In this document: piece by piece, positions 1 through 60,961 of the stretch
Position numbering within the stretch: position 1 is the first letter of the stretch
Layout: each line of letters begins with the position of its first letter
From: a bacterium
GTDB lineage: Bacteria > Verrucomicrobiota > Verrucomicrobiia > Limisphaerales > UBA8199
Length of the DNA: 60,961 nucleotides
Assembly: GCA_021784555.1 (NCBI GenBank)
Contig: JAJYHY010000005.1
Span: 1-60,961, forward strand
Reading direction: 5' to 3'
Translations under genes and position numbers: made by a program
Notes under the pieces: generated by a model
The model's input: the letters and a program-made list of their open reading frames with translations, nothing else
Databases searched by the model: none
Told to the model about the DNA's origin: nothing

Positions 1-577
1 CGCATTCTACGAGCCGTTGTTCGCAACCTACGTGGATCCATTTCAACTCGTATTTGTGCGGACGAAGGGCGACCCGCTCAGACTCATCCCGAGCCTGTGC
101 AGGGCCATGGCGGCGGCTGAGCCGGACATGAACCGTCCCGATATTGAGGATTTGCAACAGAACCAATACGACGCCACGAGCGTCCAGCGGGCGTACATGC
201 TCTGGCTGTTAATCTCGGGCGGCGTGGGACTGGTGCTGGTGGTCGTGGGGATATACAGTGTTTTGGCTCTCTCGGTGATCCGGCGCACCCGGGAGATTGG
301 TCTGCGCCTGGCTTTGGGGGCGCGACCGCGCGACATTCTGGTGGCCGTGTTATCCAAGGGCGCGCGGCTGATTGCCTTGGGGATTGCGGCCGGCCTCCTC
401 ACCTCGTTTTGGCTCACGCGCTTGCTCCGGCACGAGCTCTTCGCCACCTCCCGGCTGAACCCCATGGTCTGGCTGGGCGCGGTCTTGCTGCTGCTGGGCG
501 TAGGGGTGCTTGCCTGCTACTTGCCCGCTCACCGCGCGGCCAAAATCGCTCCAATGGAGGCGTTACGCTATGAATGA
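1..577 (+). CDS. ABC transporter permease, FtsX/MacB type (C-terminal part)
   Basis: The frame is open from the left edge, so the gene starts outside the window. What remains is the end of a MacB/FtsX-type permease of the kind often called ADOP (acidobacterial duplicated orphan permease). A periplasmic stretch is followed by a transmembrane helix, the conserved cytoplasmic segment RTREIGLRLALGARPRDI, and two more hydrophobic segments; the protein ends MEALRYE, typical of the family. Such permeases act in the inner membrane with a cytoplasmic ATPase, usually in efflux or lipoprotein/lipid handling; the substrate cannot be read here. Two ATPase genes that could serve it lie 1.4 kb downstream on the same strand, behind two small minus-strand cassettes. 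Confidence 0.86.
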   Translation, partial: AFYEPLFATYVDPFQLVFVRTKGDPLRLIPSLCRAMAAAEPDMNRPDIEDLQQNQYDATSVQRAYMLWLLISGGVGLVLVVVGIYSVLALSVIRRTREIGLRLALGARPRDILVAVLSKGARLIALGIAAGLLTSFWLTRLLRHELFATSRLNPMVWLGAVLLLLGVGVLACYLPAHRAAKIAPMEALRYE

Positions 578-615
578 GGCAAGCCGGATGACTGACGACA
601 ACACAGGCGCGCGTC

Positions 616-1125
616 TCACAATGACGACAAGATTCGATCCAGGGCTTGGCGTGCCTCCCCCTGGACTACGGGTGAGACCCACAGCGAGGATGCGAACAGG
701 CCCTCAAGCTTGCTCCTGCTGTCGGCGGGGCTCAGGTGGTGATGCGCGGCGGCCCACAAAACGATTCCCAAAGAGCCATGCGTCTCAACGCGCAACGATT
801 GGGCCATTACCCGGGCGGAGGTGTCATCAGTCAGAAACCACCGCGCGCTCAACTGAAGCGCCAAAGCCAGCGCCTCGGATTCTCCACGGTGCAGAAGACC
901 GGCGTGTTTCCACTGTCCGGCCTGACCGGAAAACGGAGGAGCTAATTCTGTCGCGCGGAGCCAGCTCGGCGCTTGGGCGGGCCAATTGGAGATCAGCCCT
1001 GCCAGCTCAAGACCCACTCCCGGCGGAATATGAACTGAGCCGGCCAGGGGCAGAAGCTCCAGCGCGCCGGCCTCATGCAAATGCAGGAGCGGCCCGGTGT
1101 CACAGACAATCGGCGCGGGCTTCAC
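616..1125 (-). CDS. PIN-like toxin (DUF3368-type)
   Basis: A 169-residue protein with the layout of DUF3368/PIN-like putative ribonuclease toxins: an N-terminal acidic strand IVCDTGPLLHL, a central GESEALALAL helix with the second acidic residue, and a WFLTDD strand with the third acidic site. PIN domains cut RNA using these acidic residues and a divalent metal. The GTG start overlaps the stop of the upstream small gene in a GTGA arrangement, so the two are translationally coupled. Together with the ribbon-helix-helix-like partner this is a probable type II toxin-antitoxin cassette. Toxicity is inferred from family and context only. Confidence 0.7.
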   Translation of the reverse strand: MKPAPIVCDTGPLLHLHEAGALELLPLAGSVHIPPGVGLELAGLISNWPAQAPSWLRATELAPPFSGQAGQWKHAGLLHRGESEALALALQLSARWFLTDDTSARVMAQSLRVETHGSLGIVLWAAAHHHLSPADSRSKLEGLFASSLWVSPVVQGEARQALDRILSSL

Positions 1126-1322
1126 TGGCGCTTGGCCTCACCCAGCGCCCACGTTATGTCCTCCCTTTGCTGTCGTTCGGCGAGTATGCTGGAATGCTGG
1201 CGAATGAACTCGTTCAGCGCGTGGCGAACGGCCTCCTGCGTGTTGGCGTAGAGGCCAGCCTTTACCAATTCGTCCAGCCTGACCGCCAGCCCATCTGGCA
1301 ATTCCAGTTCGAGCGATTTCAC
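1122..1322 (-). CDS. Antitoxin of the adjacent PIN-like toxin
   Basis: A 66-residue protein beginning VKSLELELPDGLAVRLDELV from a GTG codon. A beta-strand followed by two helices fits a ribbon-helix-helix (CopG/ParD-like) DNA-binding antitoxin; the charged tail would bind the toxin. An open frame extends about 48 codons upstream, but that part is tryptophan- and cysteine-rich with no domain character, so the GTG was chosen. It probably binds and neutralises the downstream PIN-like protein and autoregulates the pair. Confidence 0.63.
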   Translation of the reverse strand: MKSLELELPDGLAVRLDELVKAGLYANTQEAVRHALNEFIRQHSSILAERQQREDITWALGEAKRQ

Positions 1323-1550
1323 GCGTCTAAGATAAATGTCTCTATGCCCAAGAGTCAACCTCCGCCAAACCGCCCAGCAAGGCCAATCACCGTTCGCAAG
1401 GAGACACCCTGGGAGTGCGGGCCAATCGCAAATCTCATGAACGGCCTCAAATTCGCCTTCCGCCAATTGCTGAAGAATCTCGGGACCACTGTTGATGCCA
1501 TTCCAATGTTCTGTCTGGGCGGTGGGACGGCGGCGCGAATCGATCGAGCC

Positions 1551-1667
1551 TCAGAGACCCAGGGTGAGGCGCAAGGCCTGGTTGACCTCGGTGAGATCCT
1601 GAAGGTGCCCGAGTTTCTGCGCGACGGCCTGGTGGAGTATTGTTGCGCCCCGCCTAAGGTTCATCAT
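1551..1667 (-). CDS. Small ORF after an antitoxin-like gene (38 aa)
   Basis: A 38-codon frame starting MMNLRRGATILHQA that overlaps the end of the 75-residue antitoxin-like gene by 14 bases. Its composition (LAHQ-rich, helical) is protein-like, but no family was recognised. It occupies the toxin position of a two-gene cassette yet is far too short for a PIN or RelE toxin, so it may be a truncated toxin or a chance frame. Confidence 0.25.
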   Translation of the reverse strand: MMNLRRGATILHQAVAQKLGHLQDLTEVNQALRLTLGL

Positions 1668-1881
1668 AAGCTTCCATGCCGGGAGCGTTCCAGTCCTCTT
1701 CCCACGCAGCCAGTTTTCCCCTCAGGTCGGCGATTTGCTCCGGGGTTAGAACAGGAGCGTGTGGGCCGCCAGGGCTCTGCTCCAGGAAGGTCACCAGCAC
1801 TGGGCCTTCCGGAAGGCCCGTCACCGGCTCCCCAAACCGAACCACTCCCGATTTGAACGTCCCAGCAACCGTCTTGAACAT
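1654..1881 (-). CDS. Small antitoxin-like protein (DUF104-like)
   Basis: A 75-residue protein beginning MFKTVAGTFKSGVVRFGEPV, with LPEGPVLVTFL further on. A short beta hairpin followed by an LPEG-type turn resembles the AF2212/DUF104 antitoxin style (a beta strand, EPVDLPEG, beta strand); the assignment is by pattern only. The C-terminal half (LTPEQIADLRGKLAAWEEDW) is helical and acidic, suitable for covering a toxin. No complete toxin follows, only the 38-codon frame, so this may be an orphan antitoxin. Confidence 0.5.
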   Translation of the reverse strand: MFKTVAGTFKSGVVRFGEPVTGLPEGPVLVTFLEQSPGGPHAPVLTPEQIADLRGKLAAWEEDWNAPGMEAYDEP

Positions 1882-1968
1882 GCAACAATTCTACGATAGC
1901 CCAGTATCGGTCGGCAAGTCGCCAGACCGGAGCCGCCCATCAGCATCCTGGCGGGTGTCCGGCAAACC

Positions 1969-1989
1969 GCAAATCTAAAATCGCAAATC
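1969..1989 (+). repeat. Intergenic 21-mer repeat
   Basis: The 21-mer GCAAATCTAAAATCGCAAATC lies directly before the first ATPase gene. The same 21 bases occur, inverted, at 45225-45245, and a related GATTTGC array is at 57008-57033. The pattern is A/T-rich in GC-rich DNA and looks like a dispersed intergenic repeat. Confidence 0.6.
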
Positions 1990-1993
1990 CCTT

Positions 1994-2719
1994 ATGACCA
2001 CAAATAATTCCCTCATCAATCTTGAGGCCATCACCAAGGTGTTTTACACCGAGGACGTCGAGACCCACGCCCTCTCCGGCGTTCACCTGGAAATCCACCA
2101 GGGCGAATACATCTCCATCGCCGGGCCGTCGGGCTGCGGCAAATCGACCCTGCTCTCCATCCTGGGTTTGCTCGATTCGCCGACGGAGGGCACCTACACC
2201 CTCAACGGCCAGTCTGTCGCCAATCTCGGCCACGCCCAGCGCGCCCGCATCCGCAACCGTGAGGTCGGCTTCATTTTCCAGAGCTTCAATCTCATCGGCG
2301 ACCTCACCGTGTTCGAAAACGTGGAACTGCCGCTGACTTATCGCGGCATGGGGGCTGCGGGGCGCAAGAAGCGCGTGACCGAGTCCCTGGAGCGGGTCGC
2401 CATGGCGCACCGCTTCAAGCATTATCCCGCGCAACTGTCCGGCGGCCAGCAACAGCGGGTGGCAGTTGCCAGGGCGCTCGGGGGCAGGCCCTCGATCCTG
2501 CTGGCCGACGAGCCGACCGGCAACCTCGACTCCAAGAACGGCGAGGCGGTGATGGACTTGCTGGGCGAGCTTCACCGCGAAGGCGCGACCATCTGCATGG
2601 TGACCCACGACCCGCGGTTTGCGCGCCATGCCCAGCGGCAAATCCATCTGTTCGACGGGCGGATTGTCGAGGAAAGCCTTGCGACTACCCTCAGCGGCGA
2701 GCCAGCGCAGGCGTCTTAA
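1994..2719 (+). CDS. ABC transporter ATP-binding protein (MacB/LolD type)
   Basis: A 241-residue nucleotide-binding subunit of the MacB/LolD/FtsE group. Walker A GPSGCGKST is near residues 44-52, a Q-loop follows in FIFQSFNLI, the ABC signature LSGGQQQR is near 148, and Walker B with the catalytic glutamate, [12 protein letters not shown], is near 168; the switch histidine sits in MVTHD. It hydrolyses ATP to power FtsX-type permeases at the inner membrane. It is followed 27 bases later by a second ATPase in the same direction. No permease follows; the nearest is the partial gene at the left edge. Confidence 0.91.
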   Translation: MTTNNSLINLEAITKVFYTEDVETHALSGVHLEIHQGEYISIAGPSGCGKSTLLSILGLLDSPTEGTYTLNGQSVANLGHAQRARIRNREVGFIFQSFNLIGDLTVFENVELPLTYRGMGAAGRKKRVTESLERVAMAHRFKHYPAQLSGGQQQRVAVARALGGRPSILLADEPTGNLDSKNGEAVMDLLGELHREGATICMVTHDPRFARHAQRQIHLFDGRIVEESLATTLSGEPAQAS

Positions 2720-2746
2720 CCGACACCGTATCGAACGAGACAAGGC

Positions 2747-3409
2747 ATGATTTCACACATGATCAGAATCCAAAACCTGGAGAAGGCGGTCCGGGCAAAA
2801 GCCGGTTTCCTCTACCTGCTGCGCCAGATCAACCTCGATATCGAAGAGGGCGAATTCCTCACCATCATGGGGCCGAGCGGCGCGGGCAAATCCACCCTGC
2901 TGAGCATCCTGGGCCTTTACGACGGCGCCTGGGAAGGCGAATACTTCCTGTTCGACCAGGCCGTCCACAAGCTCGCCCCCAAGGCGCGGGCCGCGCTCAA
3001 CAAACGCCACGTCGGCTTCGTCTTCCAACAATTCCATCTGCTGGACGACTTGACGGTGGCCGAGAACCTCGACATCCCGCTCTCCTACCGCAACATCCGC
3101 AAATCCGAGCGCCAGGGGCTGGTCGCCGACATGCTCGACCGCTTCGGCATTGTCGCCAAGAAGGACCTTTTCCCGAGCCAGCTCTCCGGCGGCCAGCAGC
3201 AGTTGGTCGCGGTCGCGCGCGCCTTGATCGCCAAACCGGCGCTGCTTCTGGCCGACGAACCCACCGGCAACCTCCGCACCGAGCAAGGCCGCGAGATTAT
3301 GAACCTGTTCGAGAAGTTAAACGGCGAAGGCATGACCATCGTGCAAGTCACCCACAATGAAACCTGGGCCGGCTATGGCCACCGCATCATCCGGCCCAGA
3401 GATGGCTAG
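2747..3409 (+). CDS. ABC transporter ATP-binding protein, second copy
   Basis: A 220-residue paralogue of the preceding ATPase, with Walker [10 protein letters not shown] near residue 42, the signature near 145 and Walker [12 protein letters not shown] near 166. Two positions differ from consensus: the arginine after LSGGQQQ is leucine, and the D-loop aspartate after GNL is arginine. The H-loop reads QVTHNE. The protein ends soon after RIIRPRDG, a usual family end. A second ATG at 2759 is an equally possible start. It could pair with the first ATPase as a heterodimer or serve another permease; the altered D-loop suggests one weaker ATP site if so. Confidence 0.87.
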
Positions 3410-3958
3410 ATGGAGAAAGGTGTGGCGTAGCACGCGGGTACTGAACGGGGAACGACCGCCGGAGGACCAATCCCTGAGAGGTTCATTCAGAGAGTCTATG
3501 GCTGCTTCCAGCAGCCTTTCCAGTATGGCATCCTCAATGTCCGGCTCGCCTTCAAAGGTGGTACTCATAAAGGCGCTTGCGGGCAGAACCCCTTTCTTCC
3601 CAATCCCGCAGACCTTCAAGACCAGCGGTAGGGTGAATTGCATGGTCTCGACCGGATCTCCACGCACACGTCCATCAGGCCGCTCATGCTGATTCGCTCC
3701 TTGTCTGCCGTCGCGAAATACTGCAACAGCCGCTCACTGGTCATCCCAATCCCCAATCTGGCCAATGGCATCGGCCACATCCGCCAAAGCCCACGTTCTT
3801 CCCGGACGGCGGCCGGTTCTCAGGCCGCGCGGCATCGCCGATGAACTCTGGTTCACAGCAGCGGTGATGTTATTGGTTTCCGGTGGCCAGGCGAGCATTG
3901 GGGCTGAACCACACTTCTTTTGGAATCTGAGGCGCATGCCTGACAGCGTCTCGGCCAT
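3317..3958 (-). other. Overlapping short minus-strand frames, possibly decayed gene(s)
   Basis: No clear gene lies between the ATPase and the pseudopilin gene. On the minus strand, short frames occur at 3958-3734, at 3744-3616 (starting MTSERLLQYFATADKERI), and at 3667 leftward (with TMQFTLPLVLKVCGIGKKG). The last two lie in different frames and read like two halves of one protein with an indel between them. The final part overlaps the end of the ATPase gene and loses protein character. No family was recognised. Confidence 0.3.
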
Positions 3959-3997
3959 TACCGAGGCCGGCGTTTTTCACTTGGCCCCGCCTTCGGC

Positions 3998-4636
3998 CTA
4001 CGGGGCGGGCGGGGGCGGGCCGGAGGGGACCGCAGATGAGACGCCAAGAGGTGCCACGTGATCGTCCATATAGACAACGTTCTTTCCAGACTTGGGCGGG
4101 CGGGGATGGAATTCTTCGTAGTCCAGCAGCAGGGGAGTCGTCTGTGGCGGGAATATCACTATCCAGTTGGTGGTCTGGCCGTTGTTGTCATTGATCATGA
4201 ATGGGGTTTCCGTCCTGGTTTCGTCGATGCGGTGGCCGTTGAGGTCCACGTTCCATTCGTAGCTGGAGCCTTCCCGGGCGAAGTAACCGCCCCTGTCCGA
4301 GGGGCATTTGAAGACGGTGACTGTGTTGGTATCGGCGGTGGCTCCTCGCGCCCGGCCGATATAGCGCGCGAGCACGTCGCAGATGCGCGGCAACGGGCGT
4401 TGCGGGTCGATCGGGTCGGTGGGCAGGATCTCGGCGCTCGGCAGCCGGCTATTGTTGTCGCCGGCGTAGAGGAGGGTGGCTATGCCGAGTTGCCTGAGAT
4501 TATTGACGCAGACGGTGTTATTGGCCTCGGCTTTGGCCCGCGAGAGGGCGGGCACGAGCAGGCTGGCGAGGATGCCGATGATGGCGATGACCACCAGCAA
4601 CTCCATTAGCGTAAAGGCGGCAGACTTACTATTCAT
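3998..4636 (-). CDS. Type II/IV pseudopilin-like protein with prepilin N-terminus
   Basis: A 212-residue protein starting [20 protein letters not shown]. The prepilin peptidase motif is FTLMELL with glutamate at +5, followed by a hydrophobic helix of about 20 residues; the residue before the cut is alanine rather than the usual glycine. The rest is a globular domain with a late YMDDHVAPL motif, like the large pseudopilin families of Verrucomicrobia and Planctomycetes whose C-termini carry an H-X-DG-type sequence. These proteins are processed at the inner membrane and assembled into secretion or pilus-like structures. The longer upstream frame runs into the next gene, so the ATG at 4636 was chosen. 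The end is proline-rich, at a GC-rich hairpin. Confidence 0.84.
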
Positions 4637-4677
4637 AGGAAAATGGGAGTAGAAGGGTTTTGTTGGCGGCCGGTGAT

Positions 4678-5496
4678 TTAGCGCCTTAGCAAATGCTGAC
4701 GGGCCAGTTGGACCCGTTGCTCGGGGGTGAGATCTGCGAACGGTTCCCTCGGTGTGGGCAAGCCTATTCCCAAATTCGAGCCGCGGAAGGCAAAGTAGAT
4801 CGTCCATTTGCCACCAACGGCTCGCGCCGCTCGCGCAGCGGAATCGGGCGTTGCCGCCAAATCCCGCGTCGCGCCATTTGAGTTGATTCGGGCGCTCAGA
4901 GAAGTCTCCGCCACCAACTCTTCGGCCGCTCTGGAGATCACTCGCGGTCGGTCATGGACGGGCCCCGATGCGTCAGGCAGCGGGCCGCCTGCCCGCCAGC
5001 GCATGTAAGGCTTCAGCTTCCGCTCCGTTAATGGAGGCGAATCAGCGCGGAAGTCAGATCGCGAAGGAGGGAGAGGACCGACGCTCTCGGGCACTTCGTC
5101 GGGGCCAGACAACTTCGGCGCCAGCCTCGTCCAGCCAGCCGATTCGAGCTTGCCGTCTCCGCGCAAGGCTGAATCGAGCGCCTTGAGGGCGCGGCTCGAG
5201 TCATAAACCGCATAGACGGTGGACCATCGCGCGCCGGCTTGCTCGGCAATGCGGTCCAGGACGGAGCGGAGAGGCGCATCCTTAACGTGAAGCGTGATGC
5301 GGGCATTTACACTCTTTTCAGCGCGGATCTTCGTCCAGGTCTGCTCTTCGATTTTGCGAAGAACCTCGGCAAGCGAAACATCGCGGAGGTCCAATGTCAC
5401 AAGTTGACGGTGGGCACGCCAGGCGGCGTGGCCGAACCATAGCCCGCCGACGGCAAGCAAGATGCCAATAATCATTACCAGGTGTTTTGGTTTCAT
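4678..5496 (-). CDS. Membrane-anchored protein with an STN-like domain
   Basis: A 272-residue protein from the ATG at 5496, which has AAGG five bases upstream; an ATG at 5568 gives a longer form. The N-terminus has a signal anchor ([15 protein letters not shown]). Residues ~35-100 read [17 protein letters not shown] and [20 protein letters not shown], the two-repeat pattern of the STN domain (secretin/TonB short N-terminal). The remainder is low in recognised features and ends with [20 protein letters not shown] domains occur in secretins, FecA-type receptors and FecR-like regulators. Its position next to a pseudopilin gene suggests a secretion-linked periplasmic role; this is inference. Confidence 0.62.
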
Positions 5497-5571
5497 TACG
5501 CCTTGATTTGAATTGTTTACGAGTTCATTTCTCGCGGGCACCCGCGGTGAATCAATGTCGGCGAACATCCG

Positions 5572-5892
5572 TTAGTAGTGAGACAACTCTCGTGGGCCAG
5601 CGGGCGTGGCTCCCTCGGGAATACGCACACCGGCGCCACCGGGCACGGCTCCGCCCGGCAAGGGAGCAGCAGTGCCGGTAGGACCTAATTCTGTTTTGGT
5701 TTCCAAGGTATTGAGCGCCATCTTGAGTTGGAATAATTCTCCCGCCGCCTCCGGTGACTTCGCCCACGACGGTGACACGCTTTGAGGTGATGCGACCGCC
5801 TTGGCCTGACTCAATAGGGGTGCTCCTACCAGCAAAGAAATGCCCACCGCCATACTGGCGCAAAAAGGTTTTGTTCTCATTTCAATGTTCAT
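5572..5892 (-). CDS. Small secreted protein
   Basis: A 106-residue protein with a signal peptide (FCASMAVGISLLVGAPLLSQAKA) and a proline/glycine-rich tail. It begins at ATG 5892, or ATG 5880 if MRTKPF is the true start. It lies upstream of the STN-domain gene on the same strand, 75 bases from its chosen start, so the two may share a transcript with the pseudopilin. No family was recognised; the LFQLKMALNTLETKTE helix is the only structured-looking part. Confidence 0.5.
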   Translation of the reverse strand: MNIEMRTKPFCASMAVGISLLVGAPLLSQAKAVASPQSVSPSWAKSPEAAGELFQLKMALNTLETKTELGPTGTAAPLPGGAVPGGAGVRIPEGATPAGPRELSHY

Positions 5893-6043
5893 GATCCGTC
5901 GTTCGTCTTCGCCGCGACAATTCGCGCTGAGTATGGAGGTTCTACGGCTGGACGCGAATGAGCGGGGATGAAATGTGATGACTTGCCGACGAGTCGGGTT
6001 GAAAAGCCGATGAAGCAGGGTGGGCGCCGGGCGCCTCCCCCGC

Positions 6044-6808
6044 TCAGGTCACTCCCATGCGGCGCTGTAATTCCGCGAGGGTGCAGGTCATGCTCAAGCG
6101 AGCGCCGCTCTTCAGGAGAAGGCAGAATTCCCCAGGCGCTACCAAAGGCTCCAGCCGCGCAATCCGGTTCAGGTTGACAATCGCTGACCTGCTGATGCGC
6201 ATAAAACCGAGCGGGCTAAGCCGGACCTCCATCGCGGCCATCGTCTCCCGTACGATGTGCCGATCCTTGCCCACATGCAGAATCACGTAATTGCCGGCCG
6301 CCTCTACGTGGTCAATTTCCTCGGCCTTGACGAAGAGAATGTGCTCGGCGGATTTGACCAGGATGCGCGGCGCGGCAGGTTGCAGATTTCGCAGGCCGGC
6401 CAAGAGCGTTCCGAGTCGGGCGTCGGTTCCAGTGCCGGAACGTAGGGCCAATTGTTGGCGCGCCCGTTGCAGGGCCTTCTTGAAGCGTGCGCTCGTGAAG
6501 GGCTTGAGCAGGTAATCCAACGCGTTGACCTCGAAGGCGCGAATGGCGTGTTCATCGTAGGCGGTGGTGAAAATGACCAAGGGCATCGCTTCCGGATCGA
6601 GGGCCTCGATCACGTCAAAGCCGCTGAGCTCGGGCATTTGCACGTCCAGAAACAGCAGATCCGGCCGGTGCCGTTCCACCGCGCGGACGGCAGAGGCGCC
6701 GTCGGCGCACTCCTCGGCAATCTCCACGTCCGGCTCTTCAGCCAGGAAAGCTTTAATCCCTTCCCGGGCGAGAATCTCGTCATCCACGATAATCGCCCGG
6801 ATTTTCAT
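6044..6808 (-). CDS. LytTR-family response regulator
   Basis: A 254-residue response regulator. The receiver domain has the acidic pair VDDE at residues 9-10, the phospho-acceptor Asp55 in LLFLDVQMPE, the threonine in FTTAYD and the lysine in LLKPF. A LytTR DNA-binding domain fills residues ~155-250 (VEAAGNYVILHV, MRISRSAIVNL). The family binds direct repeats upstream of target genes. It overlaps the 3' end of the histidine kinase gene by 4 bases, the usual arrangement for coupled expression of a LytS/LytR-type pair. No target is evident nearby. Confidence 0.93.
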   Translation of the reverse strand: MKIRAIIVDDEILAREGIKAFLAEEPDVEIAEECADGASAVRAVERHRPDLLFLDVQMPELSGFDVIEALDPEAMPLVIFTTAYDEHAIRAFEVNALDYLLKPFTSARFKKALQRARQQLALRSGTGTDARLGTLLAGLRNLQPAAPRILVKSAEHILFVKAEEIDHVEAAGNYVILHVGKDRHIVRETMAAMEVRLSPLGFMRISRSAIVNLNRIARLEPLVAPGEFCLLLKSGARLSMTCTLAELQRRMGVT

Positions 6809-8337
6809 TGGGCGGTTGGGTCCGCTTGTGAGTAAATCCGCGGGGCACCCAAGACGGCTGGGTCAGTCCTCACTTTTTCTGCGCAAATGGAAGGCGAAGT
6901 GGCGGAGAGAGGTGTAGGATGGACCCCGCCCGCGCCGCGTCGCAGCGGGATTTCCACACTGACCACCACGCCGCCTTCGGGACTCGGTTCAAATTCAAGT
7001 CTGTGCTCGGGGCCATAGAGCGTTTCCAGGCGGGCCTTGAGGTTCTTGAGGCCGATTCCAACGCCATCACCGTCCCCTTTCCGCCCGCCGGACAAGCCGG
7101 TTCCATTGTCCTCCACGATCAGCTTCAGACGCTTCGCTTGCGGCTGGCCCACGACACGGACCAAGCCGGGCCTCAGGGAAGTCTCAATACCGTGACGGAT
7201 TGCATTTTCCACCAGCGGTTGTAGGAGCAGTGCCGGGACCAGGCAACCCAGGGTCTCTGGTGCGATCACCTCCTCGAAACGCAGGCGGTCGCCAAGGCGG
7301 GTTTGCTGGATTTCAACGTAACGCCTCAGGAATTCCAGGTCCTCACCGAGTGTGACTTCCGCTTGTGTCGATTGGCGGAGGGCCAACCGCAATAACTCGC
7401 TGAACGATGCCAGGGCGTCCCGAGCCGCCCGGGCGTCGCGAACCAGCAGCGTAGAGATGGCGTTAAGCGCGTTGAACAAAAAATGGGGGTTCAATTGTGC
7501 CTGGAGCGCGCTCAGCCGCGCCGCGGTGAGTTGAGCCTCCAAAGCCTCCGCCCGTCTCTCCCGCTCTTTTGACCGGCGCTGGAGCTGGACCGTTTGCACC
7601 AAACCGACCAGGCCCGCATACACGAACAGACTGAGCAGGTCAAAGGGGCTGCGCACGAGGCGTCCTCGCGCGGCGACCCCGCCATAAGTATGAGGCTCCA
7701 GACGCGTTGTCCGCCCGCCTGTCATCTGGTCCTTGCCTCCATCAGGCCCGCCGAAACGAAACGGCACTCCGGCCGGTTGTTTCGCCAGGCGATTTGTCAC
7801 CCACGCGGGAACTGGCACCGCCACGGATCCCCCCAGTTGACCTGAGTCTCGATTTGCGCCTTGTGCTCGCCCACTCCTCGCCCCGGGCCGCATGTAAACC
7901 ATCACCTCAACCGGATGCCTCCCATCGGCGTACGTATCGGCGTAGGCCCAGACCAGGTGAGTTGAGATAGCCAACAACGCACAACCAGCCACGTGTGCCG
8001 GAAGGCTGGCGCGCCACTGGCGGCGCCCCCAAGGGAAGCGCCAGGCAACCCAGGCCACGTAAGGCGCCAGTAAAATCCAGGGGTAAACGCGGTGGAAGTT
8101 CAGATCCGCCAGCTTGAACCAATTGGCCAGGCGGTCCAGGGCCGGGGCGCCCGCTCCCAGGTCTCTAACGGACCAACTCGCGCTGCTGATCGGCCTGCCG
8201 GCTCGATGCCATAGCCACCATGCCACCGAGACCACGAAGAGGGTCCAAGCGGCAAAGAAAATCCGCCATCCCGTGCCCTTACGGGCCGGTTCTTGCAAGG
8301 TGCTATCGGTTTCGTTCATCAAGACACCAGTCTTCAT
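6805..8337 (-). CDS. LytS/YehU-type sensor histidine kinase
   Basis: A 510-residue membrane kinase. Hydrophobic segments lie near residues 28-45, 85-100, 118-136 and 230-245; a coiled coil (ERERRAEALEAQLTAARLSALQAQLNP, abbreviated) leads to the His_kinase motif HFLFNALNAISTL with the phosphorylated histidine. The ATPase domain has VENAIRHG, VEDNGTG and GIGLKNLKARL. ATG 8337 or 8319 could start it. The catalytic domain ends at VVVSVEIPLR; the following ~40 residues are encoded by a dispersed palindromic repeat (6825-6928) and are not a normal family tail. It phosphorylates the coupled LytTR regulator; the signal is unknown. Confidence 0.92.
   Translation of the reverse strand: MKTGVLMNETDSTLQEPARKGTGWRIFFAAWTLFVVSVAWWLWHRAGRPISSASWSVRDLGAGAPALDRLANWFKLADLNFHRVYPWILLAPYVAWVAWRFPWGRRQWRASLPAHVAGCALLAISTHLVWAYADTYADGRHPVEVMVYMRPGARSGRAQGANRDSGQLGGSVAVPVPAWVTNRLAKQPAGVPFRFGGPDGGKDQMTGGRTTRLEPHTYGGVAARGRLVRSPFDLLSLFVYAGLVGLVQTVQLQRRSKERERRAEALEAQLTAARLSALQAQLNPHFLFNALNAISTLLVRDARAARDALASFSELLRLALRQSTQAEVTLGEDLEFLRRYVEIQQTRLGDRLRFEEVIAPETLGCLVPALLLQPLVENAIRHGIETSLRPGLVRVVGQPQAKRLKLIVEDNGTGLSGGRKGDGDGVGIGLKNLKARLETLYGPEHRLEFEPSPEGGVVVSVEIPLRRGAGGVHPTPLSATSPSICAEKVRTDPAVLGAPRIYSQADPTAQ
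6825..6928. repeat. Palindromic repeat family, copy A (inside kinase gene)
   Basis: This stretch matches 51435-51543: both begin with TAAATCC...GGGCAC.CAAG, reach GGGTCA, contain CTCACTTTTTC and AGGCGAAGTGGCGGA (reverse complement in the other copy) and close with GACCCC. The arms GGTC...GACC pair imperfectly. It lies wholly within the last codons of the kinase gene. Confidence 0.6.
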
Positions 8338-8473
8338 AGCTCGGCCGCGCCACTAATCCAAGCCCACGGAGTAACAGAATCGATTCCGGGCCTGAAAACC
8401 ATCACCGAGTGATGAAGCGGCTATCAGGTGTGACGAAATGGTAACGCCGGGTTGCGAAACATCGGCGTTTTGA

Positions 8474-8818
8474 TGGAAAGCCCGATCCCTCGATCAAACC
8501 TTCCAGCCGCAGGAACACTTCGACAACCGCGACCCCGCCGCTGCAGCGGCTGGAAAGGCCTGCGGCAAAGCGCTCCGAGCCGCCAGCGTCGTGGTCACGT
8601 CCGCCGGTTTGCAGCCGCCGCAGTCCGCGACGATGGTTTCGGTCCGCGGCGGCAAACGGCGGGTTCACGACGGGCTGTATGCTGAGATGAAGGAATTCCT
8701 CATCGGCTTCTTCATCATTGACGTGCCCGACCCCGACGCCGCGCTGGAATGGACCGCGCGCCATCCTGCGGCGGCGCAGTCCGTGCTTGAATTACGTCCG
8801 CTCTTCGCCTATTCCTGA
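8474..8818 (+). pseudogene. YCII-family protein remnant without a start
   Basis: The frame is open from a stop at 8471 and carries SAGLQPPQSATMVSVRGGKR, then DGLYAEMKEFLIGFFIIDVP and PDAALEWTARHP. This is the C-terminal two thirds of a YCII-type (DGPYAETKE..GGFFIIDVPD) protein. The expected beginning is missing and no suitable start codon precedes it; residues DNRDPAAAAAGKACGKAL may be eroded N-terminal sequence. The canonical DGPYAETKE has become DGLYAEMKE. YCII proteins are small ferredoxin-fold domains often linked to ECF sigma factors. Most likely a decayed gene. Confidence 0.6.
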
Positions 8819-8862
8819 GCGAGGCCAGACTGGTCGCTTAACCATGAGTACGACTCAACGCA

Positions 8863-9459
8863 ATGACAAAGAGCCAAACAAATCCAAAGGTTGATTTCTT
8901 TTTCACCAAAGCCGAAAAGTGGAACCAAGAATTCGCCAAGTTGAGAACAATCGTTCTTGGCTGCGGACTGACCGAGGAACTGAGGTGGGGCAAGCCCTGC
9001 TACACGTTTCAGAACAGCAATGTCGTTTTAATTCATGGATTCAAAGAATACTGCGCGCTTCTGTTTATGAAAGGCGCTTTGCTAAAGGATGACAAGGGCA
9101 TTTTGGTCCAGCAGACGGAGAATGTACAGGCAGCGCGCCAGATTCGGTTCATCAATGTTCGGGAAATGACGAGGATGGAACCAATCCTCAAGGCGTATAT
9201 CAAAGAAGCCATCGAAGTGGAAAAGGCCGGGTTACACGTGAGTTACAAAAGGACTTCGGAATTCAAAATGCCCGAAGAATTTCAAAGGAAATTGGATGAG
9301 AATCCAGGCTTGAGAACTGCCTTTGAGGCACTAACACCGGGACGGCAAAGAGGATACCTCCTTTACTTTTCGGCGCCCAAACAATCCAAAACCCGCGAGT
9401 CCAGAATTGAAAAGTGCATTCCTCTGATTTTCGATGGAATGGGATTAGGCGATCAGTGA
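8863..9459 (+). CDS. YdeI/OmpD-associated family protein (DUF1801-like)
   Basis: A 198-residue protein with the YdeI layout: an N-terminal DUF1801-type domain (LTEELRWGKPCYTFQNSNVV, LIHGFKEYCALLFMKGALL) and a C-terminal helix pair with MPEEFQRKLDENPGLRTAFEALTPGRQRGY, the bacteriocin-protection-like domain. The exact cellular role of the family is not settled. The DNA is clearly AT-richer than the neighbouring genes, and decayed genes lie on both sides, which suggests separate acquisition. The ATG at 8863 gives a normal family length. Confidence 0.82.
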   Translation: MTKSQTNPKVDFFFTKAEKWNQEFAKLRTIVLGCGLTEELRWGKPCYTFQNSNVVLIHGFKEYCALLFMKGALLKDDKGILVQQTENVQAARQIRFINVREMTRMEPILKAYIKEAIEVEKAGLHVSYKRTSEFKMPEEFQRKLDENPGLRTAFEALTPGRQRGYLLYFSAPKQSKTRESRIEKCIPLIFDGMGLGDQ

Positions 9460-9628
9460 CGGCATCAGAACTCCCCCAGGCGCACGCGGCCAGTGGCTGT
9501 CAGCACGACCGGCGTCACCATCTGCCATGAGCGATTCCGACCGCATGATGCGATTGAAATCGTAGCCCATGAATCGGATGGACGGCTGGTCAGCCACATC
9601 GCGGCGCGCACCGGCGACCTTGCTGATG

Positions 9629-11152
9629 TCAGTCACTCACTCCATAACGCCGCAATACTTCCCGCACAGCTTCAGTACCTCCGGCCTTTTCAGGAGGTTT
9701 CGCCCCCGCTTCGAGCATCTCCTTGATCGTTGCCGCGTAATCTCCGGTGCAGCAATACCAGCCGTGTTCTGAACCGTAGATGGCCCAACCTAACGGCGTG
9801 CCGTGGAAATCCGCGTCGGTCATTTCCAGGGGCGGATTGTAACGAAGGATTTCCCTTGCCATTTCCGCATTCCCATGAAACGCCGCCCAGTGAAGCGGCG
9901 TGGCGCGATGCTGGCCGAGCGCATCCACGGGAAGCCCCGCGGCGAGCATCACCCGGACGGCAGCAAGGTTGTTGTTGCGGGCGGCATGAGTGACCTGGCG
10001 GCGGTACGCGTTCGCCAGGCGCGCAACGAGATCGGGATGTTCAGCGAGCAGGGATTTCACGCCAGCGCCGTCGGCGGCCCAGCAGGCGGCGAGCAGTTTG
10101 ACATCGGCCGGGCTGCGTTCCATGAGCAAACTGAAGACGTTTTTGTGGCCGAATTGTTTGGCCACGTCGTGTGCCGACACATACCAGCCGAGCATCCATT
10201 GGTAAATCGTTCCACCGGACTTTTCATTGACCATGGGAAAATACTCGTCGCTGACGCGCATGTGGACGCAGTCGGGGTCGGCGTCCAGATGCTTGCGAAC
10301 AAGATCAAGGTCGCCGAGCGCCGCGGCCATCAGAAGGTCAGTCCGGCAACCGCGCCGGACGAGGAAGCGCGCAATGTCCTGCCGGTCGCGCACCATGTAT
10401 TGGGCGGGCGTGGATTCATGGTCCACGTCGCGCGCATCAATGTCGGCGCCGTGATCCAACAGAAATTCCGCGATCTCAATGGTACTGGCAAAGTGCAGCG
10501 CAGTCTGGCCGTCGCCGCCTCGCGCATGCACGAGATCCGGATCACCCGAAATGAGTTCCCGGAGTCTTTCAACCAGGCCCAACCGTGCGGCGGCGTGAAC
10601 GTCCACAACCGCGCCGCGCTGGATCGCGTAAGTGGCGAGGTCTGGCTCGGCGCCGTGCAACAATCCGAATCCGCCGGCCCACCACCGGCTCTTCGCGTTG
10701 ATGTCCGCACCCGCCTCCAGCAACACGTCCAGCATCTCGCGACTGCGCACAAGAGTGATGGCTGGCGAATCGAACGGGCCGATTGGCTCGTTGATCGTCG
10801 TCTTGAATTCTGGATAACGATCCAGCAGCTTGCCGAACAAAGGCGCGTCATTCGCCTGAAATGCCTCTTTCAACAGTTCTTGCGGATCACCCGTTGCGAG
10901 GATGATGGACTCGACGTGCTCCTTCAGCTTTGGCCAACTAGAAAATCCGTATTCGCGGGCGATGACGAGCTGGGCGTCACTTAACGACAGTCCTGGCCGG
11001 ATTTCAGACTCCGTTGCGCTGGACCAGCGCGGATGGTTTTGCCGAACGCGCTCGATGGCTTCTGAATCGCCGGCCTTTTGGGATTTGAGGAGGTCTTTGG
11101 CCTGGTTCCTCAGTTGTTCAAGACTTGGCCGCGAGGGAAGGGACTTTGGCAT
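9629..11152 (-). CDS. Ankyrin-repeat protein
   Basis: A 507-residue protein from ATG 11152, which has AAGG six bases upstream. The N-terminus (PSLEQLRNQAKDLLKSQKAG, then LSLSDAQLVIAREYGFSSWP) is the helical header common to bacterial ankyrin proteins of this type. Repeats follow across residues ~110-500, for example DGQTALHFASTIEIAEFLLD, HGADIDARD and RATPLHWAAFHGNAEMAREI. Ankyrin repeats bind proteins; no catalytic domain or signal peptide is visible, so it is probably cytoplasmic. It stands alone. A longer frame upstream is rejected because the SD and the family start agree on 11152. Confidence 0.88.
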   Translation of the reverse strand: MPKSLPSRPSLEQLRNQAKDLLKSQKAGDSEAIERVRQNHPRWSSATESEIRPGLSLSDAQLVIAREYGFSSWPKLKEHVESIILATGDPQELLKEAFQANDAPLFGKLLDRYPEFKTTINEPIGPFDSPAITLVRSREMLDVLLEAGADINAKSRWWAGGFGLLHGAEPDLATYAIQRGAVVDVHAAARLGLVERLRELISGDPDLVHARGGDGQTALHFASTIEIAEFLLDHGADIDARDVDHESTPAQYMVRDRQDIARFLVRRGCRTDLLMAAALGDLDLVRKHLDADPDCVHMRVSDEYFPMVNEKSGGTIYQWMLGWYVSAHDVAKQFGHKNVFSLLMERSPADVKLLAACWAADGAGVKSLLAEHPDLVARLANAYRRQVTHAARNNNLAAVRVMLAAGLPVDALGQHRATPLHWAAFHGNAEMAREILRYNPPLEMTDADFHGTPLGWAIYGSEHGWYCCTGDYAATIKEMLEAGAKPPEKAGGTEAVREVLRRYGVSD

Positions 11153-11317
11153 AATAACCTTTCTGCTTTCGCCTGTGGTCCGCAAGCAGGCGGCATCAAG
11201 GTTATCATTGTAACCACAATCAGCAGGTGGGCTCGGCCCTTTCCGCGGACCCGGATGCGTCCTGAACGCCACAAAAAGAAATCACAGCCGGAGACTGGCG
11301 TCAATGGAACCGTTTAT

Positions 11318-11355
11318 AGGGCTGGAGGGCGTTGCGCCCCTAACAAGCCAGCCCT
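11318..11355 (+). terminator. Strong hairpin, possible terminator
   Basis: AGGGCTGG (11318-11325) pairs with CCAGCCCT (11348-11355), with a second GC-rich stem inside (GGGCG/GCGCCC). There is no T-run after it, so termination is only one option; a structured leader for the following broken gene is another. Confidence 0.35.
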
Positions 11356-11422
11356 TTCGGATTTCATCTACATTGGGCTTTTTTCCGGTTTGTAGTAGTA
11401 TTGTTTCAGAAAGGGAGGTGCC

Positions 11423-11533
11423 ATGCAGAATGCCAGAGATATGAATATGAAAAACTCAATGGTCCAGGCCTACGTGTTCTTTGACGGCAAATGCGAGGAA
11501 GCCCTCAATCGCAAACAAAAGAGGCAACTATGA
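11423..11533 (+). pseudogene. PhnB-like VOC gene, N-terminal stub
   Basis: A 36-codon frame with a near-perfect ribosome site (AAGGGAGGTG two bases before ATG). It reads MVQAYVFFDGKCEEALN, the beginning of PhnB-like (3-demethylubiquinone methyltransferase-like) glyoxalase-fold proteins, and then changes at once to RKQKRQL and stops. The rest of that ~140-residue domain is missing. The break falls just before the ribosome site of the following YCII frame, as expected from a deletion that joined the two genes. Confidence 0.62.
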
Positions 11534-11815
11534 AATTCATGATGTTTATGATCCCGAGGGTTTATCAGCCGGAGACGCTGGCCGCAGAGCGGGCGGGGGA
11601 AGGATTTGCTCCGCCCCCTGACGCCGTTGAGAATATGATGAAGTTCAACGGACAACTTGCAAAAACCGGGGCGCTCATTGGATTGGACGGGTTGCATCCG
11701 GTTTTGAAAGGCGCGCGCGTGAAGTTTGCCAAGGGGAAGCCGGCAGTGACTGACGGACCGTTCATCGAATCGAAGGAAGTCATTGGCGGTTATTGGCTCA
11801 TCAACGCGAACTCAA
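11530..11815 (+). pseudogene. YCII-family gene, 3' truncated
   Basis: Starts at ATG 11530, overlapping the stop of the VOC stub. It shows MKFMMFMIPRVYQPE, a helix with FNGQLAKTGALIGLDGLHP, then VTDGPFIESKEVIGGYWLI, which is the YCII core. After ~residue 95 the family sequence stops and the frame runs on, out of register, through a different gene fragment to 12075. The family's last ~30 residues are absent. The truncated product would lack the final strand and helix of the fold. Confidence 0.6.
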
Positions 11816-11962
11816 ACAAGGTTCGCGGCGAAAATCAAGAAGCTCGGCGGCAGCATTTGCAAACCGAAAACAGCGGTGATGGGAATGGGCTATTTCGCCA
11901 TCTGCGAGGACCCGGAGGACAACACGTTCGCCATTTGGGAAAGGAACGTCAAGGCGAAGTAG
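11816..11962 (+). pseudogene. VOC/glyoxalase-like C-terminal fragment
   Basis: In a frame different from the preceding YCII frame, 46 codons read FAAKIKKLGGSICKPKTAV then MGMGYFAICEDPEDNTFAIW, the last quarter of a VOC-superfamily domain, including the metal-binding-type strand and DPEDNTFAIWE end. There is no start codon for it. It is the tail of a third gene joined to the YCII fragment by deletion. Nothing recognisable lies between it and the next gene at 12122. Confidence 0.62.
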
Positions 11963-12121
11963 CGATACTCGATGGGACACCGAGGGATCGTGATGAAATC
12001 GGCCCGATGGGGACATGGCCCCGCCGCCGTGACGAATACGTGAAGATCGCGGCGAAAGATTGCTCCTGCTCTTGAACACTCATGCAGAAATCGCCGAGAA
12101 ATAGTCGAAGAAAGGAAACGT

Positions 12122-12625
12122 ATGGACACATTTCTCCCTCCCATTGAACAGCCGAAAGGGCTGGCAATGAAACTGGCGTATTATTTCACGCGAAAACAAT
12201 TCGGCAAGGTGTTGACGCCGCTCAAGGTGCATTCGGCGCGGTTGCCGGCAGCCTTCGGCATGTTTTACGGAAAAGTCGCAAAGTTGGACAAGAAGCTGAC
12301 GCTGCCCGCTGAAACCGTCATGCTCGTCCGGGAACAGGTCGCGCGGCTCAACGTCTGCCAATTCTGCATGGACATCGGCCGGGCGTTCGTCATCAAAGCC
12401 TCGCTGAACGAAGCCAAGTTTGACGCGCTTGATGAATACCGCACGAGCACTCTGTTCACCGAGGCCGAACGCGCCATGTTGGATTATGTGACGGAATTGC
12501 CAACTATCGCCTCGAGAATTTCAATTCGCGCAAGACAGACGCAAGTTCGTCAACTTCATGTCGCATTGTTTGGACGTCAGCAAACGCAATACCGAGAACC
12601 ACGGCCGGAGGCATGGAGCGATTAA
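12122..12625 (+). pseudogene. Carboxymuconolactone decarboxylase (AhpD-like) gene, broken 3' end
   Basis: The frame opens normally (ATG 12122, preceded by AGGAAACGT) and carries the AhpD/CMD core: PLKVHSARLPAAFGMFYG, LPAETVMLVREQVARLNVCQ and the redox motif CQFC at about residues 79-82. Family sequence continues to FTEAERAMLDYVTEL near residue 128. After that the frame becomes arginine- and glutamine-rich and ends unnaturally. Another frame of the same stretch (RRKFVNFMSHCLDVSKRNTE) looks more protein-like, so a deletion or frameshift near 12500 is likely. A truncated active protein cannot be excluded because the CXXC is kept. Confidence 0.6.
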
Positions 12626-12760
12626 TGGTGAGTTTGGAAAGGGCGACTGAATCTATGCCGCGCGAAGCGGCCAACCGACAGGCCTCCACCGTGATGCTTC
12701 CCGCCGTCGCCGTTCCGAGGAACTGCCGTCCACGATTCTGTGCCGGTAACCTGGCTGACA

Positions 12761-13728
12761 TCAGCGTGAGACCGTGGCCGCTGCGTCAGGCGTTTGAGGC
12801 CGTAATCGGGTGAATCCGCGACCCGGAATCTTGGAGGTGGCAGAGGGAACGAAGTCGATGATCCGATGGCCATTTGGCCCAATGGCTGAAAGGCCAGATA
12901 CATCGGAGGCTTCGAACCAGTGGCCGGTGAGCGAGTTGGTCTGCGCCTGCATGTGACACACGATGTTGGCTGGCCAACTGAGGATGACCGTTCCGTTCGG
13001 CTATGCACTCACAGAAAGCGCCATTGGCGCGGTTTGCCCATAAACCCGCACATAATCTACCAACATCTCCGCCGGAAAAGTGGTCCCTGCCTCGATTTGT
13101 GCCACGGCCGGATTGCCGACATAGGTCCCGCCGACTGCCAGGTTCAGGATGAAAAAGAATGGCGCGTTGAAAGGCACCCCCATGCTCTGGGTTTCATAAA
13201 GCCTGCCGTCCACCAGCCACCGGATTTCGCCAGAACTCCACACCAAATCATAGATGTGCCAGTTGGTCACTGAGTCGGGGCTTGTGAAGTAGTACCTGGC
13301 TGTCACATTGCCGGAGTTGGAGTGCAGGCTCCCCTGCACCCAATCCGGTTGATCGCCATTGTTCTCCACCACGTCAATCTCTCCGCAGGCGGGCCAGCCG
13401 ACCGTCGGGAAATCCTTCCCGAGCATCCAGAGGGCCGGCCATAGGCCCGTCCCGGCCGGCAATTTGGCCCGCCATTCGAAGCGCCACTGAACTCGTCGCT
13501 CCACACAATGTTGGTATCGGCCTGCGCGCCATGGCTTGTCCATATCCAGACGGCGACCATCACCACCAGGGCAAACAGCTTAAGCCCCCCGCGTTTGCGC
13601 CGTAAGATCGGCTCTGGCAGGCGACCGGCAAGATCCTGGAAAACGCCTCCGAAGTCGCCCAGCTCCCGGTGGAGAACGATAAGGCGGTGAGCAAGTCGGC
13701 GTGTCATGGCCTTTGTCCGAAACCTCAT
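12761..13728 (-). pseudogene. Glycoside hydrolase family 16 gene, deleted and interrupted
   Basis: Reading leftwards from ATG 13728 (TGATG overlap with the upstream gene), a signal segment (LFALVVMVAVWIWTSHGAQA) leads to TNIVWSDEFSGA, the start of a GH16 domain. At about 13470 the reading changes frame and family sequence resumes ~80 residues later at WRFEWRAKLPAGTGLWPALW, followed by the catalytic motif GEIDVVEN and the C-terminal strands to VDYVRVYG. A TAG at 13001-13003 stops the frame, but the same frame continues with GTVILSWPANIVCHMQAQT, a typical secreted verrucomicrobial C-terminal module. GH16 enzymes cut beta-1,3/1,4-glucans or galactans. An out-of-frame deletion plus a stop make it non-functional as read. 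Confidence 0.75.
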
Positions 13729-14177
13729 CACGACGGCGGCGCCGGCGGCATCGGGCGGAGGCGCCGGAGATTCCTGAACAGGAAAAACCAATAGACCGGC
13801 GCGGCCACGGCAAACATGTCGATGGAAAGGAGGATAAACCCGATGGTGATAAGCGCGCTACGCGGGACCCGCTTAGTCGTTCCCGCCCGAAGCACTTCTC
13901 CAATGGCAAACACGCGAACGTACGGCATATAATTGCCGTAGCGGCCGACGATGGCGCCGCAGGTGGGGCAGAACCAACCATTGTGTTCCTGGGGAGTGAA
14001 GCAGTGGTGGCAGACAGGCACCGCATCGTCCCGGTTGAGAGATAGCTCGATGTCGGGCCCCCATGGGTCAGCAGTGCGCGGGGCGGCCATCACCCAAGCA
14101 GCGAGCCGATACACCTCCCAGGCGCAAATTACGAGTATTGCCAGCAGAGCGACAGTATGTTCACCGCTTAGCGCCAT
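13728..14177 (-). CDS. Zinc-ribbon membrane protein
   Basis: A 149-residue protein from ATG 14177 (an ATG at 14222 is also possible). It has an N-terminal transmembrane helix (HTVALLAILVICAWEVYRLA), a zinc ribbon CHHCFTPQEHNGWFCPTCG with CxxC...CxxC, the segment GNYMPYVRVFAIGEVLRAG, and a second membrane helix (SALITIGFILLSIDMF). Its stop overlaps the start of the GH16 remnant, so the two were once co-translated. No function is known to me for this arrangement. Confidence 0.6.
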   Translation of the reverse strand: MALSGEHTVALLAILVICAWEVYRLAAWVMAAPRTADPWGPDIELSLNRDDAVPVCHHCFTPQEHNGWFCPTCGAIVGRYGNYMPYVRVFAIGEVLRAGTTKRVPRSALITIGFILLSIDMFAVAAPVYWFFLFRNLRRLRPMPPAPPS

Positions 14178-14355
14178 GGGCAAATCATGCAAAACTCCGC
14201 GACTGGTGTAAAGCCCGATCATAATCCGGATGCTCTGGCGACACTTGTGGGTCGTTTGCCATAAACCCAACAGTTCCATTTTTGAGAAACCCATAGAGAG
14301 GGGGTCTCATTTTTGGAACCGATGGGTTTATATATTGGAGTGCCCTCCCCAATGG

Positions 14356-15453
14356 ATGAAAGAGTCGTATCCCCGCTACGTGCGCTTTGGATTGGAGAAG
14401 ATTTACAAGGGGTGGCCACCCTCCGAGGTTGAGCAACTTGAGCAGTTCGTCTCCTATTGCGCCATTGGCGCGGCGGCCAGGAAGCTGGGAGATATTCGAA
14501 GAACCCTCATCCAATTTCGCGACGTGGTGGAGGAGGACTTCTCGGATATCGATCTCCAAGATTTGAGGGGCTTTCTGGCGCTTTTGAATGGCAGCGATAG
14601 GAAGGAATACACGCGCAATGGAATTAAGGCGCATGTGCGTCGGTTTTTGAAATGGCGTTTCAAGGATTGGAGCCAGCGTTTCGAGGAATTTCGGGATGTC
14701 AAGTTGAAGAACGGCTTCAACGAAGAGCGCATCAACGAAGGGACGCTGCTGACCAAGGAGCAGGTTGAGGCCATTGTCAATCGTGAAACCGATTTGGTTC
14801 GCAAGGCTTTCTTCCTGACTCTCTATGAAAGCGGCTTGAGGCCCAAGGAGTTGACAACCCTGAAATGGAAGAGCGCGCATCTGAACACCGGCGAGGGGAT
14901 TTCCGAACTACACATTTTCGCCACCAAGACCAGCCGGGCCCGGACGGTCTTTGTCAACGGCGCCACGCCCTATTTGCAAAAGCTCTTTGAAATGGCGCAG
15001 AGCGAATATGTCTTTCCATCACTGGCGAAGAACAATGAGCCTTTGGCGAAGGTCACCTGCCATCGCTGGATTAAGGAGATGGGGGCTGCGGTGGGGCTGG
15101 AAATCTTCCCATACCTCCTGCGCCATACCCGGGCCCACGAGCTCTACAGCAAGATGCCCTCGAAGGTTGCGCAGAAGCTCATGGGGCACAATTCCGACAT
15201 GAGCGAGATCTACGCCCACATCTCCAGCCGGGACATCAAGGACAGCGTCCTCAAAACGGTTTACAACGTTGGCGATCTGTCCAAGGAGAAAGAGCACCCG
15301 CTTGAGCTGGAAGTAGCGCGTCTGCGCAAGGCGATGGATCTCGTATGCCAAAAGTTTCCTGACATAGCGCGGATTATTGCCCAGAATCCCTCCGAAGAAA
15401 ACGTCGAAGAACAAATCCGAAAGCGGCGCCCGAAAGGAACGCTGGATGTGTGA
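14356..15453 (+). CDS. Tyrosine recombinase / integrase
   Basis: A 365-residue site-specific recombinase from ATG 14356; an ATG at 14230 would add 42 residues of poor character. An N-terminal SAM-like core-binding domain is followed by the catalytic domain: arginine I in YESGLRPKELTTLKW, the beta-strand lysine in TKTSRARTVFVN, box II as YLLRHTRA, then KLMGHNSDMSEIYAHIS with the histidine and the nucleophilic tyrosine. The histidine normally three residues before the box-II arginine is tyrosine. The protein continues ~80 residues past the tyrosine. It overlaps the next gene by 4 bases, which is unusual for an integrase. No att repeats were identified. Confidence 0.88.
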   Translation: MKESYPRYVRFGLEKIYKGWPPSEVEQLEQFVSYCAIGAAARKLGDIRRTLIQFRDVVEEDFSDIDLQDLRGFLALLNGSDRKEYTRNGIKAHVRRFLKWRFKDWSQRFEEFRDVKLKNGFNEERINEGTLLTKEQVEAIVNRETDLVRKAFFLTLYESGLRPKELTTLKWKSAHLNTGEGISELHIFATKTSRARTVFVNGATPYLQKLFEMAQSEYVFPSLAKNNEPLAKVTCHRWIKEMGAAVGLEIFPYLLRHTRAHELYSKMPSKVAQKLMGHNSDMSEIYAHISSRDIKDSVLKTVYNVGDLSKEKEHPLELEVARLRKAMDLVCQKFPDIARIIAQNPSEENVEEQIRKRRPKGTLDV

Positions 15454-16676
15454 ACGCCACAATTATTGTCCTCGTCTTTAGTCTGACTTACCTCGGAATC
15501 GCGATGGGGCACGTGCCCGGACTGAAACTCAACCGGGCCGGAATCGCGCTGCTTGGGGCGATTGCCATGATGATTTTCGGGGGCGTCAGCACGTCTGGCA
15601 CGGTTTCCTATATCAATTGGCCGACGATTTTTCTGTTGTTCGGCTTCTTCGTCATATCCGCTCAGCTCCGGCTGTCCGGGTTCTACGACAAAGTGGCCGG
15701 CGCCATTGCAGGTCGCCTGGGCCATCCCGCGCGATTCCTGCTCTTGCTGATGGCGGCCACGGGGGGCCTTTCGGCTGTTCTCAATCACGATATTGTGTGC
15801 TTTGTCTTCGCGCCAATCGTCGGCGCGGCGCTCTTGCGTAAGGCGCTTAATCCCGTGCCGTTTTTGGTCGCGCTGGCCATTGCCAGCAACATCGGAGCAG
15901 CGGCTACGCTGATTGGCAACCCTCAGAACATGATGATTAGCCAAGTCGCGCATCTGGACTTCGGCCGATACCTGGTTTGGAGCAGCGTGCCGGTGGTCTT
16001 TGCGATGGGCGCCGCCTTCGCAATTATCAGGTGGATGTCACGGAAGCGTCTGCTGACCGTCCCCTCCGGCCAAAGCGAGCCGGCGCAGCAAACGTATCCG
16101 TTCAACCAGGTCCACACCATCAAAGGCATCGTGATTCTGGTGGCGGCCATCGGGCTTTTCTTCACTTCCCTGCCCAAGGAGGTTATTGCCCTTGCGGCGG
16201 CGGCCATTCATCTGGCCAGCCCGAAGTTCCGCACGGAGGATTTGCTGGGCCTGGTGGACTGGCCGATCCTGGTGCTGTTCATGGGGCTATTTGTGGTTGC
16301 CGGGGCGTTTCAGTCCACCGGCTGCGGCGAGCAAGCCGTTCACTGGCTGGCGCAGGGCGGCTTCAACCTGAACGCGCCGAGCAACCTGGCTCTGACAACG
16401 GCGGCGATGTCGAACCTAATCGGCAATTCGGCGGCGGTGATGCTGCTGCTCAAGGTGGTCAACCTGGGACGGCCCGGCGTGGCTTACGCCTTGGCGCTGG
16501 CGAACAGTTTTGGCGGCAGCCTCATTGTTATCGGGAGTGTCTCCAACATCATCGTAGTGCAGCAGGCGCGCGAGATGGGAATCAAAATCTCGTTCTGGGA
16601 TTTCGCGCGTTTGGGCATTCCCGTGACACTCGCCGCGTTGGCGGGCCTGATGGGGTGGTTGGCTTGGGCGCATTGA
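15450..16676 (+). CDS. SLC13/ArsB-type anion transporter
   Basis: A 408-residue inner-membrane protein with about 11 hydrophobic helices. Motifs of the ion transporter (IT) superfamily are visible: SAVLNHDIVCFVFAPIV in the first half and SNIGAAATLIGNPQNMMIS, mirrored by SNLIGNSAAVMLLLKVV and GSVSNIIVVQQA in the second half. The substrate may be a dicarboxylate, sulfate or arsenite-like anion; sequence alone does not decide. It starts at GTG 15450 inside the stop of the integrase gene (GTGA), with AAGGAA upstream, so it is probably co-translated with the integrase. Confidence 0.89.
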   Translation: MNATIIVLVFSLTYLGIAMGHVPGLKLNRAGIALLGAIAMMIFGGVSTSGTVSYINWPTIFLLFGFFVISAQLRLSGFYDKVAGAIAGRLGHPARFLLLLMAATGGLSAVLNHDIVCFVFAPIVGAALLRKALNPVPFLVALAIASNIGAAATLIGNPQNMMISQVAHLDFGRYLVWSSVPVVFAMGAAFAIIRWMSRKRLLTVPSGQSEPAQQTYPFNQVHTIKGIVILVAAIGLFFTSLPKEVIALAAAAIHLASPKFRTEDLLGLVDWPILVLFMGLFVVAGAFQSTGCGEQAVHWLAQGGFNLNAPSNLALTTAAMSNLIGNSAAVMLLLKVVNLGRPGVAYALALANSFGGSLIVIGSVSNIIVVQQAREMGIKISFWDFARLGIPVTLAALAGLMGWLAWAH

Positions 16677-17311
16677 GCTCTGTTTGAATCCCCTGCCAGG
16701 AAGGGGACAAAAGTGTCCCGTTCCCCTTTCCGCCGCTTACCAGGAAGGGGGGGCACGCTTGAGGGACCGGATGGCGGCCGCTCTTTCTCGGCAGGGGTGT
16801 TCGTGGCGGTTTGGCTTGTGCAACGAGGGCCAGGAATCTCAGATTTGGTGCCTGATTGCCTTTCTCCGGCGCTTGGGGTTCTCACCGCCCGTTGAGGGGC
16901 CGTCGGGTTGTGATCCTGGATCGAGCAGAGGAGGCTTCTTGCGAAAGGGCTTGCATCATCACGCCGAAGGCCACGGCCCAAGGAGTGGCTACTTGCTGGA
17001 AGGGTGGACACGGCCACGATCAGTTCGCAAACGCGGACTGGCCGCAATCAGGCCGCATCTACGTTGAAGCCGCGCCTGAGAATCAGGAGAATCAGGCGTG
17101 GCATTATGTGTCGCCCGTCGGCCTGCGCGTCCGGGGAGAACGCCCTCTTGCTCCGCGTCTCCACCCTTAACTCGCCGCCTGGCTCCGGGGATTTGCCTTG
17201 AGGATTGCGCGCCCGGACCGCCAGAAAGCACAAGGCGGCCCCAGCGGCCTGCGTGATGGGAAGATTGGGCAGAATCGGACTGCAAAGCCGCCTCTGCCCG
17301 CTTGAATCTCT
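16677..17311. other. Gene-free stretch
   Basis: About 635 bases between the transporter and the acetyltransferase gene. It begins with repeated GGAAGGGG blocks and the palindrome GGGACAAAAGTGTCCC (16706-16721). Frames here are long only because of GC bias and carry no domain signs. Nothing else was recognised. Confidence 0.5.
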
Positions 17312-18169
17312 TCAATAAAGTATCGAGGGCAGAAACGCGCCACGCGGCTCGTTGTAAAACCCCATGCTCATCAGCGTCATCGGCTGCGTGACACGCAAGC
17401 CCTTTATCAAACACCAGCGGAACACTTCGCCATTACGCGCCGGCAACAGAAAACCGGGGCCGGCAAATTCCGGCGCAGCAGCGATGAGCGCCTTCAACTC
17501 GTCATTGCCTTGTGCGGCGGCATGGGTGAAAAAACCGATGCCCGTGGCGTAGCCGGTGATGACGCCGTCACGTTCGACAACCGTCGCGGTTTTCTGCTCA
17601 ATCGCACCGGCGAGTTCATTCTTGCGGTCGTGGCCGTGGACTTGGTGACAAACACGACTGCACGCCGCGATGTCGTCTTCCATGGCCGGGCGGACGGAAA
17701 AGCCGGGCAAGGATTCTTTCAAAGGCGCGCCCTGGATGCATGCCACCGGTTCGCGCACGTCAAAGCCGAGTTTCGTGTAAAGCGACAAAGAGCGGTTGTG
17801 AAACGCCGCCTGCACCAGCCGCGCGCCGCCAAAGCTCTTTTCCGCCACCCGCGCCAGCATGTCTTCCATCATCCGCCGCCCGACGCCAGCGTTCTGGTGT
17901 TTCGGGTCAATCGTGACCGGCCCGATGCCGGCGATGGTGTCGCCCTCCCACAAAAAACTGCTGCCGATGATCTTGCCGCCGGCCTCGGCAATGACCGAAT
18001 AAACGTCCGGGCGCGACAGCAGCGTTGTCAAGAATCCCGTTGCCATCTCCGTTGACGGGATGTCCGGCGGGAAGTTGTGGTGGTTGGAGATTGTGCCGAA
18101 AGCGTCGAAACATATCTGGCCGCACGCCGGGCCGTCGACTGGTTTGCCGCGTCTCAAAGTAAGATTCAT
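17312..18169 (-). CDS. GNAT-family N-acetyltransferase
   Basis: A 285-residue acetyltransferase. The GNAT core lies in residues ~1-150: YSVIAEAGGKIIGSSFLWE (beta4), GIGPVTIDPKHQNAGVGRRM with the acetyl-CoA pyrophosphate loop (Q-x-x-G-V-G-R), and LYTKLGFDVREP. The second half (FSVRPAMEDDIAACSRVCHQ, then TGYATGIGFFTHAA) looks like a second, degenerate GNAT-like unit. Substrate unknown. It stands alone on the minus strand; the ATG at 18169 gives a clean N-terminus MNLTLRRG. Confidence 0.86.
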   Translation of the reverse strand: MNLTLRRGKPVDGPACGQICFDAFGTISNHHNFPPDIPSTEMATGFLTTLLSRPDVYSVIAEAGGKIIGSSFLWEGDTIAGIGPVTIDPKHQNAGVGRRMMEDMLARVAEKSFGGARLVQAAFHNRSLSLYTKLGFDVREPVACIQGAPLKESLPGFSVRPAMEDDIAACSRVCHQVHGHDRKNELAGAIEQKTATVVERDGVITGYATGIGFFTHAAAQGNDELKALIAAAPEFAGPGFLLPARNGEVFRWCLIKGLRVTQPMTLMSMGFYNEPRGAFLPSILY

Positions 18170-18758
18170 GTGCGCAACTTACCGGCAACAGTGAGGCCAA
18201 GTCCACCGGGAATCGGCACGAGTTGGTGGCCGGCTTGGCGGGCGGGAAAAGATGAGGAGGTTTCCGTGGGGCCGACGGCAAATGGGCGCGAGGGAGGTCC
18301 GTGCAACGTGTGCCGGCCAGCGAGGATTAAGTTGCCAACGGGATCGGGTGGAATGCCTTCGGCGCCGGCTCCCGAGGTGAAGCCCAAGCGGATTTGGCCA
18401 GCGGGGGCAAGTCCGGTGGCGGATGGTCGGCGCCAAGCCCTCCCGGACCACGCGGGCCAGCCCTTTTTCGGTGGCCCAGCGGGCCCGGTCATAGAGCCGT
18501 TGCGTCGCCGCCAAGATGCGGGAGGAATCGGGTGAAACAGAAATCGTCTAACGCAGTGAACAACACGAAGAGGGTCTCTATTCGCCTGCGCCTGTTCGTC
18601 GAACCGGTCGCCCAGCACTTGCCAAACGATCTGTCCCATACCCTCGCCGAGGCCAAGGCGGCGAAGAAGCTGGGCTACAGATTTCTCCTGGATTTGCATT
18701 ACGCCAATTCGTCTCTGATAGACGGTGGGCGTGCTTTTGCCTATGCTGCCTCTAACTT
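18170..18758. other. Gene-free stretch
   Basis: About 590 bases upstream of both the GNAT gene and the beta-helix gene. Several frames are open on both strands, but none shows a recognised domain or a good start. One minus-strand frame (QIQEKSVAQLLRRLGLGEGM) is the most protein-like and may be a remnant. Confidence 0.4.
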
Positions 18759-21700
18759 ATGCAGCCCAATGTTGCCTCCATGCGTGTCCCGTCCGACTTC
18801 GACCGGACGCCATCCAGTCCCTGCCGTCTGAACTCGCGCCTGCTGCTCCTCTTGTTGCTGGCACTGACGGGCTTGGCGGCTGTCCCTAACCCCACGCCCG
18901 AAACTCCGGGCCAGACCTTCGAGCCACCAAACCGCCCGGTGGCAGACGGCAGCCCGCTGATCTTTGAGAACTCTCGGGAGGCAGGCCCGGACGAGACTTT
19001 TTTTCTGGTAGGCCAAAGACTGACCACCAACGTTTTCGCCTGGGGCGTTAGCGCCAACGCTTTTGCCGGACAGGCCTGGCGCCCCAGAGTGCAATTCCTC
19101 ACTAACGGTTACCTGGCCGCCACGCTCCCAGAGGCGGCCCACGACGGCCCTTTCCTGGTGTGGGTCAAGAACCAGGCCGGTTGGTCAGTCCCGTTCGTGC
19201 TCAACCAACCAGAACCCTGGTGGTGCGGGCCCGACATCGCTCCTGCCGGCGCCGAGGTCAGGGTTTTCGGACGCAACCTTTCGCGCCGGCCCGACTCCGC
19301 CCGCGCTTTCGTCTATCTTTGCCAAAAGGGCAAGACCGGGATTTGGCCAGACATTGTCAAGCCGGGCAAATACGCCGTTACCTTTCGGCTCCCTACGGAC
19401 CTGTCGCCTGGCAACTACCAGGTTTGGGTTCATGCGGGTGCGGGTGGCAAGTTCGGCTGGGGCGGCCCGGTACCGTTGCGCGTCATTCCCGCTGCTCGCA
19501 GTTCCTGGCCTTCATCCTCCGCTTCGACGGAAAGCGCGCGCGTCAAAGAGCTCAAGGCTGGCGCGACGGCGCAGGAGATTCGCAACGCTATGGAAGACCT
19601 TTCGACGCGGGCCGGCGGAATGGTCCGGTTGGCCCCCGGCACCTTCCAATTCAGCGGCACGCTGCGGATTCCCGCAAAGGTCATGCTCGTCGGTGCCGGC
19701 CGCGAGGAGACCACCCTTCAGCTTTTCCGGGATCCGACGGCCTCCTTCGCCCGGTTGCACAACTCCGGTTGGAACCAGGCCCCGGGCGGCATCCAGACTC
19801 CGGGCGACCGTATGGAGTACGAAATCGATGTCCCAAAGGCTGGACGGTGGACGGTGTGGTTGCGGTATGCAACCGACATGGCGCCCTGGGGCCAAAGTGG
19901 CGTCAGTGGGAATCACGCCTTGTCGGTGGACGGCGGGGCGCCAGTGCCGCTGATGAATCTGCCGAACACCGGCGGTTGGGGCGCGTTCCGATGGTCGAAG
20001 TCTGCCACCCTGAAACTCTCGGCGGGCCGGCATACGTTGACCTGGAGGAACCTCAAGGGCGGGGGGATCTCCCTGGACGCATTCGTCTTTGCGCTCGACC
20101 CGCAATACGTCCCTTCGGACCACCCGTTTCCGGCGAGCGGTTCGGGCGTGCTCGTCCTTCAGGCGGAGGATTGCACACGGTTCATTTCCAAGGCGGGCCG
20201 TCTGCCGGGAGGCGACCATGCGGCGGTGTGGCTCGCCGGAGATGGCGCGGGGTTGCGGGACCTAAGCCTCTTCGGCGACGCGCAGGTCAACATCGGGGTC
20301 GCGATTGCCGCGCCCCAACCCCTTCGCTGGATCACCAACTGCGTTGTCGAGCGCGTTCGCGTAGCCGACTGCGGTGGCAAGCAAGGCGAGAATTGCGGCA
20401 TCTATCTCCGTTACGTGGACCACGCCCAGGTCCTGAGCAACGACCTCTTCGGACGCGCCCCGCTCTTTCTCTCTGGCGCGAGGCAAAGCCAATTCATTGG
20501 CAACCGGCTGGTCTCCGTCACTCGCTTTGGTGGCAACGCCGAGGCTGCCATCCTCGGACGCACCGAACCCATCGAGGAGTGTATCATCGAAAGCAATGTT
20601 GTTGCCTCTCCGTCTGACGCTCAGGCTGGCGGCCCGACCGCGCGGCGCCTGCTCTGGTTCTCAACCGGCCACGGCTCGGTCGTCCACAATTGGATAGCCG
20701 ACAACGGCGTCGAGAAACCCAACGGCCCCGGCGCCGCTGTAGGCGCTGGGCAGGCCCGGTTCGGCGGCGTGGCGGGCACCGACCAGAACGTCGGGGAGAT
20801 GATCCTCTTCGAGGGCAATTATCGCACGGCCTACTTTGGCCCCCTGGCGAGCGCGGGCAACCAGAGCGTCATCCTGCCCAAAACGATCCCGCCCACTCCT
20901 GACAGCCGCCTGGGCAGTGTGCGCCGCCGGGATCTAGCCCACGACTCGGCCGGCCATGAAACCCCGTTTTGGCCGCCGGACTTCGACGACGGCAGCGCCG
21001 AGCCGCCGATCTATGAATACTTCGTGTCCGTCTTCAAGGGCCGCGGACAAGGCCAAACCCGGCGCGTTCTCAAGCGCGAAGGGCAAACCTTGGTCCTCGA
21101 CTATCCGTGGAACGTCGCGCCGGGGCCAGGCTCCGTTGTTGCCGTGGGCACCGGGTTCTACCAGAACCTGATCGTGGGCAACTACACCGCTGACGGCATG
21201 ACCGGCATTCAACTGTGGATTTCCTGCGTGGAGAACGTCGTCGCCAACAACACGATCGCCCGCCAGCGCAAGCCGGGCATCTTCCTTTACGCCAACGGCA
21301 CCACGCTGGCCTCCTCCATGCCGCGCACCTGGAACCGCGGCATCAGCCCGCTCTTCTGGAACGTCTGCGAAGGCAACCGTGTCGAAGACTGCAGCGTCGG
21401 CGCGTTGGTCACCAGCGGAGACGCAAACAACCTACCCGTCGAGTTTCCTCGCGCCCTGGGCAACGTCCTTCGCCACAATTCCTTCATCCGCAGCCGCGCC
21501 CAAGGCGTGCTCCTCACCAGCCGGCCTGCGTCCGTGGGCGTAACAGACACCGCCGCGTCAATCACCGGCACGATTGTCGAATTCAACGTCGTGCGCGACG
21601 CCCAGGTGGCTTACTGCGCCGGCCACAGTTGCGACGCCGTCGTCTTTCGGCGCAACCAAGCCTATTTTTGGTATCCGGTCAATTCTTCCACCGAGGTGCC

Positions 21701-21836
21701 TACGGCCTTCGAACTGGACGCTCAGGGCATGACCGCCGCCATCAGAAACAATTCCATCGAAGGCATCAATGGCGTGTATGATAACGACATCCGCGATCTC
21801 AAAACGCCCGCCGGCTTCAGGCGTCTGCCTCAGTAG
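18759..21836 (+). CDS. Large secreted right-handed beta-helix protein with CBM-like domain
   Basis: A 1025-residue protein with a signal peptide (LNSRLLLLLLLALTGLAAV; the start may be 18759 or 18780). Residues ~45-240 are Ig/IPT-like beta domains (GPDIAPAGAEVRVFGRNLS). At ~265 a beta-helix begins (VRLAPGTFQFSGTLRIPAKV), interrupted near 340-440 by an insert resembling a CBM6/35-type sugar-binding fold (MEYEIDVPKAGRWTVWLRYA, then SAGRHTLTWRNL). The rest of the helix follows with many N-rich turns (ECIIESNVVAS, GNVLRHNSFIRSRAQG). Pectate-lyase-like folds act on polysaccharides outside the cell; no catalytic residues could be fixed. Confidence 0.82.
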   Translation: MQPNVASMRVPSDFDRTPSSPCRLNSRLLLLLLLALTGLAAVPNPTPETPGQTFEPPNRPVADGSPLIFENSREAGPDETFFLVGQRLTTNVFAWGVSANAFAGQAWRPRVQFLTNGYLAATLPEAAHDGPFLVWVKNQAGWSVPFVLNQPEPWWCGPDIAPAGAEVRVFGRNLSRRPDSARAFVYLCQKGKTGIWPDIVKPGKYAVTFRLPTDLSPGNYQVWVHAGAGGKFGWGGPVPLRVIPAARSSWPSSSASTESARVKELKAGATAQEIRNAMEDLSTRAGGMVRLAPGTFQFSGTLRIPAKVMLVGAGREETTLQLFRDPTASFARLHNSGWNQAPGGIQTPGDRMEYEIDVPKAGRWTVWLRYATDMAPWGQSGVSGNHALSVDGGAPVPLMNLPNTGGWGAFRWSKSATLKLSAGRHTLTWRNLKGGGISLDAFVFALDPQYVPSDHPFPASGSGVLVLQAEDCTRFISKAGRLPGGDHAAVWLAGDGAGLRDLSLFGDAQVNIGVAIAAPQPLRWITNCVVERVRVADCGGKQGENCGIYLRYVDHAQVLSNDLFGRAPLFLSGARQSQFIGNRLVSVTRFGGNAEAAILGRTEPIEECIIESNVVASPSDAQAGGPTARRLLWFSTGHGSVVHNWIADNGVEKPNGPGAAVGAGQARFGGVAGTDQNVGEMILFEGNYRTAYFGPLASAGNQSVILPKTIPPTPDSRLGSVRRRDLAHDSAGHETPFWPPDFDDGSAEPPIYEYFVSVFKGRGQGQTRRVLKREGQTLVLDYPWNVAPGPGSVVAVGTGFYQNLIVGNYTADGMTGIQLWISCVENVVANNTIARQRKPGIFLYANGTTLASSMPRTWNRGISPLFWNVCEGNRVEDCSVGALVTSGDANNLPVEFPRALGNVLRHNSFIRSRAQGVLLTSRPASVGVTDTAASITGTIVEFNVVRDAQVAYCAGHSCDAVVFRRNQAYFWYPVNSSTEVPTAFELDAQGMTAAIRNNSIEGINGVYDNDIRDLKTPAGFRRLPQ

Positions 21837-21971
21837 GATGTGCAACGCCCCCGGCGCATCGCCCGACACGCCGGGCCGCGCTGGCGCTTTGTTGCCAAAG
21901 GAGGCTTGCGCCCATGCGCGTCCAGTCAAGCATCCTGGGTTTGATCAAGCTACCGCCGAGGCGCCTGTCAC

Positions 21972-23171
21972 TCACAAAGCGGTACTGTAAAGGTGCGCCA
22001 CATAACCGTTGAATGTGTCGCTGAATGACCCATTGCTCAGAGTCACGGTGCGATGCTCACCGATCACTTCCATCTGATTGTTGGTAAGATTCTGGAAGTG
22101 AAATTCTTTGGTCGTCACGGCGTTCCGCATGCCCACCGCGAAAACATAGGTCGCGCCGTTGCGCTGTTTGGCCATGAAATCAACTTCGCTGGCGCCGGCG
22201 AGATTGGTAATGGTAACCAGGCAGGGGACAGATGGCGTTTTCAGCACCGGGGCGAGGGAATGCACTTCGCGGTTGATCTCGGTGAAGCCGGCCAAGCGGG
22301 CGGCGTTTTCCAGACGGAGCAGAGCACGTTCGTCGAAGGCGGTTACGGAGCTTTTGCCGTGGATGAAGTAGTCGATGCCGGTCGCACCGTGAATGATGGC
22401 CATCCACACTTCGGCTTTGATTTGCGGGACGGTTGCCTCGCGGCCGGTGCCATGGATGTCACCCGTTTCGATGAAGCACCAGACGATGTGGTTGGGTGGG
22501 GCGTACTGATGCAGACGGTCCACGCCAAGCGCCACGCGCCAGGCGTCTCCCGCCACCGCGCGGTCGGAACTCGTCATCGGGTAGATATCGAAAGAGATGA
22601 TGTCGGAGCCGAGAATGTATTGCGGGTAATCGCGCCCAGGCACAATGTGCCCCCCCTGGCCATACCAGGTGGCGTTGTCCCAGCCGATGCCTTGACTTAG
22701 ATTGAGAAGGATCGGCCGCGACGGGTCGTTGCTTTTGAATCGCTGGTAAATTTGCCGGACGGCGGCCGGGGCAATGGGCGGACCGTATCCGCCGCTGCCA
22801 TTGGGCTGGGCGTTGTCCGGTTCGTCATCCAAGAGCCAGCCCACGATGACCGGACGGCCATCGGACAATCGGTTCGTGTAAGCGAGCGCGGTGCTATTCT
22901 GCGCAACGATCGTTTGCATGCCCGCGGCGCGCAGCGTGTCCAACTGATTCGCAGTCGGTCCTTTCCACAGGCCGCTGTAGAGATTGACCCCGGCGGCCAG
23001 CCATTGAGCGGCGTCTTCCGGCCGCTGCAACCATACGCCGATGGGAAAATAATTGTCGTTGGTGGACAGGCCGTTGGCCCACTGCCCATACATCACACCC
23101 GTCACCGCATTGCTCCACATCGCCGCGAGAATGAAACCCGCCCGCCACCTGGCCATGAACGCCATCTTCAT
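21972..23171 (-). CDS. Secreted TIM-barrel glycoside-hydrolase-like protein
   Basis: A 399-residue protein with an N-terminal signal (WRAGFILAAMWSNAVTGV). It reads as a beta/alpha barrel: YFPIGVWLQRPEDAAQWLAA, VIVGWLLDDEPDNAQ, PILLNLSQGIGWDN, GSDIISFDIYPMTS, HIVWCFIETGDIHG and GIDYFIHGKS. The acidic residues in LLDDEP and FIETGD stand at the ends of strands 4 and 7, where clan-A glycosidases carry their acid/base and nucleophile. A C-terminal beta domain follows. The exact GH family is not certain (GH42/GH5-like). It is convergent with the neighbouring beta-helix gene. Confidence 0.7.
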   Translation of the reverse strand: MKMAFMARWRAGFILAAMWSNAVTGVMYGQWANGLSTNDNYFPIGVWLQRPEDAAQWLAAGVNLYSGLWKGPTANQLDTLRAAGMQTIVAQNSTALAYTNRLSDGRPVIVGWLLDDEPDNAQPNGSGGYGPPIAPAAVRQIYQRFKSNDPSRPILLNLSQGIGWDNATWYGQGGHIVPGRDYPQYILGSDIISFDIYPMTSSDRAVAGDAWRVALGVDRLHQYAPPNHIVWCFIETGDIHGTGREATVPQIKAEVWMAIIHGATGIDYFIHGKSSVTAFDERALLRLENAARLAGFTEINREVHSLAPVLKTPSVPCLVTITNLAGASEVDFMAKQRNGATYVFAVGMRNAVTTKEFHFQNLTNNQMEVIGEHRTVTLSNGSFSDTFNGYVAHLYSTAL

Positions 23172-23404
23172 GGCGGAATCTTAGCGAGGCAGGCCAGCTT
23201 GGGCAATAGGCAGGCAGTTGGAATGAAGATCCGGCGGATGCACGTGGCGGGGCGTGCGGAGTGAAATTCACCGGCCACGGCCATCCGCCCCAAACCGGAC
23301 TATGCGGGCGCCCAAACAAGCTGGCCACGGCACCGGACCCGAACATAAAACCGAATGCTCACCCTCCCGGTCAGTAGAATTGGGGGCCGTCGGATTGCTT
23401 CAAA

Positions 23405-25315
23405 TCAACGGACGCTTTCTTGGCTTGATTGGAAGAGATGGCTGCTCTTCGCCGCCTTCTCAAACAACATTTGGCTTAGCCCAAAGGAGAGCGGATAGCG
23501 TGGCCCACTGCCCGGGGTTGCCAAACTCCAATAGCCGACTCGGCCCTTGCGGCGAACAAGACTGACGGAAAAGGTCCAATCCGGCGCTTCGCCGATGAAC
23601 TCATCAGGGCGGGATGCGGCGGAACTCTCATCTCCAGCGTGCGCTTCCGCAGGCGACCAGATTATCACCCCCTCCGAGAGGACGCGACGTACCTCATTCT
23701 CAACCTCGGCGCTGGTTCGCACATTGCCGAATCCTATGGTGTAGTGTTTGTTGCGAACCCAGACCTCGACCGTTTTGGGGAGCCTCGAGGCCGGGACCTG
23801 GAGCAGGCAAATGCCAGTATATCCGATATGTCCGAGATTGGAAATTCCAATCGCGCCCCGGAACAGAACCCTGATTTCCTGGCCCGCCGCATCCCAGGCT
23901 TTAAGGACAACATCATTGCTTGTGGGATGCTCTGGCATGGGAAAGCTGGTCAACTGCATGGAGTTAGTGTTAAGCGAGGGGTCATAGAGCACCCTGGCTC
24001 CAACGTGTCCGACATTGGAACCTGCGGTGACTATGCCTTTGGCAATGACCGGTGCCTCGTCAGGGGGTTCTTCCGATGTCCTTTCGGCCAGCTTGTAACG
24101 AATCTTCACGCAGCCAGGCTCGCTGGCCAGACCAAGAATCTGGAGAATGCCCCTTCCGCCCTCGCGCGTCAGAAACAGGTAGGTATCCGGCTTGCCCGGC
24201 GCCGCTACGATTTGGTGCATCCGGCGCGGCGCCGTGTGGTTGAGATGCCAGTCTTCCACCACGTCACCGGGAGTCACCGTCTCCCAGCCGTTGGTGGGGG
24301 CTGGAGTGAGCACCATATCAAACCCCAACAGCACAGGGACATGGAGGCCCCTCGGAATGGCCATCCCCTGTAGCGCGGTGGCCGGGGCGATCTCGGCGAC
24401 GACATCCATGCCGTTGGTAGCTATCCAGTCGTGGCCGGCGCGAGTCTCCCAAGCTATCGTCGAATGCGTTTCCGCGTGACGCAGGTCGAGGTCCAGCCAG
24501 GACGGCCATGTCGGCTTGCCCGGCACTTGGCCGGGTGGGGCAGGTGGAAAAGCCGGCAGGATGGTGTCCACGGGATACCTGAAAGTCCAGGCTTGCCTCG
24601 TGCGGACCACAGCGCGGTTGAGGCAATCCACAATTGTGAGAGCCATGTGCGGAGCATGGTCGTCGGTAATGACTTCCTTTCCGCCGCGGAGTGGACCCCG
24701 GATCGTGAAGACCGAAAGGACGAGCTGGCCATGGTAAACGATGGCCAGCCGGCGATTGATATTCGTGGCCGAGATCGCCGTAAAGGCTTGTGCTCCCGCC
24801 GGAGTGAATTGCACAACGATCTGGCGCCGCCCATTCGATGAGAACTCCAGGCCCGCCTGGCTCACCGCCGACCCGTCGAGCAACACCTTCCGAGAGACGC
24901 GGATCATTTCGGGAGGGTGGACCTGTCTGCCATGGGGGTAAGGGAGCTTGTCCGCAGCTTCGGACGATTCTGCTGGGAGCACCAGGCGGAATTACAGGGC
25001 CTCGGCATGCTGGTTCGATGTGGCCGGCCCGGACCGGTCCGGTTCCTGCGGGGGACTGAAGCGGTCTTTGGCCAGGTCCGTCGTGTTCTCCATCGGGCTT
25101 CCATCCCTGTTGCTGATCCCAAGGGGGACGGACGAGGGATCAGCCGCCCGGCTTGGGAAGCCGGGCAACAGAAGGAAGCCCAAGCCCAGGAAGGCGGTGG
25201 TTATGGAGGCCGAAAGGCGATACGCCCGAAGAGGACGGTGCCCTATGCCCTGCTCAACGCGGGGGGTCACGGAGAATGACCCGGAGGTGGCCGAAGGAAA
25301 AACTGTGGTCTTCAT
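23405..25315 (-). pseudogene. SecDF-P1-head-like protein gene with an in-frame TAA
   Basis: From ATG 25315 the frame encodes a signal peptide (SASITTAFLGLGFLLLPGFP) and reaches EAL at 24995, a TAA at 24992-24994, and then continues in the same frame FRLVLPAESSEAADKL. LxFRLV is how a SecD P1-type domain starts, and the following part matches it: VSRKVLLDGSAVSQAG, then VQFTPAGAQAFTAISATNIN and RLAIVYHGQLVLS. A CAA-to-TAA change fits best. The remaining ~400 residues are beta-rich and unassigned. If read as two genes, the second would start at GTG 24982 without a signal peptide. It begins one base after the upstream gene's stop. Confidence 0.65.
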
Positions 25316-25316
25316 C

Positions 25317-25847
25317 TCATCTCTGCCAATTTCGACAATATAACCTCTGGTATCGCCGAATGAAATCTTCGTAACTGGCAGGCTCGTCTCGTTTCATGCG
25401 GAGCATCTGCGCGAGCTTTTCGGAGGCCTCGATCATCAGCCGCTTCATTTCCTCGTCGGTGATGCGGCTGTAGCCAGGCTGGCTCAGTACCGGGGAGGGC
25501 TTGCCGGCGTGCAGGTCCTCCAGAATCCCGTTCCGGAATGCAAAGGCGGTGAGCGCATTTGCTTCGTCGCGGAGGGTGAACTCACCTTCAGAAATCCGGG
25601 AGATCTCCGTCAAGTCTCTATCGGACCGCGTGACGTCTTCCTCCGTGGCGACAACCGGACATGCCTTCAGGAAGGCTCTCCTGCCGCACCGCCCCGGCCC
25701 GTACTGGTCGTGCCACACCACGGTGTCGCCCTCAATGGCGTCTATCTGGCGGATGAAGAGCCTGTTGGCGTGGAGGTAGCGACCTCCGACAACCAGGTCG
25801 TTTGGCGTAAGCTTCGCCGTGTTCGGCGGCGGTTTGGGCGTTTCCAT
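25317..25847 (-). CDS. Hypothetical protein, 176 aa
   Basis: A protein with no recognised family. The N-terminal half looks like a small beta-barrel (LVVGGRYLHANRLFIRQIDA, then GDTVVWHDQYGPGRCGRRAF), the middle is acidic, and the C-terminus is helical with ITDEEMKRLMIEASEKLAQM. No signal peptide. Its stop is one base before the start of the SecDF-P1-like gene, so the two form a coupled pair; it may be a cytoplasmic partner. Confidence 0.6.
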   Translation of the reverse strand: METPKPPPNTAKLTPNDLVVGGRYLHANRLFIRQIDAIEGDTVVWHDQYGPGRCGRRAFLKACPVVATEEDVTRSDRDLTEISRISEGEFTLRDEANALTAFAFRNGILEDLHAGKPSPVLSQPGYSRITDEEMKRLMIEASEKLAQMLRMKRDEPASYEDFIRRYQRLYCRNWQR

Positions 25848-25892
25848 GGATAACCGGGTCTAACGCCCGCGCGCGGGGAGGGCAAGGAGATC

Positions 25893-26072
25893 TGCAGCAT
25901 GAAGGTGATGATGCCGTTGATAATCACCATGCTGGCGAAGCCGGCAATGAAGTAAATCCACCCAAACCACTCATGCAGCCGCGCTTCCAGTTTGTCCCAG
26001 CCGTAGAGATAGAGCAGTGCGGCGGTGATCTCGACAAAGAAGAACACCCACTCGATAGCCCATCCCCAGACG
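25893..26072 (-). pseudogene. Cytochrome bd-type oxidase subunit I fragment
   Basis: About 60 codons read YVWGWAIEWVFFFVEI, then LYLYGWDKLEARLHEWFGWI and ASMVIINGIITFML, the sequence of two transmembrane helices of cytochrome ubiquinol oxidase subunit I. The upstream side is cut exactly at the left inverted repeat of the insertion sequence; the downstream side ends near 25893, where family sequence turns into proline/arginine-rich noise. No start codon belongs to it. Confidence 0.62.
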
Positions 26073-26102
26073 TAAGGCGGCGGTAATAAATAAAGGTATC
26101 AA
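26073..26102 (+). repeat. Left terminal inverted repeat of the IS
   Basis: Thirty bases beginning TAAGGCGGCGGTAATAAATA, an exact inverse of 27448-27477. Confidence 0.85.
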
Positions 26103-26204
26103 GTCGGGGTATTCTCGCAAAGGATCTTGGCGACTACAACGTATTGTGTGGCTGGGCCTATCCTGATACAATACGTAGCGGCCTGGAATCCGACACTTTG
26201 CTTA

Positions 26205-27416
26205 CTAACGGCTGCGCTGATGGGGCTCGATCACGTAGTTCCACTCTCCGTGGAACGTGTTGCGCCGCAGGTTCACCTCCTTCATCTCCTGGGCGCTCAC
26301 CTTTCTGCCCGTCGGATACTGGCGGCGATCCAGCCGACAGGTCACGCTCAGTCCTTTGGCGGTCGTGGTCCTAGCAATCAGGTTCACGATGGTCTGGTAG
26401 TCTCGCAACGGTTCGCCTCGCCAGTTAGAGGAAATGAACGAGAAGAGTCGGTGCTCGATCTTATTCCACTTACTGGTGCCCGGCGGAAAGTGGCAGACCG
26501 ACAGGGATAACCCGCTCTCATCGGCAAAACGCTGCAACTCCAATTTCCAAAGTCGCAGACGCCAACCATTGCTGCCTCCGCCATCGGCGGTGATGAGCAG
26601 CGTCTGAGCATGCGGATAGATCGCTCGGCCTTCGTAGCGCCACCAGCCCCCGATCGACGCCACCGCAAAAGCCCCCGTGTCGTGGTCCGTCCCCACGTTC
26701 ACAAATCCGGTGTTCCGTCCGATATCATAGATCCCATACGGATAGGCCCGAGGCACCTCCGGAGCCGCAAAATCGTGCCCTTTGACCCGTGTCGGGTGCT
26801 TGGCCACCTGCCACTGCTGCCCCCCATTGGCGTAGTTGCCCACCAACTCCTTCTTCTTGGTGTCCACCGAAATCACCGGCGCCCCTACCCTCAGCGCCCG
26901 CTTTACCGCATTCTTGATATGCCGAAACTGCGCATCCCGGTCCGGATGGTCCTCCCCTTCCTCCAGCTTACGGTTGCTTTGCAGACTGTAGTCCTGCTCG
27001 TGGAGCAATTGGCCCACCCGGACATAGCTCACGGGGTGACGCCGCCGCGTCAATTCGGCCGCCAGGGTGCGCGTGCTCTTGCAGACCCAGCGCAGCGGCG
27101 ACTCGGGATCGCCACGAGTGCCGCCTTCAATCAACTCATCCAGCGCCGCCGCTAATCCCGGATCCAGGACTTTGAGGTTCTTGCGTCCCGCCCCCGGGCG
27201 CCGGATCCGCTCGGCCAGTGAGGAGTCTCCGGCTTGAATCTCGCCAATCCCCTTGGCGATGGCCTTCCGAGACAGCCCACAGGCCCGGTGGACCAGGGAG
27301 ACCCCGCCATACCCCAACTGCATCGCTTCGTTGGCTGCCGTCAAACGTCTCGTCCGCTCATTTAACAGCGGCCAAATGGCTCGCAACTTCTGCTTCAGCA
27401 TCGCGATAGGACTCAT
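26205..27416 (-). CDS. ISAzo13-type DDE transposase
   Basis: A 403-residue transposase, apparently intact. An N-terminal helix-turn-helix region (LVHRACGLSRKAIAKGIGEI) is followed by the catalytic domain: first aspartate in VISVDTKKKELVGNYANGGQ, second in LLITADGGGSNGWR, and glutamate in FPPGTSKWNKIEHRLFSFI. These are the hallmark segments of the ISAzo13 family. It cuts and joins the element ends. Starts at ATG 27416 or 27401. The intact frame suggests the copy was mobile recently. Confidence 0.92.
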   Translation of the reverse strand: MSPIAMLKQKLRAIWPLLNERTRRLTAANEAMQLGYGGVSLVHRACGLSRKAIAKGIGEIQAGDSSLAERIRRPGAGRKNLKVLDPGLAAALDELIEGGTRGDPESPLRWVCKSTRTLAAELTRRRHPVSYVRVGQLLHEQDYSLQSNRKLEEGEDHPDRDAQFRHIKNAVKRALRVGAPVISVDTKKKELVGNYANGGQQWQVAKHPTRVKGHDFAAPEVPRAYPYGIYDIGRNTGFVNVGTDHDTGAFAVASIGGWWRYEGRAIYPHAQTLLITADGGGSNGWRLRLWKLELQRFADESGLSLSVCHFPPGTSKWNKIEHRLFSFISSNWRGEPLRDYQTIVNLIARTTTAKGLSVTCRLDRRQYPTGRKVSAQEMKEVNLRRNTFHGEWNYVIEPHQRSR

Positions 27417-27447
27417 CCGTGGTCATCCTACCACAACGTATCCAAAG

Positions 27448-27477
27448 TTGATACCTTTATTTATTACCGCCGCCTTA
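27448..27477 (-). repeat. Right terminal inverted repeat of the IS
   Basis: Thirty bases ending TTTATTTATTACCGCCGCCTTA when read on the plus strand (last 22 bases shown in part), the exact inverse of the left end. Confidence 0.85.
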
Positions 27478-27789
27478 GTGTCCGTGACGACCTTCGGTTA
27501 CACGGGTTACCTGGCCAATACCCTGGCGTTTCCGGCGGACGTGTTCCCGAAAGGGGCGGTGGCGTCCGTATGGGGGCTGGCGAGCATGGGATCGGGCTTT
27601 GGCGGGATGTTGTTCATGGGGCTCTCGGGCTGGCTGATCGGTCGCTTTGGCTACACCCCGGTCTTCATTGGCTATGGAATCCTGCCGCTGCTGGCCCTGT
27701 TTTGTGTTCTCTTCCTGATCGGCCCACTGCGCCCGGACGTGAGGTTTCAACGGAACTTCCAACCAATTTTAGGCCCTAAAACCGCATAA
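27478..27789 (+). pseudogene. MFS transporter, C-terminal fragment
   Basis: About 100 codons read TTFGYTGYLANTLAFPADVF, then VWGLASMGSGFGGMLFMGLS and FGYTPVFIGYGILPLLALFC, the last three to four helices of a major facilitator of the hexuronate/sugar-acid (ACS) type. The front of the gene is lost at the IS end; the apparent start lies inside the transposon. The natural stop is kept. Confidence 0.76.
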
Positions 27790-27828
27790 CGCCCCGCCCT
27801 GTAGCCTAGATCATCGAGGCCTGACTTT

Positions 27829-28335
27829 ATGCTAATTGTAGGCATGTTATATAGGTATGACATCAATTATACATCTCTGCTCCAGGCCTCGAACGGCTCT
27901 CTGCGCGAGCGCCAGGCCGAAAGCTTCGGCGCCCTGTGGGTGGTCGATCAGGTCGCCCAGCGCCTGGGCATCAAGAAGGCCCTGGGCGTCACCCATGAAG
28001 CGGAACTGAGCTACTGGCAGGTCCTGGCCCGGGTGCTGCGCCCGGGCACCTCGCTGCTGGCCATGGTGCGGCTGGCCGGTGCCTGCGCGGCGGCCGCGCT
28101 CCTGGTGAAGAAGGAGTTGGGTTGCCGGGGCGTGACCCTGGTGGGCGACCGGGGCATGATCCGCTCCGACCAAAAGGAAGCGGCCCAGAAGGCGGAGTTT
28201 CATTTCATTACCGCCCTGACCAAGCCGCAGATCCAGAAGCTCTTGGCCGACAAGGTGCTCCAAGCGGGCCTGGCGAAGGCCGCCGATTTGAAGACGCGGC
28301 TCTTCGAGTTGAAAGGCTGGCAAAAGGTGAAGTGA
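27829..28335 (+). pseudogene. IS1634-type transposase with an internal deletion
   Basis: The frame joins two separate parts of an IS1634-family transposase: the N-terminal FGALWVVDQVAQRLGIKKAL...SLLAMVRLAGACAA directly to the mid-domain LGCRGVTLVGDRGMIRSDQK and FHFITALTKPQIQKLL. The ~130 residues normally between them, which include the first catalytic aspartate, are absent, and the C-terminal third is missing too. The join keeps the frame. It follows the MFS fragment and precedes the sigma-factor gene. Confidence 0.7.
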
Positions 28336-28462
28336 AGTGTTGGACGAGGAAAGGCCCAAGGGGGGGAGCCTCTGTGCGGCCCGGGCGGCGCCAAAGCCCG
28401 GACCGACTGAGGGCCAATTTGGGTGTTACCTTTTGGGGGCCGGTGCCGATTCTCTTTGTGGA

Positions 28463-31132
28463 ATGAACGGAACGGACTTATTGGCTCAGTACCGAGAGAC
28501 GCAGGCAGACGGGCCGTTTGGCGAGCTCGTCCGCCGCTACACCAACCTCGTCTATTCGGTGGCCAAGCGGCGCGTCTGGGACCTGGCGCTTGCGCAGGAG
28601 GTGGCGCAACTCGTCTTCATCCGGCTGGCCAAAGCGGTTCCGAAGTTCCACAGCGATGCCGAACTGGTGGCATGGCTGCACCGCACAACCGTCCACGTCT
28701 CCATCGACCTCTGGCGCTCCGAAAGCCGAAGACGCTTGCGGGAAGAGAAAGCCGCCGCCATGCAACCTGACCGCACCGAAAATGATTCCTGGAATGAAAT
28801 CGCCCCCACCCTCGACGAAGCCCTCAACGGGCTGGAGGAGAAGGACCGGCAGGCGCTGCTGCTCCGGTTCTTCGAGCAAAAGACCATGCGCGACCTGGGC
28901 CTGGCGTTGGGCGTCAGCGAAGACGCGGCGAAGATGCGGGTCAGCCGGGCCCTGGACCGGCTGCGCACCCAGCTTGGAACATTAGGCGTGACCTGCGCCG
29001 TGGCCGCGTTGACCACGCTCCTGTCCGAGCGGTCGGTGGAGGCCGCCCCGAGCCAACTGGCCGCCGGCCTGGCCTCTCGTCGGTTTGCGGCGCGCGCAGG
29101 GGCAGGAGCGGGAACCGGCTTGCTCGGGCTGGTGCTCCAGGTTTCCAAGGGCAAATTGGCGCTGGTATCGGCAGCTCTTGTCGTCGGCGCGGTGTTATTC
29201 CTGGCCCACTTGCTGAGCAATCCGACTCGGGGCCCGAAGAGTCAGAACGGTCAGTCGATTGGCTTGACTCAGGGGACAAACCCCGGCGCTCAAGCCGCCG
29301 CCACCAGCGGCGCCGAGACCAACGGCCTTGAAGCCCAGGCCCAGCCGGACCCGGTCAAATTGCTTGAGGGAATCGAGCAAGCCCGCTTGCGGATTGTTAC
29401 CGGCTCAATGGAGTTCCAGGTCTCCCATGTCGAGCTCCGCGGCAGTCGCGCCAGCACCAACGTGGTGCGAGTCAAAACCCTGTTCGACGGGGAAAAGCGC
29501 CGAGTCGAATCCTTTTCTCGTGAGTACGCCTACACGGCCGTGGGCGAGGACGAAACGAAGGCCCAGGAAGCCAAGATGCGCGCCCAAGGGCTGGACCAGG
29601 AAGAAGCGGTGCGCGCCGGCTTGCTCAAGGCCTTTGCGTCCCACCATGTCACGGTTTATGACGGAACCTCGGTGATGGATTATTGCGAAACCAGTGATTC
29701 AGACCATCCCTCGGCGGAGATTTCCGATCCGCGCAAGGGATTTGGGGGCTATCTGTTTGATCCGCACTGTCTGGGTATCACGACTATCTTGTCCCTGTAT
29801 CCCGGCGGGAGCGTCGGGTGGTGGTTGGGTTTGAGCGGGCCGGAATCCGCCAGCCTCGTGGGCGAAGAGACAGTGGACGGGGTCCTGGCTTGGCACATTC
29901 GCGTGCCGCCGGCAGGACAACGATGGGGTACGCGCGACATTTGGGTCGATGCAGCGCATCCGGTCCGTGTCCTTCAGTTTGGCTGGAACGGCGACACCAC
30001 CACGTCCACTTACGATCCATCGAGCGCCGAAGACCCGTTCCCCACCGCCATTACCACCGTGAGTTACAGACACGGGCACCCTATCACGCAGCAGTCGGTC
30101 GCGCGCACGAAAACACAATTGGGCATTGAGGTCGATCCGGCGTCCTTTACCCTCGCCGGGCTGGGGATGAAGGTGGGAACCGACGTCTGCGACGACCGCA
30201 TCAGCAGGGGAATCGGCTATTGGACAGGGAGCGGCCTTTCGGAAAACCTTCCGTGCAAAACGGCCAAGTCCCAGCCTCCGCCCAATCGCACCGAGTTGAT
30301 GGACCTGTTGGCGACCGAACCCGGCACGCCCGACGCCCTCCGGGCCGCGCAGTGGATCATTTTCAACACGCCGGATGGGCCGGACGTGGACCAGGCCGCG
30401 GCGGTGATCGTCAAGAACCATATCCGCGACGCCAACCTGGTGTATCTGAGCGAGCAATTGGAGCGGATGCGCCCCTCCTGCTCCACGATTCTGCTGCAGG
30501 CGATGATGACCAAGAACCCGCATCCGGTGGTCCAGGGTAACGCCTGCTATACACTGGCGGTATTGTCCAAGGCCAGCGCGGATTACGGTAAGAACAAGAA
30601 GGCGACCGCTGAGGCGACGAAGCTCTTCGAGCGCGTCATCTCGGACTTCGGCGACGTGAACAGAAACGGCGCCCGGCTGGCGGACCTGGCAAAGCCGGAG
30701 CTTTATGAACTGCAACATCTTCTCATTGGCATGCCGGCCCCGCAGACTCGGGGTGAAGACCTGGACGGTCAACCGCTGGACCTGGGCGATTACCGGGGCA
30801 AGGTCGTCGTTCTCTATTTCTGGAGCGCGGGCTGCGCGTACCCTGACGATGTGGAGCCGCTGCGCAAGCTTCAGGACCGGATGGCCGGCCAACCGTTTGC
30901 TATCCTTGGCGTTCATGCCGATGACAATACCGCCAAGGCCAAAGCGGTTGCCAAAAAGTGCGAGATGAGCTGGCCCTCCTTCCGCGACGCCCGCCAAGGG
31001 CCGATCGCCACCGCCTGGAATATCAAAGGCTGGCCCACGATTTATGTCCTGGACCGCAACGGCATCATTTGCTACCGCGGGTTTCGAGCCGACGGGCTCC
31101 TCAAGCCGGTGGAGAGCCTGGTGAGGCAATGA
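28463..31132 (+). CDS. ECF sigma factor fused to a transmembrane and thioredoxin-like region
   Basis: An 889-residue protein from ATG 28463. Residues ~15-85 are sigma region 2 (FGELVRRYTNLVYSVAKRRV, LVAWLHRTTVHVSID), ~115-175 region 4 with a helix-turn-helix (KTMRDLGLALGVSEDAAKMR). A hydrophobic helix lies at ~231-251 (KLALVSAALVVGAVLFLAHL), so the remainder should be outside the cytoplasm: an unassigned 450-residue part and a redoxin/TlpA-like domain from ~755 (LDGQPLDLGDYRGKVVVLYF, WSAGCAYPDD). The domain keeps one cysteine of the usual CxxC. One chain thus links promoter choice to a periplasmic sensor-like domain. The sigma part is in one frame with no indel. Confidence 0.86.
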   Translation: MNGTDLLAQYRETQADGPFGELVRRYTNLVYSVAKRRVWDLALAQEVAQLVFIRLAKAVPKFHSDAELVAWLHRTTVHVSIDLWRSESRRRLREEKAAAMQPDRTENDSWNEIAPTLDEALNGLEEKDRQALLLRFFEQKTMRDLGLALGVSEDAAKMRVSRALDRLRTQLGTLGVTCAVAALTTLLSERSVEAAPSQLAAGLASRRFAARAGAGAGTGLLGLVLQVSKGKLALVSAALVVGAVLFLAHLLSNPTRGPKSQNGQSIGLTQGTNPGAQAAATSGAETNGLEAQAQPDPVKLLEGIEQARLRIVTGSMEFQVSHVELRGSRASTNVVRVKTLFDGEKRRVESFSREYAYTAVGEDETKAQEAKMRAQGLDQEEAVRAGLLKAFASHHVTVYDGTSVMDYCETSDSDHPSAEISDPRKGFGGYLFDPHCLGITTILSLYPGGSVGWWLGLSGPESASLVGEETVDGVLAWHIRVPPAGQRWGTRDIWVDAAHPVRVLQFGWNGDTTTSTYDPSSAEDPFPTAITTVSYRHGHPITQQSVARTKTQLGIEVDPASFTLAGLGMKVGTDVCDDRISRGIGYWTGSGLSENLPCKTAKSQPPPNRTELMDLLATEPGTPDALRAAQWIIFNTPDGPDVDQAAAVIVKNHIRDANLVYLSEQLERMRPSCSTILLQAMMTKNPHPVVQGNACYTLAVLSKASADYGKNKKATAEATKLFERVISDFGDVNRNGARLADLAKPELYELQHLLIGMPAPQTRGEDLDGQPLDLGDYRGKVVVLYFWSAGCAYPDDVEPLRKLQDRMAGQPFAILGVHADDNTAKAKAVAKKCEMSWPSFRDARQGPIATAWNIKGWPTIYVLDRNGIICYRGFRADGLLKPVESLVRQ

Positions 31133-31260
31133 AGAAGCGGGGTAACTGCTCAGGCCAAGCTGTCTGGCGTCCGCGCTCCTATCACCCCCTGAGCAGTTAC
31201 GAAGGGGCACAGATTTTCTCGACACGGTTCGTTTGCGAGCGCAAGAATGGATTCGCAATC

Positions 31261-31518
31261 GTGAACGGGGATCACTATCAAATCGAATACAGCGATTCGG
31301 CTCTGGAAGACCTCGACAACTTGCCCGCACGCCCACGCGCGCAAATCCTGCGCAAGCTCGAGCGGCTGGAGCATGGCCTTCACGGCAACATTAAGCGTCT
31401 GCATGGCACCGACGCCGCGTTCCGCCTGCGCATGGGCGATTATCGCGTCTTGTTTGATGTCGAGGATGATGCCATTGTGGTTCGCCGAATTGGCCATCGA
31501 AAGGACGTTTATGACTAG
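31261..31518 (+). CDS. RelE/ParE-type toxin
   Basis: An 85-residue protein from GTG 31261 with the RelE fold pattern: YQIEYSDSALEDLDNLPARP, RAQILRKLERLEHGLHG, IKRLHGTDAAFRLRMGDYRV and LFDVEDDAIVVRRIGHRKDVY. RelE toxins cut mRNA at the ribosome A site; the arginines in FRLRMGDYRV and the final R-x-x-x-Y are the usual functional positions. The gene overlaps the downstream partner by 8 bases; toxin precedes antitoxin, as in HigBA/RelE-reverse cassettes. An open frame runs further upstream, through the end of the sigma gene, and is not coding. Confidence 0.77.
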   Translation: MNGDHYQIEYSDSALEDLDNLPARPRAQILRKLERLEHGLHGNIKRLHGTDAAFRLRMGDYRVLFDVEDDAIVVRRIGHRKDVYD

Positions 31519-31696
31519 AGTTGTGCAACAGACCGTCACGCGCGCCATCTCGCAAAAGCGCCAGCAAATCGCCGCGCTGCGCGAACAACTGGAGGACCTG
31601 GAAGATTATCTGGACTTGGTGGAAGCCCGTGTGCGCGACGAAGGAAAACCGCACCTCACCCAGGCCGAAATCAAAAAGCGCTACGGCTTGAAATAA
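31511..31696 (+). CDS. Antitoxin partner of RelE-type toxin
   Basis: A 61-residue, strongly helical, charged protein (KRQQIAALREQLEDLEDYLD; ends LTQAEIKKRYGLK). It has no clear DNA-binding domain, so it may work only by binding the toxin. Start ATG 31511 lies inside the toxin gene end. Confidence 0.6.
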   Translation: MTRVVQQTVTRAISQKRQQIAALREQLEDLEDYLDLVEARVRDEGKPHLTQAEIKKRYGLK

Positions 31697-31966
31697 GACC
31701 CGGCCAGCCAATCGAAGCACACAGCGTTGCGACAGCCGAAATGGAGCGGCGGAGTGATGGAAACTCCAATACTCCATTGGCGCGTGTAGAAAGCGGGATT
31801 GTTCTGATCCAGTGCGGGTTGCTCGAGAGGGTCGGCAAATCCATCGCCGAGCCCCGAAGCCTGAGTGACTTTCCCGGAGCAAAACCTCCACCGCTTACGT
31901 CTAACGAGTATGCCGGTGCGTCCCTAAATCTGAAACGAAGCCAAGACTCGGCATAGGAAAAAGCCG

Positions 31967-32605
31967 ATGAAAACCAGCCTGCCCCTCTGCCTCTGCATCA
32001 CGCTCGCTGGGAGCATCCTGCTCCAGCGGAACTGCAAGGCCACAATCACCTATCCCAAAGCGCCGGAGGGTGGGGGACAGATTGTCGCGGGACATCTAGA
32101 CCCACAGTTCCTTAAGTTCCTTGGCGTTTCGCGGGTCTCGGACTTGACCATTGCCGAACCTTACCGCGGCTATTTCGTCGGACTAACGAATCTGGCGTCC
32201 GGGCACTTGCTGTCCGCCGCAAAGCCCGGCGGTTGGATTTACCTGCTCCTGCGCGGAACCAACGCCGCCGGCGCAATGGAGTTGATGCCCGACAAGAGCG
32301 GAACGAAGCTCAGTTTCGCCGGGCTTTACAAATCCGACTTCTCCAATGAAACGCGGCAGGCGATGCGGAGAGCCGAACATCTGCCAAAGGTGCAAGCGCA
32401 ACGCTATGAGCTCCGCCGCCTGGACTGTCCGTCTATTCTTTTCGTTGCGGTGTGGCTGCACGCGAAGTCGGACGACATCATCATTCCGCTACCTCCGACC
32501 TTTGGGAGATGGGAGGCCTACCACCCGTATTCGGAACGGCAAATCTTCAAGCTTCTGACATCGGAGGCAGAGAAGAGGCTCAAAGAGCCGCGAGCCTACG
32601 ATTAG
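31967..32605 (+). CDS. Hypothetical secreted protein, 212 aa
   Basis: Begins with a signal peptide (SLPLCLCITLAGSILLQ) after a ribosome site AGGAAAAAGCCG. The mature part reads FLKFLGVSRVSDLTIAEPYR, SGHLLSAAKPGGWIYLLLRG and PSILFVAVWLHAKSDDIIIP, a mixed alpha/beta protein with no family that I recognise. It lies alone between a RelE cassette and a broken small gene. Confidence 0.6.
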   Translation: MKTSLPLCLCITLAGSILLQRNCKATITYPKAPEGGGQIVAGHLDPQFLKFLGVSRVSDLTIAEPYRGYFVGLTNLASGHLLSAAKPGGWIYLLLRGTNAAGAMELMPDKSGTKLSFAGLYKSDFSNETRQAMRRAEHLPKVQAQRYELRRLDCPSILFVAVWLHAKSDDIIIPLPPTFGRWEAYHPYSERQIFKLLTSEAEKRLKEPRAYD

Positions 32606-32693
32606 CCAACATACGACAATGAACCTAAAGATGATCCTCCGCTCTCTCCCCTGCTTTGCGCTCATGTCGAGCGGGCGTGAAAGGAGCAATCGG

Positions 32694-33165
32694 ATGAAAC
32701 AGAAGCTGATTCTCACCCTGGTGTTGGCGTGGGCTGCGGCCGGCGGGAGCGCCTGGGCACGCCTTGTGCCGCCCTGGCCGGAGGCCCAAGTATCGGGGTT
32801 TTCCGATCTGATTGTGATCGCCCAGCCCATTGCGAACAAAGATTTGAACGAAACGAACTCGCTGGGTTTTGGCCGGCCGAACGCGCCCTGGTCGAGATTT
32901 CGCGGCGTCGAGACAACGTTCAAGGTGCGCAAGGTGCTCAAGGGAAAACTGGAAGAAACATTGGCTGACGCTGACCCCCGGGGCCTTCAAGCGCCTGCCG
33001 AATCCCTCCATCCCCGGCACGCCGTTCGTCCTGATCGTGGATGGCTGGCGAATCTACCTTGGCGCTTTTGTGACGCCCGTGTCTTCCGCGTCAGTGGCGG
33101 TTCCATGCATTGTTTGCGGGTCCGGCCGAGACGTCACAATGCAGCGGAAGGGCCGTCGCCGTTGA
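32694..33165 (+). pseudogene. Secreted protein gene, paralogue A, frameshifted and truncated
   Basis: ATG 32694 with AAGGAG upstream starts MKQKLILTLVLAWAAAGGSA (signal peptide). Family sequence continues IVIAQPIANKDLNETNSLGF and VETTFKVRKVLKGKLEETL; then the coherent reading changes frame to LTPGAFKRLPNPSIPGTPFV, LIVDGWRIYLGAFVTPVSSA. The tail seen in the second copy (43476-44047) is missing here, where the radical SAM gene begins on the other strand. The two copies are ~80-85% alike at DNA level in this part, by eye, and share the same frame change. Confidence 0.55.
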
Positions 33166-35251
33166 TTAGTTCCTGGAGGCGTTGGAGAAAGCCGCCCATT
33201 CTGGGGCGTCCATTGAAACGGAAGAGAGTTTCCACCAGGCGATAGTGGATGCGTCCGCGTTGGGCGGCGTATTGCAGGGCCAGCCAGCGGTAATAGGTCT
33301 CCATGCTCTTCATGTTTTGCGGGAAGACGATGCCCAGCAATTCTTCGATGAGCGCCTCGGCCCGGTCGTCGAACAGGCGGCCCAGATCGGGCGCGGGGCC
33401 GCCTGGCAGCGGCCGATAGCGTTGCACAAAGACGTAAGCCCCCGGCAGCGAACGCAGAAAGCGGAACCGTGCCACGTCCTCGGCCAGGCTGGTGTTGAAG
33501 CCGTACATGCAAACGAACTCGGCATTGTCGCGGCACGTTGTTTGCAACAGAGCGTAGCGCTCACGCACCAACTCCAGGCGTCGGGCGTCGTTGAGGCTGA
33601 AGTAGTAGTTGCGCCGGGTGAAGGCGGGATTCGAGCAGCGAATGCGGCGCAACAGCCCGGCCGATTCGGGCGTCAACCAGCGTAGATCGAGGGTCTGGTT
33701 AAAGTTGACCGCGACGTCCCGGCGGGCCATCTCCTCGAGCAAAGTCAGCGCCGCGGGATGCGCCAGCAGGTTGTCGTCCAGGAGGATGAGTTGGCGCCGC
33801 CCTTGCAGCACCGTGTCCAGGTCGCTGACCAGCCGGGGCGGGCCTTCCTTGAGCGGCACCACGCAGAAGGGGCAACGCAAAGGACAGCCGCGCGTCAGAA
33901 ACCCCAGCGCGCGCTCCCCCAACTCCGGATAGAGCGCGTAATCCGGCGGCAGGGATTCGATTTCCGGCGGCAGGCGCAAACGCAGGTCCACGCCCGAACC
34001 GCCCACCTGCAGCCTCTCGCCGTAGCGCCGGCGCAGGACCTCAATTCGCCGGAGGGAGGGCGCAACGCCGAAGACCGAACTGGCCAGCACCGCCTCGGCT
34101 TGGGCCAATTCCTTGATCCCGCGCGCCAACGCCACCTTTCTGCCCCGCTCCTTCCAGTGCCGGCTCAGCTTCATCAGGGCTAAATTCGGTAGCGTGCCGT
34201 CCACATCGACCAGCAGCAGTGTCCCGCGCGGCAGGCGCATTTGTGGCACCGGCTGAGGGCGCGGCTGGGGTTCAGGAATGGGCAGGCTTTGCGCCGACAG
34301 CCGCGCCGGGAATCGCCGCCGCCCCGGCGCAGAAAGCGCGATGAAGAATTGGATGCGGGGAAAAAGCGCGTCCAGCAGCTCGAAAAACTCCCTCTGCCGG
34401 CTCGAATCGCACCAGGCTCCTGGCTGGTTGAAAACAACCACACCAGGCTGCTGGAGCGGGTCGCGGTTTTCCAGGCGGCTGGCGGCGTCGTACACGTGGC
34501 GCGCAATATCCAGGACGACGACAGCCCCCGCCCGAACCGGTGCGGGCGTGGCCTGCCAGCGGGTTTCCAGCGCGGTTGCGCTCTCCAGGCTGCGGGCCAA
34601 ATCCCAGCCGAGCCATGCGCTCAAGTCAGCGCTCAGCCGGCCCAGGAGCGTTCGGGCGCGCCCGGCGCGGTAACGAGCTTTGTAGTGCAACCGACGGAGG
34701 AATGCCACCGGGTCGGTGAGGTCCGCCTTCAACTCGAATAAACTTGCGCACCGCCTCAGGCGCTGGTCCGGATAGATGTGGAAGGAATCCGTGCCCGCAC
34801 GGGGGCGAACCCTGTGCCCGTAGCCCAGAACCAGCCGGCCAGTGTTGCACCGCCCTGATTCTGGCGAACCTGCCGGGATGGAAGGATCGCGGTAGCGCAA
34901 GCTGGCTCGGCACACGGCGCCACACCGGTTCCCCGGCTCCAGCCACCAACCAATATGGCGCCGCGCAGGACTCGTTGGACCGCGTTCCTGGGGAGCGTGG
35001 CGGACCCGGACAAACTCCACCCGCACCGGCTGGTCGCGCCGCCGCCCCAACTCCAACGGCGAGCGCCGGGCAAGCTCCTCCAGTTGCTGGCAGCCCAGGC
35101 CGGCCATGGCCAGCGCCCGCAGGACCGCCGAGCCGGGCTGGCCGGCGGTCAGCACATTCCACCGCCGGAGACGTCCAGGCCCGGCCGTGAAGTCATGCTC
35201 ACGCTGGCGAACGTGACGCGCGTTCTCCACAAATAGCCGCTCAAAATGCAT
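33134..35251 (-). CDS. Radical SAM protein with an unassigned N-terminal region
   Basis: A 705-residue protein. The radical SAM core begins near residue 430 with GFLTRGCPLRCPFCVVPLKE, whose three cysteines would hold the [4Fe-4S] cluster; LILLDDNLLAHPAALTLLEE and NFNQTLDLRWLTPESAGLLR follow. Before it, PRGTLLLVDVDGTLPNLALM to LQVGGSGVDLRLRLPPEIES looks like a Rossmann/B12-binding-like lobe. Residues 1-320 (with VVVLDIARHVYDAASRLENR, QFFIALSAPG) are unassigned; the start is uncertain and may be shorter. The core is highly patterned (CMYGFNTSLAEDVARFRFLR, ETYYRWLALQYA). Substrate unknown; it sits among TA cassettes. Confidence 0.8.
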   Translation of the reverse strand: MHFERLFVENARHVRQREHDFTAGPGRLRRWNVLTAGQPGSAVLRALAMAGLGCQQLEELARRSPLELGRRRDQPVRVEFVRVRHAPQERGPTSPARRHIGWWLEPGNRCGAVCRASLRYRDPSIPAGSPESGRCNTGRLVLGYGHRVRPRAGTDSFHIYPDQRLRRCASLFELKADLTDPVAFLRRLHYKARYRAGRARTLLGRLSADLSAWLGWDLARSLESATALETRWQATPAPVRAGAVVVLDIARHVYDAASRLENRDPLQQPGVVVFNQPGAWCDSSRQREFFELLDALFPRIQFFIALSAPGRRRFPARLSAQSLPIPEPQPRPQPVPQMRLPRGTLLLVDVDGTLPNLALMKLSRHWKERGRKVALARGIKELAQAEAVLASSVFGVAPSLRRIEVLRRRYGERLQVGGSGVDLRLRLPPEIESLPPDYALYPELGERALGFLTRGCPLRCPFCVVPLKEGPPRLVSDLDTVLQGRRQLILLDDNLLAHPAALTLLEEMARRDVAVNFNQTLDLRWLTPESAGLLRRIRCSNPAFTRRNYYFSLNDARRLELVRERYALLQTTCRDNAEFVCMYGFNTSLAEDVARFRFLRSLPGAYVFVQRYRPLPGGPAPDLGRLFDDRAEALIEELLGIVFPQNMKSMETYYRWLALQYAAQRGRIHYRLVETLFRFNGRPRMGGFLQRLQELINGDGPSAAL

Positions 35252-35474
35252 CCGGGCGCAACCATAGCACGGCCGCCATCACCTTCGCGAACTCATTCGA
35301 AGCCTATCCCGGAGTCGAGCCATCGGATGGTGACGAGGTCCTCCTGTTCCGCCGACGAGAGGGCCTCAACTGAGTCGAGCACGCCGCTGAGCGGGCTGAT
35401 GTTGGTCGCCGCGTCCAGCGTGCCCAGTGGGCAGCTTGCGGATCGAAGCGGGTTCGTGTAGTGTGCATCGCGCT

Positions 35475-35705
35475 ATGAGCATCAATATCACCCTGAGCAA
35501 GCCCGCCTACGAGCGACTCAAGAAGCTGAAGGAACCCGGCGAGAGCTTTTCGGAAATGGTCTTGCGGGAGTTGCCGGAACGGTTGAACACCTGCGGCGAG
35601 GTGGAGGACCATTTCGCCAAGCACGGTGTTCCCAAGGCCAATCCAAAGCTGGAGCGAGCGATGCTCGCTGGCCGAGGCCGCCGCTCAAAACGCTCTCGGT
35701 TATGA
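35475..35705 (+). CDS. VapB-type antitoxin
   Basis: A 76-residue protein starting MSINITLSKPAYERLKKLKE, with GESFSEMVLRELPERL. A beta strand and two helices give a ribbon-helix-helix or VapB-type DNA-binding head; the basic tail (AGRGRRSKRSRL) may contact DNA or toxin. It overlaps the PIN toxin start by 4 bases (ATGA-type). Confidence 0.76.
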   Translation: MSINITLSKPAYERLKKLKEPGESFSEMVLRELPERLNTCGEVEDHFAKHGVPKANPKLERAMLAGRGRRSKRSRL

Positions 35706-36079
35706 TTGCTGACACGACGTTCTTGTCGGACTTCCGGCGAGAGCGTGAACGGGGAGTGATCGGCCCCGCGAGAAGCTTCCTGGCTCGGCACCGCCGGCAG
35801 CCGTTTTTTGTCACCGTCATCAGCGCGGGCGAGATTGCGGTCATTTTCGATTCCACCGCCCAGGCGCGCGCGTTTCTTGCGCCTTACCGGATTCTGCGCC
35901 TGACGCCGGAGGTGGCCTACGTCGCCGCGGGGTTGGATCGGGAGTTAATGCGGGCGGGAGGTCGGCTGGGGGAAAACGATAACTGGATCGCGGGCTTTTG
36001 CCGTTATTATGCGCAGTCGCTGGTGAGCCGGGACGCGGGTTTTGACCGCGTCCGAGGCTTGCGGCGCTTGGGTTATTGA
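35702..36079 (+). CDS. VapC-type PIN-domain toxin
   Basis: A 125-residue PIN ribonuclease with all acidic sites: Asp4 in MIADTTFLSDF, Glu44 in VISAGEIAVI, Asp93 in LGENDNWIAGF and Asp111/115 in LVSRDAGFDR. These bind the metal used for RNA cleavage; tRNA and rRNA are common targets of the family. Coupled to the VapB-like gene. Apparently intact. Confidence 0.87.
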   Translation: MIADTTFLSDFRRERERGVIGPARSFLARHRRQPFFVTVISAGEIAVIFDSTAQARAFLAPYRILRLTPEVAYVAAGLDRELMRAGGRLGENDNWIAGFCRYYAQSLVSRDAGFDRVRGLRRLGY

Positions 36080-36110
36080 ACGTTATAGGGTACCTGGACA
36101 ACGCCAGCCA

Positions 36111-36815
36111 ATGAAGACGAAAGCCCTCTTTCTTATTGCGGCCACCCTCATGGTCTGCGGAGGCTGTGCCACGAACCGAGACAACATCCCTGCTCGAAAC
36201 ACTCCATCCCGCCCTCGATTGCTCCTTTCCAACCCCTCCCCCTTGGCCCAGGCGGGGGGGACGAGTGGTTTTCTCGTGTTCGAAATTGACCGATACGAGT
36301 ACAACGCGGGCACGAAGGTGTCGGAGGTCCGCCAGAGGTTCAAGGTTCCGCTAACGGAGCGGTTTCTGTCGAACTTCAAGAACGGTCCAAGCCAGCACAG
36401 CGCGGGCACCGGCTTTTACTGCAACGGGGCAGATCTCAAGACCGACACAGGCAGTACCCGGTTTATGTGGTGGATTCGAAAAACGGCGGATGGTCGTTGG
36501 GCGGTCAATATGTGGGGCAGTGGTGTCGAGACAATAGACGGGCGCAAAGAGGTTTCAAGGAACCCATGCGCCACGCAATCCCTGGTAATCAGGCGGTGGG
36601 CGGACCTGGATATGAGGTACATGCTTTCTTACGTGAACGGCTATCACGGTCTGAATGTTTCCTTCCAGGCAAAGTACCTGCCATCGAAACGTCTTCGGTC
36701 TTTGGGACCCGTTCCCACGGCGCTGGTAAACAAAGCCGACGGGTCTCTCCTCTTCAAGCCTGGCAATTCGGCTCATTACCCCATAGAGCTTCACTGTGGT
36801 TTTCAGGAAGGCTAG
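36111..36815 (+). CDS. Hypothetical lipoprotein-like protein, 234 aa
   Basis: Begins MKTKALFLIAATLMVCGGCA, a short hydrophobic signal ending in a lipobox-like GGC, so it is probably lipid-anchored; the -3 residue is cysteine and not a typical leucine. The mature protein is beta-rich with FEIDRYEYNAGTKVSEVRQR, FMWWIRKTADGRWAVNMWGS and LVNKADGSLLFKPGNSAHYP. No family was recognised. Confidence 0.62.
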   Translation: MKTKALFLIAATLMVCGGCATNRDNIPARNTPSRPRLLLSNPSPLAQAGGTSGFLVFEIDRYEYNAGTKVSEVRQRFKVPLTERFLSNFKNGPSQHSAGTGFYCNGADLKTDTGSTRFMWWIRKTADGRWAVNMWGSGVETIDGRKEVSRNPCATQSLVIRRWADLDMRYMLSYVNGYHGLNVSFQAKYLPSKRLRSLGPVPTALVNKADGSLLFKPGNSAHYPIELHCGFQEG

Positions 36816-36861
36816 AATGGATGCACCGGCTGTCCGGCGCCGGGAGCTGGGGAGGAGGGCA

Positions 36862-37056
36862 ATGAGGACCGCGCTCGCGGCGCTTTGTTGCGCGGTCCTG
36901 CTCGGCGGATGCAGCCGCCCGCGAACCTGGGGCTTCAAGGTGTTGAGCCGGAGCACAAGCGGCCTGGTCCTGTTGCACATCTCCTGGGAGGCTGGCGACG
37001 CCGGCTTGACACCGATGCACCAATGCACCATAGTCCAGTATGCGGTTGACCATTAA
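36862..37056 (+). CDS. Small lipoprotein, possibly truncated
   Basis: A 64-residue frame with a good ribosome site (GGAGGAGGGCA before ATG) and a clear lipoprotein signal LCCAVLLGGC. The body is short and ends IVQYAVDH inside the start of the next antitoxin gene. The sudden end suggests a truncated gene, though a tiny lipoprotein is possible. An ATG at 36817 is a longer but weaker start. Confidence 0.42.
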   Translation: MRTALAALCCAVLLGGCSRPRTWGFKVLSRSTSGLVLLHISWEAGDAGLTPMHQCTIVQYAVDH

Positions 37057-37279
37057 TCTCGATGAGGATCTATACGCCGTCGGCAAAGGGCTGGCGCAGG
37101 CCGAGGACATCTCGATTTCCAAGGCCATCAACCGCCTGTTGCGCCGCGCCACGGAGCTCCATGCCCAGCGCCCGTCCGCCCGCCGCCATCCCCTCTATGG
37201 CCTTAAGGTCTCAAAGGGCCGGCGTTTGATTACAGCGGCCGACGTCCGCAACGCCGAGCAGGAGGACGACGCCCGGTGA
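37040..37279 (+). CDS. Ribbon-helix-helix antitoxin
   Basis: A 79-residue protein starting MRLTINLDEDLYAVGKGLAQ with EDISISKAINRLLRRA, the classic beta-strand plus two helices of CopG/ParD-type antitoxins. The C-terminal half (YGLKVSKGRRLITAADVRNA) would wrap the toxin. It overlaps the next gene by 4 bases (GTGA). Confidence 0.72.
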   Translation: MRLTINLDEDLYAVGKGLAQAEDISISKAINRLLRRATELHAQRPSARRHPLYGLKVSKGRRLITAADVRNAEQEDDAR

Positions 37280-37680
37280 CATGGCTGCTGGACGGCAACC
37301 TGCTGGTGGCCCTCCGGTTGGACACGCACGTTCATCACGAGCGCGCCCATCGCTGGTTTGCGGGCTTGGCTAGCGACCGTTTCGCCACCTGCGCCGTCAC
37401 CCAGGGCACGCTCCTGCGCGTTCACATGCGGCTCGCGGCGGACGGCAACGCCCGGGCGGCCTGGCAGGCCCTGTCCGACTTCATTCAACATCCCAAGCAT
37501 GAATTCTGGGAGGCCGGCTTCTCCTACGAGCTGGTGCCCTCGCAGCCGCTCACCGGGCCGGCGCAGGTAACCGACGCCTGGCTGTGCGTACTGGCACGCC
37601 GGAAGCAAGGGCGCCTTGCCACGCTCGACGAGCCATTGGCCAAAGCCCGCGCAGACGTGGCCGCTCTGGTGCCCAAGTAG
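37276..37680 (+). CDS. VapC-type PIN-domain toxin
   Basis: A 134-residue PIN protein from GTG 37276: Asp6 in MTWLLDGNLLVALRL, then CAVTQGTLLRVHMRLAADGN, VTDAWLCVLA and LATLDEPLAKA. In this VapC subgroup the TQGTLLR motif usually carries glutamate (T-E-x-x-x-x-R); here it is glutamine, so one of the metal-binding acids is missing and activity may be reduced. The other acidic residues are kept. Confidence 0.8.
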   Translation: MTWLLDGNLLVALRLDTHVHHERAHRWFAGLASDRFATCAVTQGTLLRVHMRLAADGNARAAWQALSDFIQHPKHEFWEAGFSYELVPSQPLTGPAQVTDAWLCVLARRKQGRLATLDEPLAKARADVAALVPK

Positions 37681-37749
37681 GGCTTGGCGTGTTCCGCCCT
37701 TGCATCTCAGGGAAACCTGCCGTTTGCCTCCCTCAAGCTCCACCAGGGC

Positions 37750-37817
37750 CCGGCTCGTTCGGTGAGAAAGTCCACCGGCCGGCCAAAGAGCCGCTCCAGT
37801 TCGTTGGCCAGCGCGAG
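37750..37817 (-). pseudogene. Remnant of an MNT-type nucleotidyltransferase gene
   Basis: About 68 bases match the middle of the two MNT genes at 40166-40474 and 45616-45954 and read, on the minus strand, LANELERLFGRPVDFLTERA. Nothing else of the gene remains. Confidence 0.55.
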
Positions 37818-37878
37818 CCTGCCCTTTTTATAGGTCTTCGCTCTCATCGTTTGCTGCCTCACACGCGGCCCCGGTTAT

Positions 37879-38292
37879 TCAGGCCGATGCCGCCAGGCGG
37901 CTCAGGAAGGCGCGTGGCGTCAGAATTTCGATGCCGAACGGCTTGCGCGGCACCAGCAGGTCCCGGTCTCTGCTGACCAGCAACGTCGCGCGAGCGCCAA
38001 GGGCGCATTCCAGGAATTTATCGTCCTTGGGATCGCGACATACCGGTTGGTCGAGAGGGTGCGGCTCCGCCCGGCGGGCGGTGCGTTTGATCCAGGCCAA
38101 TGCGGGGGCGGGATCTCGCTCAAGGTGTTCCGCCGCTCGAGCCTCCCACGCCACCCGCTCGTATTCATCCAGGACGGCATCGGTGACGAAGAGCCGAAAG
38201 CGGCGCCGGGCGAGAGCGGCCAGGCAACGGCGCGGTTCGTTTTGCCAGTAGATTGCCGAGACCACGACGCCGGTGTCGAACACCACGTTCAC
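37879..38292 (-). CDS. PIN-domain toxin (COG1569-like)
   Basis: A 137-residue PIN protein of the kind paired with Phd or RHH antitoxins: VVFDTGVVVSAIYWQNEPRR (first Asp), VTDAVLDEYERVAW (Glu), DPKDDKFLECAL (Asp pair) and LLVSRDRDLL (last Asp). All acidic positions are present. Its start lies inside the end of the Phd-type antitoxin gene (4-base overlap), antitoxin first. Confidence 0.82.
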   Translation of the reverse strand: MNVVFDTGVVVSAIYWQNEPRRCLAALARRRFRLFVTDAVLDEYERVAWEARAAEHLERDPAPALAWIKRTARRAEPHPLDQPVCRDPKDDKFLECALGARATLLVSRDRDLLVPRKPFGIEILTPRAFLSRLAASA

Positions 38293-38534
38293 GCCCGTCG
38301 GCGCACGCGCTGTATCGCACGGCCAACCCGCGCCGCCGCGCCTCGGGGTTCACGGGGCGCCGGGGGAAACGCGGCGCTGAATTCAATTTCTCCGGCTCCG
38401 GCCTCGGAGGGCTCAAAGCGCCGCACGATCACTCGGCGGCCTCGGCGCTCGACCAGGACGGGCCGCCCGTCAAGCGCCTCATCCACAAGCTCGTCGAAGC
38501 AGATCTTCGCTTCCCTCACGCTGACCGTTTTCAT
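38289..38534 (-). CDS. Phd/YefM-type antitoxin
   Basis: An 81-residue protein beginning MKTVSVREAKICFDELVDEA, followed by GRPVLVERRGRRVIVRRFEP, the Phd/YefM DNA-binding fold in which the REA motif and the basic beta hairpin are diagnostic. The arginine-rich end is unusual for the family. It should repress its own promoter with the toxin. Confidence 0.74.
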   Translation of the reverse strand: MKTVSVREAKICFDELVDEALDGRPVLVERRGRRVIVRRFEPSEAGAGEIEFSAAFPPAPREPRGAAARVGRAIQRVRRRA

Positions 38535-38543
38535 GCCGCTAAT

Positions 38544-38753
38544 CTAGCCGCCCGAAGGGCCGTGGCAAGCCATCTCCTGGCACCTCGGCGGACACGCGCG
38601 GACAAGCGCAACAAATCTCCCGCCCCACGGCGACGTTCGCGTGAGGTGCCGCTGGGCGGCAGGAAGGCTTGCGGGCGGGGTCGGATTCGGCGGCTTGTCC
38701 TCAGCCCAACCGCTCAGGACCAGCGCGAGGACGAGCAGAAGCTTGTGCTTCAT
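38544..38753 (-). pseudogene. Signal-peptide remnant, probable paralogue of the next gene
   Basis: From ATG 38753 (AAGGCAGG upstream) the frame reads MKHKLLLVLALVLSGWAEDK, much like the start of the Ycf48-like gene immediately upstream (KPKLLFYLALILSG), then turns to arginine/proline noise and ends at 38544. Probably the left-over head of a tandem copy. Confidence 0.38.
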
Positions 38754-38763
38754 AAACCTGCCT

Positions 38764-40041
38764 TCACGGTTGAATCGTTGCCTGAATGAAACCCCAGGTT
38801 TTGCCACCGTCCGCAGTATGCAGAAGCTGCGTAAAGTTGTGGCTGTCGCGCGCGATGGCCCAACCGCATTGACCATCCACAAAATCCAGTTGGACGATGT
38901 TTTGTCCGTGCGTCAGGTGCTTATCCAACCCCTTGGCTGGCCGCACGGGTCTCCAGGATCGGCCACCATCGTTTGTATGATACAGGGTCCCCTTGCCGGG
39001 TGCCGTCGAGTCGGTGTCGTGCGGTTGAGGACTCCAGATCCAACCCTGCCTGGCGCTGACGAAACTCCAAACGCCATCGAATTTGACCGGGGTCGCCGAC
39101 TGCCAACTCAGGCCGCCGTCATCGCTGTCATAAATTACCGTGTCAAAGTTGGTAGCCCGGCCGTCTTCCAGGACGAATCGCGCCGGAAGGATTCCATCCT
39201 GCCTGTCGGGCGGGAAGAATTTGGGCGGGCCCGTCGGCTGTATCCAGCCCGCGTGGATGCCAGTTGGCACAGGCAGTGGCTCTAACTGCCAGTGCTTTCC
39301 GCCGTCCCGCGTGATAAAGAGAAAATTCCGGGTGGTGGTTGTCAATGAACCGACTTTCCACCCGACAGACGCATCCCGGAATGCAATCGAGCCCCCGCAG
39401 ATCAGGTAAGGGTGCCGGTTGGCAAAGCCCGGCCCGCCGCCCTCTGGATCCCGGTAGCCATCGCGCCAACGCGTGCTGTTGGCCAGTTCCCATTGTTTGG
39501 CACCGTCCTCGGTCCGGTATAACGTGCCCGGTTCAGAGTTCATGCCATGATCAGGGATGAGCATGAGCCAGCCGTGCTTGGCGTCGGGAAAAGACAGAAA
39601 AGAAGACAACAGGACGCTAGGGGGAGTGAACTTGACGCGGTTCCAGGAGCGCCCGCCATCCATTGTGTGAAAAACCGCTACGTTTGTGGCGCCGTCAAAG
39701 GTGGGCACCGCCCACGCTGTGTGTGCGTCATAGAAGCACGCCGCCATCGAGTCATCCTTCTGGTCCGCAAACAGGACATAGCTCCACGATTTCCCCCCGT
39801 TTGTCGTTCTCAACATCGCCCTGTCGTTGTATCTCCAGTGATTGGTGATGAGAACCGCTCGGGCGTTTTCCGCCCAACCCGTTTTCCGGTCAATCATGTG
39901 GATGAAGTGGAACTCAAGTTTCGGCAACGGCTGATTGGGCTGCGGCTTGCAGGGAAGGGAGTCGCAGCAGGCGGCGCTGACAAATACAAACAAATCACCG
40001 CTCAAAATGAGCGCAAGGTAGAAGAGAAGTTTAGGCTTGAT
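38764..40041 (-). CDS. Secreted Ycf48/BNR-repeat protein (ATC in place of a start)
   Basis: A ~425-residue protein with a signal peptide (KPKLLFYLALILSGDLFVFV) and repeats of the photosystem-II-assembly/BNR type: LRTTNGGKSWSYVLF, FHTMDGGRSWNRVKF, FITRDGGKHWQLEPL, YDSDDGGLSWQSATP and LHTADGGKTWGFIQA. Such beta-propellers are found in periplasmic or exported proteins and sialidases; no sialidase catalytic set is visible. The natural start position has ATC (40041-40039) with GGAG six bases before it; the paralogue has ATG there. Either ATC is used, or the gene has lost its start. Confidence 0.68.
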   Translation of the reverse strand: MKPKLLFYLALILSGDLFVFVSAACCDSLPCKPQPNQPLPKLEFHFIHMIDRKTGWAENARAVLITNHWRYNDRAMLRTTNGGKSWSYVLFADQKDDSMAACFYDAHTAWAVPTFDGATNVAVFHTMDGGRSWNRVKFTPPSVLLSSFLSFPDAKHGWLMLIPDHGMNSEPGTLYRTEDGAKQWELANSTRWRDGYRDPEGGGPGFANRHPYLICGGSIAFRDASVGWKVGSLTTTTRNFLFITRDGGKHWQLEPLPVPTGIHAGWIQPTGPPKFFPPDRQDGILPARFVLEDGRATNFDTVIYDSDDGGLSWQSATPVKFDGVWSFVSARQGWIWSPQPHDTDSTAPGKGTLYHTNDGGRSWRPVRPAKGLDKHLTHGQNIVQLDFVDGQCGWAIARDSHNFTQLLHTADGGKTWGFIQATIQP

Positions 40042-40165
40042 GAAACACTCCGTCTGCCGAACCTTCGGCGAGCGGCGGTTCCTGGCGCAGCGGCCCCTCG
40101 GTTTCCGCCAGCAATAGGGGCAGGTTACTGTGGATTGTGCGCCCGACAATGATGTCTTATTTTCC

Positions 40166-40474
40166 TCAACTCTCATAGACAAGCTGTCGAGCGTCTTCGA
40201 GCACCTGGCGAAAATAGGGGTTGCGCACGGCTCGTTCGGTGAGGAGGTCCACGCGACGGCCAAAGAGCCGCTCCAGCTCGTAGGCCAGCGCGAAGTAGCT
40301 CTCAGTGTACTCTGCTGGCGACGAATCATCCAGCGCCAGCAGAAAATCCAAGTCGCTGGCGTCCTCGCGAAAGCCCTCGCCCGCTGCCGAGCCAAAGAGG
40401 TAAAGACGCTTAACCCGGAACTGCCGGCAGAGCGCGGCCACCGCCTCTATATTCCTCTGGACCAATCCAACCAT
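40166..40474 (-). CDS. MNT-type minimal nucleotidyltransferase (MntA-like)
   Basis: A 102-residue protein with the nucleotidyltransferase motif YLFGSAAGEGFREDASDLDF (GSx10DxD) and a late VDLL strand carrying the third acidic residue. MntA proteins of this type neutralise HEPN toxins (HepT) by AMP addition. No HEPN gene is adjacent, so this is an orphan or serves a distant toxin. It lies in a 573-base duplicated block; its second copy is at 45616-45954. Start ATG 40474. Confidence 0.82.
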   Translation of the reverse strand: MVGLVQRNIEAVAALCRQFRVKRLYLFGSAAGEGFREDASDLDFLLALDDSSPAEYTESYFALAYELERLFGRRVDLLTERAVRNPYFRQVLEDARQLVYES

Positions 40475-40745
40475 GTCAACTCCCAGGTTACATTAAGGCG
40501 GTGGTAGCATTCAAGTGAGCACGCTTAGCCGACAGCCATTCTCGCTCTGACCCGATCGAGGTTGGAAGTCGGGCTCCCACCACGTTCCATTCATACAAAA
40601 CGAGAATTGCTGCTTAACCGCACGGAATCAGGAACCCGACTGCATCACGGTCGTGATGGGCGGCAATAAAGCCGCGAATTCAGTCAAGGATGATCTCGGC
40701 GATGCTCTCGGTGTCCATGGTCACGTAACCTCCTGGTTTTGCGAG
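40173..40745. repeat. Duplicated 573-base block, copy 1
   Basis: Matches 45653-46225 in the same orientation with a constant offset of 5480 bases at every point checked (start, MNT start region, end), so without net gaps. It covers the MNT gene and the intergenic stretch after it, up to the last ~11 codons of a small minus-strand gene (VTMDTESIAEII). Confidence 0.8.
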
Positions 40746-40961
40746 TGCGAGGCGGTGCGTCTCGACCCGGCGGGTGGTGCGTTTGATCCAGGGCAATGCG
40801 GGAGAGGGGTCTCGCGGGAGCCAAAGAGGCGCTCATTGGGCACAATGGCAAACCTCCGCCGCCGCCAAGCCCATTGAAATGTGGGCTTATGCGGAGCTGA
40901 TAAACGTTCAATGCGGCTTCCATCCCTTGACAAGCCGTGCGCCTGTGATAAAACTGCCGCC

Positions 40962-41177
40962 ATGACATTGGAAAAGCTCAAGGCGCTGCTCAACACGATT
41001 CCTTTCCGCCCCTTTACGCTTTACCTGCCCAGTGGTCACGGCGTGGTGGTTCCCCACCGCGATTTTGCCGCCCTCTCCCCGAGCGGGCGGACGCTGGTGG
41101 TGCTGGGGGAACTGGAATCCGAAACCGTCGTCGATGTGAGGTTGGTTGAGCGGGTCGAATTGCAGGCAGCCTCCTGA
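40962..41177 (+). CDS. Small hypothetical protein, 71 aa
   Basis: Begins MTLEKLKALLNTIPFRPFTL and continues YLPSGHGVVVPHRDFAALSP with GRTLVVLGELESETVVDVRL. It is the same small family as the 68-residue protein at 46160-46366 (both have PFxPF..x.L..G...V.H or the equivalent). These occur widely in Verrucomicrobia/Planctomycetes-like genomes as far as I recall; function unknown. Confidence 0.52.
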   Translation: MTLEKLKALLNTIPFRPFTLYLPSGHGVVVPHRDFAALSPSGRTLVVLGELESETVVDVRLVERVELQAAS

Positions 41178-41634
41178 CCGTGCGCAACGAGCATCCACTG
41201 GATCGTGGGCCGGCTTTGACCAGGCGGAGCACTATTATGTCTCGGCGCTGGCCAAGGATAAATCGGGTGCGGCTGGCCTGGAAGCGGCTATGCTGGCATT
41301 CGATGCCGCCAACGACCGGCAGACTAACCTCCTTCAAAGCGCCTACAAGGTGGCGCTGCAGGCCGCCTGGATGGGCAATGTTCACGCGTGCGACCTCGTG
41401 GCCAGGATGCTGATGCGCGGCGGCACCGGCGAGCACCAAGCCAGGGAGAAGGCCTACGCCTGGGCGCTCATTGCCGCGGAACAGCGACTGCCGCACCCGA
41501 CTACGCCGGCCTCGAAACTCGCCGCCCAGCTCACGGAACACGAAAGGGTCGAGGGGGTGAAGATCTCGCAGTTTTTCAAGACGCGCATCCGGAGGCGGGC
41601 GCTCCAGGCGGGCGAGAAATCGTTCCGATTTTAG
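41146..41634 (+). CDS. Hypothetical helical-repeat protein, possibly N-terminally truncated
   Basis: The coherent part starts at about FDQAEHYYVSALAKDKSGAA and continues NLLQSAYKVALQAAWMGNVH, ARMLMRGGTGEHQAREKAYA and WALIAAEQRLPHPTTPASKL. The pattern of alanine-rich helix pairs resembles Sel1/TPR-like repeats. The first ~25 codons (from TTG 41146) overlap the preceding gene and are unlikely to be coding, so the true start is lost or unclear. Confidence 0.42.
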   Translation: MSGSNCRQPPDRAQRASTGSWAGFDQAEHYYVSALAKDKSGAAGLEAAMLAFDAANDRQTNLLQSAYKVALQAAWMGNVHACDLVARMLMRGGTGEHQAREKAYAWALIAAEQRLPHPTTPASKLAAQLTEHERVEGVKISQFFKTRIRRRALQAGEKSFRF

Positions 41635-41854
41635 GTGGGGGGATCCTATCATGCCACAACGAGACTAAGGAACTGCTCCATGGGAAGGCTATGCCTAGCC
41701 GTCGAGAGCGGACGTGGAGAGATACGCAATTAAGCCAGGCCCATGAGCGGCGCGAGTTGAGGGGGGCCAAGGGAGCCTCGCCGCGGAGGCTTTCGCGGTT
41801 GCCCGAAGCGCCGCAGCCGCATAGATTTGGGGCGGATTCAGTTTGAATGAAGGC

Positions 41855-42436
41855 ATGAGCGCGATTGCACAGTTTCAGCCGTTTATTTCAGTCGAGGAAT
41901 ATCTCGAGGGCGAACGGGTTTCCGAAATTCGGCACGAATACGTTGACGGGCAGGTCTATGCCATGGCCGGGGCGAGCGCCGACCATAATCGGATCGTCAC
42001 GAACGTCTGTGGCGAACTGCGCGAACGTCTGCGCGGCAAGCGTTGCGAACCGTTCATGGCGGACATGAAACTCAAGCTGCCCGCGAGCAATGTCTTCTAT
42101 TACCCGGACGCGCTGGTCGCTTGTGATCCGTCGGACAACGCCCCTTATTTTCGGGAGCGGCCAACGGTGGTTTTCGAAGTCTTGTCGCCCGAGACGGAGC
42201 GCACCGATGAGCGCGAGAAGCGTCTCGCTTACGCCACCATCCCTTCGCTGAAGGTCTATGTCATCATTGCTCAGCATGAACGCCGGCTGACGGTGCTGCG
42301 CCGAGGCCGGACGGAGCCGTGGAAGCCCGAGGTCGTGGAGGGCCGAAACGCAGTGTTGAAGTTGCCGGAGATCAGGGTGGAAATTCCGCTGGCCCGCATC
42401 TACGAACGCACCCAGGCCGGACGCCGCGGGGCGTGA
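41855..42436 (+). CDS. Uma2-family putative endonuclease (DUF820)
   Basis: A 193-residue protein of the PD-(D/E)XK-like Uma2 family: ISVEEYLEGERVSEIRHEYV, DGQVYAMAGASADHNRIVTN, VFYYPDALVACDP (acidic site), RPTVVFEVLSPETERTDERE (E-x-x... active-site strand) and KRLAYATIPSLKVYVIIAQ. Family members are abundant in cyanobacteria and mobile regions; target unknown. ATG 41855 is preferred because the family begins MSAIAQ; an upstream TTG is possible. No partner gene is clear. Confidence 0.86.
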   Translation: MSAIAQFQPFISVEEYLEGERVSEIRHEYVDGQVYAMAGASADHNRIVTNVCGELRERLRGKRCEPFMADMKLKLPASNVFYYPDALVACDPSDNAPYFRERPTVVFEVLSPETERTDEREKRLAYATIPSLKVYVIIAQHERRLTVLRRGRTEPWKPEVVEGRNAVLKLPEIRVEIPLARIYERTQAGRRGA

Positions 42437-42806
42437 GCAGGAGCGACAATCATGAGACCGGCTCGCCGGTGAAAGCCAGAGATCGGCTGGCGGGCGGTAC
42501 GGGCGAAAGCCGCCGATTGAAATTGACCATACCGTTCGATACAATGCGTTTGGATTAGGAAGCGAGTGCTTATGTATGCGGTCTATTCGGATCAAACTCG
42601 TGCTGCTGTGAAGACCAACCCTCTGCTCTACCTGGCGCTCACCTCAGAGATGCGCGGGCCGTCCCAATTCTCATCCCGCTCCTGCGCGATAACGAGGTGA
42701 ACTGCATTGTGCCATGGGCGCTCGCGGGGATAGGCGCCGGTTGATCGTGCTCACGGTCCAATAGAAACCACTTGCAACGCGAACGCTGCGGTGGGAATCT
42801 CCTACT
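42437..42806. other. Gene-free stretch
   Basis: 370 bases with no recognised gene between the Uma2-type gene and an antitoxin. A short frame around 42570-42660 (ending in TSEMRGPSQF) may be residue of a PemK-type toxin (VRPNPLLYLALTSEMRG-like), but is too eroded to call. Confidence 0.35.
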
Positions 42807-43043
42807 ATGACAGTCGTGGCAGATAACAAGAAGCGGGTAACCCTCCGCCTGGCTAGGCCAGGGGACAGGTTTGATGTGCGGATTTCCCATGATGGAAGAT
42901 ATATCCTTACCAAGCTGGAGCCTGTGCGTGGCCAGGGCGCTGCCAAAGTCCGGATCGAAAGACGTGGTCACTACCACGTTGGCGTGCTAGGCCGCCCCAT
43001 CAGCGAGCAAGCCCTCAGCGAGGCGCTCGCGGAGCTTCCATGA
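42807..43043 (+). CDS. Antitoxin of a PIN cassette
   Basis: A 78-residue protein, MTVVADNKKRVTLRLARPGD then RFDVRISHDGRYILTKLEPV, with a beta-rich AbrB/MazE-like head and a basic tail. It overlaps the PIN toxin by 4 bases. The assignment is by position and fold pattern. Confidence 0.57.
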   Translation: MTVVADNKKRVTLRLARPGDRFDVRISHDGRYILTKLEPVRGQGAAKVRIERRGHYHVGVLGRPISEQALSEALAELP

Positions 43044-43465
43044 CCATGAATCGGGACCCCGCGCCATTGTCTTCCGGTGAGCCATCGACAGGATATCTGT
43101 TGGATGTGAACGTCCTGTTGGCGGCCATCTGGGCGGACCATCTTCAGCACGCCAAGATCTTCGCCTGGTTATCCGGCAAAAGCGTTCTGCTCTGCCCGCT
43201 CTCGGAGCTTGGCTTCCTCCGCATCTCGACTAACAAGAAGGTCATCGGCGCCCCGATGGAGAAAGCCAGAAAGCTACTTTCGCAATTTGCCACGGATCGC
43301 AAGGCCGGAAGGATAAGCGACGATCTCGCCGCCCTGGATTCTCACCCCGCAAGGTCCGAGGAGGTCATGGACCTGTATCTGGCTGATTTAGCCGCCAGCC
43401 ACGGCGCGAGGCTCGGAACGCTCGACCAAGCTATTGTCCATCCCGCGGCCGACATCATCCTCTAG
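43040..43465 (+). CDS. VapC-type PIN-domain toxin
   Basis: A 141-residue PIN protein with all expected acidic sites: GYLLDVNVLLAAIWADHLQH (Asp), CPLSELGFLRISTNKKVIG (Glu), VMDLYLADLAASHGARL and LGTLDQAIVHPA (Asp residues). Starts at ATG 43040 or 43046. Intact by sequence, coupled to its antitoxin. Confidence 0.84.
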   Translation: MTMNRDPAPLSSGEPSTGYLLDVNVLLAAIWADHLQHAKIFAWLSGKSVLLCPLSELGFLRISTNKKVIGAPMEKARKLLSQFATDRKAGRISDDLAALDSHPARSEEVMDLYLADLAASHGARLGTLDQAIVHPAADIIL

Positions 43466-43475
43466 GAGCAGTCCG

Positions 43476-44047
43476 ATGAAACATAAACTAGTCCTCGGTC
43501 TGGCCTTGGCGTGGGCGGCGGCCGGGGGGGGACGCCTGGGCGCGCTTTCAGCCGGCCTGGCCGGAGGGCCAGCTATCGGGCTTTTCTGATGTGATCGTGG
43601 TCGCGCGGCCCATTGCGAACCAGGACTTGAACGAAACGAACTCGCTGGGTTTTGGCCGGCCGAACGCGCCCTGGTCGAGATTTCGCGGCGTCGAGACGAC
43701 GTTCAAAGTGCGCAAGGTGCTTAAGGGTAAATTGGAAGAAACATTGGCTGACACTCACGCCCCAGGCCTTCAAGCGCCTGCCCAAGCCGTCCTTCCCCGG
43801 CACGCCATTCGTTCTGGTCGTGGATGGCTGGCGAATCTACCTCGGCGCTTTTGTGACACCCTTTTCTTCCGCTTCGGTGGCGGTTCCGTGCGTTGTTTGG
43901 GGGTCTGGCCGAGATAAAAGCCTGCCCGCGAACACGGTGCGGATCGAGCGCGCTTATCCATCGCCGGCGTTCGGCGTCGGCCCCGATCCGCGATCGGACC
44001 CGTGGCTCAAGCAGGCCTTGCAGGTGTTGCAAAAGCTTCAAGTATGA
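43476..44047 (+). pseudogene. Secreted protein gene, paralogue B, two frameshifts
   Basis: ATG 43476 with TAGGAG upstream reads MKHKLVLGLALAWAAAGGG, then meets a run of eight G (43525-43535 region) that shifts the frame; with one G less it would continue DAWARFQPAWPEGQLSGFSD and PIANQDLNETNSLGF. At ~43735 the coherent reading changes again to LTPQAFKRLPKPSFPGTPFV, LVVDGWRIYLGAFVTPFSSA, and ends QALQVLQKLQV. It is a longer version of 32694-33165. Function unknown; the DGWRIYLGAFVTP segment is the best conserved. Confidence 0.57.
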
Positions 44048-44362
44048 CAAAAGTAATCTTGTCCTTGCTGTTCAGCTCTGTTTTGGCCTTTCTTGCCGGG
44101 CCGACCCTTGCCGGCGGCGACGCGGACCAAAGCCTGACTTTCCTCACCCGGGCCAGGTAGCAATGGATTGCGATGGCGAGCAATCCGCCGGAAAGAAGCG
44201 GCAAAAGCCCCGGACAAGGTACTTCACCGGCGACAAAAGGAGATAAGGTGCGGCAAACAGACACCCGGCGTAAATCAGTCCAGACAGCAAGAACGCATAA
44301 AACACCCCCAAGCCGCACCTCAAAAGCGCCGGGCCGCCCAGCGATAATTCCTTGGAATTCAT
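44007..44362 (-). pseudogene. Small membrane protein, probably frameshifted
   Basis: From ATG 44362 the frame reads MNSKELSLGGPALLRCGLGV, FYAFLLSGLIYAGCLFAAPY, LLLSPVKYLVRG, and then becomes unconvincing; in another frame the sequence continues LLPLLSGGLLAIAIHCYLAR. A three-helix membrane protein with one indel near 44200 fits. No family was recognised. Confidence 0.36.
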
Positions 44363-44509
44363 AAGTTCATTCGCGCTCGACCGATTTCAGCTTCCACTCA
44401 ATGAGAGACGTGCCTCCCGTCCAGGTATCCTGGCCGACGAATTCACTGCCGTCGATCCTCCTCGCCCGTCCGCAGAGGTCTTCTGTGGTCCCGACGTTTT
44501 CCGGTCGGT

Positions 44510-45421
44510 TCACGGAACAATCTCAACTCGGTAAAAGCCGCGCGGATGCTCTCTTGTTGAGTCGAAGAGGGAAACCTCACCGCCCGTGCCTGAAACTACC
44601 GGGTCGAGATTCACCCATTGCGGAGTTCCAATAGACGGCGTCCACTGGACACGGTAGCGCGTGCCAGCCTCCGACGGCCAAACAAGCTCAATGGCCGTGA
44701 ACGCATGGAGCTCCGGGCCTGGAACCGCGGCAGCCGGGCTGGCGACCGCTTCCGGGCGGGTGGTGTCGGATGGCACCAGTAACGGGAGACGGACCGCTTT
44801 GGCACTTGCGCCATCCTGAGCAACATCACTCCCGCCTGGGCCTCCGCCGGGGCTGGCGGCCTGTTCAATTTCCCGCTGCGTCAGGGCGCGGTTATACACG
44901 CGCAGTTCATCAATGATGCCATTAAAGGGCATCTTATACGAGGCCGCCGGGTAGCCCTGGCAATTGCCGATACCGATGCCCGGATTGGCCGAAGGGTCCA
45001 ATTCGATGGTGAGCGAGGTCGTGAGCCTGAGGGCGGGTGTATCGGGAACGCTGATTCGGCCGCTTCTGCCATCGAAGAGGAATCCCTCGCCCGCGACGGC
45101 GTTCACGAAACCGACGCCGGGGAACAGAGAGCCGTCGCTATGCCCCGTGGCGTCCTTGGCGCCCCCATCGGCGGGCCACCAAGCGACTAAGTGCTCCAGG
45201 GCGTAAGTTCGGTGACGTATTCACGATTTGCGATTTTAGATTTGCGATTTGCGATTGCGGAGGAGCGGCCTCGGTCGGCACGTCACTGTATTTGCGCCCG
45301 TGGCCACTAAGCCCGGCGGAAGCTGGCAGGCGGGAGTGGAGGCCTCGGCCTGTGGCTGAAGACCGCCGCGAGCCGACAGGAGGACCGCGCCTGCGCATGT
45401 CATGACAATAAACCTTTTCAC
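44510..45421 (-). pseudogene. LamG/concanavalin-A-like secreted protein gene, split and deleted
   Basis: GTG 45421 with AAAGGAG upstream opens a signal peptide (MKRFIVMTCAGAVLLSARGG; AEASTPACQLPPGLVA). The family normally continues directly into AWWPADG, but that part is found ~110 bases later in another frame (ALEHLVAWWPADGGAKDATG, FLFDGRSGRISVPDTPALRL). The inserted stretch contains the 21-mer dispersed repeat. Further on LTTSLTIE is joined directly to a late part PFNGIIDELRVYNRALTQRE, so the middle of the LamG domain is also missing. The C-terminal ~100 residues (AGTRYRVQWTPSIGTPQWVN) are a typical trailing beta domain. Confidence 0.57.
45225..45245 (-). repeat. Intergenic 21-mer repeat (inverted copy)
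   Basis: Reverse complement of the 21 bases at 1969-1989; here it lies inside the broken LamG-type gene. GATTTGCGATTG follows as a partial further unit. Confidence 0.6.
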
Positions 45422-45615
45422 ACCGTGCTCCTTTCATACCTCTCAGCGCGGTTCAGCTTCCGCGCTGCCTGGCCAAGGGTTGCGACCCGAATCTGGCGAA
45501 TCTGAGGATCGGTGTTGACAACCACCATCGCATAAAACTGATTACCCATTCTTTGAGTACCGCGTCAACACTATTCGCAAAGCAACCGGCCGGTGGCAAG
45601 CTAGCCGTTTCCGAT

Positions 45616-45954
45616 TTAGTAGCACCCAGGAGCAGCTTCTCTTCCTCCGGCCTCATAGACAAGCTGTCGAGTGTCTTCGAGCACTTGGAGAAAATAGGGG
45701 TTGCGCACGGCTCGTTCGGTGAGGAGGTCCACGCGACGGCCAAAGAGCCGCTCCAGTTCGTTGGCCAGCGCGAAGTAGCTCTCGGTGTATTCCGCTGACG
45801 ACGATTCCTCCAGCGCGACCAGAAAGTCCAGGTCGCTGGCGTCCTCGCGGAAGCCCCCGCCCGCTGCCGAACCAAATAGGTAAAGCCGCTTTACCCCGAA
45901 CCGCCGGCAGAGCGCGGCCGCCGCCTCTATGTTCTTCTGGACCAATCCAACCAG
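45616..45954 (-). CDS. MNT-type nucleotidyltransferase, second copy
   Basis: Paralogue of 40166-40474 with YLFGSAAGGGFREDASDLDF and the same VDLLTERAVRNPYFLQVLED. The base that gives ATG in copy 1 is changed to CTG here (45954-45952); TTG 45945 is an alternative. The C-terminus runs 11 codons longer (AGGREAAPGCY) because the stop position changed. It may be weakly expressed or dying. No HEPN partner is adjacent. Confidence 0.62.
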   Translation of the reverse strand: MVGLVQKNIEAAAALCRRFGVKRLYLFGSAAGGGFREDASDLDFLVALEESSSAEYTESYFALANELERLFGRRVDLLTERAVRNPYFLQVLEDTRQLVYEAGGREAAPGCY

Positions 45955-46225
45955 TGCGGTTTCCCTGTTACATCAAGGCGGTGGTAGCATTCAAGTGAGC
46001 ACTCTTGGCCGACAGCAATTCTCGTTCTGACCCGATCGAGGCTGGAAGTCGGGCGCCCACCACGTTCCATTCATACAAGATGAGCATTGCTGCTTAGCCG
46101 CACGGAGTCAGGAACCCGACCGCCTCACGGTCATTATGGCCGGACGCAACGCCGCGGCTTCAGTCGCGGATGATCTCGGCGATGCTCTCGGTGTCCATGG
46201 TTACGTAACCTCCCGGTTTTGCGAA
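45653..46225. repeat. Duplicated 573-base block, copy 2
   Basis: Direct repeat of 40173-40745, constant offset 5480. In this copy the small gene at the right boundary (46160-46366) is complete, so copy 2 is closer to the original context. Confidence 0.8.
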
Positions 46226-46366
46226 GTAGATTATCTCGCGGTAGTCCCGCGTTGCCCCCAACGCCCGGGGTTCGTCAAACCGATACACGGCACCGTTGTT
46301 GAGCCGAACCGAAAAGGGGTGAAACGGCCGCCGCTCAACCGCTTCTTGAATGGCATTTGTTGTCAC
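46160..46366 (-). CDS. Small hypothetical protein, 68 aa
   Basis: From GTG 46366: MTTNAIQEAVERRPFHPFSV, RLNNGAVYRFDEPRALGATR and YFAKPGGYVTMDTESIAEII. Relative of the 71-residue protein at 40962-41177. Only its last ~11 codons are present next to the first MNT copy. Function unknown; repeated association with an MNT gene is worth noting. Confidence 0.55.
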   Translation of the reverse strand: MTTNAIQEAVERRPFHPFSVRLNNGAVYRFDEPRALGATRDYREIIYFAKPGGYVTMDTESIAEIIRD

Positions 46367-46474
46367 TGTTCAAATCTAACGCCGAGCGGCTTCTTGACAA
46401 GGGCAAACGGTCAAGACTCCGAAAAGGCAAGCGCTAACCGTTACGGCCGGATATAAAGCTGATAGGCGTAGCGG

Positions 46475-46863
46475 TCACACGACCGCCAGCCGCAATTTTG
46501 GGATCCGGGAGAAATGCTTGCGATTGAAGGCAAGCAACTCGGCGTCGGCCAGCAAGGCGGTGGCGGCGATCCGGAAGTCCGCAAAGCCGATCGTCTGCCC
46601 CCGTAGATCCGCTGCCAATTTAGCGGCGCGTTCAGCATGTGCCTTCGAGAGGGAACAACGGGTAACGCACTGACCCGACGCAAATACCGGCTCCGTTTTT
46701 CGACCCTCTTGGGGTCCCATGCGAAGACGTCAAACTGAATCCGCTGCCACACCGTTGACGGGAAACCACACGCTTCATCGCCTTTGTCTCGCAGCCAGCC
46801 CAGCGGATCAAATTCGCCCTTTTCCCAACGCACGAAGGCGTCCGCGTCCACATAAACGCTCAT
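46475..46863 (-). pseudogene. PIN-domain toxin gene with a frameshift
   Basis: ATG 46863 opens SVYVDADAFVRWEKGEFDPL, a PIN start, and continues to about DPKRVEKRSRYLRRVSALPV. Near 46660 the family sequence moves to another frame and ends there as SKAHAERAAKLAADLRGQTI, GFADFRIAATALLADAELLA, FNRKHFSRIPKLRLAVV. One small indel explains it. The product as read would lack the C-terminal acidic site. The antitoxin upstream appears intact. Confidence 0.67.
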
Positions 46864-47135
46864 CGGTGATACAGGTGTTCGGCGTTCATCCTTCTGCGTG
46901 CCGCTTCCACGCCGTCGGCGATTCTTCTGCGGTCATCATCGCTCAAGCCCTCTTCTGCTCTGCGAAGGATTTCCGCCACTTCAGCGCACGTGACAACAGT
47001 TCGCTCCTCGGCCTTCTCCTGCAACCAGTCCAGCGTCTCACGGTTGATCGAGCGATTGTTGATCGCGGAACTCTTCCTAAGCGCGTCATGCACCTGTTGA
47101 GGGCATCCATCGACAGTGAATGATGTTGTTTTCAC
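46860..47135 (-). CDS. Antitoxin of the frameshifted PIN cassette
   Basis: A 91-residue protein from GTG 47135, beginning VKTTSFTVDGCPQQVHDALR, with NRSINRETLDWLQEKAEERT and GLSDDDRRRIADGVEAARRR. The first strand plus two helices fit a ribbon-helix-helix (FitA-like) DNA-binding antitoxin. It overlaps the PIN gene by 4 bases (ATGA). Confidence 0.62.
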   Translation of the reverse strand: MKTTSFTVDGCPQQVHDALRKSSAINNRSINRETLDWLQEKAEERTVVTCAEVAEILRRAEEGLSDDDRRRIADGVEAARRRMNAEHLYHR

Positions 47136-47208
47136 ATCTTCAAAATAGGGTGGCCACGATCCGGTAGCAACCGAAACTACCCCTGTCCGAGCCGGAAATG
47201 GGCCAATC

Positions 47209-48522
47209 TCAGTGGAGCGCATCGAGAGCCGGCACGGTCATCGCTGAGCCGTGAACCTTGAGCTTGATGATGGTGTCAATGGCGTGATGGTCGGCGGCGG
47301 GAAGCGTAAGCCGCAGTTCTCCGTCGAGGTGGGCCACCTTGACCCTGCGGCCATGCAACACCCTGGCGGAGCGAATTTCGCGAGGAATATCGGGCAGTTC
47401 AATGCTATCGCCCTGCCACCGAAGAACGTGGAGATAAATGGTGTTGCCCCGGCGCGTGCTGGCGTAGGAACCTGTGGGTTTCCACGGGCCGCCGCGCGTG
47501 CGGTAGATGCTCTGGCCGTTCTTGTGAAGCCACGCGCCGATCTCCTTGAGGCGCTCGACCTGGCGCGGCTCAATCCGGCCATCGGGCATCGGGCCGACAT
47601 TGAGCAGGAGGTTGCCGTCGCCCCCGGCGCAACTCACCAGGATTTGAATGCATTCCTGGAGGGACTTCATTTTGTCATTCGGTTTCCAGCTCCATTGCCG
47701 GCAAAGCGTCATGCAGGTCTCCCAGGGGCGGTCTTCCTGGTATTTGCCAACGTGTTGCTCGGGGGTGTCGTAATCGCCACCGTCGCCGGTGCGGTTGTTG
47801 ATGAGAATGTCGGGCTGGAGAGAGCGGGCGAGTTTGATGGTCTGGGCGCCCCTGCCTTTGAACATTTCGGGCACATCATTCCAGATGGTAATCAGGGGGC
47901 CGTAGTTGACGATTAACTCCTTGATTTGGGCCAACAGGTAGCGATTGTAGGCATCCAGATCGCTCTTGGCGCGTTTGACCTTGCCGCCGGGGCTGGTCAG
48001 AGGAAAATCCGGGTTATGCCAGTCGCAGACGGAGTAATAGGCCCCAAAGGCGACGTGCTGTCGGCGGCAGGCCTTGGAGAGTTCGGCCAAGATGTCCCGA
48101 TGGAACGGGGTGTGCATGATGTTGTAGTCGGTGTACTTCGTGTTCCACAGGCAAAACCCATCGTGGTGTTTGGTGGTCAGAACGATGTACTTCATCCCGG
48201 CGGCTTTGGCGATGCGCACCCATTGCCGGGCGTTGAAGTTGGTGGGGTCGAATCGCCGGTAGAGATTGTCGTACACGGCGATGGGTGTCTCGACCCCGCG
48301 CGACCAACTGATTTCATGCCCGGTCAAACTCACCGGCCCGAAGTGGATGAACATGCCAAAGCGCAGCGCCTGCCAGTGCCTAACCGCCGCAGGCTCAGCC
48401 TTCGGCCATGCCGGAGAAACCGAGGGCTTGGTTGAGGACTGGCCCGCATTGGCGGCAAACCCGGCGATGCACAGCAATCCGAGGATCGCGCCAAACCGGC
48501 CTCTGGTTAGAAAAAATCTCAT
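47209..48522 (-). CDS. Alpha-L-fucosidase, GH29
   Basis: A 437-residue secreted enzyme (signal FGAILGLLCIAGFAANAG). GH29 landmarks are clear: FGMFIHFGPVSLTGHEISWS, YIVLTTKHHDGFCLWNTKYT, FGAYYSVCDWHNPDFP, LITIWNDVPEM with the candidate nucleophilic aspartate, and GDGNLLLNVGPMPDGRIEP. It hydrolyses alpha-linked fucose from glycans with retention. A C-terminal beta-sandwich (GNTIYLHVLRWQGDSIELPD) follows. ATG 48522 gives a normal length. It stands alone; the short fucosidase type suggests degradation of fucosylated polysaccharides outside or in the periplasm. Confidence 0.91.
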   Translation of the reverse strand: MRFFLTRGRFGAILGLLCIAGFAANAGQSSTKPSVSPAWPKAEPAAVRHWQALRFGMFIHFGPVSLTGHEISWSRGVETPIAVYDNLYRRFDPTNFNARQWVRIAKAAGMKYIVLTTKHHDGFCLWNTKYTDYNIMHTPFHRDILAELSKACRRQHVAFGAYYSVCDWHNPDFPLTSPGGKVKRAKSDLDAYNRYLLAQIKELIVNYGPLITIWNDVPEMFKGRGAQTIKLARSLQPDILINNRTGDGGDYDTPEQHVGKYQEDRPWETCMTLCRQWSWKPNDKMKSLQECIQILVSCAGGDGNLLLNVGPMPDGRIEPRQVERLKEIGAWLHKNGQSIYRTRGGPWKPTGSYASTRRGNTIYLHVLRWQGDSIELPDIPREIRSARVLHGRRVKVAHLDGELRLTLPAADHHAIDTIIKLKVHGSAMTVPALDALH

Positions 48523-48695
48523 ATAGTGTATTCGCCCGATTCAACGGGCCCCGTCTCGTGTTCGCCGTTTCTCATGCCGGCAAATCATAGTCGCCTCCCG
48601 GAACAATGACAACTCGTTCAAACCGAGTCTATCAGGGCTCGGTTCCACCGCGTTTGGACAGCGGCAGCAACCGCACGCCAACCACGCTGCCGGTT

Positions 48696-50780
48696 TCAAA
48701 ACCCCTCCAGGACGATATCCGCCAAGAAATCCAGCCAGTCCACCGAGATCGGATGCTTCAGTTCGTAGGAATGGGCAAAGTCCTGGTCGAAGAGTTGCTC
48801 TTTGAGCTCGGCGGCGAAGACCGGATCGGAGGTGGCGATATTGTCCTCCTGGTTGAGGCGCAGGCTGAGGTGGTTGAGGTTGCCGGAGCCCAGGCAGGCC
48901 CAGCCGTCCGCCAGCAGCGCCTTGACATGGGTCATGCCGGGGTAGAAATAGACGCGGACTTTATGTTCCAGCAAGTAATTGGCAATGACAAGATTTCCCC
49001 TGCCGCCGGTCTTGAAATCGTTGATGCTGGGCAGGATGACGCGCACGTCCACGCCCCGTTTGCGAGCGGCTACAAGACCGATGATGATGCGCTTGTCAAA
49101 CAGATAGGGGTTCTCGACGTAGAGATAGCTTTGCGCGTGGCGCAACGAGCCGAGGATAGCCGTGGCGAAGGGTTTCCAGAGGGTTTTCGTGGGCAGGAGT
49201 CGGAGCTTGATCCAGGGGCCGGGCAGTTCCCGGGAAGGGGGCGTGTGGCGGGAGGTCAGGAGGGCGATGAGATAGCCCAAGTCGCCCAGGGGGCCGGCAT
49301 GAGCCCAATCTCTGCGGAATGTCTCCTCAAGTGAGGTGACAACCGGCCCTCTCACTTCAACCATCAGGTCGTGCCATTCATAGCGGTATTCTCTTCCGAT
49401 GTTCATCCCCCCCAGCCAGGCGCGACTCCCATCCACCAGGAAAAGCTTGGAGTGATCGGCTGAAAACCACGGGTTGAGGAACGGACGCACTTTGACATGC
49501 GAGCCTCTGCGCAGATAGCAGACGATGGAGGAGGGCGGCACAAAGCCTTCCGGCATCGGCGTGGCGGGAGGCGCCACACCGGCGGCGATGCTGCCCTCTT
49601 CGTCCAGGATGACCCTGACTTTGACCCGCGCGGAGCGCCGTTTCAGCTCGTCGGCGATACGCACCGCCACGTCGTCCTTATCGAAAATATAAACCAGCAC
49701 CTCGATATGATTGGTGGCCTGGGCGATGCCTCGCTCCACGCTATTGAAAAACCGGTCGCCATCGATGAGCAACTCGAGGGAGCCGTCCTGCTCGCGCGTG
49801 CCGGTGTGTTCATCCAGCCAGGTCTCCCATTTCTTCAGGTCCATCCCGCGGCCTTTGGCCAGAGGGCTGGGCGCGCCGCCAAACCGGGGCAGCAACGGAC
49901 GGAGCAGTTTGACCACGGTTTGCACTCCCAGATTGCCCAACCGGGCCACGCTCGAGACGGGATTCTTGATCAAGGCGATGACAACGCTATCAAACAACAT
50001 TGCCTTAAGCCCTTGGGCGGTGACCGCCAGCCCGATGCCGCGGTCGGTCGTATCGTAGAGGGCCGCCGGTTCCAACAGCACGCACTCATGGCGCTCCAGG
50101 TCCACCAGGAGCGGCTGGACGCATCGGCGCGCACTGGGCGTCATGAGTAGGAATAGGTTTGCACCGGGATGGCTCCGGCCCAATGCCTCCGAGAGGAGAC
50201 GGCCCAGGATTTCAAGAGTTTCCTGGACGGAAAAGCGCCGGTCAATGATGACTTGGCCGGGTTGCTGCCGCAGCGGCACAAGGTGAGGGCGGCCTCGTGC
50301 GTCGCGGTAGAGAACGCGGTCCGCCAGAAAGGCTTGGTAATAGGCGGCGTGCCACGGCGCTTTGGGAGTCAGCGCGGCCACCAGGTTTGTCGCCAGGCGT
50401 CTCCACGCCGGGCCGGCAATAACCACCGCCTCGCGCCAGGCGCTTTGCGGTTTGGGAATGCGCAGGAGCCGCTGGCGCCAGCGCAGCACCGCCGAATGCA
50501 CCCGGTAGCCGCCGGTCGGGACCCGCTGATGGCTCCAACGCGCGCTGAAGCACTCAACGCCGAATTCACCCGCGAAGTACACGCGGATGGCGGGGTCTTT
50601 GACGAATGCATACGGGGGCGCCGCGTTGGAGGCGGTCAGCGCCCGCCATTCGTTCAGCGACTCTTGCTTGGCCGCGCCGTTGCTTGCGAATGCCGGCTCG
50701 GTTTGGGAGACGCCAACGAGTGAGAGGAGCAGCGCTCCCCAAAGGAGCCAAACCAAGCGTCGCCAACCGTTTATCACCAT
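48696..50780 (-). CDS. Phospholipase D/cardiolipin synthase family protein
   Basis: About 694 residues from ATG 50780; an ATG at 50954 would add 58 residues before the membrane anchor. A signal anchor (RLVWLLWGALLLSLVGVSQT) is followed by an ~330-residue unassigned N-terminal part, then two HKD motifs: HSKLFLVDGSRAWLGGMNIG and HVKALLADGWACLGSGNLNH. Each supplies H-K-D to one active site of the PLD superfamily. The second half (SYLYVENPYLFDKRIIIGLV) is cardiolipin-synthase-like. It could make or exchange phospholipid headgroups; the N-terminal domain is unusual for ClsA. Confidence 0.86.
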   Translation of the reverse strand: MVINGWRRLVWLLWGALLLSLVGVSQTEPAFASNGAAKQESLNEWRALTASNAAPPYAFVKDPAIRVYFAGEFGVECFSARWSHQRVPTGGYRVHSAVLRWRQRLLRIPKPQSAWREAVVIAGPAWRRLATNLVAALTPKAPWHAAYYQAFLADRVLYRDARGRPHLVPLRQQPGQVIIDRRFSVQETLEILGRLLSEALGRSHPGANLFLLMTPSARRCVQPLLVDLERHECVLLEPAALYDTTDRGIGLAVTAQGLKAMLFDSVVIALIKNPVSSVARLGNLGVQTVVKLLRPLLPRFGGAPSPLAKGRGMDLKKWETWLDEHTGTREQDGSLELLIDGDRFFNSVERGIAQATNHIEVLVYIFDKDDVAVRIADELKRRSARVKVRVILDEEGSIAAGVAPPATPMPEGFVPPSSIVCYLRRGSHVKVRPFLNPWFSADHSKLFLVDGSRAWLGGMNIGREYRYEWHDLMVEVRGPVVTSLEETFRRDWAHAGPLGDLGYLIALLTSRHTPPSRELPGPWIKLRLLPTKTLWKPFATAILGSLRHAQSYLYVENPYLFDKRIIIGLVAARKRGVDVRVILPSINDFKTGGRGNLVIANYLLEHKVRVYFYPGMTHVKALLADGWACLGSGNLNHLSLRLNQEDNIATSDPVFAAELKEQLFDQDFAHSYELKHPISVDWLDFLADIVLEGF

Positions 50781-50956
50781 GCCATTGCAGCAAGCGCCAA
50801 GCCTCGCGTAAAGCCAGAAGTTGCGCCGGCGCAATAAGCTCCTATACCAACCCGATTCAGAGCTATGGTGAATGCGAAACAGGGGGTCTCGAAAGGGCAG
50901 GAGAGGAAGCGTCTTACCTCGGAGGTCCGGCCCTGGATGCGCGTCCATCGGCACAA

Positions 50957-51400
50957 TTAGGGAGCGCCCTGCCGGCCATAGGCCCGCGCGGCCCGCAATA
51001 CCTCCTCCAGCTTGCCTTCACGCAAGGCCGCCGCCGGACGTACCCCGTTCAGATAGGGGTTGCCGTTTAAGAAGAACGCGAGCAAACTCCAGTCCTGCAC
51101 ACGCTCGTCGATTGCCTGAAGCACGCGCTTAACCAGGGGTGTCAACTGCTCGTCGAGCTGGAACGTGGGATAGAGAAAACCCCGTTTGCCGAACCGCATG
51201 GCGACCAGCCTCCGGGGTTTGCGACGCTTGTCAACCGCCTGCCGTGTCAAGCCGAGCAGCTTTCCGACCTCCTCCGCAGTCAGCGCGCCGCCCGCGTTTC
51301 TGAGCAACTCCTCCTTCATTCTCAAGCCGCGGAGGCGCGCCGCAGCCAGTGGGTCGTCATGCCGCAACACGTCGAGGCGTCCGCTCAGTTGCCTGAGCAA
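50957..51400 (-). CDS. Xre/MbcA-type HTH protein, possible antitoxin
   Basis: A 147-residue protein (TTG 51400; ATG 51319 is an alternative). A helix-turn-helix LTAEEVGKLLGLTRQAVDKR is followed by FGKRGFLYPTFQLDEQLTPL, VLQAIDERVQDWSLLAFFLN and NGVRPAAALREGKLEEVLRA, the arrangement of MbcA/ParS-type antitoxins, whose partners are RES-domain toxins. No RES gene is adjacent, so it is an orphan or a simple regulator. The left neighbour starts 177 bases away. Confidence 0.55.
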   Translation of the reverse strand: MLRQLSGRLDVLRHDDPLAAARLRGLRMKEELLRNAGGALTAEEVGKLLGLTRQAVDKRRKPRRLVAMRFGKRGFLYPTFQLDEQLTPLVKRVLQAIDERVQDWSLLAFFLNGNPYLNGVRPAAALREGKLEEVLRAARAYGRQGAP

Positions 51401-51434
51401 CCCCTCATAGTTGGACGAGGCACTGGCCTCTCCG

Positions 51435-51543
51435 GGTGTGATTAAATCCGTCGGGCACGCAAGGCATCGGGGTCACTCCCGCACCTTTTTCCGCCACTTC
51501 GCCTCCCATTACCGCGGAAAAAGTGAGGACCGACCCCGATGCC
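51435..51543. repeat. Palindromic repeat family, copy B
   Basis: Begins GGTGTGATTAAATCCGTCGG, close to 59399-59421. GGCATCGGGGTC (51463) pairs with GACCCCGATGCC (51532-51543), and inside TTTTTCCGC pairs with GCGGAAAAA, forming a long hairpin of ~81 bases. Confidence 0.66.
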
Positions 51544-51579
51544 ACCCGGCTCTCGCACTTTCCACTGCGCTCTCGCCTC

Positions 51580-52602
51580 TCACGTCTCCGATTCCGCATC
51601 CTCCCCATCGTAGATTAGGCTGCGCCGATGAATATGCCGGGCACGCGGGTCGGCGAATTCATCCTCCATTTTGGCAAGGTGAGGTGAGAGGGTTCTGAGG
51701 GTGGCTGGGGCAACGCCGGTTCGGGTTTGGATCAACTCCAAACGCCGGAGGATGGTCGTTTTGGAGGTGTCGAATCGCCGCGCGATTTCTCCGATGCCCT
51801 TGGCCTCCACGCAATAGAGCCGGAACACGGTCATGAGCGAGGGGGCCTTGAGCCGCTGTTCAGAATCGAGTTGGCGCACCAGGGCGAAGGCCTTGCGCGC
51901 GGTTTCCTGCTGGTCCGATTCGGCTGCCGGTTGCGGCGTGAATCGCGAAAACAGTTCACCGGGATTCCGGATGGGATAGAGGCGTCCCGTTTCGGGGAGG
52001 CGGAGATTCGATTCCAGCGGGAAGAAGGCCGCGCCGACGCCGGCCAACAATTGCTGGGTCACGGCATCCAGGTGGGCGGCGGTGGGCGCGAAGAGCAAGA
52101 ACGGGCCACGCAGGCGGGCGGCCAGTTCCGCCACCGCGGCGCGGAATTCCGATGGCTCAGGTTGGACAGTGAGAATCGCGCTGACCGCGTCCGTGGACCA
52201 CGAGCCGATCTGCCAGGTGTTCGCAACTCCGATCTCGACAAAACGGGAATCGAGGCCGAAGGCGCCGCAGAGCGCGCGGGCGAGCCGGGCCACGTCCAGT
52301 TCCCATAAAGTGAGGTCAGCCGGCTGGAGTAGGAGGTCTTCGCACCGTGGTTCATCACAGCAGCAGACGGCGATGAGCCTGCCGTCTGGCAGCGGAAGCA
52401 CCGCATGCTGGCAGCCGCAGTCGTGGGGACAGGGAAATGACGCAGCCGGAGTGGCACGACGCTTGAAGAACGCGGAGCGGCAGGTCTCGAAATCCTCCCC
52501 CAACCATCGGCGCCAGGCAGCGGCCACCGCGCATCGGCCGCGAACCGACTCGATGCATTGCCAGAAAGCGGCAAGCGCGGGAGGATGGGCAGGATGGGGC
52601 AT
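51580..52602 (-). CDS. Cys-rich helix-turn-helix protein, 340 aa
   Basis: From ATG 52602 the protein has an N-terminal cysteine-rich region (FPCPHDCGCQHAVLPLPDGR, then CCCDEPRCEDLLL), a central alpha/beta part (ALCGAFGLDSRFVEIGVANT, LRGPFLLFAPTAAHLDAVTQ) and a C-terminal HTH FRLYCVEAKGIGEIARRFDT, SKTTILRRLELIQTRTGV resembling sigma region 4/Sigma-like HTH. It may be a DNA-binding regulator sensing metal or redox state. It lies just after the Pal gene. No named family was recognised. Confidence 0.57.
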   Translation of the reverse strand: MPHPAHPPALAAFWQCIESVRGRCAVAAAWRRWLGEDFETCRSAFFKRRATPAASFPCPHDCGCQHAVLPLPDGRLIAVCCCDEPRCEDLLLQPADLTLWELDVARLARALCGAFGLDSRFVEIGVANTWQIGSWSTDAVSAILTVQPEPSEFRAAVAELAARLRGPFLLFAPTAAHLDAVTQQLLAGVGAAFFPLESNLRLPETGRLYPIRNPGELFSRFTPQPAAESDQQETARKAFALVRQLDSEQRLKAPSLMTVFRLYCVEAKGIGEIARRFDTSKTTILRRLELIQTRTGVAPATLRTLSPHLAKMEDEFADPRARHIHRRSLIYDGEDAESET

Positions 52603-52963
52603 GGGGGAGAGGGGGTGATGGATGATGGATGGTGGGCGATGGAGCGTTCGGGTGGTGGGCTGATGGATAACTGGCTTACAGCATTGATGGGATGAACGGA
52701 TTATTACCGTGTGTGAAGTTGCCGCTTCATTACGCATTGGGCATTAGGCATTGTGCATTTGGCATTGTCAATGGAGAATGGTAAATGCCCAATGCGTTAA
52801 TGAGAGATGCCGCTGCACGCATTAGCAGCGGTCGTAAAGCGCTGCGAGGTGGCATGGTTCGACCGGTCGGACCAGAGGGGGTGGAGTGCGCCCACATCAT
52901 CCACCATCCACCGTCCACCATCCCCCATCCATCAATCCCTCCAGGTTGGTGGCTTGGCGAGTG
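52603..52963. other. Low-complexity intergenic stretch
   Basis: Between Pal and the HTH gene. It holds CATTGGGCATTAGGCATTG-type and ATGGATGATGGATG / CCATCCACC-type simple repeats, typical of replication slippage. No gene was seen. Confidence 0.55.
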
Positions 52964-53566
52964 CTATTTGGGGGTCAATAGCACGAAATCGCCGCGGCGG
53001 TTCTTGGCCCAGGCGGACGGATTGTGTCCGGGGTCCACCGGCTTGTCTTTGCCATAGCTGATGGTGCGGATTCGGAGCGGGTCGATACCATCCAGGGCAA
53101 GGGCCTCACGCAAGGCCAACGCACGGCGCTCGCCGAGGGCGAGATTATACTGCTCGGTGCCGCGCTCGTCGCAATTTCCCTCGATGAGCAGTTTTGCGTC
53201 CGTGTTGGCCTTGAGGGCGGCGGCGACGGAATCGACATTGGACTGTTCGCTTGACTTCACGACGGAGCTGTCAAAGTCGAAGTGAACGGTGTCGGCGGCG
53301 AGGGTGGCACGGTCCTGGTTCATGTCGGCGGGATTGAAATTGTTGGAGGTCGGTATGCCCTCCTTGCCGATCTGCTCGGAGTTTATGGGCTGGCCCTGGT
53401 TGAGGGTTCCGCCGGGTGAGGGTCCGCTGGCCGCCTGGTCGCCGATAAGGGCGCCTCTTTCTTGCGGCAAGACCGTCAGAGGAGTGGGTCTTCTGTGACA
53501 GCCGGCCACAGCGATGGTCAGGGCTGAGCCTAACACCGTTACTTTCGCAAACTTGGTCAGTTTCAT
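52964..53566 (-). CDS. pal: Peptidoglycan-associated lipoprotein Pal
   Basis: A 200-residue lipoprotein: signal with lipobox LTIAVAGC, a linker rich in G/P/N, then an OmpA-like domain. VHFDFDSSVVKSSEQSNVDS starts the domain; LLIEGNCDERGTEQYNLALG and ERRALALREALALDGID hold the peptidoglycan-binding residues (the D and R of NCDERG and the R of LGERRA). Pal links the outer membrane to peptidoglycan as the end of the Tol-Pal system. It is the last gene of the tolQ-R-A-B-pal cluster, 24 bases after tolB. Confidence 0.94.
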   Translation of the reverse strand: MKLTKFAKVTVLGSALTIAVAGCHRRPTPLTVLPQERGALIGDQAASGPSPGGTLNQGQPINSEQIGKEGIPTSNNFNPADMNQDRATLAADTVHFDFDSSVVKSSEQSNVDSVAAALKANTDAKLLIEGNCDERGTEQYNLALGERRALALREALALDGIDPLRIRTISYGKDKPVDPGHNPSAWAKNRRGDFVLLTPK

Positions 53567-53590
53567 TTCTCTGGTCTTTCGATAGCCGGG

Positions 53591-54760
53591 CTACTTGGCC
53601 CAACTGGGTTGTGAGTTACTGCCTGAAATCAGGGTGACATCCTTTACCTGTTTGGTTGGCACGTCAAGCAGAGAGAGGATAGGGCGTCCGCCTCTGCGGC
53701 GGGTGAAAACCAACGTGCGGGAGTTGGGCGCCCAGGAAGGGTCTTCGCCATTGACGAGGACGAAGACCTCGCCGCCGGTGGCGGGCACGACGCAGATGGC
53801 GAAATCGCGCCATTGCGCCGTAAAGGCAATCCATTTGCCGTCCGGCGACCAGTCCGGCTCAGAGGGGGAGGAGGCGCCCGCGGTGACGATGCGCCGCACT
53901 GGTCCGCCTGAGGCCGGGACCTTGCAAAGCATGCGCCGGCCGCGGACCTTTCCGGCAAAGCAGATCCATTTCCCATCCGGCGACCAGCAGGGCGAAGACT
54001 GGTCCTGATGGGTGAAGGTCAGCTGTTTTAGACCGGAGCCGTCGCGGTCACAGACATAGACATCGGGATTGCCTGCCTTGCTGAGGATCATCGCCACGCG
54101 CCTGCCGTCGGGCGAAACAGCGGGGCTGGCGTTCAACCCGGAATAGGCCGCCACCACCCGTCGCTGCCCGGTGACCAGGTCCTGGTAAAAGATGTCCGGG
54201 TTGAACAGCCTGTAGGAAGTGTAATAGAGCGCCAAGCGCCCGGGCACCCAGGCCGGCCCGTCCACCAGTGCGTGGTCGCGGGTCACTCCCTGGACCTCAT
54301 AACCGTCGAAATCCGCGACATACACCTCGCTGGCCCCAGGCCCGGTGTCGTGCCTGAAAGCGATCTTGGTCTGGGCGATGCCCTTGCGGCCGAGGGCCTC
54401 GACAAAGTCATCGGCGAAGGCATGGACTTCACGCGGCAAACCGGCCCCGCTGTAGGCCTTGGCGACCAAGGTCCTGCGGTTGATGCGGTCGATGGCACGC
54501 GCTTGGAGGTTTGCTCCGCTGCCGCCGCTGATGAGGTACTGGGCCGCCCCTTCATTTGTGAAGGCAAATCCCTGGACATACAGGTCAAATTCGAGGATGC
54601 GGCGCGCCTGGGCCGAGAGACCGGTCACCGAGACCAGGATGGGGGGCGTGTTGCCGGGCGTAGTCTGCCTGTAGAGGTTGATCTGGGCGGAGGCGAGCGT
54701 AGCGGCGCCGGCCAGGATGGCGGTTACGGGCATGAACTTGAGTCGATTAATCGGTTTCAT
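53591..54760 (-). CDS. tolB: TolB, periplasmic beta-propeller
   Basis: A 389-residue protein from ATG 54760, which overlaps the tolA stop in TGATG; a GTG at 54763 is also possible. Signal peptide FMPVTAILAGAATLASAQ, an N-terminal domain (FDLYVQGFAFTNEGAAQYLI), then PD40/TolB propeller repeats: ASPAVSPDGRRVAMILSKAG, SSPCWSPDGKWICFAGKVRG, SEPDWSPDGKWIAFTAQ and PSWAPNSRTLVFTRRR. TolB binds Pal and the Tol complex in the periplasm. Complete. Confidence 0.94.
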   Translation of the reverse strand: MKPINRLKFMPVTAILAGAATLASAQINLYRQTTPGNTPPILVSVTGLSAQARRILEFDLYVQGFAFTNEGAAQYLISGGSGANLQARAIDRINRRTLVAKAYSGAGLPREVHAFADDFVEALGRKGIAQTKIAFRHDTGPGASEVYVADFDGYEVQGVTRDHALVDGPAWVPGRLALYYTSYRLFNPDIFYQDLVTGQRRVVAAYSGLNASPAVSPDGRRVAMILSKAGNPDVYVCDRDGSGLKQLTFTHQDQSSPCWSPDGKWICFAGKVRGRRMLCKVPASGGPVRRIVTAGASSPSEPDWSPDGKWIAFTAQWRDFAICVVPATGGEVFVLVNGEDPSWAPNSRTLVFTRRRGGRPILSLLDVPTKQVKDVTLISGSNSQPSWAK

Positions 54761-55659
54761 CACATTGCTTGTTTGGCTTGGGCGTTAAAATTGATGGTGA
54801 TCGTGCGCTCGGTCTCCGTCGCGCCGTCCGGGAAGGGCGGGGTACGAGTCACCCGGTCCAGGGCGGCCCTGACCGAGCGGTCCACCTCAGGATTGCCGGA
54901 GGAGCGAATGATGCGGGCTTCGAGAACGGTTCCATCCCGGGCAATGGTCACGGAGGCGATGGCGGTGGCGTTTCTGTCGGTCACCCCATTGGGCAGGACC
55001 CAGGCCTGATCGTAGAGGCTAGAGACCGCCTGAAGAAAGCCGGCGTACGGGACGCCGCCACCTCCGGGGCCTTTGAACTCGATTCTGATGCTGCTTGAGG
55101 AGAGGCTGCTCCCGATGGCATCCGCGGTTTGTTCGATGCTTGAAGCCAGCCGCCGCCTCTCTGCCTCCAGCCGCCGGGCCTCCTCTCTTGCCCGCCTCTC
55201 GGCCCGTCGCCTGGATTCGGCTCGGGTGTCCCGGCGCGTGACGAGCTGAGTGCTGATCTGGGGCTTCCTGGGTCTCCATTTGTGGGCGGGCTTGAGCGAA
55301 TCGGATTCTGGTTTTGGCGCCTCTTTCACTGCTTCCCGGTGGACTTGCGGCTTGGTCATGCGCCTGGGAGGGGGTGGATTGGGTCGAGGCGGCGCATGGC
55401 GCGGAGTTGGCGGGGCCGTAAATCGGCGTTCCGGCTGGTTGGGGACGGGACGCGGGGAGGTTGGGAGTCTGCCTTGTGGATTGCCTCCGCCGGCAAGGGC
55501 TTCATTGATCACTTGCAGAGGAACAAAATCGATGGGGGGCGGGACCGGGCGCTGCTTCTGAGGGGAAACGAGGAAGCCCGGACCGAACACCAGCAGCGAG
55601 AGGAGCAAGCCGTGCAAGCCAAGGGAAACGATGAGGCACTTTTGTTGAAGCCGGTTCAT
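54760..55659 (-). CDS. tolA: TolA-like protein with TonB C-terminal domain
   Basis: A 299-residue inner-membrane-anchored protein: one hydrophobic helix (LIVSLGLHGLLLSLLVFGPG), a long proline/arginine-rich spacer (HAPPRPNPPPPRRMTKP; ~residues 60-170), and a TonB/TolA C-terminal domain with ATAIASVTIARDGTVLEARI and SSGNPEVDRSVRAALDRVTR. It spans the periplasm and passes energy from TolQR. It overlaps both neighbours (TGATG with tolR; tolB inside its stop). Its domain order agrees with tol genes more than with tonB given the operon. Confidence 0.88.
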   Translation of the reverse strand: MNRLQQKCLIVSLGLHGLLLSLLVFGPGFLVSPQKQRPVPPPIDFVPLQVINEALAGGGNPQGRLPTSPRPVPNQPERRFTAPPTPRHAPPRPNPPPPRRMTKPQVHREAVKEAPKPESDSLKPAHKWRPRKPQISTQLVTRRDTRAESRRRAERRAREEARRLEAERRRLASSIEQTADAIGSSLSSSSIRIEFKGPGGGGVPYAGFLQAVSSLYDQAWVLPNGVTDRNATAIASVTIARDGTVLEARIIRSSGNPEVDRSVRAALDRVTRTPPFPDGATETERTITINFNAQAKQAM

Positions 55660-56078
55660 CAGGGCCTGCCGGGTGGTTCCTGGCGGAAGTTCATTCTCGT
55701 CATGCCGTTTTGCACGCAGCGATCGACCAGGGCCAGCAGGTCGCCAATCGTGCCGTTCTTGTCGGCGCGGATGTAGATGACGAGGTTGGGGTTGGCGTGA
55801 AAATCGCGGACCAGGAGGGACACCATCCGGTCCAGGGGCATCCGCTGGCGGTTGAGGAAGTAGATGCCCTGCCGGCTGAGGTCCACCGTGCGGATGTCGG
55901 CTTGGTCAATGCGGCGGTCGGGTTGCCCGCCCCGGGGCAGTTGGAGAGGCAAGCCCTGTTCCAGCAGTGGCGTGGTAATGACGAAAATGATGAGCAGGAC
56001 AAAGGCCAAATCGAGCAGAGGCGTGATGTTGATCTCGCTGAGCGTCACCAGGGAACTGCGTTGGGAAAACCGGCGCAT
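55659..56078 (-). CDS. tolR: TolR/ExbD-family protein
   Basis: A 139-residue protein with the membrane segment ITPLLDLAFVLLIIFVITTP, whose aspartate is the conserved proton-carrying residue of ExbD/TolR, and a periplasmic domain (VYIRADKNGTIGDLLALVDR with the I-x-A-D-K motif). With TolQ it forms a proton-driven motor for TolA. Separated by 14 bases from tolQ and overlapping tolA. Confidence 0.94.
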   Translation of the reverse strand: MRRFSQRSSLVTLSEINITPLLDLAFVLLIIFVITTPLLEQGLPLQLPRGGQPDRRIDQADIRTVDLSRQGIYFLNRQRMPLDRMVSLLVRDFHANPNLVIYIRADKNGTIGDLLALVDRCVQNGMTRMNFRQEPPGRP

Positions 56079-56092
56079 GGCGAGGCTGCCTC

Positions 56093-56818
56093 CTATTCCG
56101 CCAAATACTCGGTCTCCATTTTCGAGACCAACTCCTGCGCGAAATTGTCCAGCTCGACCGTCAGGACACGCAAGTTATGGACCAGCCAATTGTAGCCGAA
56201 CATGGAGGGGATGGCCACGAGCAGGCCGGCGACGGTGGTGATGAGAGCGGCGGCAACGCCGGGGGCCATCGCCGCCATGGTGGCCTGCCCTTGCTGGGCG
56301 ATGTGGCCGAAGGTGCTCATTACCCCCCAAACCGTGCCGAGCAGCCCCAGGAAGGGGGCGCCGCTGACCGCAATGGCCAGGAGAATGAGGCCCGATTCCA
56401 GTTTGAGCGATTCCTGGGCAACCTTGTTTTCGAGCGAGCGTTTGACGTGTTCCATCCCTTTGAGGGAGACGAATCGTTTGCGGCCCGAGCCGTCCGGGGT
56501 TTTCAGGCGCGCGTCCAGTTCCTGGCTCCCGGCCTCATAGACCATGAACAGCGGGCAGCCGTCGGCCTGAATGCGGCGGTCGAAGACTTCCAGGACATGC
56601 TTTTGGATGCGGTATTCGGCGTTGAAGAAACAATTGAGGGTCTTGGCGCGCCGCATCTGGAGCGCCTTGGCAATCATGACAGACCAGGCGGTGATAGAAA
56701 AGACGACCAGGCAGGCGATAATCACCTTTGCTTCAGGCGTGGCCTGCTGCCACACATAAAGCAATTCCGCCTCTCTCCCACCCGCGCCCAGGGCCGACAA
56801 AAAAACAGGTACGTTCAT
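56093..56818 (-). CDS. tolQ: TolQ/ExbB-family protein
   Basis: A 241-residue protein with three membrane helices: VIIACLVVFSITAWSVMIAK near the start, LILLAIAVSGAPFLGLLGTV and ALITTVAGLLVAIPSMFGYN. The GLLGTVWGVM turn and the threonine-containing third helix are the MotA/TolQ/ExbB hallmarks. It is the first gene of the tol cluster. The acidic end ETEYLAE is short. No signal for a different partner. Confidence 0.94.
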   Translation of the reverse strand: MNVPVFLSALGAGGREAELLYVWQQATPEAKVIIACLVVFSITAWSVMIAKALQMRRAKTLNCFFNAEYRIQKHVLEVFDRRIQADGCPLFMVYEAGSQELDARLKTPDGSGRKRFVSLKGMEHVKRSLENKVAQESLKLESGLILLAIAVSGAPFLGLLGTVWGVMSTFGHIAQQGQATMAAMAPGVAAALITTVAGLLVAIPSMFGYNWLVHNLRVLTVELDNFAQELVSKMETEYLAE

Positions 56819-57164
56819 TCCGACACGATCTCACTCCGACTCCGCATGCTTGGTCGTGAGGAATAGAAGCGCCCAGGCGGATCCACGTTCAAAAAACAAC
56901 CGATTCGAACAGCCAAAGACTTTAACTGTGTCTCTTCTACCAACATCCGCCAAAATTGCAAAATTATTTTCGACATAATCGTAGAAAAAATGGCCGGCTT
57001 GTCCAGGGATTTGCGATTTGCGATTTGCGATGGAGGATTTGTAACTTGCCAATGTGCGATCTGGCGTCGGGAATGGCTGGTGGATGTCCGATGTTGGTTA
57101 TTCGATGTTCGATGTTGGTTGTTCGATGTTGATTGCTTCCCCTTCCCGCAGGCTTCCCCTCCCC
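56819..57164. other. Intergenic stretch upstream of tolQ with repeats
   Basis: About 345 bases without a gene between tolQ and the regulator. Contains a four-fold GATTTGC array (57008-57033) and GATGTTGGTTATTCGATGTT-type 14-base units (57073-57134), which are the inverted counterpart of the repeats at 59600-59630. An AT-rich region (56930-56990) is the likely location of the tol promoter. Confidence 0.5.
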
Positions 57165-58595
57165 CTACGCACCGCCCAACTCACCGCCCTCCGGTTTAGA
57201 AGACCCTGCCTCCGCGGTTTCCGGCGCCAGGTTCTCTTCCAACAGGCCGTATTGTTTGAGCTTATATTGCAGTGCGCGGCGGCTAATGCCCAGGGCCTTG
57301 GCGGCCTCCTCGCGGTTGCTGGTAACATGGGTTAGGGTCTGGCGGATGAGCAGCCTCTCGACTTGGGCCAAGGGCGTGCCAGGGCGGACGGTGAAGGTGG
57401 TCAGCCGGCGGTCATACTCGCGCAGAGATTCCGGCAGGTGCTTGACTTCCACAACGGACTCCGGGCAAGTGATTACCAGGCGTTCGATGACATTTCGCAA
57501 TTGGCGGACGTTGCCCGGCCACGGGTAGCGCTGGCAAAGCTGAAGGGCCTCGGTTGACAACCGCTTGCGGCGGCGCTTGTGCTTGGCGCTAAAGTGCTCC
57601 AGAAAGCTTTCGGCCAACAACGGGATATCCTCCGCCCGGTCCCGGAGCGGGGGCATGACGATCGGCACGACCTGGAGCCGATAAAACAGGTCCTCCCGAA
57701 AGGTCCCATCCGTGACCGCCTTTTGGAGGTCCTTGTTTGTCGCGGCGATAACCCTGACGTCCACGTGGACAAGTTCCGACCCGCCCACCATGCGGAAGGC
57801 GCTGTCTTCGAGCACCCGCAGGAGGTCTCCCTGGCCTTTGGCCGACAAGTCCCCGATCTCGTCGAGGAACAACGTGCCCCGGTCGGCCATCTGAAAGCGT
57901 CCGGGCTTGGTGGCAATCGCGCCGGTAAAGGCGCCCTTGACGTGACCGAAAAGCTCGGCCTCGAGCAACTGATCGGTCAGGGCGGCGCAGTTCACCGAGA
58001 TGAACGGGCGCTCGCGCCGGTCGCTCTCCAGGTGAATCGAGCGCGCCACGATCTCCTTGCCGGTGCCGCTTTCGCCTTCAATCAAAACGGTGATGTCGCT
58101 ATGAGCCACCTCACTAATGAGGCGTACGACGGCCCGCATCGGCTCGCTATCGCCGAGGAGCAGGCTCGGCTCGGAACGGGTGCGCAGGCGGGAACGCAAC
58201 TCGTTGTTCTCGGCAACCACCGCCTGGAACTCCAGGGCCTTTTGAACCAACACCCGCAACCGCTTTAAATCGAGCGGCTTGGATAAGTAGTCGTACGCGC
58301 CTTGTTTCATCGCTTCCACGGCGCTCGCCACCGTGCCGTAGGCGGTCATCATAATGAATAATGTGTCTCGACTCCGCCCACGCACTTCCTTGAGCAATTC
58401 CAAACCGCCCATTTCAGGCATCTTGATGTCGGAAACGACCAGGTTGTAAAGCCGCTGCTCGGCCAGTCTCAAGGCCGACCGCGGATCGGTGGCTCCATCA
58501 ACCATGTAACCCTCCCGCCGCAAGGCCTCCTGGATGCCGGCGCAAAGCCCCTGCTCGTCGTCCACCACCAGGATCTTGACCTTGGAGCGATCCAC
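57165..58595 (-). CDS. Sigma-54-dependent response regulator (NtrC family)
   Basis: From GTG 58595, 476 residues. Receiver: VVDDE at 11-14, phospho-acceptor Asp56 in VVSDIKMPEMGG, then MMTAYG and LSKPLD. AAA+ activator: Walker A GESGTGKE, the sigma-54 contact loop GAFTGA, Walker B TLFLDEIGDL, and the arginine fingers region FREDLFYRLQVVP. Fis-type HTH at the end: EEAAKALGISRRALQYKLKQ. It needs sigma-54 and works with the kinase upstream (11 bases between them). A longer frame upstream lies within the kinase gene. Target genes are not known; the tol cluster lies 350 bases downstream. Confidence 0.94.
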   Translation of the reverse strand: MDRSKVKILVVDDEQGLCAGIQEALRREGYMVDGATDPRSALRLAEQRLYNLVVSDIKMPEMGGLELLKEVRGRSRDTLFIMMTAYGTVASAVEAMKQGAYDYLSKPLDLKRLRVLVQKALEFQAVVAENNELRSRLRTRSEPSLLLGDSEPMRAVVRLISEVAHSDITVLIEGESGTGKEIVARSIHLESDRRERPFISVNCAALTDQLLEAELFGHVKGAFTGAIATKPGRFQMADRGTLFLDEIGDLSAKGQGDLLRVLEDSAFRMVGGSELVHVDVRVIAATNKDLQKAVTDGTFREDLFYRLQVVPIVMPPLRDRAEDIPLLAESFLEHFSAKHKRRRKRLSTEALQLCQRYPWPGNVRQLRNVIERLVITCPESVVEVKHLPESLREYDRRLTTFTVRPGTPLAQVERLLIRQTLTHVTSNREEAAKALGISRRALQYKLKQYGLLEENLAPETAEAGSSKPEGGELGGA

Positions 58596-58606
58596 AACCC
58601 GAGATT

Positions 58607-59347
58607 TCAAACGGCCTTGGGAAGAATCAGCGGCAACGCTATCCGAAACACGGCCCCCCGTGGAGTCGCGTTCTGGGCCGTGAGGCTTCCGCCGTGCGCC
58701 ACAATGATCTGCTGGGCTATCCACAGTCCCAAGCCGTGCCCCTCTTGTTTGGTGGTAAAATAAGGATCGAAAATCGACGCCAGCCGTTCCGGCGGGATGC
58801 CCGGCCCGCTATCATCGACTTCGACCGTGACCATGGCTTCACCGGTGGTGAGACGGACCGTGATACGGCCATTGCGCTCAATGGCCTGCATGGCATTGAT
58901 GACGAGATTGACCAGAGCCTGAGTCAGACGGACCGGGTCGGCTACTATCTCCGGCAGGCCATCCTCCTGGCAGGTGAGAACCTCAATCGACCGTGCCGCC
59001 GCCTCCGGGCGCAACAACTCGCAGACGTGCGCCACTATCCGTGGCACCGAAACGGGCTGCAACTCCAGGTCCGACGGGCCGGTCAGCCGGAGGAACTGGG
59101 AGACAATGCTTTCAAGACGGTGCAGTTCACCATGAATGATAGCCAGGCGGGAGCCGACTTGCTGCCGGACTTCCGGCGCCAGGCCACCCAAGTCCTCCTC
59201 CAGCAACTGCACGTGGACATCCAAAGAGCTCAGCGGGTTCCGGATCTCGTGCGCCAGTCGCGCCAGGAGGCGCGCCAGCAGGTCCCGCTTTTCCGACGCC
59301 GCGTTGTGCGGGGCGTCTTGCCCAAGCTCCGTTGCCAGAATATCCAC
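58607..59347 (-). CDS. Soluble sensor histidine kinase (NtrB-like)
   Basis: A 246-residue kinase from GTG 59347. The dimerisation domain has LLARLLARLAHEIRNPLSSL with the phosphorylated histidine; the ATPase domain has LVNLVINAMQAIERNG (N box), VDDSGPGIPPERLASIFDPY (G1/F), and TTKQEGHGLGLWIAQQIIVA (G2). There is no membrane segment or PAS domain, so it must sense through a partner. The frame is open much further upstream, but that part crosses palindromic and tandem repeats and is not likely to be coding. It is followed by the NtrC-type regulator. Confidence 0.88.
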   Translation of the reverse strand: MDILATELGQDAPHNAASEKRDLLARLLARLAHEIRNPLSSLDVHVQLLEEDLGGLAPEVRQQVGSRLAIIHGELHRLESIVSQFLRLTGPSDLELQPVSVPRIVAHVCELLRPEAAARSIEVLTCQEDGLPEIVADPVRLTQALVNLVINAMQAIERNGRITVRLTTGEAMVTVEVDDSGPGIPPERLASIFDPYFTTKQEGHGLGLWIAQQIIVAHGGSLTAQNATPRGAVFRIALPLILPKAV

Positions 59348-59398
59348 CCAACCATGCTGCCCGCCAGGGCTGGCTTTGTCAACGGGCGGGCAATGGCG

Positions 59399-59579
59399 GG
59401 TGCGATTGAATCTGTCGGTCACTCGGCGATCGGGGTCAAAGCGGCAGAGGACAGCCGCACTCCAAAAGCTGGCGCCAGATTCAGAAGGGCGCTGGGGGTT
59501 CCCGCCAGGTTTTTGGAGTGCGGCTGTCCCCTGCCGCTCTGGCTGCGGTTGGCGGTTGACCGACGGATTTAATTGCACC
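59399..59579. repeat. Palindromic repeat family, copy C (MITE-like)
   Basis: Outer inverted repeats GGTGCGATTGAATCTGTCGGTCA (59399-59421; first 20 bases shown in part) and its inverse at 59557-59579 agree at 20 of 23 positions. Inner arms GCGGCAGAGGACAGCCGCAC (59441 onward) and the inverse at 59511-59537 agree at 26 of 27. The left end matches copies A and B. Confidence 0.72.
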
Positions 59580-59599
59580 CGGAGCGGCACCCCTACGGT

Positions 59600-59748
59600 C
59601 AACAACCAACATCGAACAACCAACATCGAACAACCAACAACCAACAACCAACAACCAACAACCAACAACCAACAACCAACAACCAACAACCAACAACCAA
59701 CATCCAACATCCAACATCCAACATCCAACATCCAACATCCAACATCCC
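59600..59748. repeat. Tandem heptamer repeat array
   Basis: Three layers: 14-base CAACCAACATCGAA units, a 7-base AACAACC array (about nine units), and a 7-base AACATCC array (about seven units). A reversed version of the first layer lies at 57073-57134. The array stops exactly at the stop codon of rdgB. Confidence 0.86.
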
Positions 59749-60435
59749 TCATCCGCCATCCAAGACGCCTCTGAGCGCCCGTAGCGCCCGCGCCCGATGG
59801 CTCAAATGGTTTTTGACGTTCTCACCGAGTTCGGCAAATGTCTCTTCGTATCCGTCCGGGGTGAACAACGGATCGTATCCGAAGCCGTTCTTGCCTCGCG
59901 GTTCAAATCCGATTCTTCCCTCGCACACCCCCTCGAAGAGCCGCGTTCTCAACTCCTGTTCGTCGGCGTAACAGACCGGCGACGAACCTTCCGTTACGCC
60001 CGGGCAAACGGGCGTCAGGGCCAGGACGCACCGGAACCGCGCCGTCCGCTTTTTCTGAGGGACCGTCTCGAGCAAACGAAGGAGTTTGGCGTTGTTCTCG
60101 GTGTCCGATGCGTTCCCGGGCAACCGGAAATCCAGTGCCGCAAACCGCGCCGAAACCACGCCCGGCGCGCCGTTTAGCGCATCGACCTCCAGTCCGGAGT
60201 CATCCGCCAGGACGTAACATTCTTGCGCCTGCCCCAGCCTGGTTGGAGAGCAGGCCAGCCAAAGGGCCAGCTCAACTGCTTTCTTGGCTGCATTGCCCGC
60301 GAAGGAGGGGCGGTCCTCCACAACATTGGGGGAATCGGGAAAATCCCTCAGTGTCAGGTAATGAAATGCCGCACCAAGGATCGCCTCAATCTCTCGGCTC
60401 TTGTGCGCGTTGCGCGTGGCCAGGATCAGGAGCAC
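59749..60435 (-). CDS. rdgB: RdgB/HAM1 non-canonical purine NTP pyrophosphatase
   Basis: A 228-residue enzyme starting LLILATRNAHKSREIEAIL (the SNxxK-like nucleotide loop: T-R-N-x-H-K). Further landmarks: FAGNAAKKAVELALWL, VLADDSGLEVDALNGAPGVV, FEGVCEGRIGFEPRGKNGFG, YDPLFTPDGYEETFAELGEN and SHRARALRALR. It hydrolyses dITP, XTP and similar nucleotides to monophosphates so that they are not built into DNA. A small insert (CSPTRLGQAQECY) is longer than in E. coli RdgB. Confidence 0.92.
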   Translation of the reverse strand: MLLILATRNAHKSREIEAILGAAFHYLTLRDFPDSPNVVEDRPSFAGNAAKKAVELALWLACSPTRLGQAQECYVLADDSGLEVDALNGAPGVVSARFAALDFRLPGNASDTENNAKLLRLLETVPQKKRTARFRCVLALTPVCPGVTEGSSPVCYADEQELRTRLFEGVCEGRIGFEPRGKNGFGYDPLFTPDGYEETFAELGENVKNHLSHRARALRALRGVLDGG

Positions 60436-60528
60436 AGCTTCAGGTGGGTGATGCGGAAGATGGCGCCTGCGGGTTTACGAGGAGGCATGGGGAGCGAGCG
60501 ATCCCTTCCACAGGCCCAATGGGATGCA

Positions 60529-60762
60529 TCAGACACCTACGTTTTCAATCAGCCCGGCCAAGGCGGAACCTGAGATTGCCGGCGTTTCGGACCAGCGCGT
60601 TAGCCTGAGATCATATTTCTTCAGGACCTCTGCGACACGGCTTTCGGACAGGCCTGTCTGACGAGCGATGGCCCAAACGGTACGCCAAGTGGAACCTGGG
60701 GCATCAAGCGCCTCAAACACTTTCCTTTCGTCCTGGTCGGTGATAATGTCTTTCCAATTCAT
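60529..60762 (-). CDS. Small winged-helix-like protein
   Basis: A 77-residue frame, MNWKDIITDQDERKVFEALD followed by AIARQTGLSESRVAEVLKKY, a helix-turn-helix with a short wing (LRLTRWSE). Possibly a DNA-binding regulator. It starts 14 bases after the stop of the partial gene to its right, so the two may be one transcript. Confidence 0.55.
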   Translation of the reverse strand: MNWKDIITDQDERKVFEALDAPGSTWRTVWAIARQTGLSESRVAEVLKKYDLRLTRWSETPAISGSALAGLIENVGV

Positions 60763-60775
60763 AATACTATTCTAT

Positions 60776-60961
60776 TCATTCAGACGGATCCTTCAAGCAC
60801 TCCCGTCTTACCTTTGCTTCGATGATCTGTTTCACCGCGTCCCGCAGAGCGGATGGTGCGAGTGCCGGGTTCGAGTACTCCTCTTTGCCGTACAACAGGT
60901 TCTTCGGAAACCAAATTACCAGGACCGTCACCACGAGAAATACAAGCAGAAAGAGCGCGAC
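60776..60961 (-). CDS. Membrane-anchored protein, C-terminal part
   Basis: The frame enters from the right edge with LFLLVFLVVTVLVIWFPKNL (transmembrane helix), then LYGKEEYSNPALAPSALRDA and VKQIIEAKVRRECLKDPSE. The start is outside the window. No family was recognised. Confidence 0.5.
   Translation of the reverse strand, partial: VALFLLVFLVVTVLVIWFPKNLLYGKEEYSNPALAPSALRDAVKQIIEAKVRRECLKDPSE

Follow-up and report, generated by a model that had tools for sequence, protein, structure and literature searches.

An in-frame TAA in a verrucomicrobial P1-domain gene most likely marks gene decay under the standard genetic code

A minus-strand gene divided by a single in-frame TAA, in a genome of the order Limisphaerales, is probably in decay, having lost its 5′ part and then gained a nonsense mutation. 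Ordinary gene decay, rather than a change in the genetic code, is the most likely account of the locus. The window, by which we mean the whole stretch of 60,961 nucleotides that was analysed, is contig C588 of an 8.8-Mb genome that is 87% complete and divided among 658 contigs. The minus-strand frame opens at an ATG (25315–25313), runs for 107 codons to the TAA (24994–24992), and continues for 528 further codons to a TGA (23407–23405); with the TAA taken as Gln, it becomes a single frame of 636 amino acids. An earlier note on this DNA had described one frame split by TAA at these positions, and our map of open reading frames bore it out.

Read from its 5′ end on the minus strand, the gene is a succession of dissimilar parts. 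No homology was found for codons 1–18 (25262–25315), which contain the junction with a part derived from an M56 protein, the tblastn match of a paralog on contig C44 starting at 25261. Next come the remnant of the C-terminal transmembrane helix of an M56 (BlaR1-like) protein (25130–25261, edges approximate), recognized by its match to the M56-bearing locus L050, and a variable linker (24995–25129) that ends at Leu 107. The TAA (24992–24994), which takes the place of a residue that homologues mostly have as Gln, is followed by a SecDF P1 domain (24614–24991), assigned by both Pfam and predicted fold, with PF22599 covering residues 27–112 after the stop. A 'REGG' domain (24083–24592) without a Pfam match, for which a HmuY-like fold is predicted, and 225 C-terminal codons (23408–24082) without a Pfam family match complete the frame. 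Position-specific GC after the TAA (0.635, 0.491, and 0.688 at the three codon positions) was inside the range of 18 ORFs compared; before the TAA it was 0.598, 0.579, and 0.766, with a high second-position value that fits a Pro/Ser-rich linker.

Homology that runs across the stop ties the two halves together. The C44 paralog, from the same genome, aligned with residues 24–216 in one open frame (50% identity, E = 1.4e-31), and stop-free matches in four genomes of the same order began at residues 87–104, upstream of the stop, and extended to residues 412–420 with 40–51% identity. Because homology spans the stop in the paralog as well as in the four genomes, the two halves constitute one split gene, beyond what chance would produce, which backs the proposal of the earlier note that this is a single gene with one in-frame TAA in the strand reading L-x-FRLV. 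(An initial scan for related loci with a single protein had yielded 18 pattern matches and no relatives.)

With the stop position masked as X, the site was covered in 19 of 30 distinct alignments, which had Gln in 12, Glu in six, Ala in one, and a stop in none. Repeating the count with one search per locus again gave 30 distinct alignments, 19 of them at the site (51 rows before deduplication). Some P1 frames seen elsewhere are left out of this count, either because no row was obtained for them or because the site was not reached; a motif scan of such frames, from which several chance motifs were excluded, returned Gln in five (L004, the first copy in L006, L018, L020, and L040) and Glu in L011 (the same place as L043). 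Four of the six Glu cases were in frames of 848–892 amino acids, which are SecDF-sized and which we infer to be SecDF. In the five closest homologues the residue was always Gln, encoded by CAA in C44, G228, and G282 and by CAG in G058 and G137. The earlier suggestion of a Gln at the stop position thus stood up to comparison with the closest homologues, the site being mostly Gln and the genome's own paralog having CAA. No relative sharing the stop was found in the 19 site-covering alignments, the search having covered 58 relatives, none of them of the same genus.

The P1 head matched PF22599 with 50.9 bits against a curated cut-off of 27, the sole Pfam match in the gene, and residues 1–127 after the stop in the predicted model superposed on the P1 domain of SecDF (3aqo_C) with a Z score of 15.2 (120 residues aligned, rmsd 2.6). 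A full-length SecD with its membrane domain was not found: the NCBIfam secD profile scored 33.5 bits against a cut-off of 244.4 and matched 91 residues. When nine homologue frames were scanned, P1 was present in eight, fused in six to a Ser/Thr kinase domain and in two to an M56 (BlaR1) peptidase domain; the ninth (L053) had no family match. The label 'SecDF-P1-like gene', given to the locus by the earlier note, therefore cannot be kept, since the SecD membrane domain is missing and eight of the nine scanned relatives are P1 fusions with a kinase or M56 domain.

What had been taken for a signal peptide is, by homology, the last transmembrane helix of an M56 protein. The helix (25130–25261) gave an ungapped match to residues 321–366 of L050 with a score of 93, where shuffled sequences reached at most 52 and 56, and at the DNA level the region was 72% identical to the C44 M56 gene over 79 bases (25150–25228). 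We aligned the first 107 residues locally with 18 M56-bearing loci (16 from an M56 search, plus L050 and L051), and the score exceeded all shuffles only for the two loci that hold the C44 copy. Peptidase_M56 (PF05569) itself was not matched in the window protein, of which only the final helix aligns. A tblastn search of the window with the C44 protein found one convincing counterpart, for residues 321–496 (E = 6e-33, the next being 0.006), and the matches beyond the gene itself (E = 0.006–0.86) were spread across the window on both strands; among the best six rows from each of two tblastn searches, with the C44 and C112 M56-P1 proteins, none pointed to a displaced M56 piece in the window. Because the helix matches the C44 M56 protein and the M56 body is absent, we conclude that the gene descends from an M56-P1 protein minus its 5′ part.

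Upstream, also on the minus strand, lies an ORF of 176 amino acids (25317–25847) from a small unnamed family, whose TGA ends one base before the ATG at 25315. It had no Pfam or NCBIfam match, and homologues were found in 4 of 292 other genomes. A gene-order argument built on this ORF was rejected, its homologues in G287 and G093 having, as judged by eye, no P1 gene in flanks of ~1.5 kb; no P1 match was found in L145 or L146, the loci of upstream-ORF homologues. Further upstream is a minus-strand insertion sequence (26073–27477), with a transposase ORF (26205–27416; PF07592, DDE_Tnp_ISAZ013) and 39-nucleotide inverted repeats that are 90% complementary. Its proximity may serve as a contextual point for decay, and a role in the loss of the M56 part is only conceivable. 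Beyond it, on the plus strand, a 931-amino-acid frame (28337–31132) combines regions 2 and 4 of an ECF sigma factor with a thioredoxin-like domain of the AhpC/TSA type.

As expected of a pseudogene, the stop lies within a region that homologues translate, and the M56 domain of the closest own-genome paralog, C44, has been lost, with only its end left in the window. Decay beyond the stop itself is not visible. The 528 codons after the TAA contain no second stop and no frameshift, and 68 of 82 columns that are invariant in four homologues are kept in the window gene; the 14 deviating columns are within the range that the same test gave for other homologues (6 of 74, 5 of 73, 3 of 71, and 27 of 95). 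The TGA-G-ATG junction with the upstream ORF resembles ordinary gene spacing, which counts against decay. By our estimate, the 528 codons would have acquired at least one more stop with 95% probability once neutral substitutions reached about 0.065 per site. Three readings fit these undamaged codons: in our ranking, a recent stop comes first, an erroneous base second, and a downstream part that remains in use third. We rank them so because the stop was seen in no other genome of a set without same-genus genomes.

A wrong base, or a chimeric join in the metagenome assembly, would make the true gene an intact, shortened, membrane-anchored protein with P1 and HmuY-like domains. The fragmentation of the assembly and its 87% completeness speak for such an error, as do the undamaged remainder of the frame and the conserved columns that it keeps; yet the absence of the M56 part is independent of the base at 24992–24994, and one base error does not account for other frames that look broken, namely the frame change on C44 and the remnant of a GH16-like gene. 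We therefore consider an assembly error unlikely, though worth keeping in mind.

The C44 sister copy looks likewise broken. At L050, PF05569 is matched from position 80 only, and inspection by eye of the copy (at about 4800–6640 of G000:C44:9000-20000) placed its start in another frame and showed its 3′ end continuing into a frame resembling, and which we take to be, an orotate phosphoribosyltransferase. Elsewhere in the genome, G000:C113:33051-33795 matches M56 twice, in separate open frames of 402 and 339 amino acids, with the second and weaker match below the curated cut-off; it is possibly another broken M56 copy. The GH16-like frame (12764–13543, minus strand) is in the window itself, with a TAG (13001–13003) in its linker. 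In the part at 13001–13543 the domain is matched from profile position 44 only, and past the TAG, which falls in a variable linker, similarity to relatives goes on. This TAG had been put forward as a second Gln-like site. The stop is real, but among the five relatives taken for comparison the position is a gap in two (L140 and L141) and Leu in one (L142), L143 having no matching frame and the L144 alignment ending before the TAG. That two stop-interrupted frames with truncated starts occur in one contig fits decay better than recoding.

Could the interruption instead be functional, with low-level readthrough of the TAA or a restart at GTG 24982 supplying a regulated amount of the sensor part? 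Belinky et al. (2021; PMC7918605) propose regulated, conserved in-frame stops for bacteria and report dN/dS below 1 around many in-frame stops; in the window gene, the downstream 528 codons are open and similar to homologues. Against it, the same stop was seen in none of the 19 site-covering alignments (58 relatives searched, none of the same genus). The base after the TAA is T, and the closest GAGG, located by eye, lies 17 bases before GTG 24982. A product restarted at that GTG would be without a membrane anchor and would be missing the beginning of the P1 strand. On balance we regard a functional interruption as improbable.

More doubtful still is a pair of separate genes, one encoding a 107-amino-acid membrane peptide and the other an independent downstream P1 protein. 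The order does have stand-alone P1 proteins with leaders (L018, L020, and L042), in which the leaders look hydrophobic by eye, the strand reads F-Q-(I/M/L)-R-L, and the protein begins ahead of that strand; the downstream part in the window, unlike them, is leaderless. The first start available to it, GTG 24982, falls inside the P1 strand, and in the C44 paralog a single frame holds both parts. The earlier note had named one case as speaking against a split gene, a homologue beginning at FRLV and bearing a signal of its own; we looked for such a homologue and found none. We give the two-gene arrangement very little credence.

The genome encodes two release-factor frames, one of 372 amino acids with a PAT motif and one of 365 with an SPF motif, plus a short third one; we take PAT to denote the RF1 type and SPF the RF2 type. 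All 61 tRNA matches lie on 55 loci, for which ARAGORN made 63 calls, none of them a stop-reading tRNA; one locus yielded no call, some tRNAs may be counted twice where loci overlap, and the survey covers a genome that is 87% complete. The terminal stops of 18 chosen ORFs of the window were ordinary: TGA in 12, TAG in five, and TAA in one. A changed code was rejected on these three grounds, and the code is standard as far as a genome of this completeness permits, a missed tRNA being conceivable. The earlier judgement that a changed code is unlikely was thereby strengthened. A reading of TAA and TAG as Gln has in its favour that the window contains two such stops within frames and that relatives mostly have Gln at one of them, but it is scarcely credible given both types of release factor, no tRNA with anticodon TTA, CTA, or TCA found, ordinary terminal stops, a TAG at 13001 that is not Gln in relatives, and bacterial code changes that, according to the introduction of PMC8629427, all reassign UGA among those known at that time.

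The decay that we favour would have proceeded as follows. The ancestor would have been an M56 (BlaR1-like) membrane protein with SecDF-P1 and HmuY-like domains outside the membrane; the M56 origin and both domains are evident at the locus, and we infer that all three were once in one protein. Loss of the peptidase-coding 5′ part left only the last transmembrane helix, in a frame that now starts one base past the stop of an unrelated gene. The interim product was perhaps a membrane-anchored protein of P1 and HmuY-like domains, as the intact reading frame of 528 codons suggests. A nonsense mutation would then have placed the TAA in the first β strand of the P1 domain, and translation from the ATG at 25315 would at present, with the standard code, give a 107-amino-acid membrane peptide without the sensor domains. 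The change may be recent, or the downstream part may have had little time to drift.

The part of the gene that the stop cuts off has an interest of its own. When we modelled the post-stop segment with five homologues (mean pLDDT 78.8), residues 135–304 after the stop resembled HmuY-type proteins in the predicted model (Z 7.9–10.0). Modelled alone with nine rows, the second domain reached a pLDDT of 88.9, and its eight best structural entries had Z scores of 8.0–10.6 (rmsd 2.7–3.9, 124–134 residues aligned), the next being 3.1. Four of the eight are titled HmuY or HmuY-like, and the other four, PinO, BfrB, BfrC, and BF2707, are presumably HmuY homologues. Foldseek alone gave a weak result for this domain (best E = 0.037), no Pfam match was found in nine members even at E = 10, and sequence identity in the HmuY structural alignments was 6–12%. 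The alignment of the domain contains no invariant histidine. The segment at 24083–24592 is thus predicted, from the models, to have a HmuY-like fold. Among 116 genomes of the order, at least 30 carry it with an E value no higher than 1e-5, in at least 51 matches, none with a stop inside; these counts are a lower bound, since no more than 32 candidates were scored in the richer genomes. It often sits in long frames.

These observations suggest, tentatively and at somewhat under even chances, an outer sensing cassette not described before, P1 plus a HmuY-type fold, that is mounted on varied verrucomicrobial signalling proteins and of which the window gene would be a copy in decay. The carriers of the cassette would include Ser/Thr kinases, as in five relatives, and, judging by the remnant, BlaR1-like M56 peptidases. 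If so, both domains might bind, on the outer side of the membrane, a ligand or a peptide and relay the signal inward. Among the titles listed in literature searches on P1 fusions with kinase or BlaR1/M56 domains, and on HmuY in Verrucomicrobia, none concerned such fusions. Other settings of P1 were also seen. In L010/L044 (G012:C317) and L041 (G200:C296) it forms the C-terminal end of frames that by eye resemble sigma factors, and in L010 the sigma-like start runs directly into P1, as after a deletion. L018, L020, L042, and L059 (G000:C531) encode small stand-alone P1-like proteins whose leaders appear by eye hydrophobic or lipoprotein-like.

What looked like a hint of stop recoding in this genome is thus accounted for by a decaying gene or an erroneous base, and the two in-frame stops of the window should not be pooled as Gln sites. 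The P1 and HmuY-like cassette is a more interesting by-product than the stop. Within the order, the P1 domain of SecDF recurs as a detachable module, in kinases, M56 proteins, sigma-factor-like frames, and stand-alone proteins, and in several cases it adjoins a predicted HmuY-like domain for which there is no Pfam model.

Among known systems, the P1 domain of SecDF and SecD (PF22599; Thermus SecDF structures 3aqo, 3aqp, and 5yhf) resembles the window gene in the sequence of the P1 head, in predicted fold, and in the L-x-FRLV strand; the window gene, however, has no SecD membrane domain, and its relatives mostly have Gln at the site that is Glu in four SecDF-sized frames. With M56 proteins of the BlaR1/MecR1 type it shares, through the match to the C44 M56-P1 paralog, the last transmembrane helix and linker, but it retains no peptidase domain. 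The verrucomicrobial Ser/Thr kinases (in G058, G228, G282, G137, and G044; L150–L154) have P1 followed by the same HmuY-like domain, with 31–51% identity; they differ in carrying a kinase domain on the N-terminal side and in having an unbroken frame. Finally, the in-frame stops of Belinky et al. (2021; PMC7918605) are likewise single stops in otherwise open, conserved frames, but that study focuses on stops common to at least two species, whereas the TAA described here was seen in one genome only.

Follow-up and report, generated by a model that had tools for sequence, protein, structure and literature searches.

We found that one gene in the 60,961-nucleotide stretch of DNA analysed here (the window) encodes an ECF sigma factor, a membrane helix and a long outer part as a single polypeptide, and we lean towards reading its product as a membrane-tethered, autoregulated sigma factor that has an envelope sensor built into its own chain and would be released by proteolysis. 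The original prediction that one frame combines sigma regions 2 and 4 with a membrane helix and a TlpA/redoxin-like end was borne out by Pfam, TIGR02937, hydropathy and seven full-length relatives. With a completeness of 87%, the genome assembly spans 8.8 Mb in 658 contigs; the features of the gene are collected in Table 1.

Table 1. Features of the one-chain sigma gene and its upstream region (window coordinates; aa, residues of the protein).
Feature	Position	Strand	Basis
Promoter-like element TGTTACCT-N15-CGATT, presumed autoregulation site	28424..28451	+	Clade-specific occurrence
Whole gene, one-chain ECF sigma factor, 889 aa plus stop	28463..31132	+	Open frame and full-length relatives in seven other genomes
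Sigma-70 region 2 (aa 22-90)	28526..28732	+	Pfam PF04542 Sigma70_r2, 47.2 bits, cut-off 24
Sigma-70 region 4 (aa 117-168)	28811..28966	+	Pfam PF04545 40.7 bits and PF08281 38.2 bits
Juxtamembrane segment with AAP motif (A195-P196) (aa 171-231)	28973..29155	+	Paralogue alignment
Single membrane helix (aa 232-252), read as N-in/C-out	29156..29218	+	Hydropathy and signal-peptide-like starts of stand-alone relatives
Fast-changing linker (aa 253-292)	29219..29338	+	Low pairwise identity
LolA-fold domain (aa 293-596), presumed extracytoplasmic	29339..30250	+	AlphaFold2, Foldseek, VIA
Helical domain (aa 597-752)	30251..30718	+	Model helices 609-752; co-occurs with redoxin in stand-alone secreted relatives
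Pseudo-redoxin domain, TlpA/ResA fold (aa 753-889)	30719..31129	+	Pfam PF00578 51.1 bits; VIA Z 11.8 to 4grf
Degenerate active site C791-A-Y-P794 instead of CxxC/UxxC	30833..30844	+	Alignments

Translation of the window gave 889 codons without an internal stop for this gene. ATG 28463 is probably the true start, because the relatives share the same M(N/S) beginning and show no conservation of the 42 codons that the mechanical ORF, opening at 28337, would add. The relatives were sought with residues 290-599 in 320 genomes of the order, and matches were obtained in 16 genomes. When the whole frames were read, seven further full-length chains that have their parts in the same order and are 39-50% identical to this protein were found in seven other genomes (L100/G009, L131/G277, L132/G285 (= L038), L133/G319, L134/G091, L137/G076 (= L039) and L138/G317), and the proposed search for other sigma proteins built in the same order thus gave a positive answer. 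These chains also ruled out a wrong start or an assembly artefact, as well as the frameshift or alternative start between the sigma and membrane parts that had been considered at the outset. The L136/G249 and L139/G235 genes encode the sigma part, the membrane helix and the middle domain with a second hydrophobic segment at the end and without the redoxin half, and the L135/G151 copy, which has neither a sigma part nor a sigma frame upstream, looks like a truncated gene. The mean pairwise identity among the eight full-length chains was 53% for the sigma part, 42% for the LolA-like middle, 44% for the helical domain and 46% for the pseudo-redoxin, and it fell to 19% in the linker 253-292 as compared with 42-53% for the folded parts. 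Every folded part is constrained, as one chain. The fragmented assembly, an ISAzo13-type transposase gene upstream and the missing sigma part of L135 would suit a chance fusion, an assembly artefact or a decaying gene, but with the same full-length order in seven other genomes and each folded part conserved, this explanation is extremely improbable, and for the architecture it is already refuted.

The region 4 match (Sigma70_r4) covers residues 120-168 with 40.7 bits against a cut-off of 24.1, and TIGR02937 (sigma70-ECF) scored 78.5 against a cut-off of 42.9. The Pfam and TIGR profiles gave no match to region 3 in this protein, and the presence of regions 2 and 4 without region 3 makes it an ECF (sigma-70 group IV) factor. 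The closest sigma parts among named records were from Verrucomicrobiota, including “Verrucomicrobia subdivision 3” and Pedosphaera. Beyond region 4, the AAP motif at 195-196 was, together with G175, the most conserved spot in an alignment of 25 long sigma paralogues, and A195 and P196 were present in 92% of them. A classical anti-sigma domain was considered for the juxtamembrane segment between region 4 and the membrane, and was dropped as Pfam gave no match there; a FecR-type anti-sigma domain was also not matched by Pfam at E up to 1 in this protein.

The topology rests on hydropathy, which was scanned with a simplified, purpose-made transfer scale. The hydrophobic segment 232-252 was the only one present in every full-length relative. 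The segment 171-189 is fairly hydrophobic in this protein and weaker in the other full-length chains, and an Arg/Lys-rich, strongly positive stretch follows it; both features argue for a single N-in/C-out pass, by which the sigma part would be cytoplasmic and the remainder would lie outside the inner membrane. If 171-189 were a second membrane pass, the C-terminus would be cytoplasmic. An outside location of both outer halves is further indicated by their stand-alone relatives, which begin with signal-peptide-like stretches.

The middle part of about 450 residues had been left unassigned in the original prediction, and is now predicted to consist of a LolA-type fold of about 300 residues and an all-helical domain that goes with the redoxin half. 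The model of the full-length protein was weak (pLDDT 53), with the sigma and membrane parts poorly modelled. AlphaFold2 gave a pLDDT of 78 and a pTM of 0.75 for residues 290-599 with two relatives. In Foldseek, this model matched the LolA-superfamily structure 3buu best (E 9e-8); DUF1329, LolA-like proteins and RseB came next, with MucB further down the list. VIA-align gave DUF1329 a Z of 15.1, LolA and LolB proteins about 9-13 and RseB 8.5. The N-terminal helix with an open beta half-barrel that marks the LolA superfamily was seen with AlphaFold2, Foldseek and VIA. The matches at the sequence level were weak and consistent with this fold: DUF2092, a “predicted periplasmic protein” family, matched 2 of 10 middle-domain members (E 3e-4), LolA_like matched one of the 10, and the outer membrane lipoprotein-sorting protein 9tp6 was a borderline hit. 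RseB or MucB was not matched by Pfam in any of the 10 members, and the similarity to RseB is in fold only. Among the stand-alone relatives of the middle domain (L140-L145), most start with a signal-peptide-like stretch and carry, at the C-terminus, a hydrophobic segment with basic residues after it.

The proposed structure prediction and family search of the middle and C-terminal parts thus returned a LolA fold, a helical domain and a TlpA/ResA-like fold. The AhpC-TSA/Redoxin match covers residues 755-871 with a score of 51.1 bits against a cut-off of 26, and the thioredoxin domain 4grf aligned with residues 753-889 at a VIA Z of 11.8. The residues 597-889, that is the helices and the redoxin together, match stand-alone frames in other genomes, and the helical domain is a piece of the redoxin half. 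The active-site stretch reads FWSAGCAYPDD, in which the first Cys of CxxC alone remains, as had been noticed before. No CxxC was present in the alignment of nine copies of this chain type, including the truncated L135; the sequence is CAYP in this protein and CSGE in L100, while the remaining seven carry a 2- or 3-residue deletion and have no Cys in this stretch. The cis-Pro motif is missing in three copies (L132, L134 and L137). The extracytoplasmic redox-type fold proposed earlier therefore stands as a redoxin fold beyond the helix, but its “redox” function does not, given the absence of CxxC in 9/9 and of the active-site Cys in 7/9 copies.

A UxxC motif contains selenocysteine, which is encoded by an in-frame TGA. 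The redoxin matches aligned from other loci numbered 51, of which 33 have CxxC and 11 have UxxC; a few loci entered this count twice, and the other 7 include one sigma-fused locus. Nine stand-alone frames from G036, G041 and G050 have TGA at the first active-site codon in the context FWGDW-U-xPC, one of them with UPTU, and have signal-peptide-like N-termini. A SelB gene scored above the cut-off in these three genomes, and in G036 it lies directly upstream of the redoxin gene. The stand-alone copy in G030 has CGPC. These frames (L101:4007-5119, L102:6628-7812, L103:3230-4321, L104, two in L105, L106, L107 and L108) form a candidate selenoprotein family of the order.

By these comparisons, the redoxin has become a pseudo-enzyme in this lineage and probably acts as a receptor or binding domain. 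The possibility that the lone Cys791, or a disulfide with another outer Cys, reports the envelope redox state to the sigma part was also considered. In its favour, the redoxin fold is genuine, Cys791 falls at the nucleophile position of the relatives in the alignment, and L100 also retains a Cys there. A conserved device, however, cannot depend on an active-site Cys that is present in 2/9 copies, and the loss of the cis-Pro motif in some copies speaks in the same direction. A thiol switch is very unlikely, since CxxC is absent from all the copies while the nearest stand-alone relatives have CxxC or UxxC.

The relation between the sigma parts and the outer parts was monitored by phylogeny. The tree built from 43 sigma domains split the eight full-length chains into two well-separated clades, namely clade A with this protein, L100, L132 and L137, and clade B with L131, L133, L134 and L138; holding them as one sigma clade was rejected (p-AU 1.6e-76). 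The two clades interleave in the middle-domain tree, for which a single clade-A group was rejected (p 0.02); a support of 99/99, for example, joins L132 (A) to L134 (B). By these trees, the outer module has changed its sigma partner more than once.

ECF sigma factors have sigma-specific and usually autoregulated promoters. The promoter-like element of this gene ends 11 nt ahead of the ATG, and its pattern was found 0 times in 100 shuffles of the window. The clade-A consensus GTTAC(C/T)T-N12-15-CG(A/T)TT, about 10 nt ahead of the ATG, was present in 12 of the 13 clade-A genes, in none of 30 others and in 4 of 86,000 shuffled sequences. The clade-B genes have (T)GTCGGATT or a near form of it with a similar second box. 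The strict clade-A pattern matched exactly twice in the own 8.8-Mb genome, ahead of this gene and of L065, the other clade-A sigma gene found there. The other strict match in G009 is 30 nt ahead of a gene for a secreted-looking protein, a possible target, and the strict clade-B motif gave one match, in G277. Relaxing the motif raised the number of matches in the own genome to 6, as compared with 2 for its reversed control, and most of the additional ones have no T-rich stretch after the -35. The strict and relaxed searches in the own genome gave no regulon beyond the gene itself. The upstream element tracks the sigma clade and not the outer module. It resembles what ECF autoregulation would look like, and as a predicted promoter its distance to the ATG implies a very short leader. 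The same outer module on two distant sigma clades, together with a motif that follows the sigma part, indicates that sigma and sensor behave as exchangeable modules.

These results also bear on the possibility that the gene makes two products, in which the outer part would be a working envelope protein for lipid or lipoprotein handling, the sigma part would set its level and cleavage would separate them. Stand-alone secreted relatives exist for each outer half, and the strict element of the own genome is confined to clade-A sigma genes, both of which would be in line with such an arrangement; the loss of the redoxin active site and the free variation of the outer parts among paralogues, with swapping between sigma clades, fit better with sensors and make it distinctly unlikely. 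Homologues in separate genes had been named at the outset as a finding that would speak against the fused protein. Such relatives do occur for both outer halves, yet the fused form is itself conserved, and from their sequences they seem to show the source of the outer parts. We infer that three evolutionary stages are extant, that is, the secreted LolA-like protein with a C-terminal anchor, the sigma-membrane helix-LolA-like protein (L136 and L139) and the full chain, in which a secreted Sec/Cys redoxin unit would have replaced the hydrophobic end and then lost its active site. The L139 gene (L139:794-3548, G235), which has no redoxin, is divergent to a gene for a stand-alone, secreted-type CGPC redoxin.

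The architecture is not a one-off. Sigma region 2 was matched 85 times in the own genome, which has at least 24 further long sigma chains with long extensions; the 24 that were read all have regions 2 and 4, and a clear hydrophobic segment after region 4 was found in 20 of them by the same transfer-energy scan. Their outer parts vary, with carboxypeptidase-regulatory domains in four and HEAT repeats in one or more. We tentatively propose, as a possibility still short of a favoured view, that the order uses combinatorial one-chain ECF sigma factors with a common sigma-linker-membrane cassette, interchangeable outer domains (LolA-fold, pseudo-redoxin, carboxypeptidase-regulatory, HEAT and others) and autoregulatory promoter types specific to each clade, as single-protein counterparts of the sigma/anti-sigma/sensor cascades. 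Among them would be a sigma factor that bears both an RseB-like lipid sensor and a redoxin that has changed its role from that of an enzyme to that of a receptor. Upstream of most of the long sigma genes of the own genome (L064-L089), a TGTC/TGTT-type box is joined by another box some 10 nt ahead of the start; the letters depend on the clade, and may amount to a code that links sigma region 4 to -35 elements. One sigma-redoxin chain of the same genome (L071:672-2705, G000:C406) keeps CGPC intact; its membrane segment is weak, its middle part is unrelated, and its outer part otherwise resembles the stand-alone secreted redoxins. By sequence, it is a better candidate for a genuine redox-sensing one-chain sigma factor.

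In the release mechanism that we favour for the present protein, the anchored sigma would be inactive in the resting state. The LolA-like pocket, the pseudo-redoxin or both may bind an envelope ligand, such as a mislocalised lipid or lipoprotein or a partner protein, upon which the flexible linker 253-292 would be exposed to a site-1 protease. An RseP-like site-2 protease would then cut within the membrane helix, and the freed sigma would transcribe its own gene and further targets; the pseudo-redoxin would take part as a binding domain and not as a thiol switch. The hydrophobic cavity of MucB is known to sense lipids and thereby license the cleavage of the anti-sigma MucA (PMC7400510), and in IutY, a one-chain sigma/anti-sigma protein, Prc and RseP free the sigma (PMC5411451, PMC8999054). 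Against this reading stands the fact that LolA-fold proteins serve many functions. A gene for an RseP-type site-2 protease (M50 peptidase) is present in the genome, which proves little because the family also matched in 14/14 control genomes. Signalling could alternatively proceed without proteolysis if the membrane-bound sigma were switched on by the outer domains through the helix and transcription started at the membrane. No protease site is identifiable in the protein, and the AAP juxtamembrane segment is common to paralogues with quite different outer domains, as would be expected of a common switch; IutY, the only worked-out one-chain anchored ECF factor, is cut, however, and a purely conformational relay seems unlikely.

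The on-board regulatory C-terminus also has counterparts among other ECF groups. The ECF41, ECF42 and ECF56 proteins have SnoaL-type C-terminal extensions without a membrane helix; here the extension crosses the membrane and gave no SnoaL match in Pfam. One-chain anchored ECF factors are already known, with IutY and ECF52 as precedents. IutY of Pseudomonas putida (ECF243) likewise has an N-terminal ECF sigma, a membrane helix and a periplasmic domain in one polypeptide without a separate anti-sigma (PMC5411451, PMC8999054), and here the segment 232-252 occupies the place of the helix between sigma and outer domain. The outer part of IutY is the anti-sigma domain of iron-siderophore cell-surface signalling, whereas that of the present protein is LolA-fold, helical and pseudo-redoxin, and a FecR-type domain was not found in it. 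A C-terminal extension with a membrane helix is also shared with SCO4117 (ECF52) and ECF48/53 of Actinobacteria, SCO4117 having a periplasmic ligand-binding domain (PMC8999054), but the zinc-finger anti-sigma domain of these proteins and the carbohydrate-binding domain of SCO4117 were both not found here. In the RseA-RseB and MucA-MucB systems with sigma-E and AlgU, a periplasmic domain of LolA fold likewise senses lipids upstream of the ECF sigma (PMC7400510). Those systems spread sensor, anti-sigma and sigma over separate proteins, whereas here sensor and sigma are on one chain, with a middle domain that matches RseB in fold alone and DUF1329 and LolA better. The TlpA/ResA thiol-disulfide oxidoreductases have the same fold as residues 753-889, for which the redoxin score is above cut-off, but their CxxC (or UxxC) is absent here and in all nine copies of the chain. 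In the literature searched, outside which key ECF classification work lies, there was no description of a LolA-fold sensor and a dead redoxin on a sigma chain in a domain-swapping family with clade-matched elements. Nothing was found there on one-chain sigma factors of Verrucomicrobia. An earlier description of the architecture in work outside this literature is possible.

If the proposal is true, an envelope-signalling pathway of sensor, membrane relay and transcription factor has been compressed into one gene, and this genome has some two dozen such genes with different outer domains. They would offer a direct way to read the envelope signals sensed by these largely uncultured bacteria, and would form a natural toolbox in which one-part sigma sensors come with the promoters that match them. 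The selenocysteine/cysteine thioredoxin would then exemplify an enzyme domain that became a non-catalytic signalling domain after fusion.

The neighbouring frames tested contained no member of an anti-sigma family, in agreement with the expectation that no anti-sigma gene is adjacent. No conserved operon partner emerged, as the flanking frames of ten loci share only frames that overlap the gene itself and sigma paralogues. Farther upstream, a frame at 23408-24982 (-) matched the SecDF P1 head subdomain (PF22599) and no other SecDF part. The ISAzo13-type transposase (PF07592) is encoded at 26208-27416 (-), upstream of the sigma gene, and the frame 27829-28335 between the two has no Pfam match and reads like the end of another transposase. 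A ParE-type toxin gene at 31246-31515 (+) lies directly downstream of the sigma gene, and beyond it a short frame at 31565-31696 may encode an antitoxin.
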